Assembly: GCF_001592435.1 (NCBI RefSeq)
Contig: NZ_CP014750.1
Span: 558,001-622,000, forward strand
From: Thermococcus peptonophilus
GTDB taxonomy: Archaea; Methanobacteriota_B; Thermococci; Thermococcales; Thermococcaceae
Direction of reading: 5' to 3'
Length of the DNA stretch: 64,000 nt
Below are positions 1 to 64,000 of this stretch, piece after piece. The notes beneath the pieces are model-generated. The model was not told the origin of the DNA, did no database searches, and worked only from the letters and a program-made list of their open reading frames with translations. The first letter of the stretch is position 1; each line of letters opens with the position of its first letter. The position numbers were made by a program, and so were the translations under genes.

Positions 1-1
1 A

Positions 2-583
2 GGCGTCATCGGCCTTCAGGGCGACGTCGAAGAGCACATCTGGGCGGCAAAGAAGGCCCTTGAGAACCTCGGCGTTTCTGGAGAGGTTATCTGGCTAAAG
101 AAGCCGGAGCAGCTTGAGAACATCTCGGCTATTATAATTCCAGGTGGCGAGAGCACTACAATCTCAAGGCTTATGGTGAAGAATGGCCTTTTCGAGCAGG
201 TTAAGAAGCTCGGCGAGGAAGGGCTTCCCATCATAGGCACCTGTGCAGGGCTAATAATGCTCTCCAAGGAGGTCATCGGCGCTACCCCAGAGCAGAAGTT
301 CCTCAAGCTCCTCGACGTGAAGGTCAACAGGAACGCCTACGGCAGGCAGGTTGACAGCTTCGAGGCACCGATAAAGCTCGCATTCAGCGACGAGCCGTTC
401 CCGGGTGTCTTCATCCGCGCTCCCAGGATAGTAGAGCTCCTCAGCGAGAGGGTGAAACCGATAGCCTGGCTCGGGGACAGGGTGGTCGGAGTTGAGCAGG
501 ACAATATCATCGGCCTCGAGTTCCATCCAGAGCTGACCGACGATACGAGAGTTCACGAGTACTTCCTGAGGAAGGTACTTTGA
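2..583 (+). CDS. pdxT: Pyridoxal 5'-phosphate synthase glutaminase subunit PdxT (5' end outside window)
   Basis: PdxT removes ammonia from glutamine and passes it to PdxS, which builds pyridoxal phosphate. The reading frame is open from base 2 and begins GVIGLQGDVEEH, the usual PdxT amino end, so only a few residues lie outside the window. The class I glutaminase triad is visible: nucleophile Cys in GTCAGL (codon at 242), and His-Glu in FHPEL near the end. The conserved GGESTT loop is at about 150. PdxS is expected just upstream but is not in view. The gene is intact where seen. Confidence 0.95.
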   Translation, partial: GVIGLQGDVEEHIWAAKKALENLGVSGEVIWLKKPEQLENISAIIIPGGESTTISRLMVKNGLFEQVKKLGEEGLPIIGTCAGLIMLSKEVIGATPEQKFLKLLDVKVNRNAYGRQVDSFEAPIKLAFSDEPFPGVFIRAPRIVELLSERVKPIAWLGDRVVGVEQDNIIGLEFHPELTDDTRVHEYFLRKVL

Positions 584-623
584 TTAACAAGCTTTTTTAA
601 ATTTTCACCAAAAAACTTTTTAG

Positions 624-646
624 TTTTGACTTTTTCTTGCCAAACA
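624..646 (+). promoter_or_regulatory. Weak candidate purine operator before fdhA
   Basis: TTTTGAC-N9-CCAAACA matches 10 of 14 positions of the inverted repeat TTTTTAC-N9-GTAAAAA found before the pur genes. It sits just downstream of the TATA-like CTTTTTTAAA (592-601) and upstream of the GGTGAT ribosome site (647-652). The site is weak on its own; its placement matches the stronger sites. Confidence 0.4.
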
Positions 647-655
647 GGTGATAGC

Positions 656-2668
656 GTGAAGAGGGTTGTCTGTCCTTACTGCGGCTTTGGCTGCAACCTT
701 CTCATTGATCCAGCTACACTAAAAGTAAAGCCATACAAAGGCGAGCCTAACAGGGGTAAACTCTGTCCTAAAGGCCTACACGCAACGGAGATTGTGAAGT
801 CAGGAGAGAGACTCAAAAGACCCCTCAAGAGGGTTGGTTCTTCGATGGTTCCAATTTCTTGGGGAGTTGCCATCGGTGAGATAGCAAATAGACTTTTAGA
901 GATAAGGGAGCTCTACGGCCCCGATGCAGTTGCCTTTCTGGCGTCTTCCAAAGTCTCCAACGAGGAGAACTACCTGCTCCAGAAGATAGCGCGCCTCTTC
1001 GGTACGAACAACATCGACAACTGTGCAAGGCTGTGCCACGAGGGTTCTGTCCACGCCCTAAAGCTGGCAGTTGGCACTGGTACTCAGACAAACCCCTACG
1101 AAGACATACCGAAGTTCAAATCCGTCCTGATCTGGGGATACAACCCTGCCGAGACTCATCCCGTCGTCATGGACTACATAGTACGAGCAAAGAGGAACGG
1201 TGCGAAGATAATAGCCGTTGACGTGAGGGAAACGAGGACAATGGCATTCGCGGATTACAAGCTCGTGATAAGGCCTGGGACGGACATCGTATTAGCCAAC
1301 GCTCTGGCCCACATCATAATCGAGGAGGAGCTCTACAACGGGGACTTCATCCGGAGCAGGACAGCTGGCTTCTCAGAGGTGAGGATGGCTGTCAAAAAGT
1401 ACACGCCCGAATACGCCGAGAGGGTAACCGGAGTTCCTGCCGAAATAATCAGGGAAGTTGCAGGGGAGTTCGCCCTCGCTGGAAGTGGGGCGGTTATGTG
1501 GGGGATGGGCCTGACGCAACATGTTTCTGGTGTAGAAAACATATTAGCGGTCATAAACCTTGCACTCCTCCTCGGATACATCGGCGAGAGGGGTGGCCTC
1601 TACCCGATGCGCGGCCAGAACAACGTACAGGGAGCCGCTTATATGGGCGCCCTGAGCGAGTTCTTACCCGGCTACGTTCCCCTCACCGACGAGAAGTTCA
1701 GGAGGAGAGTTGCAAGGCTCTGGGGCGTTGGCGACCTCCCGACGGAGAGGGGGTTATACCTTACCGAGCTGTGGGAAGCGATAGAAAAGGGGGACATAAC
1801 AGCTCTCTACATCGTCGGAGAAAATCCTGCCGTAAGCGAGGCGGATTTCATGATGGTTAGAAACGCCCTAAAGAAGCTCGACCTCCTCGTCGTCCAGGAC
1901 ATCTTCCCCACGAAGACGGCTCGCTATGCCCACTACCTCCTGCCGGCTTCGGCATTTTGCGAGAAGAGCGGGAGCTACATGAACAGCGAACGGAGAATAC
2001 AGTGGAGCGAAAAGGCCTGCGAACCTGCCTATGATTCAAAGCCCGACTGGGAGATACTGACGATGCTGGGAAGGGCTCTCGGTTTACCTGGCTTCAACTA
2101 CACTTCCGTTGAAGAGATTACCTCCGAGTACTTCAGGCTCTTCCCTGAGCTTGAGGAAAAAAGCGTTGAGGAACTGAAGAACTCGGACGGAATCTTCCTG
2201 CCGAAGAAGAGGCTCCATACCTGGGAGTTCGCAACGCCTGATGGGAAGGCCCGCTTCATAGCAGTTGAGTGGATACCTCCCTGGGAGGACCCAGACGAGG
2301 AGTACCCCTTTGTCCTCACGACGGTTAGACTCATAGGTCACTACAACACAGGGGAGATGACACTGAGGAGTCCATCCCTCGTTAGACTGATGGGTGAGCC
2401 AAAAGCACTGATAAGTCGTGAAGATGCTGAGAGACTCGGGATACGGAATGGGGACTGGATGGAAGTAAAAACGAGGCGCGGGAAGATAAGGATGAGAGCA
2501 GAGATTGGAAATGTGCCCGGGAAACTCGTCGTTGTCCCATTTCACTTCAAGGCAAACAGGCTGACAAGTCCTGCTCTCAACAAGGCGGGAACGCCGGAGT
2601 TCAAGTTCGCAGCGGCGAGGGTTAAGAAGATCAGAAACGAAAAGCCCACTCCGAATACTCCCCGGTGA
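656..2668 (+). CDS. fdhA: Formate dehydrogenase alpha subunit (molybdo/tungstopterin oxidoreductase)
   Basis: This is a 670-residue protein of the formate dehydrogenase H family, which oxidises formate to CO2 using a bis-pterin Mo/W site and one 4Fe-4S cluster. Cys6, Cys9, Cys13 and Cys37 form the cluster motif (CPYCGFGC). The metal-ligand position usually held by selenocysteine is Cys127 in RLCHEGSV. The C-terminal pterin-binding domain (GHYNTGEMT) is present. I chose GTG 656 because GGTGAT precedes it by 3 bases; a TTG at 626 is in frame but lacks a ribosome site. No beta subunit, hydrogenase or transporter gene adjoins, unlike the usual Thermococcus fdh-hydrogenase clusters. It lies between pdxT and the pur genes, where PurT and PurP use formate. 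Its 3' end overlaps convergent purF by 38 bases. The electron partner is unknown. Confidence 0.88.
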
Positions 2669-3980
2669 AACACGCCAGGCAGAGGTCTTTCTTGCCAACT
2701 GCCCTTATGAGGCCCTCGACGCTTAAATATGCCAGGCTATCGGCACCTATCGCTTCCCTCACCTTTTCAACGCTCCCGAAGGCCGCTATCAGCTCGTGCC
2801 TCGTCGGGATGTCTATTCCCATGTAGCAGGGGTGCCTTATAGGCGGCGACGCTATTCTCACGTGCACTTCCTTCGCTCCCGCTTTCCTCAGAAGGGAGAC
2901 TATCCTCCTCATGGTCGTCCCTCTGACTATGGAATCATCCACGAGAACGACTCTCTTCCCTTTGATGATCTCCCTCACGGGTGAGAGCTTGAGCTTTACC
3001 TTAAGCTCCCTGTAGAACTGGCCGGGAGTTATGAATGTCCTCCCGATGTAGCGGTTCTTTATCAGCCCCTCCGAGTAGGGGATTCCGCTTTCCATCGAAA
3101 AGCCCAGCGCGGCCGCTCTTCCCGAGTCTGGGACTGCTATCACAACGTCAGCATCGGCGGGGCTTTCCCCCGCCAACTCCATTCCCATCCTTACCCTCGC
3201 CTGGTAAACGTTCACGCCGTCTATGGTGCTGTCTGGCCGGGCGAAGTATATGTACTCGAAAACGCAGTGGTGATGTCTCTCCCCTGCCAGGATCCTGTTC
3301 TCAACACCCTCTTCAGAGAGGAGAAAGACCTCACCTGGCTGAACGTTCCTAATTTTCCCGCCCTCTGTTTCATCAACGAAGAGCCTTAGGGCGGAGTCCT
3401 CGCTCGCGAAGTAGTGGCCGTCCCAAGTTCCATAGCTCAGCGGCCTGAACCCTACTGGGTCTCTCGCGACGAGGATTTTACCGTCAAAGAGAAGAGCAAC
3501 CGAATAGGCTCCCTTAACTTCATTAAAGACTCCCCTCATAGCCTCAAACTCGTCGCCAGTCTCCTCCAGATGCCAGAGAAACGAAATCCCCAGAAGCTCG
3601 GAATCTACGGAGTGGTAAAACTTAACTCCCTTATTCTCATACTTCTTTCTCAGAGGGAGAAAGTTTGTGAGGGTGCCGTTGTGGGCGACGGCTATCCTTT
3701 TCCCACAGCACTCCGTTTCAAGCGGTTGGGTCTCTGTGAGGGAGCCGGAGGTAGAGTATCTGACGTGTCCAATCGCGAGACTGGAGCGGAGGGATGAGAG
3801 GGTCTTCCCATTGAAGACGTCCTGCACTAGGCCCAAACCCGATACCGTCCTTATCCTGTGCTTCCAGACACTTATTCCAGCGCTCTCCTGGCCGCGGTGC
3901 TGGAGGGCTATTAAGGCATAGTAGGCCTTTCTCGGTGCGTTCTCCGAGAGCGCTGCAAAGACACCGCACTTCTCGCGCAT
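2631..3980 (-). CDS. purF: Amidophosphoribosyltransferase PurF
   Basis: PurF makes phosphoribosylamine from PRPP and glutamine, the first committed purine step. The 449-residue protein starts MREKCGVFA, so Cys5 becomes the N-terminal nucleophile after removal of a four-residue propeptide. The PRPP loop [13 protein letters not shown] is present. Four cysteines at the positions of the Bacillus 4Fe-4S ligands are visible ([15 protein letters not shown], and both in LCLACF), so an iron-sulfur form is expected. I chose ATG 3980, preceded by GGTGAGAGTA, over upstream starts that add no conserved sequence. It is divergent from purC and convergent with fdhA. Confidence 0.96.
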
Positions 3981-4040
3981 TACTCTCACCGGGTGCCTTT
4001 TTGATTTAAATATGCTAATTTGGCACATAATCACACCAAA

Positions 4041-4063
4041 TTTTTGCAGATTAATGTTTAAAA
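4041..4063 (-). promoter_or_regulatory. Candidate purine operator, purF side
   Basis: TTTTTGC-N9-TTTAAAA (read on the plus strand) matches 11 of 14 positions of TTTTTAC-N9-GTAAAAA. It lies upstream of the purF TATA-like ATATTTAAATC (reverse strand, about 4004-4014) in the purF-purC divergent region. Confidence 0.45.
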
Positions 4064-4075
4064 ACTTTGCCCATG

Positions 4076-4098
4076 TTTTGACAATTTAATGGCAAGAA
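4076..4098 (+). promoter_or_regulatory. Candidate purine operator upstream of purC TATA box
   Basis: TTTTGAC-N9-GCAAGAA matches 11 of 14 positions of the shared inverted repeat. It ends 3 bases before the purC TATA element CTTAAAAAG (4102-4110). Confidence 0.55.
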
Positions 4099-4117
4099 AT
4101 TCTTAAAAAGACCAAAC

Positions 4118-4140
4118 TTTTTACATAAAAATGGTGATTT
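4118..4140 (+). promoter_or_regulatory. Candidate purine operator half-site over the purC start region
   Basis: A perfect left half TTTTTAC (4118-4124) follows the TATA box, while the right half is poor (10 of 14 overall). It would cover the transcription start and the ribosome site, a position suited to repression. Confidence 0.4.
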
Positions 4141-4142
4141 TC

Positions 4143-4844
4143 GTGGATGTTTATGAAGGCAAGGCCAAGAAGGTAATCCCTCTTGATGACGGAAAGGCTA
4201 TTCTCGAGTTTAAGGACGACGCCACAGCCTTCAACGGGGAGAAGAAGGGCCGGTTCAGAGGAAAGGGCTGGCTCAACGCCCAGATAAGTGCCCACCTCTT
4301 CAGAGTTCTTGAGGAGAATGGCATAAAGACCCACTTCATCGGTGTAGCAGGAGACAATAGGCTGATAGTCGAGAGGCTGAAGATGTACCCCCTTGAGGTG
4401 GTTGTCAGGAACGTCGTTGCTGGAAGTTTGAAGAAGCGCCTTCCGCTGACTGAAGGCACTGAGCTCCCGGAGCCCATAGTCGAGCTCTACTACAAGGACG
4501 ACTCCCTCGGGGACCCGATGATAAACCAGTACCACGCGAAAGTCCTAGGAATAAGTGAGATCGAGCTTAAGGAGATGGAGAGCATTGCGCTCAGGGTAAA
4601 CGAAATCCTCAGGAAGTACTTCAAGGAGAAGGGTATAATCCTCGTGGACTTCAAACTTGAGTTCGGGAAGAACTCGAGGGGCGAGATAGTCCTCGGAGAC
4701 GAGATAAGCCCCGACACCTGCCGCTTCTGGGACGCTGAAACTAAGGAGAGTCTCGACAAGGATGTCTTCCGCTTTGACAGGGGCGACCTCCTCTCGGCCT
4801 ACGAGAGGCTCTACGAGAGGATCACCGGCGATTCCCGCTCGTAG
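4143..4844 (+). CDS. purC: SAICAR synthetase PurC
   Basis: PurC joins aspartate to CAIR, purine step 7. The 233-residue protein has the family's opening VYEGKAKKV, the substrate loop VVRNVVAGSLKKR and LVDFKLEFG near the end, and its length is normal. I prefer GTG 4143 because GGTGAT (4133-4138) precedes it by 4 bases and homologues begin at VYEGK. ATG 4131 is in frame and would add MVIF. It has its own promoter with candidate operators on both sides of the TATA box. The 3' end overlaps a small convergent gene by 34 bases. Confidence 0.95.
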   Translation: MDVYEGKAKKVIPLDDGKAILEFKDDATAFNGEKKGRFRGKGWLNAQISAHLFRVLEENGIKTHFIGVAGDNRLIVERLKMYPLEVVVRNVVAGSLKKRLPLTEGTELPEPIVELYYKDDSLGDPMINQYHAKVLGISEIELKEMESIALRVNEILRKYFKEKGIILVDFKLEFGKNSRGEIVLGDEISPDTCRFWDAETKESLDKDVFRFDRGDLLSAYERLYERITGDSRS

Positions 4845-4984
4845 GTAATCATGACGGTGTAGCACCCTTTCTCGTCCTCTTTTATCTCTATACCCTTAAG
4901 ATCAGTGCCGTACTCCTCAACGACCTCCCTCACTACATCTGGAAGCTCCTCAAGGAAGGCCTTTCTCCTGACCGTCAGCTCCAT
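4811..4984 (-). CDS. Small hypothetical protein, 57 residues
   Basis: This short frame encodes a charged soluble peptide starting MELTVRRKAFLEELPDVV and ending in a predicted beta-rich tail (CYTVMITYERES). A strong ribosome site GGTGGT sits 3 bases before the ATG, as for its neighbours, and codon choice resembles real genes (GAG, AAG, ATA). It lies between purM and purC, reads away from purM on the same strand, and overlaps the purC 3' end by 34 bases. I do not recognise the family. The upstream purM gene is on the same strand only 30 bases away, so the two may be cotranscribed. Confidence 0.7.
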   Translation of the reverse strand: MELTVRRKAFLEELPDVVREVVEEYGTDLKGIEIKEDEKGCYTVMITYERESPVILS

Positions 4985-5014
4985 GAGACCACCGAAGAAA
5001 GAGGGAAGGGAAGG

Positions 5015-6019
5015 TTAAAGCTTTATCCCATAGTTCTCGACCCTTATCCCGGGCTCTTCCACAACCTTGCCCAGCTCGAAGCTCTCAAAGTGCCTGTTTA
5101 GGAGCTGGATAGTATCTTCCTTCTCCTCCTGAGGGACAACCACAACGAAACCGACGCCCATGTTGAAAACGCGGAACATCTCTTCGAGCGGAACGCCGTT
5201 CTCGTGGATGAGCCTGAAAATTCCCTCAACAGGCGGCATCTCGAGGGAGAAACCGTAGGAAGTGAGTCTTTTCAGGTTGAGCAAACCGCCGCCGGTTATG
5301 TGGGCCAAGCCGTGCACCTCGATGTTCTCGATCAGCTCAGGGACGGCATTGACGTAAATCCTCGTGGGTTCGAGGAGCCACTCCCAGAGCTTTCTCCCCT
5401 CGTATTCATAGTCCAGCCCGTACTTCGGGATAAGGAGCTTTCTCGCGAGGGTCAGACCGTTGGAGTGTATTCCGGAGCTCGCTATACCAATCACGGCATC
5501 GCCTGGCCTTATCTTTTCCCCCGTGATAACCTTCCCCTTCTCGACGATGCCGATAGCCGTTCCCGCTAAATCAAAGCCGTTTATGAGGTCTGGCATCACA
5601 GCGGTCTCGCCGCCCACTATGGCTATTCCAGCCTGCCTCGCCCCCTCGTAGAGGCCCTTCGCTATTTCCTCAAACACACTCTCTTCAGGCTCTCTCACGG
5701 CGAGGTAGTCCACGAGGGCCACAGGCTCCGCTCCCACGCAGAGCAGGTCGTTCACGTTCATCGCGATCATGTCTATCCCAATCGTATCGAACTTTCCGAG
5801 AGCTTCGGCGACGAGAACCTTCGTCCCTACTCCGTCTGTTGTCATGGCAAGGTAGAAATCCTTGAAGTCCATTAAGGCCGCGTAGTGGCCGAGGTCCTCG
5901 GCCGGCTCTCCGATCTTGCCCCTTCTGAATTCGAAAGTCCCCTTGGCGAGCGAGATTATGCCCTTCAGGGCCCTCGAAGTTTTCTCATTATCAACTCCAG
6001 CCTGGGCGTAGGTCAGCAC
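5015..6019 (-). CDS. purM: AIR synthetase PurM (phosphoribosylformylglycinamidine cyclo-ligase)
   Basis: PurM closes the imidazole ring, purine step 5. The 334-residue protein begins [10 protein letters not shown], the usual family start, and contains the signature TDGVGTK, the GVGAE-type loop [11 protein letters not shown] and GGGLLNL. GTG 6019 is favoured because GGTGAT lies 4 bases before it; ATG 6025 overlaps that ribosome site. It is divergent from purT, and one candidate operator (6059-6081) lies between the two promoters. Its own TATA element reads CTTTTTAAGC on the reverse strand near 6050-6059. Confidence 0.95.
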
Positions 6020-6058
6020 GAACATCACCGGGGAGAGTTATAGGGGATTGCTTAAAAA

Positions 6059-6081
6059 GTTTGTCATTTTTATGGCTAAAA
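6059..6081 (+). promoter_or_regulatory. Candidate purine operator shared by purM and purT
   Basis: GTTTGTC-N9-GCTAAAA matches 9 of 14 positions of the shared repeat. It fills the gap between the purM TATA box (about 6050-6059, reverse) and the purT TATA box ACTTAAATATT (6084-6094). Confidence 0.4.
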
Positions 6082-6099
6082 AGACTTAAATATTCCAAG

Positions 6100-6122
6100 T
6101 TTTTAACATTTAAACGTCAAAA
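6100..6122 (+). promoter_or_regulatory. Candidate purine operator downstream of purT TATA box
   Basis: TTTTTAA-N9-GTCAAAA matches 12 of 14 positions. It lies between the purT TATA box and the GGTGAT ribosome site, over the expected transcription start. Confidence 0.6.
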
Positions 6123-6138
6123 CAAGAAGGTGATGCTT

Positions 6139-7428
6139 ATGATAAAGCCCCGTGATGAACTCGGGACGGCCACTACTGATTCCGCTCAGAAGATAATCCT
6201 CCTTGGGAGCGGAGAGCTCGGGAAGGAGATAGCGATCGAGGCTCAGAGGCTGGGAGTTGAGGTCATCGCCGTTGACCGCTACGCCAACTCTCCAGCTATG
6301 CAGGTTGCCCACCGCTCCTACGTTGGCGACATGAGGAACGCTGACTTTCTGTTTTCGGTCATCGAGCGAGAGAAGCCCGACGCGATAATCCCAGAAATAG
6401 AGGCGATAAATCTCGACGCCCTCTTCGAGCTTGAGAAGGACGGCTACTTCGTCGTCCCGAACGCCAAAGCAACGTGGATAGCGATGCACCGCGAGAGGAC
6501 GAGGGAGACCCTGGCCAAGGAAGCGAAGGTTCCGACTTCCAGATACACTTATGCTTCAACTCTCGACGAGCTCTACGACGCCTGTGAAAAGATAGGCTAT
6601 CCGTGCCACACCAAGGCCATAATGAGCTCCTCCGGAAAGGGCTCCTACTTCGTCAGAGGTTCCGAAGACATCCCAAAGGCCTGGGAAGAGGCCAAAAGGA
6701 AGGCCAGGGGAAGCGCCGAGAAGCTGATCGTTGAGGAGCACATAGACTTCGACGTCGAGATTACCGAGCTGGCGGTGAGACACTACGACGAGAACGGCGA
6801 GATAGTTACCACCTTCCCGAAGCCCGTCGGCCACTATCAGATCGACGGCGACTATCACTCGAGCTGGCAGCCAGCAGAGATAAGCGAAAAAGCCGAGAGG
6901 GAAGTTTACAGAATAGCCAAGCGTATAACCGATGTACTCGGTGGACTGGGCCTCTTCGGCATTGAGATGTTCGTTAAAGGCGATAAGGTTTGGGCCAACG
7001 AGGTCTCGCCGAGGCCCCACGATACCGGTATGGTGACCCTGGCGTCTCACCCAACTGGCTTTTCGGAGTTCGGACTTCACCTTAGGGCGGTTCTCGGGCT
7101 TCCAATACCAGGAGAGTGGGTAGACGGGTACAGGCTATTTCCAATGCTGACGCCAGCGGCAACACACGTCATCAAGGCCAACGTCTCCGGCTATTCACCG
7201 CGCTTCAGGGGACTTGCAAAGGCCCTCGGTGTCCCGAACGCCACCGTGAGGCTCTTCGGCAAGCCGGAGGCTTACCTTGGGAGGAGGCTCGGTGTTGCAA
7301 TAGCATGGGGTGAAGAGGTTGGGGAGGCCAAGAGGAAAGCTGAGATGGTGGCCCACTCGATAGGGCTCAGAACGAGGTCATCCGAGTGGCACTCCCAGGA
7401 CTACGAGAAGAGGAAGCATCTGCTTTGA
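6139..7428 (+). CDS. purT: Formate-dependent GAR transformylase PurT
   Basis: PurT is an ATP-grasp enzyme that forms formyl-GAR from GAR, ATP and free formate, so no folate is needed (purine step 3). The 429-residue protein has the N-terminal nucleotide-fold loop LLGSGELGKE, the ATP-grasp glycine loop MSSSGKGSYF and the metal-binding WANEVSPRPHDTG. ATG 6139 is chosen because GGTGAT lies 4 bases before it; the open frame upstream shows no conservation. It is divergent from purM. A 388-base gap follows before purE. Confidence 0.96.
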   Translation: MIKPRDELGTATTDSAQKIILLGSGELGKEIAIEAQRLGVEVIAVDRYANSPAMQVAHRSYVGDMRNADFLFSVIEREKPDAIIPEIEAINLDALFELEKDGYFVVPNAKATWIAMHRERTRETLAKEAKVPTSRYTYASTLDELYDACEKIGYPCHTKAIMSSSGKGSYFVRGSEDIPKAWEEAKRKARGSAEKLIVEEHIDFDVEITELAVRHYDENGEIVTTFPKPVGHYQIDGDYHSSWQPAEISEKAEREVYRIAKRITDVLGGLGLFGIEMFVKGDKVWANEVSPRPHDTGMVTLASHPTGFSEFGLHLRAVLGLPIPGEWVDGYRLFPMLTPAATHVIKANVSGYSPRFRGLAKALGVPNATVRLFGKPEAYLGRRLGVAIAWGEEVGEAKRKAEMVAHSIGLRTRSSEWHSQDYEKRKHLL

Positions 7429-7816
7429 CCATATTAGAGTACCATTACTTTTGATTTTTTATCATTTATACTCATCTACAAGAACAGAACTAATATTGCA
7501 AAGTTATGGACATATATGGCAAAAATTAAGCTGTGTGAATACATTTTAGAGGCAATTCTGGTCACTAGTAAAATGAGCATGTATGCTGATTAGTCCAATG
7601 GTTTGGATAATATCCGAAAAATTTAAATAGTTCACGGAACAACACCACACGCTGACAAGTTACGTGGGTGCACTATAATCAGCACGGTTGAATAAGAAGG
7701 ATGTAACCAGAATCAAGTTCAAAATAAGATGATAGAACGAGAGAGGAAGATAAAATTGAACATTGGGGGTTCTCCCCGTTCTTAATTCTTCTTTGCACAA
7801 TCAAAAAGTCCAAAAG
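7429..7816. other. AT-rich intergenic block between purT and purE with an orphan TATA box
   Basis: The 388 bases hold no convincing gene in any frame. A good archaeal promoter-like element, CCGAAAAATTTAAATAG, lies at about 7614-7630 with no gene following on the plus strand. The downstream bases contain only short frames. It may drive a small RNA or be the remnant of a lost gene; nothing further can be supported. Confidence 0.4.
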
Positions 7817-8248
7817 TCATCTTCCCATCTTTTCACGGTATTCTTCGAGCTTCTTCCTTAACCCCTCCTCCCTCAGGGAGAGTATTTCAATGGCAAGCAG
7901 GGCCGCATTCTTCCCGTTGTCTATGCCGACGGCTGCAACTGGGACACCGGGCGGCATCTGGGCGATGCTGAGAAGAGCGTCCAATCCGCAGAGCTTTGCT
8001 GAGACAGGAACGCCTATAACAGGCTTTGTTGTGTGAGCCGCTATTACTCCCGGAAGTGCGGCACTCAGGCCAGCTATGGCTATGAAAACATCGTAGTCTC
8101 TCCTTGTCAGCTCCTCAACCCTCTTCGGATTTCTGTGGGCAGATGCGACCTCAACGTCGTAGGGAACGCCAAACTCGTCGAGAACTGTTGTGACTTTCTC
8201 GGCTATTGGAGAATCGCTCTTACTACCCATTACCACCAGAACCTTCAT
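7817..8248 (-). CDS. purE: AIR carboxylase catalytic subunit PurE
   Basis: PurE makes CAIR, purine step 6. The 143-residue protein carries GSKSDSP, the ASAHRNP loop and [14 protein letters not shown], which together form the active site. ATG 8248 follows GGTGATCCC. No purK is in the window, so either the enzyme carboxylates AIR directly with CO2 (class II type) or PurK is elsewhere; sequence alone does not settle this. It appears to be a single-gene unit with a TATA-like element just upstream, divergent from nothing, and followed by a non-coding block. Confidence 0.95.
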
Positions 8249-8255
8249 GGGATCA

Positions 8256-8278
8256 CCATATAATTAAAAATGTCAAAA
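8256..8278 (-). promoter_or_regulatory. Candidate purine operator half-site before purE
   Basis: The reverse strand reads TTTTGACATTTTTAAT just after the purE TATA-like CTTTTAAAT. The left half and spacer resemble the other sites, but the right half (TATATGG) does not match, so this is a half-site at best. Confidence 0.3.
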
Positions 8279-8314
8279 TTTAAAAGATTTTCGAGAAAAA
8301 TTAACACTTTCCCG

Positions 8315-9070
8315 CTAATCGATTCTCCTCAGCTCAATACCCCTCCCTGTAAATGAGTACTCAAAGGATATAACGTCCGAAACTCCTGGAGCTTTAAGTA
8401 CACATAGATAGCGCTTTACCCCCTCAGGGGTAAGCTCGCTCCCCGTTCTCACAACGTACTCAACCCTTCTGTAAAGGGACGAGAACACGCGGTCAGGCTT
8501 TCCAGAAAAGACCCATATGTTGGTGCCCGTAGGATACTCCCTGTAAGCCTTGTGGCGTCTTCTGACCTCAGCAGAGACCTCGAAGTAGCCCAGTGCGTTG
8601 GCTTCCCCGAAAATGCTGGAATACTCCGAGACGTCCATAGCGATTCCCCAGAGCTCCCTGCCTTCGAACATGTTCTCTTTTTTCCACAGCTCCTTGTGAG
8701 CCCTGACGACATCGGCATACTTTCGGGACAGAAGCTCGTAGGAAAGAGAACCGGAGAGGTACCAAACACCGCGCCTCTCTATCCTCGGGCCGTAAAGGCT
8801 CCCAAAGGTATCTATCATCGCCAGGTTGAGCGAGTCGAGGTACTCCTCAACATTAATGTCCCTCTTTTTCATAAGCTCAATGGGAATTGGAAGGGCATGG
8901 CTGATATTGAAGAATCCTATGAGATTGTCCTCCTCAAGTTTGTTTTTCATAAACTCAAAGACCAGCTCACGGCCGAGGGAGCGGGGGTCTTCTTCGTGAA
9001 GCAGTATGTATGAGTGTTCCTTAACCCCACCAAGGGCCTCGTCTAGAGGCTTTATCCCGAGTTTAATCAT
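8315..9070 (-). CDS. Degenerate KaiC/RecA-fold protein, DUF257-like
   Basis: This 251-residue protein begins MIKLGIKPLDEALGG, the classic opening of KaiC/RadA-type ATPases. The P-loop that should follow is replaced by YILLHEEDPRSLGRE, with no GKT/S. ATP hydrolysis is therefore unlikely. Later segments resemble the Thermococcales-only DUF257 group, a tentative match from memory. ATG 9070 is chosen because GGTGGTGAGA precedes it. It overlaps the 3' end of a second protein of similar type by 8 bases, so the two form an operon. The pair sits inside the purine island but has no obvious purine role. Confidence 0.6.
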   Translation of the reverse strand: MIKLGIKPLDEALGGVKEHSYILLHEEDPRSLGRELVFEFMKNKLEEDNLIGFFNISHALPIPIELMKKRDINVEEYLDSLNLAMIDTFGSLYGPRIERRGVWYLSGSLSYELLSRKYADVVRAHKELWKKENMFEGRELWGIAMDVSEYSSIFGEANALGYFEVSAEVRRRHKAYREYPTGTNIWVFSGKPDRVFSSLYRRVEYVVRTGSELTPEGVKRYLCVLKAPGVSDVISFEYSFTGRGIELRRID

Positions 9071-9728
9071 TCTCACCACCTTCAAAGGGATTGAAAACCG
9101 CGGGTTCAAGCCCCTTTGTTATGTAAGCCCTTCTCTCAAAATTATCTCTGAGCACCTCGACGACGATATCTGAGAGCGTGTAGATAAAGTTCTCTATCTC
9201 CGGACAGTCGGTGCTGTCGTAAACCAGGATAGCTCTGATGTCCGGGATTTTATCTGCTACCCCAGCTTTTGTGCTCCATATCAACTGATAGGTCTTCTTG
9301 GGATTCTTGAACAGCTTACAGACCCCAGAACTTAAATAAGAGAAGAGCCAGATACGCCGGGTTGAAATTCTCCCAGATAAGGCTCTTACAAAATCACTGT
9401 ACTTGGTAACAAAAACACCGTCGTCAAGATATCCTTTCAGCTGATAAACGTATGGTAGATCCCGCTCTATCCCTTTAAAGCTCCCAAAGACATCGAACAC
9501 TATAAAATTCTCACTGAGTGTCTTTTCTAAAGGAACACCTTCCCTTTCCAAGTTGGACTTGAAAACTAGTAGGGGCTCGTAGAGAACTACAAAGACTGAC
9601 TCCCCACGCCTTATAAGCTCTTTGAGGAGCTTTATTCCAATAACGTCACCGTTGGAGTCAGGCCCCCTCGCAACAACTGTGAGTACGCCGTTTTCAGGAA
9701 CAGAATCAATAAACCTAGAAAGTCTCAT
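9063..9728 (-). CDS. DUF257-like hypothetical protein
   Basis: The protein has 221 residues, is soluble, and starts MRLSRFIDSVPENG. Its layout (a beta strand GVLTVVARG, then GIKLLKELIRRGESVFVVL) looks like a RecA/KaiC fold without a Walker A motif. It is the first gene of a two-gene operon with the DUF257-like gene downstream. GGGGGAG precedes the ATG, and the promoter region is shared with divergent purD. I cannot assign a function; membership in DUF257 is from memory and tentative. Confidence 0.6.
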   Translation of the reverse strand: MRLSRFIDSVPENGVLTVVARGPDSNGDVIGIKLLKELIRRGESVFVVLYEPLLVFKSNLEREGVPLEKTLSENFIVFDVFGSFKGIERDLPYVYQLKGYLDDGVFVTKYSDFVRALSGRISTRRIWLFSYLSSGVCKLFKNPKKTYQLIWSTKAGVADKIPDIRAILVYDSTDCPEIENFIYTLSDIVVEVLRDNFERRAYITKGLEPAVFNPFEGGEND

Positions 9729-9771
9729 GTGTACTCCCCCTTTAATATAGGGGGCAACTTATATTAAACAG

Positions 9772-9794
9772 TTTTTACCAGATAAATGTAAAAA
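9772..9794 (+). promoter_or_regulatory. Perfect purine operator candidate before purD
   Basis: TTTTTAC-CAGATAAAT-GTAAAAA is a perfect 7-base inverted repeat with a 9-base spacer, extended by G and C at the ends (9771-9795). It lies 5 bases before the purD TATA box CTTAAAAATG (9800-9809). This copy defines the consensus used for the other sites. Confidence 0.7.
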
Positions 9795-9839
9795 CAAATC
9801 TTAAAAATGCATATTTTTAACAAATTTATGGTGAACATC

Positions 9840-11135
9840 ATGCGCGTACTGCTCGTCGGTGCGGGTGGGAGAGAGAACGCGATTGCTGAAGCCCTTGCCA
9901 AAGAGGCCGAGCTTTACGTCGTTGGCGGGCACAAGAACCCCGGAATCGCGAGAATTGCAAAGGACTATGGCCTCGCAAAGGAGACAAACGTTGGAAAAGT
10001 TCTCGAATTTGCACTCAAATGGGGCGTAGATATGGCTTTCATAGGGCCTGAAGCGCCCCTTGGGGAGGGCATAGTCAACGTTCTGGAGGAGAACGGTATT
10101 CCAACGGTTGGCCCTTCGAAGGAAGCTGCCATGCTCGAGACAAACAAGGCATTCGCGAGGCAACTGATGGAGAAGTACAAAGTCCCCGGAAGGAAGCTGT
10201 TCAGGGTCTTTGACGACGTTTCAGAAATGAAGGCTTGGATTGACGACTTTGGAAGGCCAGTTGTCGTCAAGCCCCTCGGCCTCACCGGTGGAAAAGGGGT
10301 TAAAGTCGTTGGCTACCAGCTGAAGGACAACGAGGAGGCAAAGACCTACGCAGAGAAGCTGATAAAGAGGGACGGAAAAGTCCTCATCGAGGAGCGCACC
10401 GACGGCGTGGAGTTCACCTTCCAGGTCTTCACCGACGGGAAGAGAGTCGTCCCGATGCCCCTCGCACAGGACTACCCCCACGCCTACGAGGGCGATGTTG
10501 GGCCAATAACCGGCGGTATGGGTTCCTACTCGTGCTCTAACCACCTTCTGCCATTTATAACTGAAAAAGACTACGAAAAGGCCCTTGAGACTCTCAAAGC
10601 AACCGTAGAGGCCATGAGAAAGAACGGGACGCCCTACAGGGGCATCCTCTACGGCCAGTTCATGCTCGCCAAGGACGAGCCCAAGATAATAGAGTTCAAC
10701 GTCCGCTTCGGCGATCCTGAAGCAATGAACGTCCTCCCAATTCTGAAGAGCTCTCTGGTGGAGGTAGGCGAGGGAATAGTGGACGGCAACCTGAAGGGGG
10801 CGGAGTTCGAGCGGAAGGCAACGGTTGTGAAGTACATCGCTCCAAAAGGCTACCCAACCAACCCCATTAGAGGGGTCAAACTTCACGTTGATGAGACCAA
10901 AATTAGGGAGGAGGGAGCTAGGGTCTATTATGCTTCGCTCGATGAGAACTTCACGATGCTCGGCTCAAGGGCTTTGGCCGTTGTTGGAATCGCCGAGTCT
11001 CTGGAAGAAGCTGAAAGAATAGCTTCTGCTGGAATAAAGCACGTGAGAGGGGAGATTTTCTACAGGAAAGACGTGGGAACGAGGGAGAGCATAGGCAGGA
11101 GAATAGAGCTTGTTAGGGCTATTAGGGGTGAATGA
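9840..11135 (+). CDS. purD: GAR synthetase PurD (phosphoribosylamine-glycine ligase)
   Basis: PurD joins glycine to phosphoribosylamine, purine step 2. The 431-residue ATP-grasp protein begins MRVLLVGAGGREN, and has KPLGLTGGKGV (ATP loop) and EFNVRFGDPEAMN (metal and substrate binding). ATG 9840 follows GGTGAACATC. It leads an operon purD-purP-purS-purQ with one-base gaps or short overlaps. The promoter carries the best copy of the candidate purine operator. Confidence 0.96.
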   Translation: MRVLLVGAGGRENAIAEALAKEAELYVVGGHKNPGIARIAKDYGLAKETNVGKVLEFALKWGVDMAFIGPEAPLGEGIVNVLEENGIPTVGPSKEAAMLETNKAFARQLMEKYKVPGRKLFRVFDDVSEMKAWIDDFGRPVVVKPLGLTGGKGVKVVGYQLKDNEEAKTYAEKLIKRDGKVLIEERTDGVEFTFQVFTDGKRVVPMPLAQDYPHAYEGDVGPITGGMGSYSCSNHLLPFITEKDYEKALETLKATVEAMRKNGTPYRGILYGQFMLAKDEPKIIEFNVRFGDPEAMNVLPILKSSLVEVGEGIVDGNLKGAEFERKATVVKYIAPKGYPTNPIRGVKLHVDETKIREEGARVYYASLDENFTMLGSRALAVVGIAESLEEAERIASAGIKHVRGEIFYRKDVGTRESIGRRIELVRAIRGE

Positions 11136-11136
11136 A

Positions 11137-12279
11137 ATGATTGAACGGGAGCAAATTCTTGAGGTTCTCGAAGGGTATGAGAAGGATAAGATAAAGGTGG
11201 GCGTCATCGGGAGCCACTCGGCCCTTGACATAGCCGATGGCGCCAAGGCTGAGGGCTTTAAAACGGTGGTCGTTGCCCAAAGGGGGCGGCACAGGACTTA
11301 TGCCGAGTACTTTAAGGAGAAGAAGACGAGGGACGGCCTGACTAAGGGCTTCATTGACGAGGTAATAGTTCTTGAGAAATTCGGCCAGATAATCGACGTT
11401 CAGGAAGAGCTGAGAAAGAGGAACGTTATCTTCGTCCCGAACAGGTCTTTTGTCGTCTACACTGGCATTGACAGGGTTGAAAACGAATTCAAGGTTCCGC
11501 TCTTCGGGAGCAGAAATCTTCTGAGGAGCGAAGAAAGGAGCGAAGAGAAGAGCTACTACTGGCTCCTTGAGAAGGCAGGTCTCCCCTACCCAGAACCCGT
11601 TAAGCCGGAAGAAATCGACGAGGTAGGTCTCGTTATAGTCAAGCTCCCCCACGCGAAGAAGAGGCTGGAGAGGGGCTTCTTCACGGCCGCTTCTTACAAA
11701 GAGTTCAGAGAGAAGTCAGAGCGCTTAATCAAGCTCGGCGTCATCACCGAGGAAGACCTCGCCAAGGCAAGGATAGAGCGCTACATAATCGGCCCGGTCT
11801 TCAACTTCGACTTCTTCTACTCTCCCTTCGATGAGGAGATAGAGCTCCTCGGAATAGACTGGCGCTTCGAGACGAGTTTAGACGGTCACGTCCGCCTTCC
11901 AGCGAGCCAGCAGCTCACACTTCCAGAGTGGCAGTTCGAGCCCGAATATACCGTCACCGGCCACGCTTCCTCGACGCTCCGCGAGTCTCTTCTGGAGAAG
12001 GTATTCGATATGGCCGAGAAGTACGTCGAGGCAACAAAGAGATACTATCCGCCCGGAATAATTGGGCCGTTCACGCTCCAGACCGCTGTGGACAAGGATC
12101 TGAACTTCTACATCTATGACGTTGCCCCAAGGACAGGCGGAGGAACTAACATCCACATGGCGATGGGACACCCCTACGGCAACTCCCTCTGGAGGAAGGA
12201 AATGAGCACCGGGCGGAGAATTGCACTCGAAATCAAGAGGGCAATAGAGCTGGACGAGCTTGAGAAGGTTGTTACGTGA
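11137..12279 (+). CDS. purP: PurP paralogue 1 (FAICAR synthetase family), with altered ATP-grasp loop
   Basis: PurP formylates AICAR with formate and ATP, replacing the PurH transformylase in archaea. This 380-residue copy has the N-terminal helix MIEREQILEVLEGYEK and the GSHSALDIADGAK motif of the M. jannaschii enzyme. The glycine-rich ATP loop that reads [12 protein letters not shown] there is KLPHAKKRLERGFF here, so nucleotide binding may differ. The C-terminal metal region APRTGGGTNIH is kept. ATG 11137 comes one base after the purD stop. A second PurP lies at 17594. Which copy makes FAICAR cannot be decided from sequence. Confidence 0.85.
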   Translation: MIEREQILEVLEGYEKDKIKVGVIGSHSALDIADGAKAEGFKTVVVAQRGRHRTYAEYFKEKKTRDGLTKGFIDEVIVLEKFGQIIDVQEELRKRNVIFVPNRSFVVYTGIDRVENEFKVPLFGSRNLLRSEERSEEKSYYWLLEKAGLPYPEPVKPEEIDEVGLVIVKLPHAKKRLERGFFTAASYKEFREKSERLIKLGVITEEDLAKARIERYIIGPVFNFDFFYSPFDEEIELLGIDWRFETSLDGHVRLPASQQLTLPEWQFEPEYTVTGHASSTLRESLLEKVFDMAEKYVEATKRYYPPGIIGPFTLQTAVDKDLNFYIYDVAPRTGGGTNIHMAMGHPYGNSLWRKEMSTGRRIALEIKRAIELDELEKVVT

Positions 12280-12289
12280 GGTGATGAGG

Positions 12290-12532
12290 ATGAAGTGGAA
12301 GGTTAAGGTCATCGTAAGGCTCAAGGAAGGTCTCAACGATCCGGAAGGGAGGGTCATCCAGAACGCGCTGAGAAACCTCGGTTTTAAGGTGGAGAACCTT
12401 AGGGTTCCCAAGTACTTCGAGTTTGAGCTTGAGAGCGAAAATCCCGAGAAAGAAGCTGAGGAGATGTGCAGGAAGCTCCTCGCGAATCCGCTCATCCATA
12501 CCTGGGAGTACAGCGTGGAACCGGTGAGCTGA
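12290..12532 (+). CDS. purS: FGAM synthase subunit PurS
   Basis: PurS is the small subunit that bridges PurL and PurQ in the three-part FGAM synthase (purine step 4). The 80-residue protein has the family pattern [15 protein letters not shown] and [12 protein letters not shown] 12290 follows GAGGTGATGAGG. purQ begins one base after its stop codon, consistent with coupled translation. Confidence 0.95.
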
Positions 12533-12533
12533 G

Positions 12534-13205
12534 ATGGTCAAGTTTGCTGTCATCGTCTTCCCGGGAACGAACTGCGACTTCGAGACGGAGAGAGCTATAC
12601 GGAAAGCGGGGGCGGAAGCTGAACGGGTGTGGTACAAGACCTCGCTGAAGGACTTCGACGGCGTCGTTCTTCCAGGGGGCTTCAGCTACGCCGACTACCT
12701 GAGGGCGGGGGCTATAGCAGCTCGCCAGGAGATAATGGAGAAAGTGAAGGAGTTCGCCCGAGATGGGAAGCCCGTTCTCGGGATATGCAACGGCTTCCAG
12801 GTTCTGACTGAGGCCGGCCTTTTACCCGGGGCGCTGAGGCCGAACAGGGTCCCGAGGTTCATCTGCAGGTGGGTGCACCTCAAGGTCGCCGACACCGAAA
12901 CCCCATTTACCCAGTTCTACGAACCTGGAGAGGTCATCAGGATGCCGATAGCCCACGCAGAGGGCAACTACTACGCTGACGACCCCTCAAAGGTCAGAAT
13001 CGTCTTCCAGTACAGCGACGAGGAAGGCAACATCACGGAAGAGGCGAACCCGAACGGCTCACTCCTAAACATAGCAGCGATAGCAAACGAGAAGGGCAAC
13101 GTTCTAGGAACTATGCCGCACCCGGAGAGGGCGAGCGATCACTTTCTCGGGAGCGAGGACGGTCTGAAGCTGTTCAGGAGCATGGTGGAGTGGGCAAGAG
13201 GGTAA
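12534..13205 (+). CDS. purQ: FGAM synthase glutaminase subunit PurQ
   Basis: PurQ releases ammonia from glutamine for FGAM synthase. The 223-residue class I glutaminase has nucleophile Cys85 in GICNGFQVL and His-Glu in MPHPERA. It ends the purD-purP-purS-purQ operon. purL, its partner, lies 2.2 kb further on after an inserted lipoprotein gene, and has its own promoter with two candidate operators. Confidence 0.96.
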
Positions 13206-13377
13206 AACTTCTCGAGCAGCATTTGTCTTTATTTTTATCAATATTTTTGGTCAGCCTTAAACTACACCTTGTGTTCCTTCTTGTTGGTCAAATTATTCGA
13301 CAAGAATTTAAATAAAAGTACGAGTAATGTGAGGTAGTAGCCTCTGCAACATGACAACATAAAATGGAGGGTTGACA

Positions 13378-15351
13378 TTGAGACGGTTAAGCCTGGTCAT
13401 GCTCTTGATCTTTTTGCTTATTGGCTCTCTGGGATGCATTACTTCCCCGTCGGCACCAACCAACAGTCCAACTTCGAGTACTTCTTCCGCCAGCGCCATC
13501 TCCAGCGCTTCTCAATCCACCCCAGTCAACAGCTCAGTCCCAAGCTCCTGGCTCCACAACTCTACGAAATACTTTGAGGTATATTACCCCCGGGAAGTTC
13601 TGGAAAACCCCGTTTTCCATACGAAGCTCAACATTCTACTCCTTGGAGCGGACTACACCTACGAAAGCTTCTCCAAGCTTTTCCACCGGGAGCCGGAAAG
13701 GGCGAAGATATTCCTCTACGCCTCGAAGGATTCCCTGAAAAACCGCACCGGAGATAATTCAATTTGGTTTGTGAACTATACCTCGAACGAGATATACGTC
13801 TCTCTTATTAACATCACCAGATTCTACTACGCCCCAGAGCTCCTACCCCCAATTGCCGAGCTCGCAGCTGGAAAGAGGCTTCCCGACTACCTGACAGTGG
13901 GGCTTGGAACCCTCGCCTTTGACATCCCTGCAAACACGACAGTAAACCCCGAAACCCTCTATCAAGTCAATTTGAGGAACGGCTACAATGAGAGCCTCTG
14001 GGGCTCTGCTGGAATTCTGGTTGAGTATATCCTTCAAAAATACGGGGGCAATGAGCTGGCAAACCTTTTGACCGGGCAAAGAGTACTGGACATTTCCCAG
14101 AGTGAGCTCGAAGACTACCTAAACAGCACCTTCAGCAAAGTGACTGTTAGGGCTTCCCAAATGAACCTGGAGATAACTCCCAGGATGTTTCCAGAAGAGA
14201 AGAAAGGCCTTCTAAACGGAACGGTCCTCTACTCAGGGATCAACGCTTCCAGTTTTCTTCTGTTCAGGAAAAACGTCAGGCTGGACGTCAATGAAATTAA
14301 GTTGGACGGAAATTCTACACCCTTCCTTCAGGCCTTCACACTGACAATTCCCCTGACGGAAGTCCGCCCCGACTCCGCCGAGCTCAGGTACACCGGGGAC
14401 TACATGAAAGTGCGGAAGGTAATACCCATGGGGGAGTACCTCCAGAGTGGTTTCTTCGGGGATTCAGCATTTTTAAGGGATTTAGAGCTCTTTCCATTCA
14501 TGACTCACAGCCTGATTAACAGAACAATATTAACAGTGCACACCCATGCTGAGACAGTAGCCCCCGGCCGTGAGGTTTCCCCCAACAAATGGGTCTCGGA
14601 TTATCCCCTTGATCTCAATGAATATCTTGGTATTCCAGTTTTCATCGGGCATTTCGAAAACGTCTCCGCTGGAAACCTCACGTTCTATTACTCCGGCATT
14701 TCAAAGGAGACCGCCGAGGAATACACCAATATAACCCAGGAGATACTCCAGTTCGGTATTGAGCGTTTTGGAAGACTCCCTTACAAGGAGTTCAAGGTCG
14801 TCTATGCCGCTGATATGTGGTATATGAGCGCCTCACTGTTTGACATCCTGGCTTACAACGCGGATATTAGGCGGTTCCTCTACGGCTACACCTACGAGGT
14901 GGCCCACTGGTGGGTTCCGGGAACGGTCGTGTTCACCGGAAAAGACTGGTGGTTCAACATGGCTTTTCCAGCTTATTTTAGCCTGAAATACGCGAAAACT
15001 AGGTCAGAGAATGAGTATACAGCCCTGCGGAACTACTACATAAGCACCTACAGGAAGTGGACAAGCTACGGGAAGAAGGAAGTCCCCCTAGTGGACGTGG
15101 AAAATGTTTACGGGAGTGATGTTTACATGGCGTATGCAGTCGGGGCCTATAAGGGAGCGCTCGTTCTGGAGAAGCTTGAAAACTACACAGGCAGAGAAGC
15201 GTTCTATACCGCACTACAGGAGTTCTTTAAAGAGAACACGTTTAAAGAGGGCTACCTGGAGGATTTCGTTAAACTCCTCGAACAGAAGTCAGGTAAAGAA
15301 GTGGCCCCCCTGTTCCAGAACCTGACCACATCAACTGGCCTGCCCGGGTGA
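13378..15351 (+). CDS. Lipoprotein with a dead M1-type metallopeptidase domain
   Basis: This 657-residue protein starts with a signal peptide (MRRLSLVMLLIFLLIGSLGC) whose Cys20 fits a lipobox, followed by a Ser/Thr/Pro-rich linker and many N-x-S/T sites, so it is likely a glycosylated surface protein. The C-terminal half resembles M1 aminopeptidases (gluzincins), but the zinc motif HExxH reads YEVAH and the third ligand Glu in NEGF reads NMAF. It should not bind catalytic zinc. TTG 13378 is chosen because GGAGG precedes it by 6 bases; TTG 13372 is too close to the ribosome site. It has its own TATA box (about 13306-13316) and separates purQ from purL. Confidence 0.75.
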   Translation: MRRLSLVMLLIFLLIGSLGCITSPSAPTNSPTSSTSSASAISSASQSTPVNSSVPSSWLHNSTKYFEVYYPREVLENPVFHTKLNILLLGADYTYESFSKLFHREPERAKIFLYASKDSLKNRTGDNSIWFVNYTSNEIYVSLINITRFYYAPELLPPIAELAAGKRLPDYLTVGLGTLAFDIPANTTVNPETLYQVNLRNGYNESLWGSAGILVEYILQKYGGNELANLLTGQRVLDISQSELEDYLNSTFSKVTVRASQMNLEITPRMFPEEKKGLLNGTVLYSGINASSFLLFRKNVRLDVNEIKLDGNSTPFLQAFTLTIPLTEVRPDSAELRYTGDYMKVRKVIPMGEYLQSGFFGDSAFLRDLELFPFMTHSLINRTILTVHTHAETVAPGREVSPNKWVSDYPLDLNEYLGIPVFIGHFENVSAGNLTFYYSGISKETAEEYTNITQEILQFGIERFGRLPYKEFKVVYAADMWYMSASLFDILAYNADIRRFLYGYTYEVAHWWVPGTVVFTGKDWWFNMAFPAYFSLKYAKTRSENEYTALRNYYISTYRKWTSYGKKEVPLVDVENVYGSDVYMAYAVGAYKGALVLEKLENYTGREAFYTALQEFFKENTFKEGYLEDFVKLLEQKSGKEVAPLFQNLTTSTGLPG

Positions 15352-15376
15352 GCTTCCAACCGAGCTCCTCCCCTGG

Positions 15377-15399
15377 TTTTTACATTTTTCTGTTAAAAT
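15377..15399 (+). promoter_or_regulatory. Purine operator candidate upstream of purL TATA box
   Basis: TTTTTAC-ATTTTTCTG-TTAAAAT matches 12 of 14 positions. It ends 4 bases before the purL TATA element CTTAAAAAC (about 15404-15412) and shares 16 identical bases with the second copy at 15420. Confidence 0.65.
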
Positions 15400-15419
15400 A
15401 AACCTTAAAAACTCCAAAT

Positions 15420-15442
15420 TTTTTACATTTTTCTGGTAATAA
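15420..15442 (+). promoter_or_regulatory. Purine operator candidate downstream of purL TATA box
   Basis: TTTTTAC-ATTTTTCTG-GTAATAA matches 13 of 14 positions. With the copy at 15377 it forms a direct repeat flanking the TATA box, with site starts 43 bases apart (about four helical turns). Confidence 0.65.
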
Positions 15443-15455
15443 AGGAGGTGTCACG

Positions 15456-19625
<4,170 letters not shown>

Positions 19626-19719
19626 GTGATCACCCGGTAAGGTATGCCCTTCTCTGGATATTTAACCCTTTTTCCGCAAGCCTTAAAAGCCCTCATCATT
19701 CTCAAGTCAAAAAGGGTGA

Positions 19720-21195
<1,476 letters not shown>

Positions 21196-21205
21196 GGCTC
21201 CCCTA

Positions 21206-21228
21206 TTTCAACATTTTTAACGCAAAAA
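21206..21228 (+). promoter_or_regulatory. Purine operator candidate upstream of guaAB TATA box
   Basis: TTTCAAC-N9-GCAAAAA matches 11 of 14 positions. The left end TTTCAACATTTTT recurs as its exact reverse complement at 21257-21269, so two opposed copies flank the TATA element ATTTTTAAG (21235-21243). Confidence 0.55.
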
Positions 21229-21246
21229 CAACAGATTTTTAAGCCA

Positions 21247-21269
21247 AAATGATCAAAAAAATGTTGAAA
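21247..21269 (-). promoter_or_regulatory. Purine operator candidate downstream of guaAB TATA box (inverted copy)
   Basis: The reverse strand reads TTTCAACATTTTT at 21269-21257, a 13-base perfect inverted match to 21206-21218. It lies directly before the GGTGGT ribosome site of guaAB. Confidence 0.5.
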
Positions 21270-21279
21270 GGTGGTGCTC

Positions 21280-22203
21280 ATGTGGGAGAACTTCATCGAG
21301 GAGAAGGTTAGGGAGATAAGGGAGACGGTCGGTGATGGAACGGCCATCATTGCGCTCTCCGGCGGCGTTGATAGCTCAACTGCCGCGGTTCTGGCGTACA
21401 GGGCCATAGGGGACAGACTGCACGCGGTATTTGTGAACACGGGCTTCATGCGCAAAGGTGAACCTGAGTTCGTGGTCAAGACTTTCCGCGACGAGTTCGG
21501 GCTGAACCTTCACTACGTGGATGCCAGCGAGCGCTTTTTTAGAGAGCTCAAGGGCGTGACCGACCCAGAGGAGAAGAGGAAGATAATCGGCAGGGTCTTC
21601 ATAGAGGTCTTCGAGGAGATCGCGAGGGATATAAACGCCGCCTTCCTGATCCAGGGTACGATAGCCCCTGACTGGATAGAGAGCCAGGGTAAGATAAAGA
21701 GCCACCACAACGTTGGTGGACTTCCCGAAAGGCTCAACCTCAAGCTGATTGAACCTTTGAGGGACCTCTATAAGGACGAGGTCAGGGAGCTGGCGAAGGA
21801 GCTAGGCCTTCCAGAAAAGATATACAACCGCATGCCCTTCCCTGGGCCGGGGCTGGCCGTTAGGGTTCTCGGAGAGGTGACACCCGAGAGGGTCGCAATC
21901 GTCAGGGAGGCAAACGCTATAGTTGAAGAAGAGATAGAGAAAGCGGGGCTTAAGCCCTGGCAGGCCTTCGCGGTTCTGCTCGGCGTTAAGACAGTCGGCG
22001 TTCAGGGCGACATAAGGGCCTACAAGGAGACGGTAGCGGTTCGCGTTGTTGAGAGCCTCGACGGCATGACTGCCAACGCGATGAACGTCCCGTGGGAGGT
22101 ACTTCAGAGGATAGCCTTCAGGATAACAAGCGAGATTCCAGGGGTTGGGAGGTTGCTCTACGACATCACCAACAAGCCGCCGGCAACGATAGAGTTCGAG
22201 TGA
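21280..22203 (+). CDS. guaAB: GMP synthase ATP-pyrophosphatase subunit B
   Basis: This subunit adenylates XMP and aminates it with ammonia from subunit A. The 307-residue protein has the PP-loop [10 protein letters not shown] near residue 28, and the C-terminal dimer domain ends in [10 protein letters not shown], the family's usual last residues. ATG 21280 is chosen because GGTGGT lies 4 bases before it. The gene is 9 bases upstream of guaAA. Bacteria fuse the two subunits; archaea keep them separate. Confidence 0.96.
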
Positions 22204-22212
22204 GGTGGAAGA

Positions 22213-22779
22213 ATGATAGTCATAATGGACAATGGAGGTCAGTACGTCCACAGGATTTGGAGGACTCTCCGCTACCTCGGCGTCGAGGCGAAGATAATCC
22301 CGAATACAACACCGCTCGAGGAGATCAAGACGATGAAGCCGAAGGGGATAATCTTCTCCGGAGGCCCGGACATCAGCAGAACGGGAAACTGCTCTGCAAT
22401 CCTGGAGCACTACGACGAGTTCAACGTTCCAATACTCGGCATCTGTCTCGGACACCAACTCATAGCGAAGCACTTCGGCGGAAAGGTCGGGAGGGGGGAG
22501 AAGGCCGAGTACAGCCTCGTCGAGATAGAGATACTCGATGAGGACGACCTTTTCAAGGGGCTTCCGAGGAAGCTGAGGGTCTGGGAGAGCCACATGGACG
22601 AGGTTAAGGAACTTCCTCCAGGTTTCAAGCTCTTAGCTAAGAGCGAGACCTGTCCCGTCGAGGCAATGAAGCACGAAAGGCTTCCTATCTACGGCGTCCA
22701 GTTCCATCCGGAGGTTGCCCACACCGAACACGGAGCTGAGGTCTACCGCAACTTCGCGGAGCTGTGTGGGGAGCTTTAG
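22213..22779 (+). CDS. guaAA: GMP synthase glutaminase subunit A
   Basis: This 188-residue class I glutaminase supplies ammonia to GMP synthase subunit B. It opens [16 protein letters not shown]. The nucleophile is Cys78 in GICLGHQ, and the His-Glu pair lies in [10 protein letters not shown]. The ATG follows GAGGTGGAAGA. It is the last gene of the guaAB-guaAA unit, and the next gene reads toward it. Confidence 0.96.
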
Positions 22780-22837
22780 AAAAAAGAAGAAAGGTCAGCT
22801 AGTCGATCCTCTCATCATCTTTTCCTCAGCAACGGGT

Positions 22838-23248
22838 TTACTCATCATCCGGGACTATCTCAAGGGAGTATGTAAGCTCGGCACCGCTGAGCTTTACGTG
22901 TGCAGAGGCGGAACAGTATTTATCCTGGCTGAGTTCGATGGCCCTTCTAGCCTTCTCCTCTTTAACGTTTCCGTATATCTTGTAGTGGATGTGAACTCTG
23001 GTGTAGATGCGCGGGTGCTCGTCGCGTCTCTCCCCGGAAATCTCAACTTCCAGCCCCTTTATCGGCTCCCTCATCTTCTGGAGGATCATGACGACGTCGT
23101 ACGCGGTGCACCCGGCCACGCTGAGAAGGAGAAGCTTCATCGGGCTTATGCCGCCATCACCTAAGATGACGGAGCACTTATCGTCTTCCATCCTCCCGAT
23201 GAACTGAAACTCTTTACCTGGCACCCACTTTACTGCCCCTTTGACCAT
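22838..23248 (-). CDS. OsmC/Ohr-family protein
   Basis: OsmC proteins are thiol peroxidases that act on organic hydroperoxides as intertwined dimers. This 136-residue protein has the two expected cysteines, Cys47 in SVAGCTAYDV and Cys112 in DKYCSASAHV. It fits the YhfA-like branch common in Thermococcales. ATG 23248 follows GGTGGTTCC. It is divergent from the radical SAM gene with 56 bases between them, so the promoters abut. Confidence 0.88.
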   Translation of the reverse strand: MVKGAVKWVPGKEFQFIGRMEDDKCSVILGDGGISPMKLLLLSVAGCTAYDVVMILQKMREPIKGLEVEISGERRDEHPRIYTRVHIHYKIYGNVKEEKARRAIELSQDKYCSASAHVKLSGAELTYSLEIVPDDE

Positions 23249-23304
23249 GGAACCACCGAGAGCGCTAAGGTTTACTTTTTTAAATGTATTTCCAAGTGGA
23301 GACC

Positions 23305-24144
23305 ATGTACATAAGGCCATTCGACCCCTGGAAAAGTCCCCTCTGCACCTGCCCCTTCAAGTACACCCTCAACCCCTACACCGGATGCGACCACGCCTGC
23401 GTTTACTGCTACATAACCAGCTACATCCCAAACGCCTTCCGCGTGAGAACTAAAGAAGGTCTTCTCCCCAAGCTTGAAAAGGAGCTTAGAAAGCTCGACA
23501 AAAACGCAATAGTGGCGCTTTCATATTCTTCCGATCCATATCCAACGGTGGAACGGGAGCTTGGAATTACCAAAAAGGTTCTTGAGCTTTTCAGAAGGTA
23601 CAACGTCCGTTGCCTCCTTTTGACGAAGTCCAACATCTTCGAGAGGGATATAGACATCCTGAGCGAGCTGAGGTGTGCTGTCGGAGTAACTGTAACGACT
23701 GTGGACGAGAAGAAGGCAAAGCTCCTTGAACCTAACGCTCCATCTCCAAAGAGAAGGGTAAAGGCACTGAAAAAGGCGAAAGACGCTGGTATTCCGGTCT
23801 ATGCCCGGATAGACCCGATAATTCCCTACTACACGTGGAAAGACTTCGACGAGACGCTTGATGCGCTCTCCTTTGTGAGCCACATAACTGTCTCCACCCT
23901 CAAGCTCCGGCCCGACTCAAAAAAGAGGATGTTCGCAAAGTTCCCGGGGCTTATGGAAAAGCTGTGGCCGCTTTACGAGAGGGGAGAGAGAATAGGGGGC
24001 TACTACTACCTCCCAAAGGACATCAGAATGCCCATCCTGAGGGAAGCCGAAAAGAAGATAACCGAGAAGGGAATCACGTTTGGTTCGTGTCGGGAAGGCT
24101 ATCGGTCGTTTCCAACGTGCGATGGGTCTCATCTTGTTCCATAG
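23305..24144 (+). CDS. Radical SAM protein, SplB/COG1533-like
   Basis: The 279-residue protein carries the radical SAM cluster motif Cys28-x3-Cys32-x2-Cys35 (GCDHACVYC), with two further cysteines just before it (LCTCP) and CREG...C near the end. It resembles COG1533 (spore photoproduct lyase-like) proteins, whose archaeal function is unknown. ATG 23305 follows GTGGAG. The last 71 bases overlap the convergent glutaminase-like gene, an unusually long tail overlap; both C-termini look natural. Confidence 0.82.
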   Translation: MYIRPFDPWKSPLCTCPFKYTLNPYTGCDHACVYCYITSYIPNAFRVRTKEGLLPKLEKELRKLDKNAIVALSYSSDPYPTVERELGITKKVLELFRRYNVRCLLLTKSNIFERDIDILSELRCAVGVTVTTVDEKKAKLLEPNAPSPKRRVKALKKAKDAGIPVYARIDPIIPYYTWKDFDETLDALSFVSHITVSTLKLRPDSKKRMFAKFPGLMEKLWPLYERGERIGGYYYLPKDIRMPILREAEKKITEKGITFGSCREGYRSFPTCDGSHLVP

Positions 24145-24925
24145 TTTCCTGGGCAAGCCTCTTCTTTGCCTCTTCTTCCAGCCGGATCAGCTCAATCTCG
24201 TGCTTCCTCTCCTGATGACCGAGAGCCGCCTTCACCAGCGCCTCATACAGGACTTTCATCTCGTCCAAATACTCGGGCTGCCACTGTACGCCGATAACGA
24301 AGCTCTCGTCTGTGGACTCAATGCCCTCTATCAGACCATCGACGGAAAAAGCAACCTGTCTGAGGCCCTCGCCGACCCTCTTAACGGCCTGGTGGTGGAA
24401 GCTGTTTACCCAGGTCCAGGCATCGTTCGTGCCCTCGATGACCAGGACGTCTTTGAGAATGTTGTAGAGCTTTGAGTCCGTTTTCACCCTTACCGTGTGT
24501 AGCTTCTGGTCGGGCCTGACCCTGCCGATCTCCCAGTCGTGCTTTATGGCCTTTGGGATTTCGTATACGTCCTGGTACAGCGTCCCTCCAAGGGCGACGT
24601 TTATTATCTGCATTCCCCTCCCCACGCCGAGAATCGGGATTTCCCCCTCGATCGCCAGTTTGACAAGGGCTATTTCGAACTCGTCCTTGGTAACGTCCAC
24701 ATCCCTAAGGTTGGGTGAAGGGTCCTCGCCGTAGAACCGAGGGTGGATGTCAGGACCCTCAACGAGGAGTATGCCGTCCGCGACCTCTATAACATCCTCC
24801 GGATCGCCTTCGGGACTGAAGAGCACTGGAAGACCTCCAGCCTCAAGAACCCTCCGGAAGTGATATGTATTCGCGAGGGTGTATCCATCTCTGGAGGTGC
24901 CGATTATGGCTATGATTGGACGCAT
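24074..24925 (-). CDS. Class I glutaminase-like (peptidase C26 family) protein lacking the catalytic Cys and His
   Basis: The 283-residue protein clearly belongs to the gamma-glutamyl-GABA hydrolase (PuuD) family: it has ILGVGRGMQIINVALGG and GVQWQPEYL. In active members these read GICRGMQ and WHPE. Here the nucleophile is Gly102 (GGG) and the general base is Gln216 (CAG), so both catalytic residues are lost. The rest of the fold, including NSFHHQAVK, is conserved, which suggests a kept non-enzymatic role. ATG 24925 follows GGTGAGACTT. The charged C-terminal tail (about 35 residues) accounts for the overlap with the radical SAM gene. Confidence 0.82.
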   Translation of the reverse strand: MRPIIAIIGTSRDGYTLANTYHFRRVLEAGGLPVLFSPEGDPEDVIEVADGILLVEGPDIHPRFYGEDPSPNLRDVDVTKDEFEIALVKLAIEGEIPILGVGRGMQIINVALGGTLYQDVYEIPKAIKHDWEIGRVRPDQKLHTVRVKTDSKLYNILKDVLVIEGTNDAWTWVNSFHHQAVKRVGEGLRQVAFSVDGLIEGIESTDESFVIGVQWQPEYLDEMKVLYEALVKAALGHQERKHEIELIRLEEEAKKRLAQETMEQDETHRTLETTDSLPDTNQT

Positions 24926-24992
24926 AAGTCTCACCAGAGAAAACTAGGGGCAATCAAATAAAAAAGTATAGGTAGCAGACATGAAAAGAAGT

Positions 24993-26246
24993 TCACTTGA
25001 GCCTCCTCATCTCATCCTCTATTACCTCGGCAAGCCTTTTAACTCCTTCGCGAATCTTATCCTCGGGGACATAGGTGAAGTTGAGCCTCATTGTGTTCTT
25101 GACATCCCTGTGGGCGAAGAAAGCCTCACCCGGGACGTAGGCAACGCCCTTGGCAACTGCCTTCTCCATCATGAGCTTGGTGTCGATGCCCTCCGGAAGG
25201 GTCACCCAGATGAACATACCTCCATCGGGCTTCGTCCACCTGACTCCTTCTGGCATGTACTCCTCGAGGGCCTCGAGCATCGCATCCCTTCTCGGCCTGT
25301 AGAACTCGATGATCCTTGGGATGTGCCTATCGAGGTGGCCGTCCTCAACGTATTTCCAGGCTATTACCTGGCCAAACGGGTTCGCACAGAGGTCAACGGC
25401 CTGCTTTGCGATCTCCATCTTCCTGATGAAGTGCGGGTGAGCCGAGACCCATCCGAGGCGGAAGCCGGGGGCGAATATCTTTGAGAACGTGCCTAGGTAG
25501 ATAACACGGCCCTCGTCATCGAAGTGCTTTATCGGGGGTATCGGTTCGCCCGAATAGCGGAGCTCACTGTACGGGTTGTCCTCAACGATAAGGAAGTCAT
25601 ACTCCTTGGCCAGCTCTATGAGGTGCTTTCTCCTCTCGAGGCTCATGGTAACTCCGGCGGGGTTCTGGAAGGTTGAGACGGTATAGACAAACTTTATCCT
25701 CTTCCCCTCGGCCTTTAGCTTTTTGAGCTTCTCTTCGAGGACATCAACTTTCATTCCGTCGTCGTCCAGAGGTATTGAAAGGAACTCCGGCTCATAGAAC
25801 TTGAAGGCGTTCAGGGCGGCCAAGTACGTAGGAGCCTCAACGACCACGATGTCTCCAGGATCAATGAAGACCCTTCCTATCAGGTCAAGCGCCTGCTGGC
25901 TTCCGGCGACTATCATTACCTCGACCTTGCTCATTGGAATCCCGTAGCGTTTTTCCATCCACCTGGCCAGGGCAAGGCGGAGCGGAGTGAAGCCCTTGGT
26001 CGTTCCGTACTGAAGAGCCTTGTCCGCGTGCTTTGAGAGAACCTCCATAGTGATCTCCTTTATAATATCAACGGGGAACGTCTCAGGAGCGGGGAGACCC
26101 CCGGCGAGGCTTATAACGTCGCTCGTTTCGACGAGCTTGAGGAGCTCTCTAACCTCGGATGCTTTCATCTCCATAGCTTTCTGTGAAAAGAACGACTCAA
26201 AATCCAGCGGTTGGGCCGCAAGTTTGTTCTCAAGTTTGTTCTGCAT
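24993..26246 (-). CDS. PLP-dependent aminotransferase (class I/II, 2-aminoadipate/aromatic type)
   Basis: The 417-residue fold-type I aminotransferase has the PLP lysine Lys256 in GTFSKIFAPGFRLGW, NPAGVTM, and the phosphate-site GSQQALDL. It resembles the multisubstrate LysN/ArAT group of Pyrococcus and Thermus; the substrate (aromatic, leucine, or 2-aminoadipate) cannot be told. ATG 26246 is preceded by GGTGGTGATGGTA. A short inverted repeat TGAAC-N6-GTTCA (26263-26278) lies in the leader and could be an operator. Confidence 0.9.
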   Translation of the reverse strand: MQNKLENKLAAQPLDFESFFSQKAMEMKASEVRELLKLVETSDVISLAGGLPAPETFPVDIIKEITMEVLSKHADKALQYGTTKGFTPLRLALARWMEKRYGIPMSKVEVMIVAGSQQALDLIGRVFIDPGDIVVVEAPTYLAALNAFKFYEPEFLSIPLDDDGMKVDVLEEKLKKLKAEGKRIKFVYTVSTFQNPAGVTMSLERRKHLIELAKEYDFLIVEDNPYSELRYSGEPIPPIKHFDDEGRVIYLGTFSKIFAPGFRLGWVSAHPHFIRKMEIAKQAVDLCANPFGQVIAWKYVEDGHLDRHIPRIIEFYRPRRDAMLEALEEYMPEGVRWTKPDGGMFIWVTLPEGIDTKLMMEKAVAKGVAYVPGEAFFAHRDVKNTMRLNFTYVPEDKIREGVKRLAEVIEDEMRRLK

Positions 26247-26262
26247 TACCATCACCACCCAA

Positions 26263-26278
26263 TGAACACATTAGTTCA
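26263..26278 (-). promoter_or_regulatory. Small inverted repeat in the aminotransferase leader
   Basis: TGAAC-ACATTA-GTTCA is a perfect 5-base inverted repeat 17 bases before the start codon, between the likely TATA box (GTTTATAAC on the reverse strand, about 26317-26325) and the ribosome site. It could be a regulator site; a 5-base arm is weak evidence. Confidence 0.3.
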
Positions 26279-26326
26279 CATCATCAAACCTATACATCGA
26301 AATTAACTGGGAGAGGTTTGTTATAA

Positions 26327-27454
<1,128 letters not shown>

Positions 27455-27455
27455 G

Positions 27456-27476
27456 GCTTTTCTCCCTTTTCTTCTC
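27456..27476 (+). terminator. Pyrimidine-rich terminator after the isomerase gene
   Basis: A T-rich run (CTTTTCTCCCTTTTCTTCT) follows the stop codon directly. Archaeal RNA polymerase stops at such oligo-T tracts. Confidence 0.45.
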
Positions 27477-27549
27477 GGGCTCAACGGTATGGCTTAAAAG
27501 GAGTATGCCTTTTATACTCCAGGCGACAAAAACAAAGGGGTGGTTAATA

Positions 27550-28830
27550 ATGAAAGCTTACATAGCCGAGAACGTCAGAGGCATCTACGCCTTTGACGAG
27601 AGCGGGAAGCTCATAGGGAGCAAACCCTTCAGCGGGAAGCCGGAGGTGAGCCTCGACAAGCTCCTCAAGGGAGAGCCGAGCGATGAACTCATAGAGTTCC
27701 TCGACGAGCTTGGGAAGGAAGGCTACACTGAGTTCGTGGTTGAGGACTCCGAGCTGAGCAGAAACCTCAAAGAGCTCGGTTATAACGCCACAGCCGAGTT
27801 TCCGAACATAGCTGGCGAAAAGCTCCGCTCAAGCCCCGAGGAGTTCCTGGGTGAGAACTGGTTTGACGAGTACTTCAGCGTTGGTGTTGCCCTGACCAGG
27901 CTCCGCATCCAGGAGCAGAGCGGCGCTCGCGATAAGATGATCATCCAGGCCATTGAGGCCCTCGACGACATTGACAAGGTCATAAACCTCCTCGTTTCTC
28001 GCCTTAGGGAGTGGTACGGCCTCCACTTCCCGGAGCTCGATGAACTCCTCCCGAAGCACCCGCAGTACGTTGCGTTCGTTAAGGAGATCGGCCCGAGGGA
28101 GAACGCGACCAGGGAGAAGCTTGAGAAGCTCGGCTTCTCGGAGGGCAAGATAGAGAAGATCCTCAAAGCAGCTGAGAAGTCAATGGGTGCCCCGCTCGGC
28201 AAGTTCGACAGCGCAATAATCCAGAAGTTGGCCAGCGAGATACACGACCTTTACAAGCTGAGGGAGCAGATAGAGGACTACCTCGAGACTGCAATGGACG
28301 AGGTCGCCCCGAACCTTAAGGCCCTCGTCGGGGCAAAGCTCGCTGCTAGGCTCATGAGCCTTGCTGGCGGATTAAAGGAGCTCGCCATGATGCCGGCCTC
28401 GACCATACAGGTTCTTGGCGCGGAAAAAGCCCTCTTCAGGCACCTCAGGACGGGTGCTAAACCACCTAAGCACGGCGTCATCTTTCAGTACCCAGCAATA
28501 AACCGCTCACCCTGGTGGCAGAGGGGTAAGATAGCCCGCGCTCTGGCAGGAAAGCTCGCGATAGCGGCCAGGGTGGACTACTTCTCCGGCGAATACATAG
28601 GCGAGGAGCTGAAGAAGGAGCTTGAGCAGAGGATTCAGGAGATCAAGGAGAAGTACCCGAACCCGCCGAAGAGGAAGGCCAAGCCCGAGAAGAAAAAGAA
28701 GGAAAAGAAGAAGTTCAAGGGCAAAGGAAAAGGAAAGCACGAGAAGGGTAAGGGCCTCGGCGGAAAGAAGGAAGGAAAGGGCAAGAAGGACAAGAAGAAA
28801 AAGAAGAAGGGTAAGGGAGGTAAGAGGTGA
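27550..28830 (+). CDS. nop5: Nop5 (Nop56/58), C/D box RNP core protein
   Basis: Nop5 holds guide RNA, L7Ae and fibrillarin together in the rRNA/tRNA 2'-O-methylation complex. The 426-residue protein has an N-terminal fibrillarin-binding domain, a coiled coil (about residues 115-250) and the Nop domain with [20 protein letters not shown] tail of about 45 residues is almost all Lys, Gly and Glu, likely to contact RNA. ATG 27550 follows GGGGTGGTTAATA. The fibrillarin gene overlaps in operon with only 5 bases between stop and start. Confidence 0.96.
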
Positions 28831-28835
28831 TCGAG

Positions 28836-29516
28836 ATGAAGGTTAAGAAGCACAAGTTTCCTGGCGTTTACATAGTTATTGATGACGACGGCAGCGAGAA
28901 GATAGCGACCAAGAACCTCGTTCCGGGCCAGAGGGTCTATGGAGAGAGGGTGGTCAAGTTCGAGGGGGATGAGTACAGGATTTGGAACCCGACGAGGTCT
29001 AAGCTCGGAGCGGCCATCCTCAACGGCCTCAAGAACTTCCCGATAAAGCCGGGCTCAACTGTACTCTACCTCGGTGTAGCGAGCGGAACCACAGCTTCCC
29101 ACGTCAGCGACGTAGTGGGCTGGGAGGGCAAGGTCTTCGGAGTGGAGTTTTCTCCGAGGGTCCTCAGGGAGCTCGTCCCTCTCGTAGAGGAGAGGAGGAA
29201 CATCGTGCCGATACTCGGTGATGCCACCAAGCCCGAAGGCTACCGCGCTTTGGTTCCGAAGGTGGACGTTATCTTCGAGGACGTTGCCCAGCCGACGCAG
29301 GCAAAGATACTCATAGACAACGCCAAGGTCTACCTCAAGAGCGGCGGATACGGAATGATATCCGTCAAGAGCAGGAGCATAGACGTCACCAAGGAGCCGG
29401 AGCATGTCTTCAAGGAAGTGGAAAAGGAGCTTTCGACCTACTTCGAAGTCGTCGAGAGGCTTTCGCTCGAGCCCTACGAGAAGGACCACGCACTTTTCGT
29501 TGTTAGAAAACCGTAA
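28836..29516 (+). CDS. flpA: Fibrillarin-like rRNA/tRNA 2'-O-methyltransferase
   Basis: Fibrillarin is the catalytic subunit of the C/D box RNP. The 226-residue protein has the SAM loop [15 protein letters not shown], the acidic VFGVEFSPR and the catalytic-lysine region [15 protein letters not shown] 28836 follows GAGGTGATCGAG. It is cotranscribed with nop5, the arrangement seen across Thermococcales. Confidence 0.97.
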
Positions 29517-29524
29517 AAAGAAAG

Positions 29525-30943
29525 TCAGGAGCGCCTGCGGGACAGAGGAATGGCTGAAAGTCCCAGAAGAACCATCAGAGCAGGCCCGCAGACTTCTCTT
29601 TTTTCTTCTCCTTCTCTGTAGGTGCACAGGACTGACGGCTGGGTTCTGAGTTTCTTCGTGCTGATGATCACGTTCCTGGACGTCCCGTTTGGTTTGCTTG
29701 CAGCCATCGAGACATCACTGACAGCAATGTCTGGTGTTGATGTGTCTATGTTCAGACTGGATAAGTACCTGCAACCAGGCAGCTTTCCGTTCCCGGGGAG
29801 TTTTCCAACCAATGGGGCTCCCTCGCTGGTGTTAATACCGAAAAGGCCTCCAACCCACAAATCACCGTTCTGATCAAACATTAGTGACTTGAACACAATT
29901 CTTGGACTGTAAACTCTCTCGGCAGTGATGTTGCCCTCATGTACGCCCAGGAGAACGCCGTAATATGTGGTGTTATCCCCCTCCCCAGTCACTGCCATCC
30001 CTGTCAACCACAGGTTTCCGCTAGGATCGATGGCCGCGTCCCTTCCAAGAACAGCCCCGTTGGTGTAGTAATCCCTGGCCCAGACTATCTTTCCGTTTCC
30101 GTCCAGCTTCATTAAAAGCGCCCCAAGAGTGCCGTTTCCCAGGTTGGCATAGCCCAAGACGTGAAAGCCCCCGTCTTTAGTGGGCAGTATTTTCAGAATT
30201 GTGAGCTCTGATCCAGTAGTGTACTCCTTGGCCCACTTGAGGTTGCCATTTTTGTCAGCTCTGAAGACAAGCCCATGAGGCACTCCCCCTGAAGTTGAGA
30301 GGCCGGTTACGACTATGTCTCCACCGGAGGCCACCTCTAGGTCAGTCCCCTCGTCCATTTCCAACGTGCCGTACGTCCTTTCCCAAATTACGTTGCCGAT
30401 ACTGTCAACCTTTAGAAGCCACATGTCGCCTCTGCCCGCATTGAAGCTGGTCGTTAAGCCCACGGCAAGGATGCTCCCGTCGTCCAGTACTTTTAGCCCG
30501 GAGATAATATCAGTGCCATTTCCACCGTAGCTCCTGGCCCACACCACGTTTCCGTCTTTGTCTATCTTCATGAGGAGACCATCGGGGAATCTCGATGTTT
30601 CGTTGGAGATGTAAACACCCGCAGCAACCACGTTTCCATCTGTGGCCATTGCAAGGGCATTTATTATTACCCTGCCGCCGAAGTACTCCTTCGTCCATTC
30701 CACACTGCCGTTGGAGGTCACTTTCGTCAGGATACTACCTTTGATGCCGTTCGCGTCCTTGGTATAAGAAACCACGAGTGCTCCCCCATCCGGGCAAGTC
30801 AGAAGGGGCATAGAGGATATGCTTCCAGCACCCTGGTAAGTTTCCAGCCAATAGGTTTTGTTCTGGGCACTGGCAACACCGGGTGACATTGCCACTGTAA
30901 AGAATACAAGGAGAGCAACTAAAACAGCGTAAAAGCTTTTCAT
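29525..30943 (-). CDS. Secreted beta-propeller-like protein with CGP-CTERM anchor
   Basis: The 472-residue protein has a signal peptide (MKSFYAVLVALLVFF... ASA) and then repeats of about 45-50 residues with patterns such as GNVVWARSYGG, GNVIWERTYG, GNLKWAKEY and GKIVWARDYY, consistent with a beta-propeller. It ends CGPALMVLLGLSAIPLSRRRS, the CGP-CTERM signal: a Cys-Gly-Pro, a hydrophobic stretch and basic residues. That signal is specific to Thermococcaceae surface proteins and probably leads to cleavage and lipid anchoring. ATG 30943 follows GGGGGCGAGAGC. It is convergent with fibrillarin, 8 bases away. The ligand or role is unknown. Confidence 0.85.
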   Translation of the reverse strand: MKSFYAVLVALLVFFTVAMSPGVASAQNKTYWLETYQGAGSISSMPLLTCPDGGALVVSYTKDANGIKGSILTKVTSNGSVEWTKEYFGGRVIINALAMATDGNVVAAGVYISNETSRFPDGLLMKIDKDGNVVWARSYGGNGTDIISGLKVLDDGSILAVGLTTSFNAGRGDMWLLKVDSIGNVIWERTYGTLEMDEGTDLEVASGGDIVVTGLSTSGGVPHGLVFRADKNGNLKWAKEYTTGSELTILKILPTKDGGFHVLGYANLGNGTLGALLMKLDGNGKIVWARDYYTNGAVLGRDAAIDPSGNLWLTGMAVTGEGDNTTYYGVLLGVHEGNITAERVYSPRIVFKSLMFDQNGDLWVGGLFGINTSEGAPLVGKLPGNGKLPGCRYLSSLNIDTSTPDIAVSDVSMAASKPNGTSRNVIISTKKLRTQPSVLCTYREGEEKREVCGPALMVLLGLSAIPLSRRRS

Positions 30944-31064
30944 GCTCTCGCCCCCATCTATATTAATTTGGAGTATCGGGTTATACGATTTTCGGTGAGT
31001 ATTAATAAACAAAGGAGAACCAAGCGGAAGGGCATCAACTTCTGGCCCAAAAATAAAAGATGGA

Positions 31065-31733
31065 TCAATCCCTCTTCGGCAGGTGTGGAACGAGCCATCC
31101 CAGGAAGCTGTCCATGCTCCTCGTCTGGATGTAAAGTGTCCCTGTCCCGTAGAACTCCGCTACAAGGCCCTCCCCGCTGAATAGGGTGCTCTTAAGGCCA
31201 CCGACGCGCTTCACGTTGAAGTTTAGCCCCTCGCTGAAGGCCACCATGTGGCCAGTATCAATGACAAAGCGCTCGTTGTGGAGTTCTTTCTTGTAGATCG
31301 CACCAAAGCTCGAAAGGAAAACGATTCCCCTTCCGCTCATCTTAAGGAGGAACAGACCTTCCCTGCCGAAGAAAGTTTTAGCGCCGCCCCATTTGGTATC
31401 TATGTCAATGTCGCCATAGCTCGCCAGGAAGGCACCGCTCTGGGCGTAGAGAGTTCCATCAAGCTCAAAGGCCTCAATGTCTCCCATATAGGGCGGAGCG
31501 AGACCGATGCTTCCGGGTCCATCTTCCGCCCTGAATGTGTTCACGAAGAAGCTCTCACCACCTAGCATTGAGCGCTTAAGCGCACCAAAAACGCCGCCCT
31601 TAGCCTTAGTTTCCAGCTTTATAGTCGGGCTCATGTGCACCATAGCCCCGGCTTCTGCCTGTACCTCCTCTCCCCTCTCAAGTTCGACCTCAAGGAGAGA
31701 AAAGCTCGGCCTGTGGAGAATCTCATACTTCAT
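31065..31733 (-). CDS. AIM24/TIGR00266-family protein
   Basis: The 222-residue protein matches the AIM24 (DUF124) family: EVQAEAGAMVHMSP, then FFVNTFRAEDGPGSIGLAP and DTGHMVAFSEGLNF. The fold is a beta-rich trimer. In yeast the name refers to mitochondrial biogenesis, and its archaeal role is unknown. ATG 31733 follows GAGGTGTTTTT. It is divergent from the HMG-CoA synthase gene. Confidence 0.88.
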   Translation of the reverse strand: MKYEILHRPSFSLLEVELERGEEVQAEAGAMVHMSPTIKLETKAKGGVFGALKRSMLGGESFFVNTFRAEDGPGSIGLAPPYMGDIEAFELDGTLYAQSGAFLASYGDIDIDTKWGGAKTFFGREGLFLLKMSGRGIVFLSSFGAIYKKELHNERFVIDTGHMVAFSEGLNFNVKRVGGLKSTLFSGEGLVAEFYGTGTLYIQTRSMDSFLGWLVPHLPKRD

Positions 31734-31890
31734 AAAAACACCTCAAACTGAATAGTCTTCCATCTCTTATATACCTCTGCATCGGCAATCGTCTAAAAAC
31801 TCTTTCACTTTTACCGAAAGACTTTTATAACTTCCCCCTCAACCCCATGCGAATTAAAATTAAGTTCAACCATTCTAAAGGTGGTGCCCA

Positions 31891-32943
31891 ATGCGAAAGC
31901 TCCTGAAGCCCAAAAGGGATGTCGGCATTATCGGCTACGGCGCCTACGTGCCGATGTATAGAATCAAGGCCGAGGAGATAGGAAGGGTCTGGGGGGTAAA
32001 CAGCTTCCCAATCCAGGAGAAGTCCGTTCCAGGTCTTGACGAGGACGCGATAACCATCGGTATTGAGGCCGCGAGAAACGCCCTCAAGAGGGCCCAAATT
32101 GACCCCAAGCTCATCAAGGCCATCTGGCTCGGAACTGAGAGCAAGCCCTACGCCGTTAAACCGAGCGGAACTGTCATAGCGGAGGCCATAGGAGCAACCC
32201 CAGATTTAGATGCTGCAGACTTCGAGTTCGCATGCAAGGCCGGAACAGAGGCCATACAGGCCGCTATCGGCTTCGTCGGTTCCGAGATGGCTGACTACGC
32301 GATGGCCATAGGGGCCGACACCTCACAGGGAAGGCCCGGCGACCACCTCGAGTTCACCGCCGCCGCTGGAGGGGCCGCCTACATCCTTGCCCCCAAGAGT
32401 TCAGAAACCCTCGCATACTTTGAGGCGAGCTATTCCTACGTCACAGACACCCCTGACTTCTGGAGGAGGCAGCACGAGCACTACCCGAGGCACGGGAATC
32501 GCTTCACAGGTGAGCCTGCCTACTTCCACCAGATAATAAGCGCCGCCAAGACTCTCATGGAGGAGCTCGGCTACACGCCGAACGACTTTGACTACGCCGT
32601 TTTCCACCAGCCGAACGTCAAGTTCCCTCTCACAGCCGCCAAAATCCTCGGAATTCCAAAGGAGAAGGTTCTCCCCGGACTCCTCAGCGGAATAATCGGA
32701 AACACCTACAGCGGCGCAACTCTCGTTGGTGTGTCAGCGGTTCTCGACATAGCCAAACCCGGCGACAGGATTCTGTGGGTGAGCTTTGGAAGTGGAGCTG
32801 GAAGCGATGCCTTCAGCCTCGTCGTCCAGGATGCGATAGAGGAGAAGAGAGACCTGGCTCCGAAGACGATGGACTACGTGAACAGGAAGAAGTACATAGA
32901 CTACGCCCTCTATGCGAAGCACAGGGGCAAGTACATACTGTGA
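31891..32943 (+). CDS. HMG-CoA synthase
   Basis: This enzyme condenses acetyl-CoA and acetoacetyl-CoA to HMG-CoA for the mevalonate route to archaeal lipids. The 350-residue protein has the catalytic Cys115 in [11 protein letters not shown] and the FHQPNVKFP histidine region. ATG 31891 follows GGTGGTGCCCA. The thiolase and DUF35 genes follow in one operon; in a methanogen the three products form a channelling complex, known from published structural work. Confidence 0.96.
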
Positions 32944-32953
32944 GGTGGTTGAA

Positions 32954-34120
32954 ATGGAGAAGCCCGTCATAATTGGAGTTGGTATGGTTCCAGTCGGCGA
33001 GCACTGGAGGGTCTCACTCAGGGACATGGCCGTTGAGGCCCTTCTCAATGCGATGGACGACGCCGGAATAGACAAGGTTGATTCACTCTACGTAGGAAAC
33101 ATGGCCTCAGGCTCATTCATTGAGCAGGAAAACCTCGGTGCACTTATAGCCGACTGGGCCGGACTGGGGAACATCCCAGCAGTTAAGGTTGAGGCCGCCT
33201 GTGGAAGTGGCGGCGCGGCCGTCCAAGAAGGAGCTAAGGCCGTAATGGCAGGCTTAGAGGATATCGTTGCGGTCGTCGGTGTCGAGAAGATGACCGACGC
33301 CTGGCCGAGCGACGCTACCCGCTATCTGGCCTACGCGGCCGACGCCGAGTACGAGCTCTTCCACGGCGCGAGCTTCGTCGCTTTAAATGCTCTCATTATG
33401 AGGCTCTACATGAAGACCTACGGCTACACAGAGGAGGACTTGGCCCACTTCGCCGTTAACGCCCACGCAAACGGTGCTAAGAACCCGTACGCCATGTTCA
33501 AGAAGCCAATAACCGTTGATACAGTCCTCAAGAGTCCATACGTTGCAGACCCGATAAAGCTCTTCGACGCCGCACCAATGTGCGATGGAGCGGCTGCCGT
33601 GATAATAACCTCAAAAGAAAAGGCGGAGGAACTTGGCGTCCCGAAGGACAAGATGGTAGAACTTGCCGGCTTCTGGAGGGCAATCGACACCATAAACTTT
33701 GCAAACAGAGAGGACTTCCTGACGCTCAAAGCCGCCAAGGTTGCCGCCGAGAAAGCCTATAAGATTGCAGGAGTAACGGCCAAGGACATAGACTTCTTTG
33801 AGGTCCACGATGCATTCACAGTAATGGCCGCGCTCAGCCTCGAGGCCCTCGGCGTTGCGGAGAAGGGCAAAGGTGCCATGCTCGCGAAGGAGGGACAGAT
33901 AGCGATAGACGGCGACTACCCAATACAGACGATGGGCGGCCTCAAGGCCAGGGGGCACCCTGTCGGAGCAACCGGTGTTTACCAGACGGTTGAAGCGGTT
34001 CTTCAGCTCCGCGGAGAGGCTCCCGAAGGAATACAGGTTCCCGACGCCGAAGTTGGACTGACCCAGAACATAGGTGGAACCGGTTCAAACATCACAGTCA
34101 ACATCCTGAGGAGGGTCTGA
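32954..34120 (+). CDS. Acetyl-CoA acetyltransferase (archaeal thiolase)
   Basis: The thiolase makes acetoacetyl-CoA, the first mevalonate step. The 388-residue protein has the nucleophile Cys83 in EAACGSGGAA, the histidine in EVHDAFTV and GHPVGATGVYQ near the end. ATG 32954 follows GAGGTGGTTGAA, 10 bases after the HMG-CoA synthase stop. It lies between its two complex partners. Confidence 0.95.
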   Translation: MEKPVIIGVGMVPVGEHWRVSLRDMAVEALLNAMDDAGIDKVDSLYVGNMASGSFIEQENLGALIADWAGLGNIPAVKVEAACGSGGAAVQEGAKAVMAGLEDIVAVVGVEKMTDAWPSDATRYLAYAADAEYELFHGASFVALNALIMRLYMKTYGYTEEDLAHFAVNAHANGAKNPYAMFKKPITVDTVLKSPYVADPIKLFDAAPMCDGAAAVIITSKEKAEELGVPKDKMVELAGFWRAIDTINFANREDFLTLKAAKVAAEKAYKIAGVTAKDIDFFEVHDAFTVMAALSLEALGVAEKGKGAMLAKEGQIAIDGDYPIQTMGGLKARGHPVGATGVYQTVEAVLQLRGEAPEGIQVPDAEVGLTQNIGGTGSNITVNILRRV

Positions 34121-34121
34121 A

Positions 34122-34526
34122 ATGGGGAGGCCGATGCAGGTTGCCAGGCACTGGAGACACTTCCGTGAGAAGTACGCCCTCATCGGGGGCAAGTGTGAGA
34201 ACGGCCACGTCTTCTTCCCGAAGAGGCCCGTCTGCCCTGTCTGCGGCTCAAGGAACGTTGAGGAGTACCAGTTCAGCGGAAAGGGTAAGGTCATCAGCTG
34301 GACCATCGTTAGGAACCCGCCGAGCGGCTTCGAGTACTACAAGCCCTATCCCCTTGCCCTCGTCCAGCTTGAGGAGGGACCCGTTGTCCTGGCCCAGCTC
34401 ACCGACGTTGATCCAGATGAAATCCACGAGGGCATGGAGGTCGAAATGGTCACGAGGAAGATAAGGGAGTTCGGAGAAGACGGCATAATCCTCTACGCCT
34501 ACAAGTTCAGGCCACCAATAAAGTGA
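34122..34526 (+). CDS. DUF35 OB-fold/zinc-ribbon protein (thiolase-HMGCS bridging subunit)
   Basis: The 134-residue protein has an N-terminal zinc-ribbon region and an OB fold (SGKGKVISWTIV, YPLALVQLEEGP). In methanogens this subunit connects thiolase and HMG-CoA synthase and shares a CoA channel. The ribbon here has KCENGH rather than the usual CxxC for its first pair, with the second pair CPVC intact, so a His may replace one Cys ligand. The ATG begins one base after the thiolase stop. A T-rich terminator follows. Confidence 0.9.
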   Translation: MGRPMQVARHWRHFREKYALIGGKCENGHVFFPKRPVCPVCGSRNVEEYQFSGKGKVISWTIVRNPPSGFEYYKPYPLALVQLEEGPVVLAQLTDVDPDEIHEGMEVEMVTRKIREFGEDGIILYAYKFRPPIK

Positions 34527-34545
34527 TTTCTTCTTTTTCTTTCTC
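34526..34545 (+). terminator. T-rich terminator after the mevalonate operon
   Basis: The stop codon is followed directly by TTTCTTCTTTTTCTTTCTC, a pyrimidine tract typical of archaeal termination. Confidence 0.5.
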
Positions 34546-34626
34546 ATGTCCTGTGCCTCTTTTCAGGACGGACAACAGCGGGCAACTCTTTTAAGTCAAC
34601 CAAGCCTTCCCGCTCTGGGAAGGAAA

Positions 34627-36597
34627 ATGAACGAAAAAGAAGTAGTGCTGTCAAAGTTCATCGCTCACCTCAAGGAACTCGTTGAGATGGAGCGGAGGGC
34701 CGAGATAGAGGCCATGCGCTTAGAGATGAGGCGCCTCAGCGGCAGGGAGCGAGAGAAGGTTGGAAGGGCAGTTCTTGGCCTCAACGGAAAGGTAATCGGT
34801 GAGGAGCTCGGCTATTTTCTGGTGAGGTATGGAAGGGATAGGGAGATAAAGACCGAAATAAGCATCGGCGACCTCGTAGTAATCAGCAAACGCGACCCGC
34901 TCAAGAGCGACCTCGTGGGGACTGTCGTGGAGAAGGGAAAGCGCTTTCTCACCGTTGCCCTCGAAACCGTCCCGGAGTGGGCGCTTAAGGGCGTCAGAAT
35001 TGACCTCTACGCGAACGACATAACCTTCAAGCGCTGGATGGAGAACCTCGACAACCTGAGGGAGAGCGGGAGAAAGGCCCTTGAGCTGTACCTCGGCCTT
35101 AGGGAGCCTGAGGAGAGCGAACCCGTTGAGTTCCAGCCCTTCGACAAGAGCCTGAACGCGAGCCAGAGGAGGGCCATATCAAAGGCCCTCGGCAGTGGGG
35201 ACTTCTTCCTCGTTCACGGGCCTTTTGGGACAGGGAAAACGAGAACCCTGGTGGAGCTGATAAGGCAGGAGGTGACGAGGGGCCATAAGGTTCTCGCAAC
35301 CGCCGAGAGCAACGTTGCCGTTGACAACATAGTCGAGAGGCTTGCAGATTCAGGATTGAAAGTGGTAAGGGTCGGTCACCCGAGCAGGGTCTCAAGGGCT
35401 CTCCACGAGACGACGTTAGCTTACCTGATCACCCAGCACGACCTCTACGGAGAGCTGAGGGAGCTTAGGGTCATCGGTGAGAACCTCAAGGAGAAGAGGG
35501 ACACCTTCACAAAGCCAGCTCCAAAGTACAGGAGGGGGTTGAGCGATAGAGAAATTTTAAGGCTCGCTGAAAAGGGAATCGGGACGAGAGGGATTTCGGC
35601 GAGACTAATCAGGGAGATGGCGGAGTGGATCAGGATAAACCAGCAGGTTCAGAAGACCTTCGACGATGCCAAGAAGCTTGAAGAAAGAATAGCGAGGGAG
35701 ATAATCAGTGAAGCCGACGTGGTTCTGACAACAAACGCATCAGCTGGCTTGGAAGTGGTTGACTACGGCGAATACGATGTGGCAGTTATAGACGAGGCGA
35801 CTCAGGCGACGATTCCAAGCATCCTCATCCCTATAAACAGGGCGAAGCGCTTTGTATTGGCTGGAGACCACAAACAGCTCCCGCCGACGATACTGAGCGG
35901 GAAGGCGAAGAAGCTTTCAAGGACCCTCTTTGAGGGCCTAATAGAGCGCTATCCGGAGAAGAGTGAGATGCTCACCGTCCAGTACAGGATGAACGAGAGA
36001 CTGATGGAGTTCCCAAGCAGGGAGTTCTACGACGGGAAGATAGAGGCCCACGAGAGCGTTAAAAATATCACACTGGCGGATTTAGGGGTCAGCAAACCCG
36101 AGTTTGAGGATTTCTGGAATACTGCCCTCAAGCCCGAAAACGTGCTGGTCTTCATTGACACCTCAAAGAGGGAAGACCGCTTCGAGAGACAGAGGCGTGG
36201 TAGTGACAGCAGGGAGAACCCTCTTGAGGCGAAGCTCGTCGCCGAGGCCGTTGAGAGGCTCCTTGAGATGGGCGTGAAGCCTGACTGGATAGGTGTAATC
36301 ACGCCCTACGACGACCAGAGGGACATGATAAGCTCAATGGTGGGCGAAGAGGTCGAGGTAAAAACGGTTGACGGCTACCAGGGGAGGGAAAAAGAGGTCA
36401 TTGTACTGTCCTTCGTCCGCTCGAACAGAAGGGGAGAGCTCGGCTTCCTTACAGACCTCAGAAGGCTTAACGTCTCCCTCACGAGGGCCAAGAGGAAGTT
36501 AATAGCGGTTGGGGACTCGTCCACACTCTCAAACCACCCAACTTACAGGAGGTTTATCGAGTTCGTGAGAGAAAAGGGCACTTTAATAGGGGTGTGA
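34627..36597 (+). CDS. Upf1/IGHMBP2-like superfamily 1B helicase
   Basis: The 656-residue helicase has Walker [11 protein letters not shown], motif [11 protein letters not shown] (DEAT), motif [12 protein letters not shown], motif [14 protein letters not shown] and [10 protein letters not shown], as in Upf1 and IGHMBP2. Residues 1-150 form a beta-rich 1B-like domain ([13 protein letters not shown]). The homologue in T. kodakarensis is, from memory, TK0178, described as Upf1-like. ATG 34627 follows GGAAGG; the open frame upstream has no conserved sequence. It is followed by taw3 in one operon. Confidence 0.92.
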
Positions 36598-36607
36598 GGT
36601 GACCAGC

Positions 36608-37204
36608 ATGTTTCTCTACACCGAGAACTTTGAAGAGCAGAAGGAAAAGGCGATGGAAGGCCTGAGGAAGGCCCTTGAAGAGGACAGGGTAGACCATGAC
36701 ATAATCCCGCTCCTGGAGAAGATAAACGCCCTCCCAAACTACTTCACGACTTCCTCATGCTCGGGAAGGATTTCGGTCATGGAGATGCCTCACTTCGGCG
36801 ACAAGGTGAACTCTGTGTGGCTCGGCAAGTGGCACAGGGAGGTCAGGCTCGAAGAAGTCCTTGAGGCTGTGAGAAAACACCGCTCCGGCCAGCTCTGGTT
36901 TCTGGTCAGGAGTCCAATACTCCACGTTGGGGCGAGAACTCTTGAGGACGCTGTGAGACTGTTAAACCTTGCCATAGGCCTGGGCTTTAAGTACTCCAAC
37001 ATAAAGAGCGTGAGCCACAAGAAGCTGGTCGTTGAGATACGTTCAACAGAGAGGATGGACGTCCCGCTGGGCGAGAACGGGGAACTGTGGGTTGATGAGG
37101 CATACATCGAGAGAATAGTCACCCTTGCAAACGCCCAGGTCAGAAGGTTCAAGGCGAAGCTGAAGAGGCTGGAAGAGGAAATTGAACGCTTATCTGAGGT
37201 TTGA
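36608..37204 (+). CDS. taw3: tRNA wybutosine-type methyltransferase Taw3
   Basis: Taw3 (TYW3 family) methylates the wyosine precursor at G37 of tRNA-Phe. The 198-residue protein has the family's TTSSCSGRISVME and WFLVRSPILHVGARTLEDA. The C-terminal 30 residues form a charged helix. ATG 36608 follows GAGGTGACCAGC and lies 10 bases after the helicase stop, so both are probably on one transcript. Confidence 0.93.
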   Translation: MFLYTENFEEQKEKAMEGLRKALEEDRVDHDIIPLLEKINALPNYFTTSSCSGRISVMEMPHFGDKVNSVWLGKWHREVRLEEVLEAVRKHRSGQLWFLVRSPILHVGARTLEDAVRLLNLAIGLGFKYSNIKSVSHKKLVVEIRSTERMDVPLGENGELWVDEAYIERIVTLANAQVRRFKAKLKRLEEEIERLSEV

Positions 37205-37287
37205 GTTTTTCTTAGTTTGGTTCCGTCGTTTGCTCCGGGATCTAGATGGGAAGTGAAGGAGCATTAAGTTACTGATTACTCCTCAGT

Positions 37288-37470
37288 CTAATCCACCATG
37301 ATTGCATAGATAGCCATAAGGTAATATATAGCGGTGTACACCAGCACTCTGATGCCAAAGCTTCTGTTGTCTATCCATGCTTCCCTGTACCCTTCAATAG
37401 CTCTTGATATAAGCCAGTAGTAAACAGCGCCTGAGATAGATATCAAGAGCAGAGAACTCAGTAGGCTCAT
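37288..37470 (-). CDS. Small membrane protein, 60 residues
   Basis: The peptide has two hydrophobic segments (LSSLLLISISGAVYYWLIS and RVLVYTAIYYLMAIYAIM) separated by a charged turn, so it should span the membrane twice. ATG 37470 follows GAGGTGCGAAC. It starts 9 bases after the stop of the AMMECR1 gene on the same strand, so the two are probably cotranscribed. I do not recognise the family. Confidence 0.65.
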   Translation of the reverse strand: MSLLSSLLLISISGAVYYWLISRAIEGYREAWIDNRSFGIRVLVYTAIYYLMAIYAIMVD

Positions 37471-37479
37471 GTTCGCACC

Positions 37480-38097
37480 TCATACCAGCGATTTTCTTCT
37501 CACAGGCCCCCTGGGATACTCCTCTTCGAAGATTTCGGCAGTGAAGCGGTAGACCTTTGTGTCTGGATCGAGCCAGCAGTCGGGTGGAAGACCGGCTTTC
37601 CAGCAGGTCTGGGTCAGGAACTCCTCCTCGTCCCAGCCCCATTCGACTGGAACCTGAGGCAGGAGCAGGCCGGAGTAGATGCCCTTCTCTATGAGAAGGC
37701 CGTCCCTGCCGACCTTTATCTTCTTAGGTCTCTCCTCTGGCGGGCCCTCTACGAGTTCCGGCGGGGTTAAGACGCTGACCTCAACGGTCAGTTCGTCAAG
37801 CTCCTCAGGCCTGACGGGTGGGAAGCGCGGATCGTCAACAGCCGCGTATATCGCCGCCTTTATCGTTGCCTCGACGAGCGGGTATATAGGGAGCGGAAAG
37901 CCGATGCATCCTCTAAGCGCCATCTGAGGGGGAACATTGTGCCTGTTGAGGGTTACGAAGACGCCCATCTTCTCCCAAAGCTCAGGGGGCGTGTCTTCAG
38001 GCGGCTCTATGACCCTCTTATGCCTGACGTACTCTTCAACTGCCCTCCTCGCGAGCCTGACGAGGAACTCCCCCCACTCGTCCTTTATGCGGTACAT
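37480..38097 (-). CDS. AMMECR1-domain protein
   Basis: The 205-residue protein has the AMMECR1 signature [21 protein letters not shown] shortened here to its core RGCIGF, plus [13 protein letters not shown] and [10 protein letters not shown]. It belongs to the widely conserved family of unknown function whose P. horikoshii member has a known structure. ATG 38097 follows GAGGTGATGGAG. It is divergent from the thiamine-binding-like gene and upstream of a small membrane protein. Confidence 0.92.
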
Positions 38098-38204
38098 CTC
38101 CATCACCTCCATCCTTGATTGAACTCCAAACGTTTATAACATGTGCTTTAACCAGAACACAAAGTTTAAAACATCGCCGAAGGAATTTAAGACGGGTGCC
38201 GAAA

Positions 38205-38507
38205 ATGGTCATAGCGGAGTTCGTCATAGTCCCGTTGGGCGAGAAAAGCCTCAGCAGGTACGTCGCCGAAGTAGTAAAGCTTTTAGAGAAGAAAGGTGTT
38301 AAATATCAACTGACGCCGATGGCCACCATTATCGAAGTTCCAACCGTCGAAGACGTCTTCAAAATAGTCGCGGAGGCACACGAACTCATGTTTAAGCTCG
38401 GAGCTAAGCGGGTCTCAACAACCGTGAGGATTGACGACAGGAGGGACAAGGAGCGGCACATGGAGGACAAAATAAAATCAGTCATGGAAAAGGTCAGGGG
38501 TGGTTGA
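38205..38507 (+). CDS. MTH1187/YkoF-like thiamine-binding protein
   Basis: The 100-residue protein opens [12 protein letters not shown] and contains [17 protein letters not shown] and [13 protein letters not shown], the MTH1187 family pattern. Members form ferredoxin-fold tetramers and some bind thiamine or hydroxymethylpyrimidine. ATG 38205 follows GGGTGCCGAAA. Its stop overlaps the DUF373 gene by 8 bases. A thiamine/iron-type ABC transporter lies 7 kb away; a joint role is only inference. Confidence 0.88.
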
Positions 38508-39675
38508 TATCAGGGTGCTAATCCTGGCCATAGACAGAGATGACGATTTCGGAAAAAAAGCCGGAGTTAAGGGGCCGGTTATCGGGAGAGACGCCTGCTT
38601 AGATGCAGCTGTAAAGCTGAGTCTGGCCGACCCTGAGGACAGCGATGCAAACGTTCTCTACGCGGCTGTAAAGCTCTACGACGAGCTGAAAGAGAAGGGA
38701 GAGTTTGATGGGGTCCAAGTAGCCCTGATAACTGGCCATCCAAAGGTCGGGCTGAAAAGCGATATGGAGCTTGCCAGACAGCTCGAGGAAGTTTTGAGAG
38801 TTTTTCCGGCTGATGGTGTGATCCCGGTAACCGATGGAGCGGAGGACGAGCAGATTTTTCCCATAATCACTTCAAAAGTCCCAATCATAACATCCCATCG
38901 CGTTGTGGTCAAGCAAAGCCCGGGCATCGAGACGACATGGTACATCATAGTGAAGTACATGAAGGAGATACTGAGCGACCCAGAAGTTGCGAAGGTTGTC
39001 TTCGGTATTCCCGGTCTTATCGTCCTGCTCTACGGCCTGTCCAAGATAGTGGGTGTGTGGTATCCGCAGAGCGAGAAGATAGTGTCAACGGTAATTTCCG
39101 GTACTGTCCTTCTGATAATCGGCGGTCTGTTCTTTACGAAGGGTTTCAACATTGACCTAAGCGGTGTGATATCCTCGTTTAGACGTGCCATCGTTGAGCA
39201 GTTCGTAGTTGTCCTGTCCTTTGTGGCTGGAATTTTGATAATCGTCAGCGGCGCAATAAACGCCTACCTGAACCTGGAGAGCTATTCCCTTCAGCTTATA
39301 GGCAGTTACCCCGGGACCTCACTCCTGGCAACGCTGATATACCTGAACGCAATATCCGGGACGATAACCATTGGAATTGCCGTAATGATAGCTGGGAAAG
39401 TCCTTCACGCCTACTTGAGGCGCGACTACCATATATGGTACTATATCTCGGCGCTCCTCATGACCCCCGCCCTCTGGGTGACACTTGACCTAACGACTAG
39501 ATATGCCCTATCGATATTCATGGTCTCTGACATTGAGGTTTTCCAGAAGCTTATCCTGGGGATTCTTGATGTTGGAGTGGCGGTTTTAGCGGGGGCATAT
39601 CTCCGTGGAAAAGTTAAGGGATGGATGAACGTTGAGAATGGAAGACGCACTCAGGAAGTATCGGCTAAAGCTTGA
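38500..39675 (+). CDS. DUF373-family membrane protein
   Basis: The 391-residue protein has a soluble N-terminal domain (about 140 residues; [25 protein letters not shown]) and then about six membrane segments. DUF373 is an archaeal family of unknown function. GTG 38500 is given; GTG 38515, which would begin at LILAID, is also possible with GGTGGT 10 bases before it. It overlaps the previous gene by 8 bases and the next by 38. Confidence 0.85.
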
Positions 39676-40699
39676 AGAATCGCAGAAAGAGGCCCTAAAA
39701 ATAAGAAATACCTATCAAAAATGGCTCTCCAAGAAAAAGAAAGAACTGAAAAAGGCCGTTGAAAAACTTGAGAAGGCAAAGCCTCCAAAAAACGTTGACG
39801 AGACTCTCTTGAAACTCGTCGAAGCAGCCAGGCGGGCCTATGTTTCGGCGTTTAAGCGCGCCCTTGAGGGCATCCGGGATATTGAAGACCTTGGAAAGCG
39901 CCTCCCGGAGCTTGCAAAGGTTCACGTTGACTACGGAAAGCATGTCATAATCCTTTTTGAAAAGGAAGTTCGGGCAATAAACTCGATTCTCAAGGAGATG
40001 GACGAAGCATATAGAGAATATCTCCAAGAGACTCAGAAGAGATCACTCCCCAAGCTTGAAATTGAGAAAAAGATCAGAGAACTTAAAACCGTGCAGGAAA
40101 ACCTCAGCTCCATCAGTTCCGAGATTGAGTCGCTTTTAGAAGAGATTACGCTGAAAAGAAAGGAAATCGAACAAGAGCGCCAAAAGCCAGAAGTCAAGGG
40201 TATTGAAGAGCAACTCGAAAACATCACCACCAAGAAGAGAAAGCTCGAAAGGGAAGTTAGGTCGAACGTTTCAAAAATCCAGAAGACCCTAAAGAGGCTT
40301 CGCATGGGTGGTCTTGCAGATCAGCTCGCCAGGGACAGCAGTGTTGCACTCGAAAGGCCGGAGGAAGTGATCTCACTCCTCCAAACGCTGAAGCCGAGGT
40401 TTGGAGGAAAGGCCCTTAAATCGGCTGAATGGCTGATTGAAAACCTTGAAAGTACTGTCAGTGAGATCAGAGAACTGGATAGGAAGAGTCAGGAACTCGA
40501 AAGTGCCAAGGAAAAAGAACTCTCCCGCGCCGAGCACATTGAGAGTGAGATAAGCTCCCTGGAGCGCAGGATCAAGGAGCTTAAGAACGAAAAGAAAAAG
40601 CTCGAAAAACTGAGAACTCGGCTCGAAGAGGAGATTCAGAAAGAAGTTAGGTTGCTTGAAAAGGTCCTCGGGGAAGAAATTGAATGGGACAACATTTAA
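39638..40699 (+). CDS. Coiled-coil protein of unknown function
   Basis: The 353-residue protein is highly charged with long heptad stretches (about residues 5-45, 120-215 and 270-345), separated by a helical hinge with KTLKRLRMGGLADQLA. It resembles SMC-like or Rad50-like arms only in composition and has no ATPase motifs. ATG 39638 is chosen over TTG 39632. The first 38 bases overlap the DUF373 gene, so the two are surely cotranscribed, and a structural partnership is possible but unproven. Confidence 0.75.
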   Translation: MEDALRKYRLKLEESQKEALKIRNTYQKWLSKKKKELKKAVEKLEKAKPPKNVDETLLKLVEAARRAYVSAFKRALEGIRDIEDLGKRLPELAKVHVDYGKHVIILFEKEVRAINSILKEMDEAYREYLQETQKRSLPKLEIEKKIRELKTVQENLSSISSEIESLLEEITLKRKEIEQERQKPEVKGIEEQLENITTKKRKLEREVRSNVSKIQKTLKRLRMGGLADQLARDSSVALERPEEVISLLQTLKPRFGGKALKSAEWLIENLESTVSEIRELDRKSQELESAKEKELSRAEHIESEISSLERRIKELKNEKKKLEKLRTRLEEEIQKEVRLLEKVLGEEIEWDNI

Positions 40700-40732
40700 A
40701 TTAGGAAGACCTAATTTATCTTGGTGGTGAGT

Positions 40733-41578
40733 ATGTTCAAGGTGGACAGACTGCGCTTTGGAACGGCTGGAATACCGCTGTCAACACCGAAGCCTTCAAC
40801 GATTACCGGCATCGAGCACGTCAGGAAGCTCGGATTAGATGCTATGGAGCTTGAGTTCGTTAGGGGTGTCAACATCTCCCCAGAGCTGGCAAAGAAAATC
40901 AAGTACGTGGCAAAAAAGAACGACGTTCTCCTCACCGCTCACGCTCCATACTACATTAACCTCAACGCTAAGGAGAAGGCGAAAGTCGAGGCGAGCAAGA
41001 AGAGGATAATACAGAGCGCCGAGAGGCTCTACGAGGCAGGTGGCTGGAGCGTCGTCTTTCATGCGGGCTACTACCTCAAACAGCCGCCAGAGAGCGTCTA
41101 TCAGAGGATCCTCGAGGCACTTAAGGATATCCAGAAGGAGCTAATGGACAAAGGCGTGAAAGTCTGGATACGACCAGAGCTAACTGGAAAGCCCACCCAG
41201 TTCGGCGACCTGAAGGAGGTAGTGAAGCTTAGCGAGGAGCTCGAGATGGTTCTTCCGACGATAGACTTTGCTCACGCCCACGCGAGGAACAAGGGGAAGT
41301 GCAACAGCGTTGAAGAGTGGCGCGAGATGCTGTCCTTCATCGAGGACAGACTCGGCAGAGAGGCTTTGGACAACATGCACATCCACATGAGCGGCATCGA
41401 GTACACTGAGAAGGGGGAGAAGAGACACTTACCGCTCCAAGAAAGCGATATGAATTGGGAGGACTTGCTCAGGGTCTTAAAAGAGTTCAAGGTGAAGGGT
41501 ATCGTTATAAGCGAAAGCCCGAACATAGAGGAAGATGCCATCCTCATGAAGAAGAAGTATGAGGAGGTAAAGGTCTAA
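40733..41578 (+). CDS. Endonuclease IV-like (AP endonuclease 2 family) TIM-barrel protein
   Basis: The 281-residue protein matches the xylose isomerase-like/endonuclease IV barrel: LTAHAPYYINL, VFHAGYYL, RPELTGKPTQFGD, DFAHAHAR and HIHMSGIEY supply His, Glu and Asp metal ligands. Abasic-site nuclease activity is likely but not certain, since related barrels are isomerases. ATG 40733 follows GGTGGTGAGT. Its 3' end overlaps the convergent HTH gene by 4 bases. Confidence 0.88.
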   Translation: MFKVDRLRFGTAGIPLSTPKPSTITGIEHVRKLGLDAMELEFVRGVNISPELAKKIKYVAKKNDVLLTAHAPYYINLNAKEKAKVEASKKRIIQSAERLYEAGGWSVVFHAGYYLKQPPESVYQRILEALKDIQKELMDKGVKVWIRPELTGKPTQFGDLKEVVKLSEELEMVLPTIDFAHAHARNKGKCNSVEEWREMLSFIEDRLGREALDNMHIHMSGIEYTEKGEKRHLPLQESDMNWEDLLRVLKEFKVKGIVISESPNIEEDAILMKKKYEEVKV

Positions 41579-42129
41579 AGTATGGTCCCCTCACTAGGGC
41601 CGCCATCAGAAGTTCTTTTCGACCTCTTTTCAATGCAATCTATGATAGTCTCAAGGACTTCCTCGTCCCCTTTCGAGAGTATCTCCGCTATCTTCTCCGC
41701 CACTAAATTCTTCTTGAGTAGGAGTCCTATCCTTTCCCTGACCCTTTCGACATCTTCTCCATTCTCGCCTTCCAGTTCCTCAAGCACCCTCAGAAGGCTC
41801 TCGCGGGTTTCTCTAACGTCCTCAAGGATTCTTTTGTAGTACGCCGCCCTGCGCCATTCCTGGAGGTTCTTCACAGCTTTGTAGTAAGCCTTTCTGTCGC
41901 CCGGCTTCTTTATCCTCACAACGAGTCCCAAGTTCTCAAGGAATTTGAGAGCACTGCTCACGTGGGAAAGCGAGTAGCCCGTTCTTTTGGCTATCTCTCC
42001 AAGGCTCATGGGCTCGTCCTCAAAAAAGAGAACACCGTAGATATATCCGTAGAGCTCGCTGAGTCCGAACTTTCTTGCGGTGTTCGCGAAGTGCTCCATC
42101 ATTATCCTCTTAGCATTTTCAACACTCAA
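41575..42129 (-). CDS. GbsR/MarR-like winged-helix transcriptional regulator
   Basis: The 184-residue protein has a winged helix at about residues 25-95 (MSLGEIAKRTGYSLSHVSSAL is the recognition-helix region; shown in part as LGEIAKRTGYSLSHVSS) and a long helical C-terminal part. It resembles GbsR (COG1510) regulators. The start is TTG 42129, supported by GGAGGG 7 bases upstream and by overlap with the preceding gene (TTGA). It is the second gene of an operon with a stand-alone RAM-domain protein. The promoter carries two palindromes. Confidence 0.82.
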   Translation of the reverse strand: MSVENAKRIMMEHFANTARKFGLSELYGYIYGVLFFEDEPMSLGEIAKRTGYSLSHVSSALKFLENLGLVVRIKKPGDRKAYYKAVKNLQEWRRAAYYKRILEDVRETRESLLRVLEELEGENGEDVERVRERIGLLLKKNLVAEKIAEILSKGDEEVLETIIDCIEKRSKRTSDGGPSEGTIL

Positions 42130-42359
42130 CTCTCTCCCTCCGCGCAGATTAATGTTTCTATAAGGAGAACCCTCCCGGTGTTTAAGATTTCTCGCTGGAG
42201 CTTTGAAAGTTCCCCAGGGTCGTTCACGCTGACCCTCGCGAGGATATCGTAGTAGCCATACAGGCGGTAGAACTCAACCACCCGGCCAAGGCTCCTGAGG
42301 TACTCAACGACACCGTCATCGTTCTTGGCATCTGTCACGAGCAGGAGGAACGCCTCCAT
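42126..42359 (-). CDS. Stand-alone Lrp-type RAM (ligand-binding) domain protein
   Basis: The 77-residue protein has the RAM fold pattern of Lrp/AsnC effector domains (EAFLLLVTDAKND, VVEFYRLYGYYDILARVSV) but no DNA-binding part. Such proteins form oligomers that sense amino acids or pair with a partner regulator. Here the partner is probably the GbsR-like gene just downstream, which overlaps it by 4 bases. ATG 42359 follows GGAGATGATACC. Confidence 0.85.
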   Translation of the reverse strand: MEAFLLLVTDAKNDDGVVEYLRSLGRVVEFYRLYGYYDILARVSVNDPGELSKLQREILNTGRVLLIETLICAEGES

Positions 42360-42403
42360 GGTATCATCTCCATGTGTGCATTGGCACTCGGATCTTATAA
42401 AAC

Positions 42404-42421
42404 TTTCGGAAATTTCCGAAA
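42404..42421 (-). promoter_or_regulatory. Perfect 18-base palindrome upstream of the RAM-GbsR operon TATA box
   Basis: TTTCGGAAATTTCCGAAA equals its own reverse complement. It abuts the operon TATA element (GTTTTATAAG on the reverse strand, 42394-42403), covering the BRE region. It is probably an autoregulatory operator. Confidence 0.6.
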
Positions 42422-42422
42422 A

Positions 42423-42438
42423 TTTAGTAAATACTAAA
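42423..42438 (-). promoter_or_regulatory. Second inverted repeat upstream of the RAM-GbsR operon
   Basis: TTTAGTA-AA-TACTAAA has perfect 7-base arms. It lies one base from the 18-base palindrome, so two dimers could bind side by side on one face of the promoter. Confidence 0.5.
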
Positions 42439-42462
42439 ACACAAAAAGAATGGGTCCAAGAA

Positions 42463-42738
42463 TCAATAGGCCTCCACAAGGCTCGGCTGAGAATACCAGC
42501 GGTGTTCTTCTACCTCAATCCGAATATCGAGCGGCTCAAGCGGCTTTACCTCGTAACCCTTGCTCCTTCCCCACTTCTCTATCTGCCGTATGACGATTCT
42601 CGTTCCAAGCCTCGCTAGCGGGTAGAAAGGTATCAGGAACGGGTTGTTCTTCATGACCGCGGGCAGACCCCTCGTTACCTCCCTCATCATGTGCTTCCAA
42701 GCGTAGTAGAGATGAAGGAACTGGCCGTAAGTTATCAT
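42463..42738 (-). pseudogene. 3' fragment of the radical SAM gene, separated by a frameshift
   Basis: This 91-residue frame starts MITYGQFLHLYYAWKHMMRE and overlaps the end of the radical SAM gene by 4 bases. No ribosome site stands near its ATG. The frame is open a little further upstream and reads YQIDEMITYGQF directly after the point where the main gene leaves frame. Adding one base between GAG and TC (42754-42756) would join both parts smoothly. I read it as the C-terminal part of one protein of about 540 residues. A separate translationally coupled gene is the alternative. Confidence 0.6.
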
Positions 42739-44069
42739 CTCGTCGATCTGGTAGACTCCTGTTTCTTGAGCAGGCCCATAGGAACGAACGCCAGTGGAGT
42801 CACAGTGAAGTGCGCTCTATTACCGAGCTTCTCCTCAAGCTCCCTCTCCATCGTAACTATTAGCCGCGCCGTCATTATTTCGTCGTCATCGGTGTCGCCA
42901 GGCAATCCCAGAATCGTTGTGTAAGCCGGGAACCAGTAGTTCTTGTTGAAGACGTAAGTCCCGTTGAGGAGAACCCATGGCCACTCCTCGGGTGAGAAAG
43001 GCTTCATCTTGTTGTTCATGTACTTCCCTATGAGCCTCGGTGAGGCCGTCTCAAAGCCGACCTGAATGCCTATCCAGCGAGCTGGGCCTGCATCAACGAT
43101 ACGGGAGATTTCCTCTATCATCCCTGGAACTGCTAAGGCCCCTGCGACGGCCCCATGGGTCGGGTTCACGTTCTTCGTGTATTTCCTTGCCATTTCAAAC
43201 AGCTCAACAACGGCCTCAGCATTTGGATAGAAGTTCTTCCTGTCCCCGACCTGATAGAGAAAGATGTCCTCGCTGTGGAGCCAGGCGTGGTCTATTCCAG
43301 CGCTGACGTTGAGCCTTATCTCCTCCTCTATCCTCTCCAGCGGCATGTAGCGGGCGACCCTCAGATTCGGCTCGCAGAAGCGACAGCCCCTCCCACAGCC
43401 CCGCATCACCTCGACGAGACCCTTGTAAGAGGGTGCCACGATTGTTGGAATCTGCTCCACCCGCGGCCAGCCCCTTATAAAGATCGTCTCGTCGGCGCTC
43501 CCGCTCTCGATCTCCCTGAAGAGTTCTCCCACAACGTGATCTACTTCACCGATCACCACGTGGTCTATCTTCAGCCTCTCCCGCTCCTCTTTTCTGAAGT
43601 CCACCTGCCAGGCTCCCGGCCCGCCGACGACAAGCTTGAAGTCTAGCTTTTTACCCTCCCTTATGCGGTTTATCCTCTCCACGAGCCCAAGGAACTTGAC
43701 CTTCGTGTAGTTCGTCCACTTGCCGCCGTTCGTGAACATCATGCTGACCGGCCCCAGGCCGAGTGGGTCCATCTCGTAGAGGGCGACGACTGTCGTGTCA
43801 TTTCCTATGAACTTCTCAATCTTGCGAGGGTGGGTGACGACGACCTCGTCCCTCCTAAAGCCGTCCCTGAGAAGGGCCGCTTCGACCTTCCTGAGGCCGT
43901 AAGGGGCCTGGGTTAGAACGCCGTTCTCATCGGGCAGCTGGGTGTCAAAAAACCTGAAAACCCACTTCGGGAGCTTGTCGTAGGGCGCACAGCCAAGGAA
44001 GTCGAGCAGGGGCACGTCGTGGTACGTGCTCGTCAGAGTTTCATCGGTCGTTAAAACTATCCTGCCCAT
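42735..44069 (-). CDS. Radical SAM protein with B12-binding-like N-terminal region (probably frameshifted)
   Basis: The frame encodes 444 residues. The radical SAM motif is Cys225-x3-Cys229-x2-Cys232 (GCGRGCRFC). The N-terminal 200 residues (VVALYEMDPLGLGP, LVVGGPGAWQ) look like the Rossmann-type B12-binding region of such enzymes. The tail KKQESTRSTR looks unnatural and ends where a second frame continues with YQIDEM. ATG 44069 follows GAGGTGATGAA. The substrate is unknown. A single-base loss near 42755 (real mutation, sequencing error or programmed) is likely. Confidence 0.85.
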   Translation of the reverse strand: MGRIVLTTDETLTSTYHDVPLLDFLGCAPYDKLPKWVFRFFDTQLPDENGVLTQAPYGLRKVEAALLRDGFRRDEVVVTHPRKIEKFIGNDTTVVALYEMDPLGLGPVSMMFTNGGKWTNYTKVKFLGLVERINRIREGKKLDFKLVVGGPGAWQVDFRKEERERLKIDHVVIGEVDHVVGELFREIESGSADETIFIRGWPRVEQIPTIVAPSYKGLVEVMRGCGRGCRFCEPNLRVARYMPLERIEEEIRLNVSAGIDHAWLHSEDIFLYQVGDRKNFYPNAEAVVELFEMARKYTKNVNPTHGAVAGALAVPGMIEEISRIVDAGPARWIGIQVGFETASPRLIGKYMNNKMKPFSPEEWPWVLLNGTYVFNKNYWFPAYTTILGLPGDTDDDEIMTARLIVTMERELEEKLGNRAHFTVTPLAFVPMGLLKKQESTRSTR

Positions 44070-44202
44070 TTCATCACCTCATAGGTATGAAGAAAAAGTT
44101 GCATATATATGGTTTTCGGATTTCTAAGTGATCCATAGAAAAAACTTCGAATATTCCAATTGCTGACTACTAATCAACGTATAAAATGAATCAAACAGTG
44201 GG

Positions 44203-45246
44203 CTAACCACGCTCTATTCTTCCGTATTTCTCCAGAATCTCAACGACTTTATCAACGGGCAGTGCATACCTTACGTGCCCGTTTCCTTCAATAGTTTTTG
44301 CCTGCAGGAGGGCGTTTATTATTGCCTCTTCCGTTGCCTCGGCGGTCGCCCTGAAGAGATAGCTGAGAGCATTGTCAGGCAGGAAACTAACCAGTTCCGG
44401 CTCTTTTCCAATTGGAACGGTCTGAGCTGTGGAGAATGCCAGGACTATGTCTCCGCTCCCGTGGTAGGCGTAGCCGCCCGTTCTTGCCAGCCCCATAACT
44501 GCCCTCTTGGCGAGCCTCCTGAGCTGCCCCGCCGTGAGGGGGGCATCGGTGGCAACAACCATAGAGATGCTGCCCTTCCCCGAAGTTCCCCTACCAGGAT
44601 AATCCTTCAGAAGCTCGCCGACGGGAACTCCAGCTATCGTTAAGTCTTCTCTCCTTCCGAAGTTTGCCAGGACAAGGGAAACTACCTTGTACTCTTCTCC
44701 GCCAATCTCGACGGCCCTTGAGGAAGAGCCTATACCACCTTTGAACTCGAAGGCGCTCATTCCCGTTCCTGCTCCCACAGCACCTTCCTCAAAGTCGAGC
44801 GAGGCATTCCTGAGAGCCTCGAAGTAGTGCTCCTCCTCAACTGCCATCTTCCTGATGTTGTTAAGATAGGAGTCGTTGCACTCCATGACGACGGGCGAGA
44901 CGCTCTTCAGGTCTGGGTTGAGGTCGATCATGTGCCTGACGACGGCGCTGGCGACGGTGTAAACGCTTAGCGTGTTGGTTAACGCTATCGGAGTCTCAAT
45001 ATAGCCGAGTTCGTCAACCTGGACAAAGCCTATCGGTTTGGAGAAGCCGTTCATGACGAAGGTAGAAGCGAATAGCCTTTCCCTAAAGGGGTTCTTTACC
45101 GGCGGTAGAACTACGGTAACGCCAGTCCTTACATCATCACCCTCGATGAGGGTTTTGTGGCCGACTTTGACGCCGAGGTCGGCTATTGAGTTCCTCTTTC
45201 CGGGTTCATGGATGCCTATCCTTATCCCAAGGTCCGGGGCCTTCAT
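44203..45246 (-). CDS. DmpA-type aminopeptidase (P1/S58 family)
   Basis: DmpA-like peptidases are N-terminal nucleophile enzymes that cleave themselves before a Ser and then remove N-terminal residues, often D- or beta-amino acids. The 347-residue protein has the processing motif GTGMSAFEFKGGIGSSSR, with the nucleophile among Ser174-176. The opening SIADLGVKVGHKTL and SPVVMECNDSYLN are also typical. ATG 45246 follows GGTGACGCTC. It is divergent from the ABC permease with 78 bases between. Confidence 0.9.
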   Translation of the reverse strand: MKAPDLGIRIGIHEPGKRNSIADLGVKVGHKTLIEGDDVRTGVTVVLPPVKNPFRERLFASTFVMNGFSKPIGFVQVDELGYIETPIALTNTLSVYTVASAVVRHMIDLNPDLKSVSPVVMECNDSYLNNIRKMAVEEEHYFEALRNASLDFEEGAVGAGTGMSAFEFKGGIGSSSRAVEIGGEEYKVVSLVLANFGRREDLTIAGVPVGELLKDYPGRGTSGKGSISMVVATDAPLTAGQLRRLAKRAVMGLARTGGYAYHGSGDIVLAFSTAQTVPIGKEPELVSFLPDNALSYLFRATAEATEEAIINALLQAKTIEGNGHVRYALPVDKVVEILEKYGRIERG

Positions 45247-45324
45247 GAGCGTCACCGGGATGAATAGCCCTCAGACCTTAACAACTTTGCCCAATCAACG
45301 CTTATAAACCCGAAGAACCGAGTT

Positions 45325-46953
45325 ATGGGCATGAGGCCAAAAGCGCTCGCGGTACTCCTGCCACCACTGGCCTTCCTTGTAATCTTCTTCTACGCCCCAA
45401 TACTCAGCATCCTCAGTCTTGGAGTCTGGGAAAAGGGGCCGACTTTAGAGTATCTCCGGGCAGTCCTGAGCAACGAGTATCACCGAAATGTTGTCCTCTT
45501 CACGATTTCCCAGGCTTTAGCCTCAACGGTTTTAACCGTTCTCATAGGCCTTCCCGGGGCGTACATCTTCGCCAACTACGACTTTCCCGGAAAGAGGCTG
45601 ATAAAGGCCGTTCTAACTGTTCCTTTCGTGATGCCCGGCATTATGGTAGCGCTCGGCTTCGTGATACTCTTCGGGAAGGACGGCATCATTGCAGGACTGA
45701 TAGGGCGCGACCCGGGCATAATCTACTCCTGGAAGGCCATCCTTCTGGCCCACGCATTCTATAACTTCCCGATCGTCGTCAGGATGGTCTCCGCGCTCTG
45801 GCAGAGGATCAACCCCCACTACGAGGAAATGGCCGAAGTCCTCGGGGCAAGAGGATTCACTCTATTCAGAAAGGTCACGCTCCCGCTGATCTCCCCGGCT
45901 ATATTCGCCTCGGCTATGCTGACTTTCGTTTTCTGCTTTCTCAGCTTCTCCGTGCCGCTCATCCTCGGCGGCTACCAGTATGTTACCATCGAGGTGGACA
46001 TATTCTCGACGATAGTTACCCTCCTCGACTTCAGGACCGGGGCGGCTCTCGCGATAATCCAGCTCTCCCTCTCGGTGCTCTTCATGTACTTCTACCTGAA
46101 AGCGCTTGATGCGTATTCAAAGAGGGAGGAGCAGAGAATAATGAGGAAACCGAAGAAGCTGGCTATCAGGTCCATCTTAAGCCTCAAGGGGTTTGGGATA
46201 GTTCTCTACTCCATCTTCGTTGTGGTCTTTATCCTGGCGCCGCTTGGGGCGATTCTCTACGACTCCCTGCGCTTCAACGGAACTTGGAGCCTCGAGTGGT
46301 ATAGGAGAGTGTTCTCCACCGAGTACAACCCAATGTTTGGAACGTCAACCCTTGGCGCGATAAAGAACTCCCTCCTCTTCGGCTTTGCAACGGTGTTCTT
46401 CTCAACGCTGGTAGGCCTGCCGATAGCGTACTTTCTCAACCGCTGGAAGTTCAGGGGGAAAGTCCTGCTCGATGCCCTCGCGATGCTCCCGCTGGCCAGC
46501 TCTCCTATAACCATAGGCTTCGCCTACGTGAAGTTCTTCAGCACAACACCTCTCTACTACACCATATGGATAGTCGTGATAGCGCACACAATCATAGCCT
46601 ACCCGTTCGTCCTTCGCGCCGTCTCAACGGCCCTGAAGAAGATAAAGCCGAACCTTAGGGAGGCCGCGCTTAGCCTCGGTGCTGGTGAGTGGAAGGCCTT
46701 CCTGAGAGTCGAACTGCCGCTGGCTGCCGGGGGATTGATAGTGGGGGCGATATTCGCATTCGCGATGAGCATTGCGGAGCTTGGGGCAACCTACATGCTT
46801 GCCACACCGGAATACACCACGATGACCATAGCCATATACAAGTTCCTCGGTGCAAGGCAGTTCGGGAGTGCATCAGCACTCTCTGTCCTCCTCATGGCGG
46901 TCTCGGCTCTCGGCTTCATAATAATCGAGAGAACCGGTGAGGAAGTATGGTGA
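45325..46953 (+). CDS. ABC transporter permease, fused double permease of thiamine/iron type
   Basis: The 542-residue protein has about 12 membrane segments in two homologous halves, each with an EAA loop contacting the ATPase (EEMAEVLGARGFTLFRKVTLP and REAALSLGAGEWKAFLRVELP, both shown shortened in meaning as EAA motifs). This two-in-one form is found in ThiP and FbpB transporters. The ATPase gene overlaps its end by 7 bases. No binding-protein gene is nearby, so the solute partner must be encoded elsewhere. Substrate (thiamine, iron or other) is not decided. Confidence 0.87.
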   Translation: MGMRPKALAVLLPPLAFLVIFFYAPILSILSLGVWEKGPTLEYLRAVLSNEYHRNVVLFTISQALASTVLTVLIGLPGAYIFANYDFPGKRLIKAVLTVPFVMPGIMVALGFVILFGKDGIIAGLIGRDPGIIYSWKAILLAHAFYNFPIVVRMVSALWQRINPHYEEMAEVLGARGFTLFRKVTLPLISPAIFASAMLTFVFCFLSFSVPLILGGYQYVTIEVDIFSTIVTLLDFRTGAALAIIQLSLSVLFMYFYLKALDAYSKREEQRIMRKPKKLAIRSILSLKGFGIVLYSIFVVVFILAPLGAILYDSLRFNGTWSLEWYRRVFSTEYNPMFGTSTLGAIKNSLLFGFATVFFSTLVGLPIAYFLNRWKFRGKVLLDALAMLPLASSPITIGFAYVKFFSTTPLYYTIWIVVIAHTIIAYPFVLRAVSTALKKIKPNLREAALSLGAGEWKAFLRVELPLAAGGLIVGAIFAFAMSIAELGATYMLATPEYTTMTIAIYKFLGARQFGSASALSVLLMAVSALGFIIIERTGEEVW

Positions 46954-47951
46954 GGGTTAAGCTTGAGGGGATAAGGAAGTCGTTCGAGGGCTTTACACTC
47001 GAGATCCCAGAGCTTGAAGTGAAGAGCGGGGAGATGATAACGCTCCTCGGGCCGAGCGGGTGCGGGAAGACGACAACCTTGAGGATCATAGCAGGGCTTG
47101 AAAAGCCCGACTCTGGAAGGGTGTTTTTCGACGAAACCGATGTTACCGACCTCGAACCCGGGAAGAGGAGCATTGGAATAGTCTTCCAGGACTACGCGCT
47201 GTTCCCGCACATGACCGTCTTCGAAAACGTCGCCTTCGGCCTTGAGACGAGGAAGCTTCCCAGGGACGAGATAAACAGAAGGGTGACGTGGGCGCTTGAA
47301 CTGGTTGGCCTTAAAGGTTTTGAAAACCGCTATCCCGAACAGCTCTCCGGCGGCCAGCAGCAGAGGGTAGCTTTAGCCAGGGCCCTGGTTATAGAGCCGC
47401 AGGTTCTTCTCCTTGACGAACCGCTCAGCAACTTAGATGCCAAGATACGCGAGCGCCTGAGGGGAGAGATAAGGAGAATCCAGAAGGAACTTGGGATAAC
47501 GACGATCTACGTCACCCACGACCAGGAAGAGGCAATGGCTGTGAGCGACAGAATAGCCGTAATGAACTCGGGGAGGATAGAGGGGATAGGAAAGCCGCTT
47601 GAGCTCTACTACCACCCGAAAACAGAGTTCGTCGCCAAGTTCCTGGGGTTGAGCAACATACTGGAGCTTGAAGCCAAGAGCGGGATCGCCCGCCTTGGAA
47701 CTCTGGAGTTCAAAACAGGAAGAGATGGAAAAGTTAGGGTCTTCTTCAGGCCCGAAAACGTCCTCGTGAAGCCCGGGAGGGGTGCCAGAGTTATTGGCTA
47801 CGACCTCTTGCCGGGCAGGATACGCCTCAGGCTGGAGATAGGTGGCAAGACTATAACGGCGGAGCGCTTCCTTAACGAACTGCCGTTCAGCCCGGAAGAC
47901 ATCCCCCAAGAAGTGAGCGTCGAAGTTCTGTCATATTCTGTCCTTGAATGA
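46947..47951 (+). CDS. ABC transporter ATPase subunit (thiamine/iron/spermidine type)
   Basis: The 334-residue ATPase has Walker A GPSGCGKTTT, Q-loop VFQDYALFPHMT, signature LSGGQQQRVALARAL, Walker B VLLLDEPLSNLDAK and the switch His in VTHDQEEA. The C-terminal 100 residues form a TOBE-like regulatory domain (VRVFFRPENVLVKPG). It overlaps the permease gene by 7 bases. It powers the fused permease encoded upstream. Confidence 0.93.
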   Translation: MVRVKLEGIRKSFEGFTLEIPELEVKSGEMITLLGPSGCGKTTTLRIIAGLEKPDSGRVFFDETDVTDLEPGKRSIGIVFQDYALFPHMTVFENVAFGLETRKLPRDEINRRVTWALELVGLKGFENRYPEQLSGGQQQRVALARALVIEPQVLLLDEPLSNLDAKIRERLRGEIRRIQKELGITTIYVTHDQEEAMAVSDRIAVMNSGRIEGIGKPLELYYHPKTEFVAKFLGLSNILELEAKSGIARLGTLEFKTGRDGKVRVFFRPENVLVKPGRGARVIGYDLLPGRIRLRLEIGGKTITAERFLNELPFSPEDIPQEVSVEVLSYSVLE

Positions 47952-48018
47952 CTAACTCTGCCCAACTCCATCGTTTTTGGTTTTCCCTGCATTGGGGCAG
48001 ATACCCTTCTGACTTTTG

Positions 48019-48041
48019 TTTTTACATTTTCGTGCTAAAAA
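48019..48041 (+). promoter_or_regulatory. Purine operator candidate before the AzgA-type permease
   Basis: TTTTTAC-ATTTTCGTG-CTAAAAA matches 13 of 14 positions and resembles the purL copies closely (TTTTTACATTTT shared). It lies just upstream of the TATA element GATTTAAAAATC (48044-48055). It links a purine transporter 26 kb away to the pur cluster. Confidence 0.65.
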
Positions 48042-48095
48042 AAGATTTAAAAATCGGTTTTATTAGCAGATAATAGTCAAACGGAGGTGCCGCTC

Positions 48096-49469
48096 ATGGG
48101 ATGGTTTGAAAAGTACTTCGAGTTCGAAAAGTACGGAACTGATATGAAAACCGAGATCCTGGCTGGAGTCACGACGTTCCTCACGATGGCGTACATACTC
48201 TTCGTGAACCCAGCGATACTCAGCGATGCCATTGGAAAGGAAGCCTTTAACTCACTCGTCGCCGTGACGGCTCTCGCCGCGGGGTTCACGACTATCCTTA
48301 TGGGCATCTACGCCAAGAAGCCCTTTGCCCTCGCACCCGGAATGGGTCTAAACGCGTACTTCGCCTATACGGTTGCTCCAAAGTACGGCTGGAAGGTAGC
48401 GCTGGCGGCGGTCTTCGTTGAGGGCCTGATATTCATCGTCCTCAGCGTCACCAAGGTCAGAAGCGCAATAATTCACGCTATACCAACCGGACAGAAGTAC
48501 GCGATAGGTGCTGGAATCGGGCTTTTCCTTACGCTCATCGGCCTGAACGACGTTGGTCTCCTCACAGCCAAGGTCGTGGCGCCCAAGGGGAGCGAGTTCG
48601 TAATAGACGGGCAGATAAACCTCATAGGAAAGCTGGCATTTACCGGACTTAACGCCCAGGTTCTAACGACCAAAGCTGGCCTCTTGTTTATCTTTGGATT
48701 ACTCTTCACGGGAATCCTCCTCGCACTCCGCATCAAGGGTGCTCTCCTCATCTCGATACTCACGACGAGCTTCCTCGGATGGGTAACAGGAGCGGCCCCC
48801 TGGCCAAAGAGCCTCTTCTCGATGCCAGACATAAGCTACACCTTCATGAAGATGGATCTTCACGGCCTTCTCAACGCTGGAGCCCTGGGCGCAGTCTTTG
48901 CGTTCTTCATGGTGGACTTCTTTGACACCCTGGGAACCGTGACCGGGCTTAGCGCTAAGGCGGGCTTCCTGACCAAGGACGGAAAGGTGCCCGATGCGGA
49001 GAAGGTTCTCCTGACAGACGCCATAGGAACGACCTTCGGTGCAGTCTTGGGAACCTCAACAGTGACCACTTACATCGAAAGCGCCGCTGGGATAGAAGAG
49101 GGTGGAAGGACTGGAATGACAGCCCTCGTTACAGGCTTCCTCTTCCTCGCGATAGGCCTCTTCATAGCTCCCCTCGCTGGAGCCATCCCGTCCTTTGCAA
49201 CAGCCCCTGCCCTCGTCATAGTCGGCTACTACATGTTAACAGCACTCAAAGAAGTTGACTTTAGCGACCCAACTGAGGCACTCCCAGCGTTCCTCGTCCT
49301 TGTGACGATACCCTACACCTACTCAATAGCGGACGGGGTTGGAGTTGGATTCATCAGCTACACCGTTCTCAAGGTCTTCAGTGGCCGCTGGAGGGAGGTT
49401 CACCCGCTGATGTACATCCTGGCCCTGGTCTTTGTCGCGTACTTCGCGTACCTCGGCGGCGTGTTTTAA
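48096..49469 (+). CDS. AzgA/NCS2-family purine permease
   Basis: The 457-residue protein has about 12 to 14 membrane segments and the AzgA-branch motifs FALAPGMGLNAYFAY, FFMVDFFDTLGT and GTSTVTTYIESAAGIEEGGRTG (given here only by its start GTSTVTTYIESAAG). This branch imports adenine, guanine and hypoxanthine. ATG 48096 follows GGAGGTGCCGCTC. The promoter carries a strong copy of the element found before pur genes, consistent with control by purine supply. Confidence 0.92.
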   Translation: MGWFEKYFEFEKYGTDMKTEILAGVTTFLTMAYILFVNPAILSDAIGKEAFNSLVAVTALAAGFTTILMGIYAKKPFALAPGMGLNAYFAYTVAPKYGWKVALAAVFVEGLIFIVLSVTKVRSAIIHAIPTGQKYAIGAGIGLFLTLIGLNDVGLLTAKVVAPKGSEFVIDGQINLIGKLAFTGLNAQVLTTKAGLLFIFGLLFTGILLALRIKGALLISILTTSFLGWVTGAAPWPKSLFSMPDISYTFMKMDLHGLLNAGALGAVFAFFMVDFFDTLGTVTGLSAKAGFLTKDGKVPDAEKVLLTDAIGTTFGAVLGTSTVTTYIESAAGIEEGGRTGMTALVTGFLFLAIGLFIAPLAGAIPSFATAPALVIVGYYMLTALKEVDFSDPTEALPAFLVLVTIPYTYSIADGVGVGFISYTVLKVFSGRWREVHPLMYILALVFVAYFAYLGGVF

Positions 49470-49478
49470 TCAGCTTTT

Positions 49479-49522
49479 TTCTGACCCTTCTTTTATTTCA
49501 AAAACGAGAAGAAAAGTCAGAA
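49479..49522. terminator. Bidirectional terminator candidate between the permease and the chemoreceptor
   Basis: Inverted arms TTCTGAC (49479-49485) and GTCAGAA (49516-49522) enclose T-rich DNA on one strand and A-rich on the other, between two convergent genes. Confidence 0.5.
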
Positions 49523-49526
49523 GAGC

Positions 49527-51758
49527 TCAGAGCTGGAACTGCTCAACGTTCTGGCGGAGTGCCCTGGCAATTTCGCGCAACTTCCTGGCCTCTTCTGTTA
49601 GGGTCTCTATCTCGGCCCTCTGCTCCTGCATGGCGGAGCTTACCTCTTCGGCACTGGCGGTCGTTTCCTCGGCACTGGCTGCGAGATTCTCCAGAGCCTT
49701 CAGGGCTTTCTCTACCTCTTCCCTCGTCCTCTCAGCCTGCTCCTTAACCTCCGAGACCCTAGAACCGACTGAGCTTATCATCTCAGCGATGTGACCGAGG
49801 TATCCCAGGCTTTCCTGGAGGCCCTGAGTTGACCTCGAAACTGTATTAACTCCCCTCTGCGTCTCCTCAACGGCCTTTTGAACCTTCTCCTCCATCTCTG
49901 CAATGATTCTGTTTATAGTCTCGGCAGCCTGCTTGCTGTCTTCAGCCAGACTGCGTATCTCCTGGGCGACTACCGCGAATCCCTTCCCAGCCTCACCCGC
50001 GCGGGCAGCCTCAATAGCCGCATTCAAGGCAAGCAGGTTGGTCTGCTCGGCAATGCCGCTGATGGCCTGGGTTATCTCACCGATCTTCCTGCTCATCTCA
50101 CTGACCGCCTTAACGGCCTCGTCTATGAAGTGCATTGAGCGCTTTATGCTCTCGACATCTTTAAGGGCCAGCTCTCCCTTGTTCCTGCCCTCCTCCGCTA
50201 TTCTGATGACCTCCCCCACGGCACTCTCAAACTCGTTCATGGTATCCACTGTCTCCTCTGTTATAGAGGAGACCACGCGCATGCCTTCGGTTATCTCGTT
50301 GATGTTTTCCTGCTCCCTCTGGGCCTCGATGCTCACCTGTTCCACTGCCTCGCCAACCTGATCCATTGAATGCCCGACGTTCTCCGCGATTTTTGCTAGT
50401 GCATCCGCCTGTCTGTCCAGCTCAAGCCCTATTTCCCTGATGTTTCCGATGAGCGCTCTCATCTTTGCGGAGGTCTCCCTGAGTGCGAGGATTATGTTCT
50501 GAAGGTCACCACGCGCGTTTTCATCGAGGGCATAGTTCAGCCTGCCTTCAGCCATGTCCTGCAGGCGGGCTATGACGCCGTTCAGCGTGCCTATAACATC
50601 CTTTGATATTGCCTCAAAGGCCGTGAGGAGCTTTCCTATCTCGTCGTCCCTATACGGGTAGTCGATAGAAGACACATGGCGCTTTGCTTCTTCAAGCCTG
50701 CCTTCTGCAATAAGCTCTGCGGCGGTTGTGAGCTTCTCTATCGGCTTAAGGGAGTCACGCAGATACTTGATATTAAGGAGGGCCAGGACTATGCCGACTG
50801 CTAACGACGTGAGGAGACCCAGGATAAGACTCTTCGATGCCTCCTTCCTAGCCCTGTCCAGGGCGTTTAGTAGGGAGGCCATCATTTCCTCCTTTGGCAC
50901 AACTGAGACTATTATCCATCCAGACACATCACTCCTAGAAAATGCGACTAACATATCCCTTCCATTCAACGTGGCTTCAAAAACGCCTCTATCACTCCCG
51001 CTTAGTGCCTTGGAAAGCTCAGAATACGAAGGATCCTCAAAAATGTTAAGCTTTCCAACAAGGCTTTTATTGGGGTGTATTATTACGGTTCCATTCGAAC
51101 TAACAGCAAATGAATAACCACTCTCACCGAGTTTAGCGTTTAATATCTCATCTTCCACGGAAGAAACGTCAATATCAACCCCAAGGACACCCTTCACTTT
51201 CCCTCCGTACTTAATCGGGACAATGTAGCTGACGATTGTTTTGTTTGTTATCATGTCCCTATAAGGATCCATCCAGAAGGGCCCTTCTTCCACAGCCCTC
51301 CGATACCAACTGGTTTTTGTTGCGTTGAATTCCTCCGGAAGCTCCGCTGGAGGAACGATCTTTAACCGTCCCCTAAAATCAGCATAGTAAACGTTTATTA
51401 TCTTGTCATCAGAATTTTTAAGATCCTGAAGGACTTTTTCAACGTAGTTCCAGAACGTTGGACTATCCGTATATCCCGGGATATACAGATCAACCGAGTA
51501 TTCCTTCGCTATGGACTTAGCATAGGAGTGTGACAGCATACTGAGGGCATACAACACCCTATCAATCTCCTTTGAATTCTTCTCACTCTCCAGTAATGCC
51601 GTGTGCTCTGCTTGGTCTACCAGTGCCGGTCGCATGGTTTCCTCCACGGTACTCCCCATCCGGCTGATCGCCCTAACTTGGAGAACGGCCATTATGAGCA
51701 TTATTACTGTGAGAGTTCCAATGATTGATAGGTAAATCCTCTGTCTAAACCTCAACAA
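49527..51758 (-). CDS. Methyl-accepting chemotaxis protein with extracellular dCache domain
   Basis: The 743-residue receptor has an N-terminal membrane helix (about 8-28), an extracellular Cache domain (about 30-300; [19 protein letters not shown]), a second helix ([17 protein letters not shown]), HAMP regions and the methyl-accepting domain with the tip [19 protein letters not shown]. It senses a small external ligand, probably an amino or organic acid, and signals to CheA. No che or archaellum genes are in the window. The start is TTG 51758 (or TTG 51755) behind GAGGGGGG. Confidence 0.94.
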
Positions 51759-51932
51759 TAATCCCCCCTCAACAAGGAATTACTAATCAATTCATATTAC
51801 TTTCCAATGATTTTTAAGAGATTTGTGTATGTACTTGTGTAGGTTTCAACGGCTGGGGAGGACCCACCAAAAGCTCAAAGTGGACTAACTAACTTTTTAA
51901 GGCAACCTTCAAACTTAGGCCGGTGAGAGAAG

Positions 51933-54158
51933 ATGGTTGTGAAAGACTGTCCGGAGTGTCACGGAACGGGTAAGGTAAAAGTTGGCGAGAAGGAGTGCCC
52001 CGTGTGTGAGGGCTGGGGATACGTTCCGGCTGACTTTAAGATTGGAGATAAGCTCAAGGGTTACAGGAACCTGGATCACCTTGGAGTTGAGGATGAAGTT
52101 GATGAGATACCCTGTCCGGAGTGCCACGGGAAGGGTACTGTTCCAGTTTACGACACCTGCCCGACCTGCGGGGGAACTGGGAAGGTTCTAGCCTGTGACA
52201 TCTGTGGAAAGATAAAAGAGCCATGGGAACCCGGTATGGAGACCACGTGGGTCTGTCCTGATTGCCTGAGGAAATACAAGGTCGTTTACATCCTCGACAA
52301 GACCTGCGACTATGAGGACGTTGAGGTTGGTAGCCTGTACAAGGGTACGATTGACAGGGTTGAGCGCTTCGGTGTCTTCGTCAAGCTCAATCCCCACGTT
52401 ACCGGCCTCATCAAGAGGAAAGACCTCCTCGGTGGAAGGGAGTACAAGCCCGGCGACGAGATAGTCGTGCAGGTTCTTGACGTGAGGCCGGACAAGAGGG
52501 AAGTTGACCTAATTGAATCAGCGCTCAAGCACTACAAGACGGTCGTTGTTAGGAAGGAGCTTCCGGTCACTCCGATAGCAGAGCTGAACAAGGACATGGC
52601 CGGAAAGACCGTCAGGATACAGGGAAGGGTCACCCAGGTTCAGGTAACCGGCGGGCCGACAGTCTTCACGATAACCGACGGAACAGGAATAACCTGGGTA
52701 GCGGCCTTTGAGGCTCCCGGAGTCAGGGCTTACCCGAACATCAACGTCGGTGACATAGTCGAGGTCATCGGTAAGGTTGCCTTCCACTCGGGCGAGATAC
52801 AGATCGAAGCCAGCGACATGGCGAGGCTCTGGGGCCCGGATGCAGCGAGGGTGAAGCAACAGATAGAGGCCGAGCTCGACAGGAGGGCACAACCGGAAGA
52901 CGTTGGCTTTCTGGTAGAGAGCGAGGTTCTCGAAAAGCTCAAGCCGAGGATAATGAGGGCTGCCTTCATGATAAGGAGGGCCATTCTGGAAGGCAGGCCC
53001 ATACTCCTGAGACATCACGCCGATGCCGATGGCTATACATCCGGCCTGGCCCTTGAGTACGCTATAGTCCCGCTCATCGAGAAGATATCACCAGACCCGC
53101 AGGCGAGGTGGAAGCTCTTCAAGAGGAGGCCGAGCAGGGCACCCTTCTACGAGCTGGAGGATGTGCTCAAGGACATCATATTCATGATCGAAGACCACGA
53201 GAAGTTCGGTGACCCGCTTCCGCTGGTTGTTATAGTTGACAACGGCGGAACGAGTGAGGACATTCCGGCATACAAGCGCATTCGCGCCTACGGCGTCCCG
53301 ATAGTGGTCATAGACCACCACGACCCTCGCGAGTGGGTGAGCGAGGACAAAGCCAAGGTTGACGACTACGTTGACGTCCACGTCAACCCGCACCACGTCA
53401 AGCGCGGCTACTACGAGCTAACCGCGGGAATGCTAGCTACCGAGGTAGCGAGGTTCATCAACCCTGAAGTCGAGGACAAGATAAAACACCTTCCAGCAAT
53501 AGCTGGAACGGGCGACAGGAGCAAGGCCCCAGAGTTCTACCAGTACCTCGAGATAGCGAAGAAGGCGAAGGGCCTCAACGAGGAAGACCTGGAGAAGATA
53601 GCCGAGGTCATCGACCACGAGGCCTACTTCTGGAAGTTCATGGACGGGCACGGAATAATAGACGAGATACTCCTCCTCACCGGCAACCTTCAGAGGCACC
53701 GCGAGCTGATCAATGCCATCTATCCGGAGGTCAAGGAGAAGCAGGAGAAGGCGCTGAGGGCTTCCCTGCCGCACGTTAAGAGCGTCGTCCTGCCGAACGG
53801 CATAAGGTTCAACACGATAGATGTGGAGCTGTTTGCACCGAAGTTCAGCTATCCGTCTCCAGGCAAGCTCTCCGGCCTCATCCACGACCACTTCAAGGAG
53901 AAGTACGGTGAGGACTCGCCGATACTGACCTTGGCATACGGCCCGGACTTCGCGGTTGTCAGGGCCAGCGACGGCATGGCAGCCTACGGCTTCGACCTCA
54001 ACGAGATAATTCCAAGGCTCCAGGAGAAGCTTCCGTCAGCCGGAATCGAGGGCGGCGGTCACAGCTACGCTGGCTCGATAAAGTTCTTCGAGGGCATGAG
54101 GAAAGAAGTCCTCGAGGAGTTCGCCAAGGAAGTCGTGAAGCTGAAGAAGATTTCCTGA
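51933..54158 (+). CDS. DHH-family nuclease with DnaJ-type zinc fingers, S1 and OB domains (HAN/RecJ-like)
   Basis: The 741-residue protein holds, in order, two DnaJ-like zinc-finger regions (CPECHGTGK, CPVCEGWG, CPECHGKG, CPTCGGTGK), a further CxxC pair, an S1 domain (about 130-195), an OB fold (about 215-300), and a DHH/DHHA1 phosphoesterase (RHHADADGYTSG, VIVDNGG, VIDHHDP, GGGHSYAGS). All metal-binding Asp and His look intact. From memory, the T. kodakarensis counterpart is the 3'-5' single-strand nuclease HAN that pairs with helicase Hel308. The ATG follows GGTGAGAAG. The small encapsulin-like gene follows from its own promoter. Confidence 0.92.
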   Translation: MVVKDCPECHGTGKVKVGEKECPVCEGWGYVPADFKIGDKLKGYRNLDHLGVEDEVDEIPCPECHGKGTVPVYDTCPTCGGTGKVLACDICGKIKEPWEPGMETTWVCPDCLRKYKVVYILDKTCDYEDVEVGSLYKGTIDRVERFGVFVKLNPHVTGLIKRKDLLGGREYKPGDEIVVQVLDVRPDKREVDLIESALKHYKTVVVRKELPVTPIAELNKDMAGKTVRIQGRVTQVQVTGGPTVFTITDGTGITWVAAFEAPGVRAYPNINVGDIVEVIGKVAFHSGEIQIEASDMARLWGPDAARVKQQIEAELDRRAQPEDVGFLVESEVLEKLKPRIMRAAFMIRRAILEGRPILLRHHADADGYTSGLALEYAIVPLIEKISPDPQARWKLFKRRPSRAPFYELEDVLKDIIFMIEDHEKFGDPLPLVVIVDNGGTSEDIPAYKRIRAYGVPIVVIDHHDPREWVSEDKAKVDDYVDVHVNPHHVKRGYYELTAGMLATEVARFINPEVEDKIKHLPAIAGTGDRSKAPEFYQYLEIAKKAKGLNEEDLEKIAEVIDHEAYFWKFMDGHGIIDEILLLTGNLQRHRELINAIYPEVKEKQEKALRASLPHVKSVVLPNGIRFNTIDVELFAPKFSYPSPGKLSGLIHDHFKEKYGEDSPILTLAYGPDFAVVRASDGMAAYGFDLNEIIPRLQEKLPSAGIEGGGHSYAGSIKFFEGMRKEVLEEFAKEVVKLKKIS

Positions 54159-54233
54159 TGCCCCTTTTCTTTCCCGGGTTTTGTTCCTGCAAACGTTTTT
54201 AACCTTCAGGACAACCCAGAGATGGTGACAGTT

Positions 54234-54512
54234 ATGAGGGGAGACCTGATAAGGATTCTGAGCTCTGTTGAAGAGAAGGCAAACGAGCTGAAGCTGGAGG
54301 GTTTTGAGCCCGATGTAGTTCTCGTTGGCAAGGAAGCCTACGAGTTCATAAAGGAACAGGTAAACGAGGAGTTTGGTGGGGACGAAGAAGTTCTTGAGCT
54401 CTCCGGCCTCAGGGTGAGAATCCTTGAGGAGCTCGGGGGAGATGCGGTCGTCGTTGACACCAAGGCCCTTGGATACGCTCCAGCCGCGAGGCGCTTCAGG
54501 GTTGTTCAATAA
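54234..54512 (+). CDS. DUF1884 protein, HK97 A-domain (family 4 encapsulin-like)
   Basis: The 92-residue protein starts MRGDLIRILSSVEEKANELK and contains VVLVGKEAYEFIKEQ and ILEELGGDAVVVDTKALGY. It closely resembles, from memory, the P. furiosus DUF1884 protein of known structure, an isolated A-domain of the HK97 capsid fold. Such proteins have been grouped as family 4 encapsulins of Thermococci. ATG 54234 follows GGTGACAGTT, and a TATA element CGTTTTTAACC lies about 30-40 bases upstream. Whether it assembles is unknown. Its neighbours are the DHH nuclease upstream and a convergent CitG-like gene that overlaps its end by 17 bases. Confidence 0.85.
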   Translation: MRGDLIRILSSVEEKANELKLEGFEPDVVLVGKEAYEFIKEQVNEEFGGDEEVLELSGLRVRILEELGGDAVVVDTKALGYAPAARRFRVVQ

Positions 54513-55422
54513 CTCCCCACGCCTTTCCGTCCACAACTTTGATTTTCAGGCCCGCGAGGGCTAAAACGCTGAGCGAAGCCGCCATGATGTCGGCGAGGCT
54601 TCCAGGATTCCTCAGGTCACCTTTTTCCCTGAGAAAGGCGTCGAACTCATCAACGCTGAGCCCTCCCTTGAGAACCTCCCGGGCTTTTTCCATCACGAGC
54701 TCCGCTTCTTCCTTACCGGCTTTCCTGACTATGAGGGTGTCTTCCCTGCTTGCCAGAAGTTCGAGGAAGGCCCTGACGGCAGCATCTTCAAGAGGGTACT
54801 CTTTTATGAGCTGGAATAGTCTCTCAGCGGTCGAGTACGTGAGCTCGTAGCCGGTGAGCCACTCACAGAAGACAAGCTCCCTCTCACAGCTTATCTCAGC
54901 GAGCTTCCACAGGTTTATTCCGTCCCTGAAGAGCTCCTCAAATGAGTCGTCAGAATAGACATCGTACTTGACCTCACCGGGTATTCCCTTCGGGTTGGCC
55001 GTCCTGATTGCCCGGTAAAGCTCCATTGTGTCTCTAACCGTTGAGGACCGGATGAGATCGCGGGCCTTTTCTCCAGCCTCCAGGGGGTTCTTCGAAAGGG
55101 AAGCGCCCATGGCCAGAGGTATTCCCAGTACGAGAACTCCAAAGTTAGGGTTGGCGTCCTGGACTTCCTTCGACGCTATCACCGCCCGTTTTATCAGACT
55201 CCCAATACCAGCCTCAGACGGGAAGAGCTCGCCCCTCCTGACCAGCTCCGCAGTCCTCACGGCCTCATGGTAAACACTCACAACAGCGGTGTTGGCAAAT
55301 ATGAAGTTGTAGAGGGTAAGGTCGCTGAAGTCGCGGTAGCGGTTCACGTTGCCGGGCTTTGGAAGGGCCGCCTCCAGCAGGGGGCCAAGCAGAAACGCCC
55401 TCACTATCTTCCAGCGCTCCAT
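54496..55422 (-). CDS. CitG/MdcB-like triphosphoribosyl-dephospho-CoA synthase family protein
   Basis: CitG enzymes make the CoA-derived cofactor of citrate lyase or malonate decarboxylase. The 308-residue protein has the family motifs ALPKPGNVNRYRDF and GDLRNPGSLADIM, and SSTVRDTMELYRAI. No citrate lyase or malonate decarboxylase gene is nearby, so its role in this archaeon is unclear. ATG 55422 follows GGTGGTGTGA. It begins directly after the stop of the small membrane protein in a PspC operon. Confidence 0.87.
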   Translation of the reverse strand: MERWKIVRAFLLGPLLEAALPKPGNVNRYRDFSDLTLYNFIFANTAVVSVYHEAVRTAELVRRGELFPSEAGIGSLIKRAVIASKEVQDANPNFGVLVLGIPLAMGASLSKNPLEAGEKARDLIRSSTVRDTMELYRAIRTANPKGIPGEVKYDVYSDDSFEELFRDGINLWKLAEISCERELVFCEWLTGYELTYSTAERLFQLIKEYPLEDAAVRAFLELLASREDTLIVRKAGKEEAELVMEKAREVLKGGLSVDEFDAFLREKGDLRNPGSLADIMAASLSVLALAGLKIKVVDGKAWGVIEQP

Positions 55423-55650
55423 TCACACCACCAGGTACAGGATTAGATAGATTATGTAGAGCACTAAGACGGCTTTCCTGAGGGTCCTTCTGGTAAGCAT
55501 GTACAGGCCGAGGGCCAGCAGGGTCACTCCCCAGAAGGCGTTCTTTATGTAGGACGCGTAAGCCCTCAGCGGCTCGAGTACTGCCGGCTGAAACTCCTTC
55601 AGAAGGAGCAGAAGCCCAAGGAAAATGAAGATGTATCCAAGCGTCCTCAT
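55423..55650 (-). CDS. Small membrane protein in the PspC operon, 75 residues
   Basis: The peptide has two or three hydrophobic segments (LGYIFIFLGLLLLLKE, WGVTLLALGLYML, AVLVLYIIYLILYLVV). ATG 55650 follows GGGTGAGTGAT; the stop of PspC overlaps the ribosome-site region and the CitG-like gene starts at its stop (TGAATG). I do not recognise the family. The organisation suggests a three-gene transcript pspC, this gene, CitG-like. Confidence 0.7.
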   Translation of the reverse strand: MRTLGYIFIFLGLLLLLKEFQPAVLEPLRAYASYIKNAFWGVTLLALGLYMLTRRTLRKAVLVLYIIYLILYLVV

Positions 55651-55651
55651 A

Positions 55652-56083
55652 TCACTCACCCTCCTTAAGGAGCACTACGCCGATTACCAGCAGGACAACT
55701 GCAAGGAGTGTCTTGAAGCCTACCACAGGGAGCACTCTAAAGGCGGAATCCACCAGAAGGATAGCTCCAAGCAGTATCAGGACAAGGGCAACTATTCTGG
55801 ACGTGCTGTCCTCGTGAACCACTGCATCCAAGCTCTCCCCAGCTTCCTTTATGACGTCTTCGAGCTTCTTGCCGAGGTCAGTGCCCTCTTCCTCAGAGCT
55901 CTCTTCGGGCATCACCAGAGCCGCAAGCAGGTAAGCCAGCGTCATAACGCCTGGATTAACCGCGAAGAGAACGACGAAGATAAGCCTGACAATAGTCGGG
56001 TCCACTTCTAGGTACTCGGCTATCCCCCCGAGGACTCCAAGGAAAATCCTATTCTTTTTTGATCTCACGAGCTTCTTCTTCAT
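55652..56083 (-). CDS. PspC-domain membrane protein
   Basis: The 143-residue protein has the PspC domain at its N-terminus (RIFLGVLGGIAEYLEVDPTIVRLIF in family form; visible cores FLGVLGGIAEYLEVDPT) with one or two membrane helices, a soluble acidic linker (about 60-90), and two more helices. In bacteria PspC senses membrane stress; the archaeal role is unstudied as far as I know. ATG 56083 follows GGTGAGAGT. Confidence 0.87.
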   Translation of the reverse strand: MKKKLVRSKKNRIFLGVLGGIAEYLEVDPTIVRLIFVVLFAVNPGVMTLAYLLAALVMPEESSEEEGTDLGKKLEDVIKEAGESLDAVVHEDSTSRIVALVLILLGAILLVDSAFRVLPVVGFKTLLAVVLLVIGVVLLKEGE

Positions 56084-56149
56084 ACTCTCACCAATGATAA
56101 AAAGGAGCGAAGCTTAAAAATCATTGCCCAACCACAACGTCGGATATCC

Positions 56150-56275
56150 TCACGAGAACCGGCCTCCTTTTTGCGAAGCTGGTGATCGTGAATAATCACA
56201 ACCGCGACCGGACTCGAAGACAACTGCAAGGATGACACCTACAATAAAAGGGAGAACTCCACCACGTCTGAGCAT
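56150..56275 (-). CDS. Possible small peptide with signal-like start, 41 residues
   Basis: The frame reads MLRRGGVLPFIVGVILAVVF and then a short polar tail with GCDYSRSP. GGGTGAAAGC precedes the ATG, and a TATA-like GCTTTATAC lies about 35 bases upstream, so expression is plausible. The 320 bases between PspC and PfpI hold nothing else. The tail does not look conserved and this may be a decayed membrane protein. Confidence 0.35.
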   Translation of the reverse strand: MLRRGGVLPFIVGVILAVVFESGRGCDYSRSPASQKGGRFS

Positions 56276-56404
56276 GCTTTCACCCATTCAATATAGCCAA
56301 TACATCGTATAAAGCTTACGCTTTTGAAAAGTTATAAAGGCACCAACTGTTGCCCTCAGTCAGCCCCAAGTTGAATAACACAGAACAAAAAAGAGGAGAG
56401 GTAA

Positions 56405-56905
56405 TCACTTCAAAAGCCTGATGAACTCCCTCATCCAGGCGTACAGGTCCCCTGGATGCCTTGAGCTGACCCAGTTTCCGTCAACGACGACCTCTGCATC
56501 AATCCACTCGGCGCCAGCGTTCTTCACGTCGTCCCTGATGGTTACCGTGCTCGTGCCCTTCCTCCCCTCCAACACGCCGGCGGAAATGAGTATCTGCGGC
56601 CCGTGGCAGATGCTTGCAACTGGCTTTCCGTCCTCGAACATCTTCTTCGTTATTGCGACGGCCTTCTCGTTCAGCCTGACGATCTCCGGTGCCCTTCCTC
56701 CCGGGAGAACCAGCGCGTCGAACTCGTCTGGATCAACCTCGTCAAAGGCAAGGTCAACGTTGACCGTGTAGCCATGCTTGCCCGTTATCTTGCCCCTCCG
56801 GAAGCTGGCGACGTAGACTTCATGGCCCTCTTCCTTGATCCTGTGGAGGGGATATATCAGCTCAAGGTCTTCAAAACCGTCAGCACTCAGAATCAAGACC
56901 TTCAT
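56405..56905 (-). CDS. pfpI: PfpI intracellular protease/deglycase
   Basis: The 166-residue protein has the same length as the P. furiosus and P. horikoshii PfpI proteases. Nucleophile Cys100 lies in ASICHGPQ, and Glu12 in GFEDLELIYP, as in the known structure. The family forms hexamers with chaperone, peptidase and deglycase activity. ATG 56905 follows GAGGTGATTGAG. It stands alone as a single-gene unit. Confidence 0.95.
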   Translation of the reverse strand: MKVLILSADGFEDLELIYPLHRIKEEGHEVYVASFRRGKITGKHGYTVNVDLAFDEVDPDEFDALVLPGGRAPEIVRLNEKAVAITKKMFEDGKPVASICHGPQILISAGVLEGRKGTSTVTIRDDVKNAGAEWIDAEVVVDGNWVSSRHPGDLYAWMREFIRLLK

Positions 56906-57006
56906 CTCAATCACCTCCATAACATTCAGATAAAGATTGAAACTCGACATTTATAACCCTTGCTGGACAGAAATGGTGAACACGCAAAATACCGTAAAAA
57001 GAAAGT

Positions 57007-57462
57007 TCAGAGCGGCAGTTCGGTGGTCTCCTTGTGAACCTTGAGGACGACCATCGTGTGCGTTGCTTCAACACCTTCAATGCTACCCATCTTGTCCAGG
57101 AACTCGTTGAGCTCTGAGCTACTCCTAGTCCTGATTTTCACTATCATGTCGTAGTCACCGGTGGTCTCATAGACCTCACATATCTCGGGATACTTCTTAA
57201 GCTGGTCAGCGACGTGGCCGTACATCCCAGCTTTGGCCTTTATGAGAATGAACGCGAGTATGTTGAAACCGAGAGCATTTGGATCCAGAATGACCGTGAA
57301 CTTCTTTATTATTCCCTTCTCCTTGAGCTTCTTTATGCGCTCATATATTGTGGACTCGGCAAGTCCCACTTCCTTTGATATTTCTCGAAGGGGAGTTCTG
57401 CTGTTCTTCTGGAGAATCATGAGGATTTTCTTATCAACTTCGTCAAGACCTCCTCTAGCCAT
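57007..57462 (-). CDS. Lrp/AsnC regulator, FL11-type
   Basis: The 151-residue protein has an N-terminal helix-turn-helix (LREISKEVGLAESTIYERIKKL in family form; core LAESTIYERIKK) and a C-terminal RAM effector domain (YEVYETTGDYDMIVKI in part). It closely resembles the Pyrococcus feast/famine regulator FL11, including the ending HKETTELP. That protein responds to lysine and controls metabolic genes. ATG 57462 follows GGTGGTGATGTTT. A palindrome GAAAATTTTC lies over its promoter, which fits autoregulation. It is divergent from the DRG GTPase gene. Confidence 0.92.
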   Translation of the reverse strand: MARGGLDEVDKKILMILQKNSRTPLREISKEVGLAESTIYERIKKLKEKGIIKKFTVILDPNALGFNILAFILIKAKAGMYGHVADQLKKYPEICEVYETTGDYDMIVKIRTRSSSELNEFLDKMGSIEGVEATHTMVVLKVHKETTELPL

Positions 57463-57478
57463 AAACATCACCACCATG

Positions 57479-57488
57479 GAAAATTTTC
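57479..57488 (-). promoter_or_regulatory. Palindrome at the FL11-type regulator promoter
   Basis: GAAAATTTTC is a perfect 10-base palindrome between the regulator's TATA element (GATTTATAAGC, reverse strand, about 57498-57508) and its ribosome site. It resembles, loosely, the FL11 target TGAAA-N3-TTTCA known from memory. Confidence 0.4.
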
Positions 57489-57571
57489 GGAAGAGCTTAT
57501 AAATCTGCCGACTATAGGATACCATACGTTTATAAAAACCCGTTCGTCTTTGCGGACGGGGGTGACAGGGA

Positions 57572-58738
57572 ATGCCAACGAACGTAACAGCGGAATACCT
57601 TGCCGCGGAAGAGGAGTACAGGAACGCCAAGACCATTCCAGAGAAGATCCGCGCCCTGGAAAAGATGTACGCCACAGTCCCGAAGCACAAGGGTACGGAA
57701 AAGCTTAGACTCCAGATCAAGAGGAAACTCGCAGAGCTCAGGAAGGAACTTGAAAAACAGAGGCAGATGCGCAAGGGCGGTGGCGGCCCCTCAATGGCCG
57801 TAAGGAAGGAAGGTGCGGCACAGATAGTCCTGGCCGGTCTTCCAAACGTCGGTAAAAGCTCCCTGATGAGGGCGCTGACGAACGTGGATGCCGACGTTGC
57901 CGACTACGCCTTCACGACAGTGGAGCCGATTCCGGGAATGATGCACCACAAGGACGTTCAGATACAGCTGGTCGAAGTCCCTGGACTGGTGGAGGGTGCA
58001 GCACTCGGAAAGGGAATGGGCCCCCAGCTGTTGAGCGTTATCAGGAATGCCGATGCGATAGCCATCGTTGTTGACCTTTCCCAAGACCCAGTTAAACAGA
58101 TGGAGATTCTCCTGAGGGAGTTCGAGAGGGCAGGCATCAAGGTGAACAAGAAGAAGCCAAAGGTGGAGATAAAGAGGACGGCCAGCGGCGGTATCGTCAT
58201 CAACGGCCAGGAGAACATAAAGGGCGACATCCAGGAAGTCATGAAGATGCTCAGGGAGGAGAGGATACACTCGGCGGAGATAACCGTTAAGGAACCTGTG
58301 ACCCTCGAAGAATTTGCTGACGCGCTCGATGAGAGTCTCGTCTGGAGAAGGGCAATCATCATAGCGAACAAGGGCGATGCTCCGGGGAGCAAGGAGAACT
58401 ACGAAAAGCTCGTCAAGGCCTACGGCGACCGCTTCAAAATAGTGCCGGTCTCAGCGAGGAGAAAGATCAACCTCGACAATCTCAAGGACGAGCTTTACGA
58501 GCTGGCTGGGATTATCAGAGTTTTTACCAAGAGTCCCGGAGAAGAGCCCGCTTATCCGCCAGTGGCGCTCAAGAAGGGCTCAACTGTCATGGATCTGGCT
58601 GAGAGGATTCACAAGGACTTCGCCAAGAACTTCCGCTACGCGAGGGTCTGGGGCAAGAGCGTCAAGTTCCCCGGTCAGCGCGTTGGGGCCGACCATGTGC
58701 TCGAGGACGGGGACATAGTGGAGATACACGCGAGGTAG
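57572..58738 (+). CDS. DRG-family GTPase with TGS domain
   Basis: DRG/Rbg GTPases associate with ribosomes and are conserved from archaea to humans. The 388-residue protein has an N-terminal helical extension (residues 1-75), G1 GLPNVGKSS, G3-region VEVPGLVEGA, G4 NKGD and a C-terminal TGS domain (about 310-388, GQRVGADHVLEDGDIVEIHAR in part). ATG 57572 follows GGGGTGACAGGGA. It is divergent from the FL11-type regulator, with 109 bases between starts. Confidence 0.94.
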   Translation: MPTNVTAEYLAAEEEYRNAKTIPEKIRALEKMYATVPKHKGTEKLRLQIKRKLAELRKELEKQRQMRKGGGGPSMAVRKEGAAQIVLAGLPNVGKSSLMRALTNVDADVADYAFTTVEPIPGMMHHKDVQIQLVEVPGLVEGAALGKGMGPQLLSVIRNADAIAIVVDLSQDPVKQMEILLREFERAGIKVNKKKPKVEIKRTASGGIVINGQENIKGDIQEVMKMLREERIHSAEITVKEPVTLEEFADALDESLVWRRAIIIANKGDAPGSKENYEKLVKAYGDRFKIVPVSARRKINLDNLKDELYELAGIIRVFTKSPGEEPAYPPVALKKGSTVMDLAERIHKDFAKNFRYARVWGKSVKFPGQRVGADHVLEDGDIVEIHAR

Positions 58739-58979
58739 TGTTGGCTATTATTTTGGATCTTCTCTCCCAAATTCCTTCTAGAAGGCGATTCTAAAAGGAA
58801 CCAAGAACTTAAGCAAACCCAATGGGGCTGTCGTCCCGTGCGTTGGAGCTCCGCTTTAACGTCATTCAGGAAGCTTTTAGAAAAAGATTTCACCAAAAGG
58901 TTGAATGTCTTCGTGAGATTTGCTGAGAATTAAGGATTCTTCTAGTTCACGAGCGGAGTAATGTGGGTTTTCTTCTTTT

Positions 58980-58998
58980 TAACGCTCTTCGAGCGTTA
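58980..58998. repeat. Hairpin 1 of the repeat block
   Basis: TAACGCTC-TTC-GAGCGTTA has perfect 8-base arms and a 3-base loop. Confidence 0.65.
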
Positions 58999-59088
58999 TA
59001 TTGCGAGCAAACCTCTTGAAAATTGCTAATTAGTAATGAGAATTACTGAAAAGCAGGGCACTCAAAAGGACATTCCCTCTTTGATGAA

Positions 59089-59130
59089 ACTTTTGCCCTT
59101 CAAGCTTTTTGGAAAAGCTTGACCAAAAGT
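59089..59130. repeat. Long inverted repeat inside the repeat block
   Basis: ACTTTTG and CAAAAGT form outer arms, and CAAGCTTTT and AAAAGCTTG form inner arms around a short loop. The full structure spans 42 bases with small internal loops. Confidence 0.55.
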
Positions 59131-59242
59131 GTCTCCTTCTTCTCGAACTTTCCTTATTGATGAGTGTATGCTCTACCAGAAAGCAAGTTCACGCGGGTTT
59201 ACTCCCAAAATCTCTCGTTAATAATGATTTCAAACTTTCTTT

Positions 59243-59261
59243 TAGCGCTCTTCGAGCGCTA
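59243..59261. repeat. Hairpin 2 of the repeat block
   Basis: TAGCGCTC-TTC-GAGCGCTA has perfect 8-base arms. Compared with hairpin 1, one A:T pair has become G:C on both arms, a compensatory change. Confidence 0.65.
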
Positions 59262-59375
59262 TACTGTGAGAAAATCCTGTAAATCTAGCAACTCGATAAG
59301 TAAACCCACTTAAAAATAGCTTGTTAGAATCGCATACTAGCTTTCCACCAGCGCTTTCGCAAGAAAGGACTGTTA

Positions 59376-59453
59376 TGGTGGGCCCGCGGGGATTCGAACC
59401 CCGGACCTCCGCCGTGTGAGGGCGGCGTCATAACCAGTCTAGACCACGGGCCC
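59376..59453 (-). tRNA. tRNA-Val (anticodon CAC)
   Basis: On the reverse strand the acceptor arms GGGCCCG and CGGGCCC pair over 7 bases. The anticodon loop CTCACAC sits on CCGCC/GGCGG, giving anticodon CAC, which reads GUG. The T arm CGGGG-TTCGAAT-CCCCG is perfect and CCA is encoded. A TATA element (CTTTATATTTTC, reverse strand, about 59477-59488) lies about 25 bases before the 5' end. No intron is seen. Confidence 0.97.
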
Positions 59454-59493
59454 GCCCGAAGTAGTGAAAGGGTGGGAAAATATAAAGCTTTCG

Positions 59494-60288
59494 CTAAACT
59501 TCCTCAAGAATCTCTTCCGGTGCTCCAGCGAACTCTACCAGGTATTCTGCCTCAACTATGTGGAGCCTGCCCGGGACGATGAGGACGTGGGGCTGTCTTC
59601 CGAAGTCCTCCTTTATAAGCTCCCTGACGTAGCCAGCCCTCAGAGTTGGCTCAAGCGAGCCGGCCCTCGCTAAGACGACGACAAGGGTCTCAGGGGTGAA
59701 CACTCCTTCACCTTTCATTTCCTCGACCTTGAGAAGTATCTCCATCGCTTCATTGGCCGTCATGTAGCGGTTCTGATCCGCTTTTATGTCGAGGAACAGG
59801 AGCGTGTGGAGGCCCCTCTCTTTGTTCTCCTTTATCACGTCGTAGTGGCTCGTCGGGAACCAGTTTTTCTCGGGATATGCGACGGTAGCGCTCTTCCCAA
59901 ACTTGTATATCTGCAGGCCGGTGATCGCCACTGCGGAGTAGATGCTTGGAGCGTGGATGATGTAGCTCTCAACACCCGCTTTCTTGGCCCTTATCCTGAG
60001 GTCCGAGTGTGTTGTTGCCACCATAGGGTCTCCAGCGGTCAAAAACGCAACGTCCTTCTCCTTAGCCTCAGGGAGGACTATCCTCTCGAAGTTCAGCTCA
60101 ACATCCTCCCTGGTAAGCCGAATTATTGGCTTACCGATGAGCTCCTCAATTTTCTCAAGGGTGGTACCCGCTAAAAGGGAGGTGTAGAACTCCGCGAAGA
60201 CCTTGTCACATTTTCTCGCGGTTTCCAGCCCCTTGAGCGTAATGTCCTTTTCATCGTAAAGGCCCAGCCCAATGAAGTACAGCGCCAT
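59494..60288 (-). CDS. dphB: Diphthine synthase DphB (Dph5)
   Basis: DphB methylates the modified histidine of elongation factor 2 on the way to diphthamide. The 264-residue protein begins ALYFIGLGLYDEKDIT and has LTAGDPMVATTH and HAPSIYSAVAITGLQIYKFG, the typical tetrapyrrole-methylase fold signatures. ATG 60288 follows GGTGATGGAA. Its promoter is divergent from the DtxR-type regulator gene. Confidence 0.96.
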   Translation of the reverse strand: MALYFIGLGLYDEKDITLKGLETARKCDKVFAEFYTSLLAGTTLEKIEELIGKPIIRLTREDVELNFERIVLPEAKEKDVAFLTAGDPMVATTHSDLRIRAKKAGVESYIIHAPSIYSAVAITGLQIYKFGKSATVAYPEKNWFPTSHYDVIKENKERGLHTLLFLDIKADQNRYMTANEAMEILLKVEEMKGEGVFTPETLVVVLARAGSLEPTLRAGYVRELIKEDFGRQPHVLIVPGRLHIVEAEYLVEFAGAPEEILEEV

Positions 60289-60346
60289 TTCCATCACCAT
60301 CTCAAAGGTGCTCCTAAAACTTTTAAGTTTTGGGAAAACTACTTAA

Positions 60347-60363
60347 AGGTTTTTGGCAAACCT
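60347..60363 (+). promoter_or_regulatory. DtxR-type operator between dphB and the regulator gene
   Basis: AGGTTT-TTGGC-AAACCT has perfect 6-base arms, extended to TAAAGGTTT...AAACCTAAA. It resembles the TTAGGTT/AACCTAA form of DtxR/IdeR sites and lies over the expected start of the regulator transcript, 18 bases before its start codon. Autoregulation by metal is likely. Confidence 0.6.
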
Positions 60364-60380
60364 AAAACCAGGTGGTTAAC

Positions 60381-60824
60381 GTGGAAGTAACGAAGAGAGA
60401 GGAAGAGTATCTCGAGACAATGTACATTCTCCACAAGAACAAAGGCGTTATCCGCGTCAAGGACATAGCAAAAGCCCTGAACGTCAAGCCTCCTAGCGTC
60501 GTTGATGCCCTTAAAAAGCTGGCCGAAAAGGGCCTCATTGAATATGAAAAGTACGACAGAATACTTCTGACCGAAAAGGGAAAGGAAATCGCTGAAAAAA
60601 CGTACTCCAAGCACATCTTCCTCACGAAGTTCTTTACGGACATACTCGGGATACCCCCGGAGATTGCCGAGCAGGACGCGTGCCAGTTTGAGCACTACGT
60701 AAGCGAGATAACCGTTAGAAGAATGCGCGAGTTCGCCGAGTTCATCCAGGAGCAGTGTCCCTACGTCCTGAAGCAGTTCCTGAAGGAGAAGCTCGAAGAA
60801 GCCGAGCCGGAAGAAGGGTCTTAG
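60381..60824 (+). CDS. DtxR/MntR-family metal-dependent regulator
   Basis: The 147-residue protein has the DtxR winged helix (about 1-65; EEEYLETMYILHKNKG, VRVKDIAKALNVKPPSVVDAL in part) and the metal-binding dimerisation domain with HIFLTKFFTDILG and Glu/Cys/His ligands in EQDACQFEHYVS. It lacks the SH3-like third domain. GTG 60381 is chosen because AGGTGG lies 6 bases before it. Mn or Fe specificity is not settled; Cys in DACQFEH is typical of iron-type or archaeal members. Confidence 0.9.
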   Translation: MEVTKREEEYLETMYILHKNKGVIRVKDIAKALNVKPPSVVDALKKLAEKGLIEYEKYDRILLTEKGKEIAEKTYSKHIFLTKFFTDILGIPPEIAEQDACQFEHYVSEITVRRMREFAEFIQEQCPYVLKQFLKEKLEEAEPEEGS

Positions 60825-60895
60825 TTGTCCAACTGGTTTTTTGACTTTGCCCATCCACTATTCTTTTAACCCCTTTATGTCAATCACCGTACGCG

Positions 60896-61429
60896 ATGAT
60901 GAGTGAATCCAATGCTGAGGGGATGATGAGCCCCGAACCTGAGCAAGAGGTGATTGAACTGGAGAAGCTGTCCCAAAAGATAGACGGCATCAGCAGGCAA
61001 CTTCAGGCCATTAAAGAGGCTGATGAAAAGAAAAACGAGCCGGACACCCTCGGGTGGGACGACATCACTCAGGAAATCATAGGGGCTGTGACCTTTGCAC
61101 TCCCATTCCTTTTCACAGGTGAGCTCTGGGACGTTGCCAAGGCGATTTCCCCTGAAAGAGCCATTGTGATATTTCTGCTTACCCTGGGCATCGCGTATCT
61201 GTTCCTCGTGAAGTCTCGGCTCGGGAATATGAAGAGGGAGGAGCTGTTCCACCTGCCAAAGAGGCTTATAAGCGTGTCCGTTATCTCGTACACTATTTCG
61301 GCGCTTCTCATCTACCTTTACGATATAAACGGCGTCGCCCACTTCACACCCGTCCAGTACCTGAACGCGACGGTCATAGTGAGCGCGTTCGCAGTTATCG
61401 GTGCAATAGCTGTTGACATGGTGAAGTGA
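60896..61429 (+). CDS. DUF2391/TIGR02587-like membrane protein
   Basis: The 177-residue protein has an acidic, coiled-coil-prone N-terminus (about 1-55) and four or five membrane segments, with GAVTFALPFLFTGELWD marking the DUF2391 family. Function is unknown. The start at ATG 60896 lacks a clear ribosome site, and a TATA-like CTTTTAACC lies about 30 bases upstream, so the transcript may be leaderless. The next gene starts at its stop codon. Confidence 0.8.
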   Translation: MMSESNAEGMMSPEPEQEVIELEKLSQKIDGISRQLQAIKEADEKKNEPDTLGWDDITQEIIGAVTFALPFLFTGELWDVAKAISPERAIVIFLLTLGIAYLFLVKSRLGNMKREELFHLPKRLISVSVISYTISALLIYLYDINGVAHFTPVQYLNATVIVSAFAVIGAIAVDMVK

Positions 61430-62443
61430 ATGAGGGTTGTTACTGGAAAGGAATGGGAGCAGTTTGGAGATGCGGTCCTATTTCCCGAGTATGGAAAGAA
61501 CAGGGAAGACCTCTTAAAGTTCGTTGATTCCCTTTCGGGCGAAGAGACGGTGGTAACATCGAGCCTTGAGGTTATCGACCTTCTCGCTGAACGCTTCAGG
61601 AAAAGCAAAGAGAACATCCTCGTTTACTCGGACACCATGAAAAGCCTGACTCTCAAAGAGGTCTATGAACTCAGGAAGTATCTTGACTTTGACGTCCGCG
61701 GTGGTTTTTCTGGAGAAGATGCTCCGGTCTCGGTTCTCTTCGTTGAAGGAAAGACAGACTCCAAGTTCTTCAAGGCAGCCATGAAGAAGCTCTTTGAATT
61801 CAGAGAATCCAGAACCGCGCCAAGGAATCTGAAGTTCATTGAGAAGGTCTTTGAGCGCGACAACTTTGACCTCCTCCATAAGGATGGAAAGTACGTTGCC
61901 GTAATCCCAAGCGAGGGGAATTCAGGGGTCATAAGAAACCTGGGCAACTTCCTAAGGGCCATGGACGTTTTTGGCTTCGGCGTTGAGAGAATAGGGGTTG
62001 CCATTGACGTCGATGAGGACAGGGAAGCGGCTATGGCATCAATAACCGGGAAGCTGGCGTCGTTTAATCCAAGAAAAGCCGGGGAGTTTTACCTGGTCGG
62101 GAACACGTTCATCGTGCCACTCATAATAGGCCTCCCCTTTGAGGACGAGCTTATTGACTGGAAGAAGCCGACGGTTGAGGATTTGATGCTTCACCTCATA
62201 AGCGCGGAGGGCCTTCTTGAGAAGCTCCGGCCTGCCCTTAGGGCTTTCGAGGAGAGCCTCGGCAGGAAACTCAAGCCAAAGGATGTCATGTATCTGGCCC
62301 TCTCCGCTTACGGGCACTGGGGCAACCTTGAGGGCTTTTACGAGCTCTTCGTGATGCGCTCCCGCCACAGAAACATCAAGGACGTGCTCAGGAGGGCAGG
62401 GCTCATGGAGGGCCTGCGCTTTCTCGCCTTTGCCGAGCGCTGA
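61430..62443 (+). CDS. TOPRIM-like protein of the DUF3226 type
   Basis: The 337-residue protein has a TOPRIM-like core: VLFVEGKTDSKFF supplies the Glu, and VAIDVDEDREAA supplies the DxD acidic pair, as in OLD nucleases and DUF3226. The first 90 residues and the C-terminal helical part are not recognised. It starts directly after the stop of the membrane protein gene, so the two are cotranscribed. Nuclease or ligand-binding activity is possible but unproven. Confidence 0.75.
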   Translation: MRVVTGKEWEQFGDAVLFPEYGKNREDLLKFVDSLSGEETVVTSSLEVIDLLAERFRKSKENILVYSDTMKSLTLKEVYELRKYLDFDVRGGFSGEDAPVSVLFVEGKTDSKFFKAAMKKLFEFRESRTAPRNLKFIEKVFERDNFDLLHKDGKYVAVIPSEGNSGVIRNLGNFLRAMDVFGFGVERIGVAIDVDEDREAAMASITGKLASFNPRKAGEFYLVGNTFIVPLIIGLPFEDELIDWKKPTVEDLMLHLISAEGLLEKLRPALRAFEESLGRKLKPKDVMYLALSAYGHWGNLEGFYELFVMRSRHRNIKDVLRRAGLMEGLRFLAFAER

Positions 62444-62482
62444 GTTTTTAACTCCCTTTCCCATCTCCAAGTGGTGGTGTTC

Positions 62483-63223
62483 ATGAAGCTGGTCTCATTT
62501 GACGTCTGGAACACACTTCTCGATATGAACGCAATGCTCGACGCTTTCTCCGCCGAGCTCTCAAACCTCATGGGAACGTGCATCGTCGACGTTGTGGAGG
62601 CCATAATGCTGACGAGGGCGAGGATAAAGGGAATGAGGGCCCGGGGCGAAGGTGACCCAAAAAGGGCGCTTGAGGAGAGCCAGGAAATGCTCGCGGAAAT
62701 TCTTGGCGTGGACATTGAGGTTATAAGGAGGGCCGCGGCGAGGGCCACACTAAACCTCGGTGACCTCGTCCTACCCGGGGCGGAGGGTGCCCTCAAGGAC
62801 GCCAAGAGGCGCGGTCTGAAGGTTACTGTGACGGGCAACGTTATGTTCTGGCCTGGTTCCTATACGAGACTGCTCCTCGAGAGGTTCGGCCTCATGAGGT
62901 ACATAGACCGGACGTTCTTCGCGGATGAGGTTGGGGCCTTCAAGCCGCTCCCAGAGATGTTTAGAAAGCCTCTGGAGGTCTTCGGCGTTGAGCCGGAAGA
63001 GGCCCTTCACGTCGGCGACACCTATGCGGAGGACTTTGAAGGAGCTCTGAGGGTTGGCATGTGGGGGGCGTGGATAAACCCCGAGGCTAAAGGCGTCAGG
63101 AGAATCTCCGAGAGGGGCTTTGAGATACCCTCAATTGGTGAGCTGCCCGAAGTCCTTGATACGTTAACGGGGGATATGGGAAAAGCTTATAAATCGACTG
63201 GGCAACGCTCACCAGAGGTTTAA
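62483..63223 (+). CDS. HAD-superfamily hydrolase
   Basis: The 246-residue protein has motif [11 protein letters not shown] (nucleophile Asp; the second acid is replaced by Trp), motif II VTGN, the motif III Lys in GAFKP, and motif [15 protein letters not shown]. The cap is of the helical C1 type. The DVWNT form is frequent in archaeal HAD proteins, whose substrate is not known here. ATG 62483 follows GGTGGTGTTC. Its last 45 bases contain the TATA element (GCTTATAAATC) for the next operon. Confidence 0.88.
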
Positions 63224-63251
63224 AAACCCACCTTTCTTGGAGGTGTTCGCA

Positions 63252-63431
63252 GTGGAGATGAAGTTCGAGGTACCCGTATGCACCTCATGCGGAAAGGAGA
63301 TAACCCCAAGGGAACACGCCACTCACTTCGTTTGCCCGAACTGCGGTGAGGCAATCATATGGCGCTGCGAAAGCTGCAGGGTACTCAGCGTGCCCTACAA
63401 GTGTCCCAAGTGCGGCTGGGAAGGGCCGTGA
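63252..63431 (+). CDS. Small zinc-ribbon protein upstream of aEF1B
   Basis: The 59-residue protein has four Cys pairs: CTSCG, CPNCG, CESC and CPKCG, giving two zinc knuckles (COG2888-like). It is conserved before the aEF1B gene in archaea and may act in translation, though the role is unknown. GTG 63252 is 7 bases after GGAGGT; ATG 63258 is also possible. aEF1B follows after 18 bases. Confidence 0.9.
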
Positions 63432-63449
63432 ATTAGGAGGTGAAAGGAA

Positions 63450-63725
63450 ATGTCCGACTACAACCTTGTTGGTGTCATAAAAGTCATGCCGACCGACCCG
63501 GACGTCAACCTCGACGAGCTCGAGGAGAAGCTCAAGGCGGTCATCCCTGAGAAGTACGGCCTTGCCAAGGTCGAGAGGGAGCCGATAGCCTTCGGACTCG
63601 TCGCCCTCAAGTTCTACATCCTCGGAAGGGACGAGGAAGGCTACTCCTTCGACGAAGTTGCAGACATCTTCAGGCAGGTCGAGAACGTCGAGTCGGCTGA
63701 AGTCGAGACCGTTTCGAGGATCTGA
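63450..63725 (+). CDS. ef1b: Elongation factor 1-beta (aEF1B)
   Basis: aEF1B is the nucleotide-exchange factor of aEF1A. The 91-residue protein is the usual archaeal length and has VIKVMPTDPDVNLDELE, EPIAFGLVALKF and VENVESAEVE. ATG 63450 follows GGAGGTGAAAGGAA. It is the second gene of an operon with the zinc-ribbon protein. Confidence 0.96.
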   Translation: MSDYNLVGVIKVMPTDPDVNLDELEEKLKAVIPEKYGLAKVEREPIAFGLVALKFYILGRDEEGYSFDEVADIFRQVENVESAEVETVSRI

Positions 63726-63747
63726 GGGCTCCGCCCTCTTTTGCTAA

Positions 63748-63990
63748 TTATCTGCACGGAAAGTTCCCGCATTTTCTCTCCCCTGTTAACTCGTAGCTTT
63801 TCCCGTCGAGGCTGTCCATTATTAGTTTTTTTCCGTTTTCCTCGTACACCCAGAAGACCTTGTAGGCAAGCTCTTCTCTCACTATCTCAATCCTTGGCAA
63901 CCACCACGAGATAACTCGCGAGTTTCCCCAGGTTATTGCGCTCTCGAAGGCCTTCATCCTCGCTTCCTCTTCAGTAACGAGAGGCTTCAT
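63748..63990 (-). CDS. Hypothetical protein, may extend past the window edge
   Basis: The 80-residue frame contains VTEEEARMKAFESAI and AYKVFWVYEENGKKLIMDSL, a helix followed by strands like a PepSY-type module, and ends with CGNFPCR. ATG 63990 has no ribosome site in the 10 bases that remain, so the true start may be upstream of the window. The function is unknown. Confidence 0.6.
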   Translation of the reverse strand: MKPLVTEEEARMKAFESAITWGNSRVISWWLPRIEIVREELAYKVFWVYEENGKKLIMDSLDGKSYELTGERKCGNFPCR

Positions 63991-64000
63991 AACGTTTTTC

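Follow-up and report, generated by a model that had tools for sequence, protein, structure and literature searches.

According to the survey by Andreas and Giessen (2021, PMC8346489), genes of encapsulin family 4A typically lie in an operon with an enzyme, but orphans have also been catalogued. In family 4 the cargo has been assigned from the upstream gene. The stretch of Thermococcus peptonophilus DNA analysed here (64,000 nucleotides, "the window") contains a 4A gene that, as an earlier note had remarked, has no clear cargo enzyme beside it. Why is the cargo gene missing, and what might the protein do where it stands? The features that bear on these questions are as follows.

54234..54512, + strand: family 4A A-domain encapsulin-like protein, PF08967, 92 aa (profile matches, fold model)
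54224..54228, + strand: Shine-Dalgarno-like GGTGA, at the same position in relatives (sequence reading, alignment)
54190..54202, + strand: putative own promoter of 4A, BRE-like CAAACG followed by TATA-like TTTTTAA (sequence reading)
51933..54158, + strand: HAN-like DHH nuclease, a lineage-specific neighbour separated from 4A by a rearrangement junction (profile match, gene order)
54496..55422, - strand: CitG-like protein, PF01874, E=6.6e-55, convergent with 4A (Pfam, gene order)
54496..54512, no strand: 17-bp tail-to-tail overlap of the 4A and CitG-like genes (locus comparison)
22838..23320, - strand: OsmC-family protein, displaced orthologue of the usual 4A upstream gene (about 80% identity to the 4A-linked OsmC of relatives)
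23284..27454, no strand given: block of radical SAM, GATase-like, aminotransferase and one further gene, which precedes OsmC-MarC-4A in relatives and is inverted relative to 4A here (gene order)

The ORF at 54234-54512 is real, with an ATG start and 92 codons plus a stop. Its product matched PF08967/ENCP4 (E=9.7e-36, 122.2 bits vs a cut-off of 31.4) and no capsid family in the Pfam scan, and it matched the NCBIfam model NF041190, encap_f4a, at 156.6 bits (cut-off 90, E=1.7e-46); the nearest solved structure found by phmmer is 2PK8, P. furiosus PF0899 (E=2.4e-26). The earlier note's description of a DUF1884 protein of family 4, similar to an HK97 A-domain, is thereby borne out and sharpened to 4A, and the HAN-like DHH nuclease and CitG-like protein that it named as neighbours were both recovered. 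Another in-frame ATG is present upstream at 54222; the start at 54234 is favoured because of the GGTGA and the alignment of 58 same-genus relatives. A median dN/dS of 0.08 (NG86, 182 pairs), with values of 0.04-0.09 inside the window's three-genome clade, indicates that the gene is under strong purifying selection.

Within the genus 60/61 genomes carry PF08967, as do 32/33 genomes from the family's other genera, whereas no other family of the class that was examined has it. Besides 4A, the 1.9-Mb window genome contains a single other PF08967 gene, the paralogue 4B, and no full-length family 1 encapsulin; within the genus, family 1 encapsulins occur in only three of 61 genomes. In identity, the 4A protein is an ordinary member of a two-paralogue A-domain family of Thermococcaceae. 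For gene order we compared 87 4A loci, 58 from the same genus and 29 from five further genera of the family.

Neighbours and putative promoter of the 4A gene

In the window, the gene directly upstream encodes the HAN-like nuclease, on the same strand and 75 bp away, rather than the hydrogenase or OsmC of a two-component operon. It matches 5YH1 (E=8e-253), and NCBIfam HAN_nuclease is its best model, yet with a score below the cut-off (654 vs 840). HAN is present in 59/61 genomes of the genus, usually followed by a conserved 84-residue ORF without a Pfam match (20/27 loci) that is missing from the window, and it adjoins 4A in just three loci, those of the window genome and two close relatives forming one clade (support 100). 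Because the adjacency is confined to this clade while HAN is widespread with another gene downstream, comparison of the loci indicates that it is a local rearrangement junction, and we rejected a HAN-4A operon on the same ground.

Elsewhere, the upstream gene is most often OsmC (58 of 87 loci), followed by MarC only (11), sulfhydrogenase (eight), HAN (three) and various others. The OsmC arrangement, on the same strand as 4A, spans four genera, and sulfhydrogenase alpha precedes 4A in eight of nine loci of g28, a genus that its hydrogenase context suggests is Pyrococcus-like. No upstream enzyme is constant, so the set of loci offers no fixed, dedicated cargo gene of the kind expected for an encapsulin. 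Mapped on a CitG tree, adjacency to OsmC has changed at least nine times, with at least six changes forced by well-supported branches. Nevertheless, 56/61 genomes have an OsmC orthologue, and these comprise almost every genome that lost the adjacency (most of the five that gave no match are incomplete assemblies). The window genome has likewise lost the adjacency but kept the gene: its OsmC gene lies 31 kb from 4A, inverted relative to it and still attached to the radical SAM/GATase-like/aminotransferase block that precedes OsmC elsewhere, and its MarC orthologue (79-85% identity) is at C1:1307592, about 0.7 Mb away. Reshuffling of an ancestral OsmC-(MarC)-4A-CitG block thus accounts for the missing cargo gene.

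The displaced OsmC gene is now convergent with a gene for a GMP-synthase glutaminase-type subunit (22213-22779, + strand). A single simple inversion that would bring HAN back beside this subunit was considered and rejected: none of the 30 HAN loci searched has the subunit as a neighbour of HAN, so more than one rearrangement is needed.

The 4A gene also appears to carry its own promoter. The putative element at 54190-54202, CAAACGTTTTTAA, has its TATA-like part starting 38 bp before the ATG, and a TATA-like element 37-50 bp before the start is found in 55/58 same-genus 4A genes vs 0/59 4B genes. The same scan detected it in 19/20 loci of genera g27, g29, g30 and g31 and in 4/9 g28 loci, the remaining g28 loci having, by eye, a TTTTTAT nearer the start. 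With this element conserved before 4A and missing before 4B, 4A looks like a free-standing transcription unit and 4B like a gene that depends on DeoC. Two further observations concern this region. In g28, the 4A genes behind sulfhydrogenase begin two codons further upstream and have no visible Shine-Dalgarno site, suggesting leaderless transcripts. A SurR-type GTTN3AAC match, GTTTTTAAC (54195-54203), overlaps the TATA element of the window gene; it occurs in 6/87 loci, is not conserved and is probably due to chance.

4A therefore looks, from sequence comparison, like an autonomous and strongly conserved gene rather than part of operon-bound cargo packaging. We attribute the absence of a cargo gene to rearrangement because 4A is near-universal and conserved and has its own promoter element, while its upstream neighbours have changed freely. 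The full account that we favour, at a probability of roughly 60%, is that 4A is autonomous, that its cargo gene is absent by rearrangement, and that its product would be a small homo-oligomeric scaffold or adaptor acting in trans. Among the options raised in the earlier note, independence of 4A is the best supported, given the promoter element and the changing neighbours.

Alternatively, OsmC, alone or together with MarC, could be what 4A genuinely partners or stabilises; the window lineage may then simply have split the genes of products that still interact. The breadth of the same-strand arrangement and the retention of OsmC where adjacency was lost are consistent with this idea. Both genes are near-universal, however, so co-retention says little, and the adjacency has been altered repeatedly, 4A has a promoter element even where OsmC adjoins it, and the g28 genes sit behind sulfhydrogenase instead. 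We regard a dedicated OsmC partnership of this kind as unlikely; the frequent adjacency itself could reflect either a real functional link or cotranscription by read-through.

Relation of the 4A fold to HK97 capsids

An AlphaFold monomer model of the 4A protein, built from an alignment of 54 sequences, has a pLDDT of 93.4 and the order helix-strand-helix-three strands. Foldseek superposes it on 2PK8 with a TM-score of 0.97, an rmsd of 0.7 Å and 50% identity, and the protein is thus predicted to be an isolated A-domain of about 90-100 aa like that structure. Matches to HK97-fold capsid proteins have TM-scores of about 0.5-0.58 and E values of 0.08-0.5, none individually significant. Leaving 2PK8 aside, the top 50 PDB matches nonetheless consist overwhelmingly of HK97-fold capsid or encapsulin proteins from many different phages, and family 1 and family 2A encapsulins are among the matches; capsid proteins are also frequent among matches in the viral structure library BFVD. 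Several of the BFVD matches are short phage proteins (76-128 residues; Bacillus phages SP-15 and CP-51, Haloferax tailed virus 1, Halogranum tailed virus 1) whose predicted structures are similar to an A-domain standing alone (TM 0.42-0.67).

At the sequence level, Pfam and PHROGs scans revealed no capsid homologue and no phage match, INPHARED and a pattern scan of IMG/VR contained no viral homologue, and PLSDB contained no convincing plasmid homologue. A weak Sphingopyxis plasmid match (PLSDB, E=0.03) sits in a strawberry-notch-family gene and was discarded. A match to a PHROG tail-fiber profile (the window protein at E=0.01, the best of 54 members at 0.00025) involves a small stretch of its 1029 positions and was taken as chance.

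With structural matches to the HK97 fold and no capsid homologue by sequence, the A-domain reading is well supported as to fold and less so as to descent. The resemblance could be convergence of a small alpha/beta fold instead of shared ancestry, as the lack of sequence matches to capsid proteins, whether from phages, plasmids or IMG/VR, and the modest scores of single HK97 capsids would allow. The dominance of HK97-fold proteins among the best PDB matches, and their frequency in the viral library, argue against convergence, which we consider rather improbable. A further reading, which we put at somewhat below even odds, is that 4A is no cargo-enzyme encapsulin but a virus-capsid A-domain recruited as an independently expressed, free-standing housekeeping protein of Thermococcaceae, having a conserved binding face on helix 1 and a partner that gene order does not give.

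CitG, closed shells and HAN as alternatives

The neighbour that did stay with 4A is the CitG-like gene. It is the convergent downstream gene in all 78 loci outside g28, across five genera, and the 3' ends of the two genes overlap by 8-17 bp in 77 of them. In the lone exception, a g1 locus, the genes are about 1.8 kb apart, and the insertion between them contains two ORFs (393 and 185 aa). Such constancy might mean that 4A works together with the CitG-like enzyme and that the two genes are kept together for that reason. The shared 3' ends explain the linkage without a functional tie, though such a tie could exist as well, because a break between the overlapping genes would harm both. Further, 4B is likewise convergent with an unrelated transporter gene (58/59), an insertion was tolerated between the genes in the g1 locus, g28 keeps both genes far apart (8/8 genomes tested), and CitG occurs without 4A in other archaea used as control genomes. 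A 4A-CitG pair thus seems quite improbable, and the earlier note's suggestion that 4A may assemble or regulate the CitG-like protein is not supported.

Self-assembly of 4A into a closed, cargo-holding shell, as in classical encapsulins, is more doubtful still. The A-domain fold and the published proposal (PMC8346489) speak for it. The model, however, predicts a single 92-residue domain, which is unlikely to close into a shell since it lacks the P-domain, E-loop and N-arm. The window genome also lacks a full-length family 1 encapsulin with which 4A might co-assemble, and the 87 loci share no constant cargo gene. We know of no loading peptide defined for family 4.

That 4A assists or regulates the HAN nuclease, the other possibility raised in the earlier note, is suggested by the shared strand and short gap in the window and can practically be set aside, given that HAN is widespread but next to 4A in a single clade, is usually followed by another small ORF, and precedes a gene with its own promoter element.

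The 4B paralogue and other A-domain systems

The second PF08967 gene of the window genome, 4B (C1:993685-993918, within the region C1:989700-997900), is placed very differently. It shares 8 bp with the 3' end of DeoC and 4 bp with a convergent gene, named ECF-transporter-like from its sequence. Among the 58 loci that include sequence upstream of 4B, 57 have DeoC directly before it, nearly always with an overlap, and the transporter-like gene adjoins 4B in 58/59, mostly with the 4-bp overlap; the arrangement is nearly invariant in the genus. The two proteins also differ in what is conserved. Helix 1 has a mean conservation of 0.88 in 4A (83 distinct sequences) vs 0.56 in 4B (56 sequences); it is the best-conserved part of 4A, with 13/20 positions at 95% or more and with conserved charged residues (R2, R7, E13, E14, K15) on its surface, while the best-conserved part of 4B is its C-terminal half (0.84). 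This pattern suggests that 4A and 4B are paralogues with different binding faces.

Helix 1 of 4A is thus likely to be an oligomer or partner interface. In the autonomous account that we favour, the two helices of 4A would mediate its assembly, as in the HK97 A-domains of a capsomer, and the almost invariant helix 1 would provide the self-assembly or partner face; its conservation could alternatively reflect binding of something other than 4A itself. The protein would act in trans on a soluble partner, with OsmC as the first candidate, rather than package the product of an upstream gene. In the crystal 2PK8 is a dimer, an arrangement that the survey authors put down to its tag (PMC8346489). A complex of GAPDH and a 4B protein seen in proteomics, as quoted there, supports adaptor-like behaviour for 4B, not for 4A.

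The inference of cargo from the upstream gene looks weak for 4A, which carries a promoter element of its own and has repeatedly changed neighbours, while 4B is tightly tied to DeoC in the genus. Gene order is a poor guide to the 4A partner, and pull-down is preferable to synteny. The two paralogues offer a clean natural contrast for what an isolated capsid A-domain does in the cell.

Compared with the A-domain of the HK97 major capsid protein and with classical encapsulins, 4A shares two helices packed against a beta sheet but is predicted to lack the other elements of those proteins and has no detected sequence-level similarity to them. 4B has a paralogous A-domain fold with core residues in common with 4A (G23, P26, D27, G32, D70, A71, D75, G80 and R87), but overlaps DeoC, lacks its own promoter element and has its most conserved residues outside helix 1. 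PF0899, the protein of 2PK8, belongs to the same family as the window protein; its published context is downstream of sulfhydrogenase I, whereas the window gene is downstream of HAN and convergent with CitG. The OsmC-type 4A loci of Thermococcus described in the survey (PMC8346489) are orthologous to the window gene, and the window lineage keeps both OsmC and MarC but at a distance from 4A. The survey treats 4A as part of an enzyme operon, with no mention, in the parts consulted, of a promoter element of its own or of an overlapping CitG gene, whereas the 4A genes related to that of the window have their own predicted promoter element.
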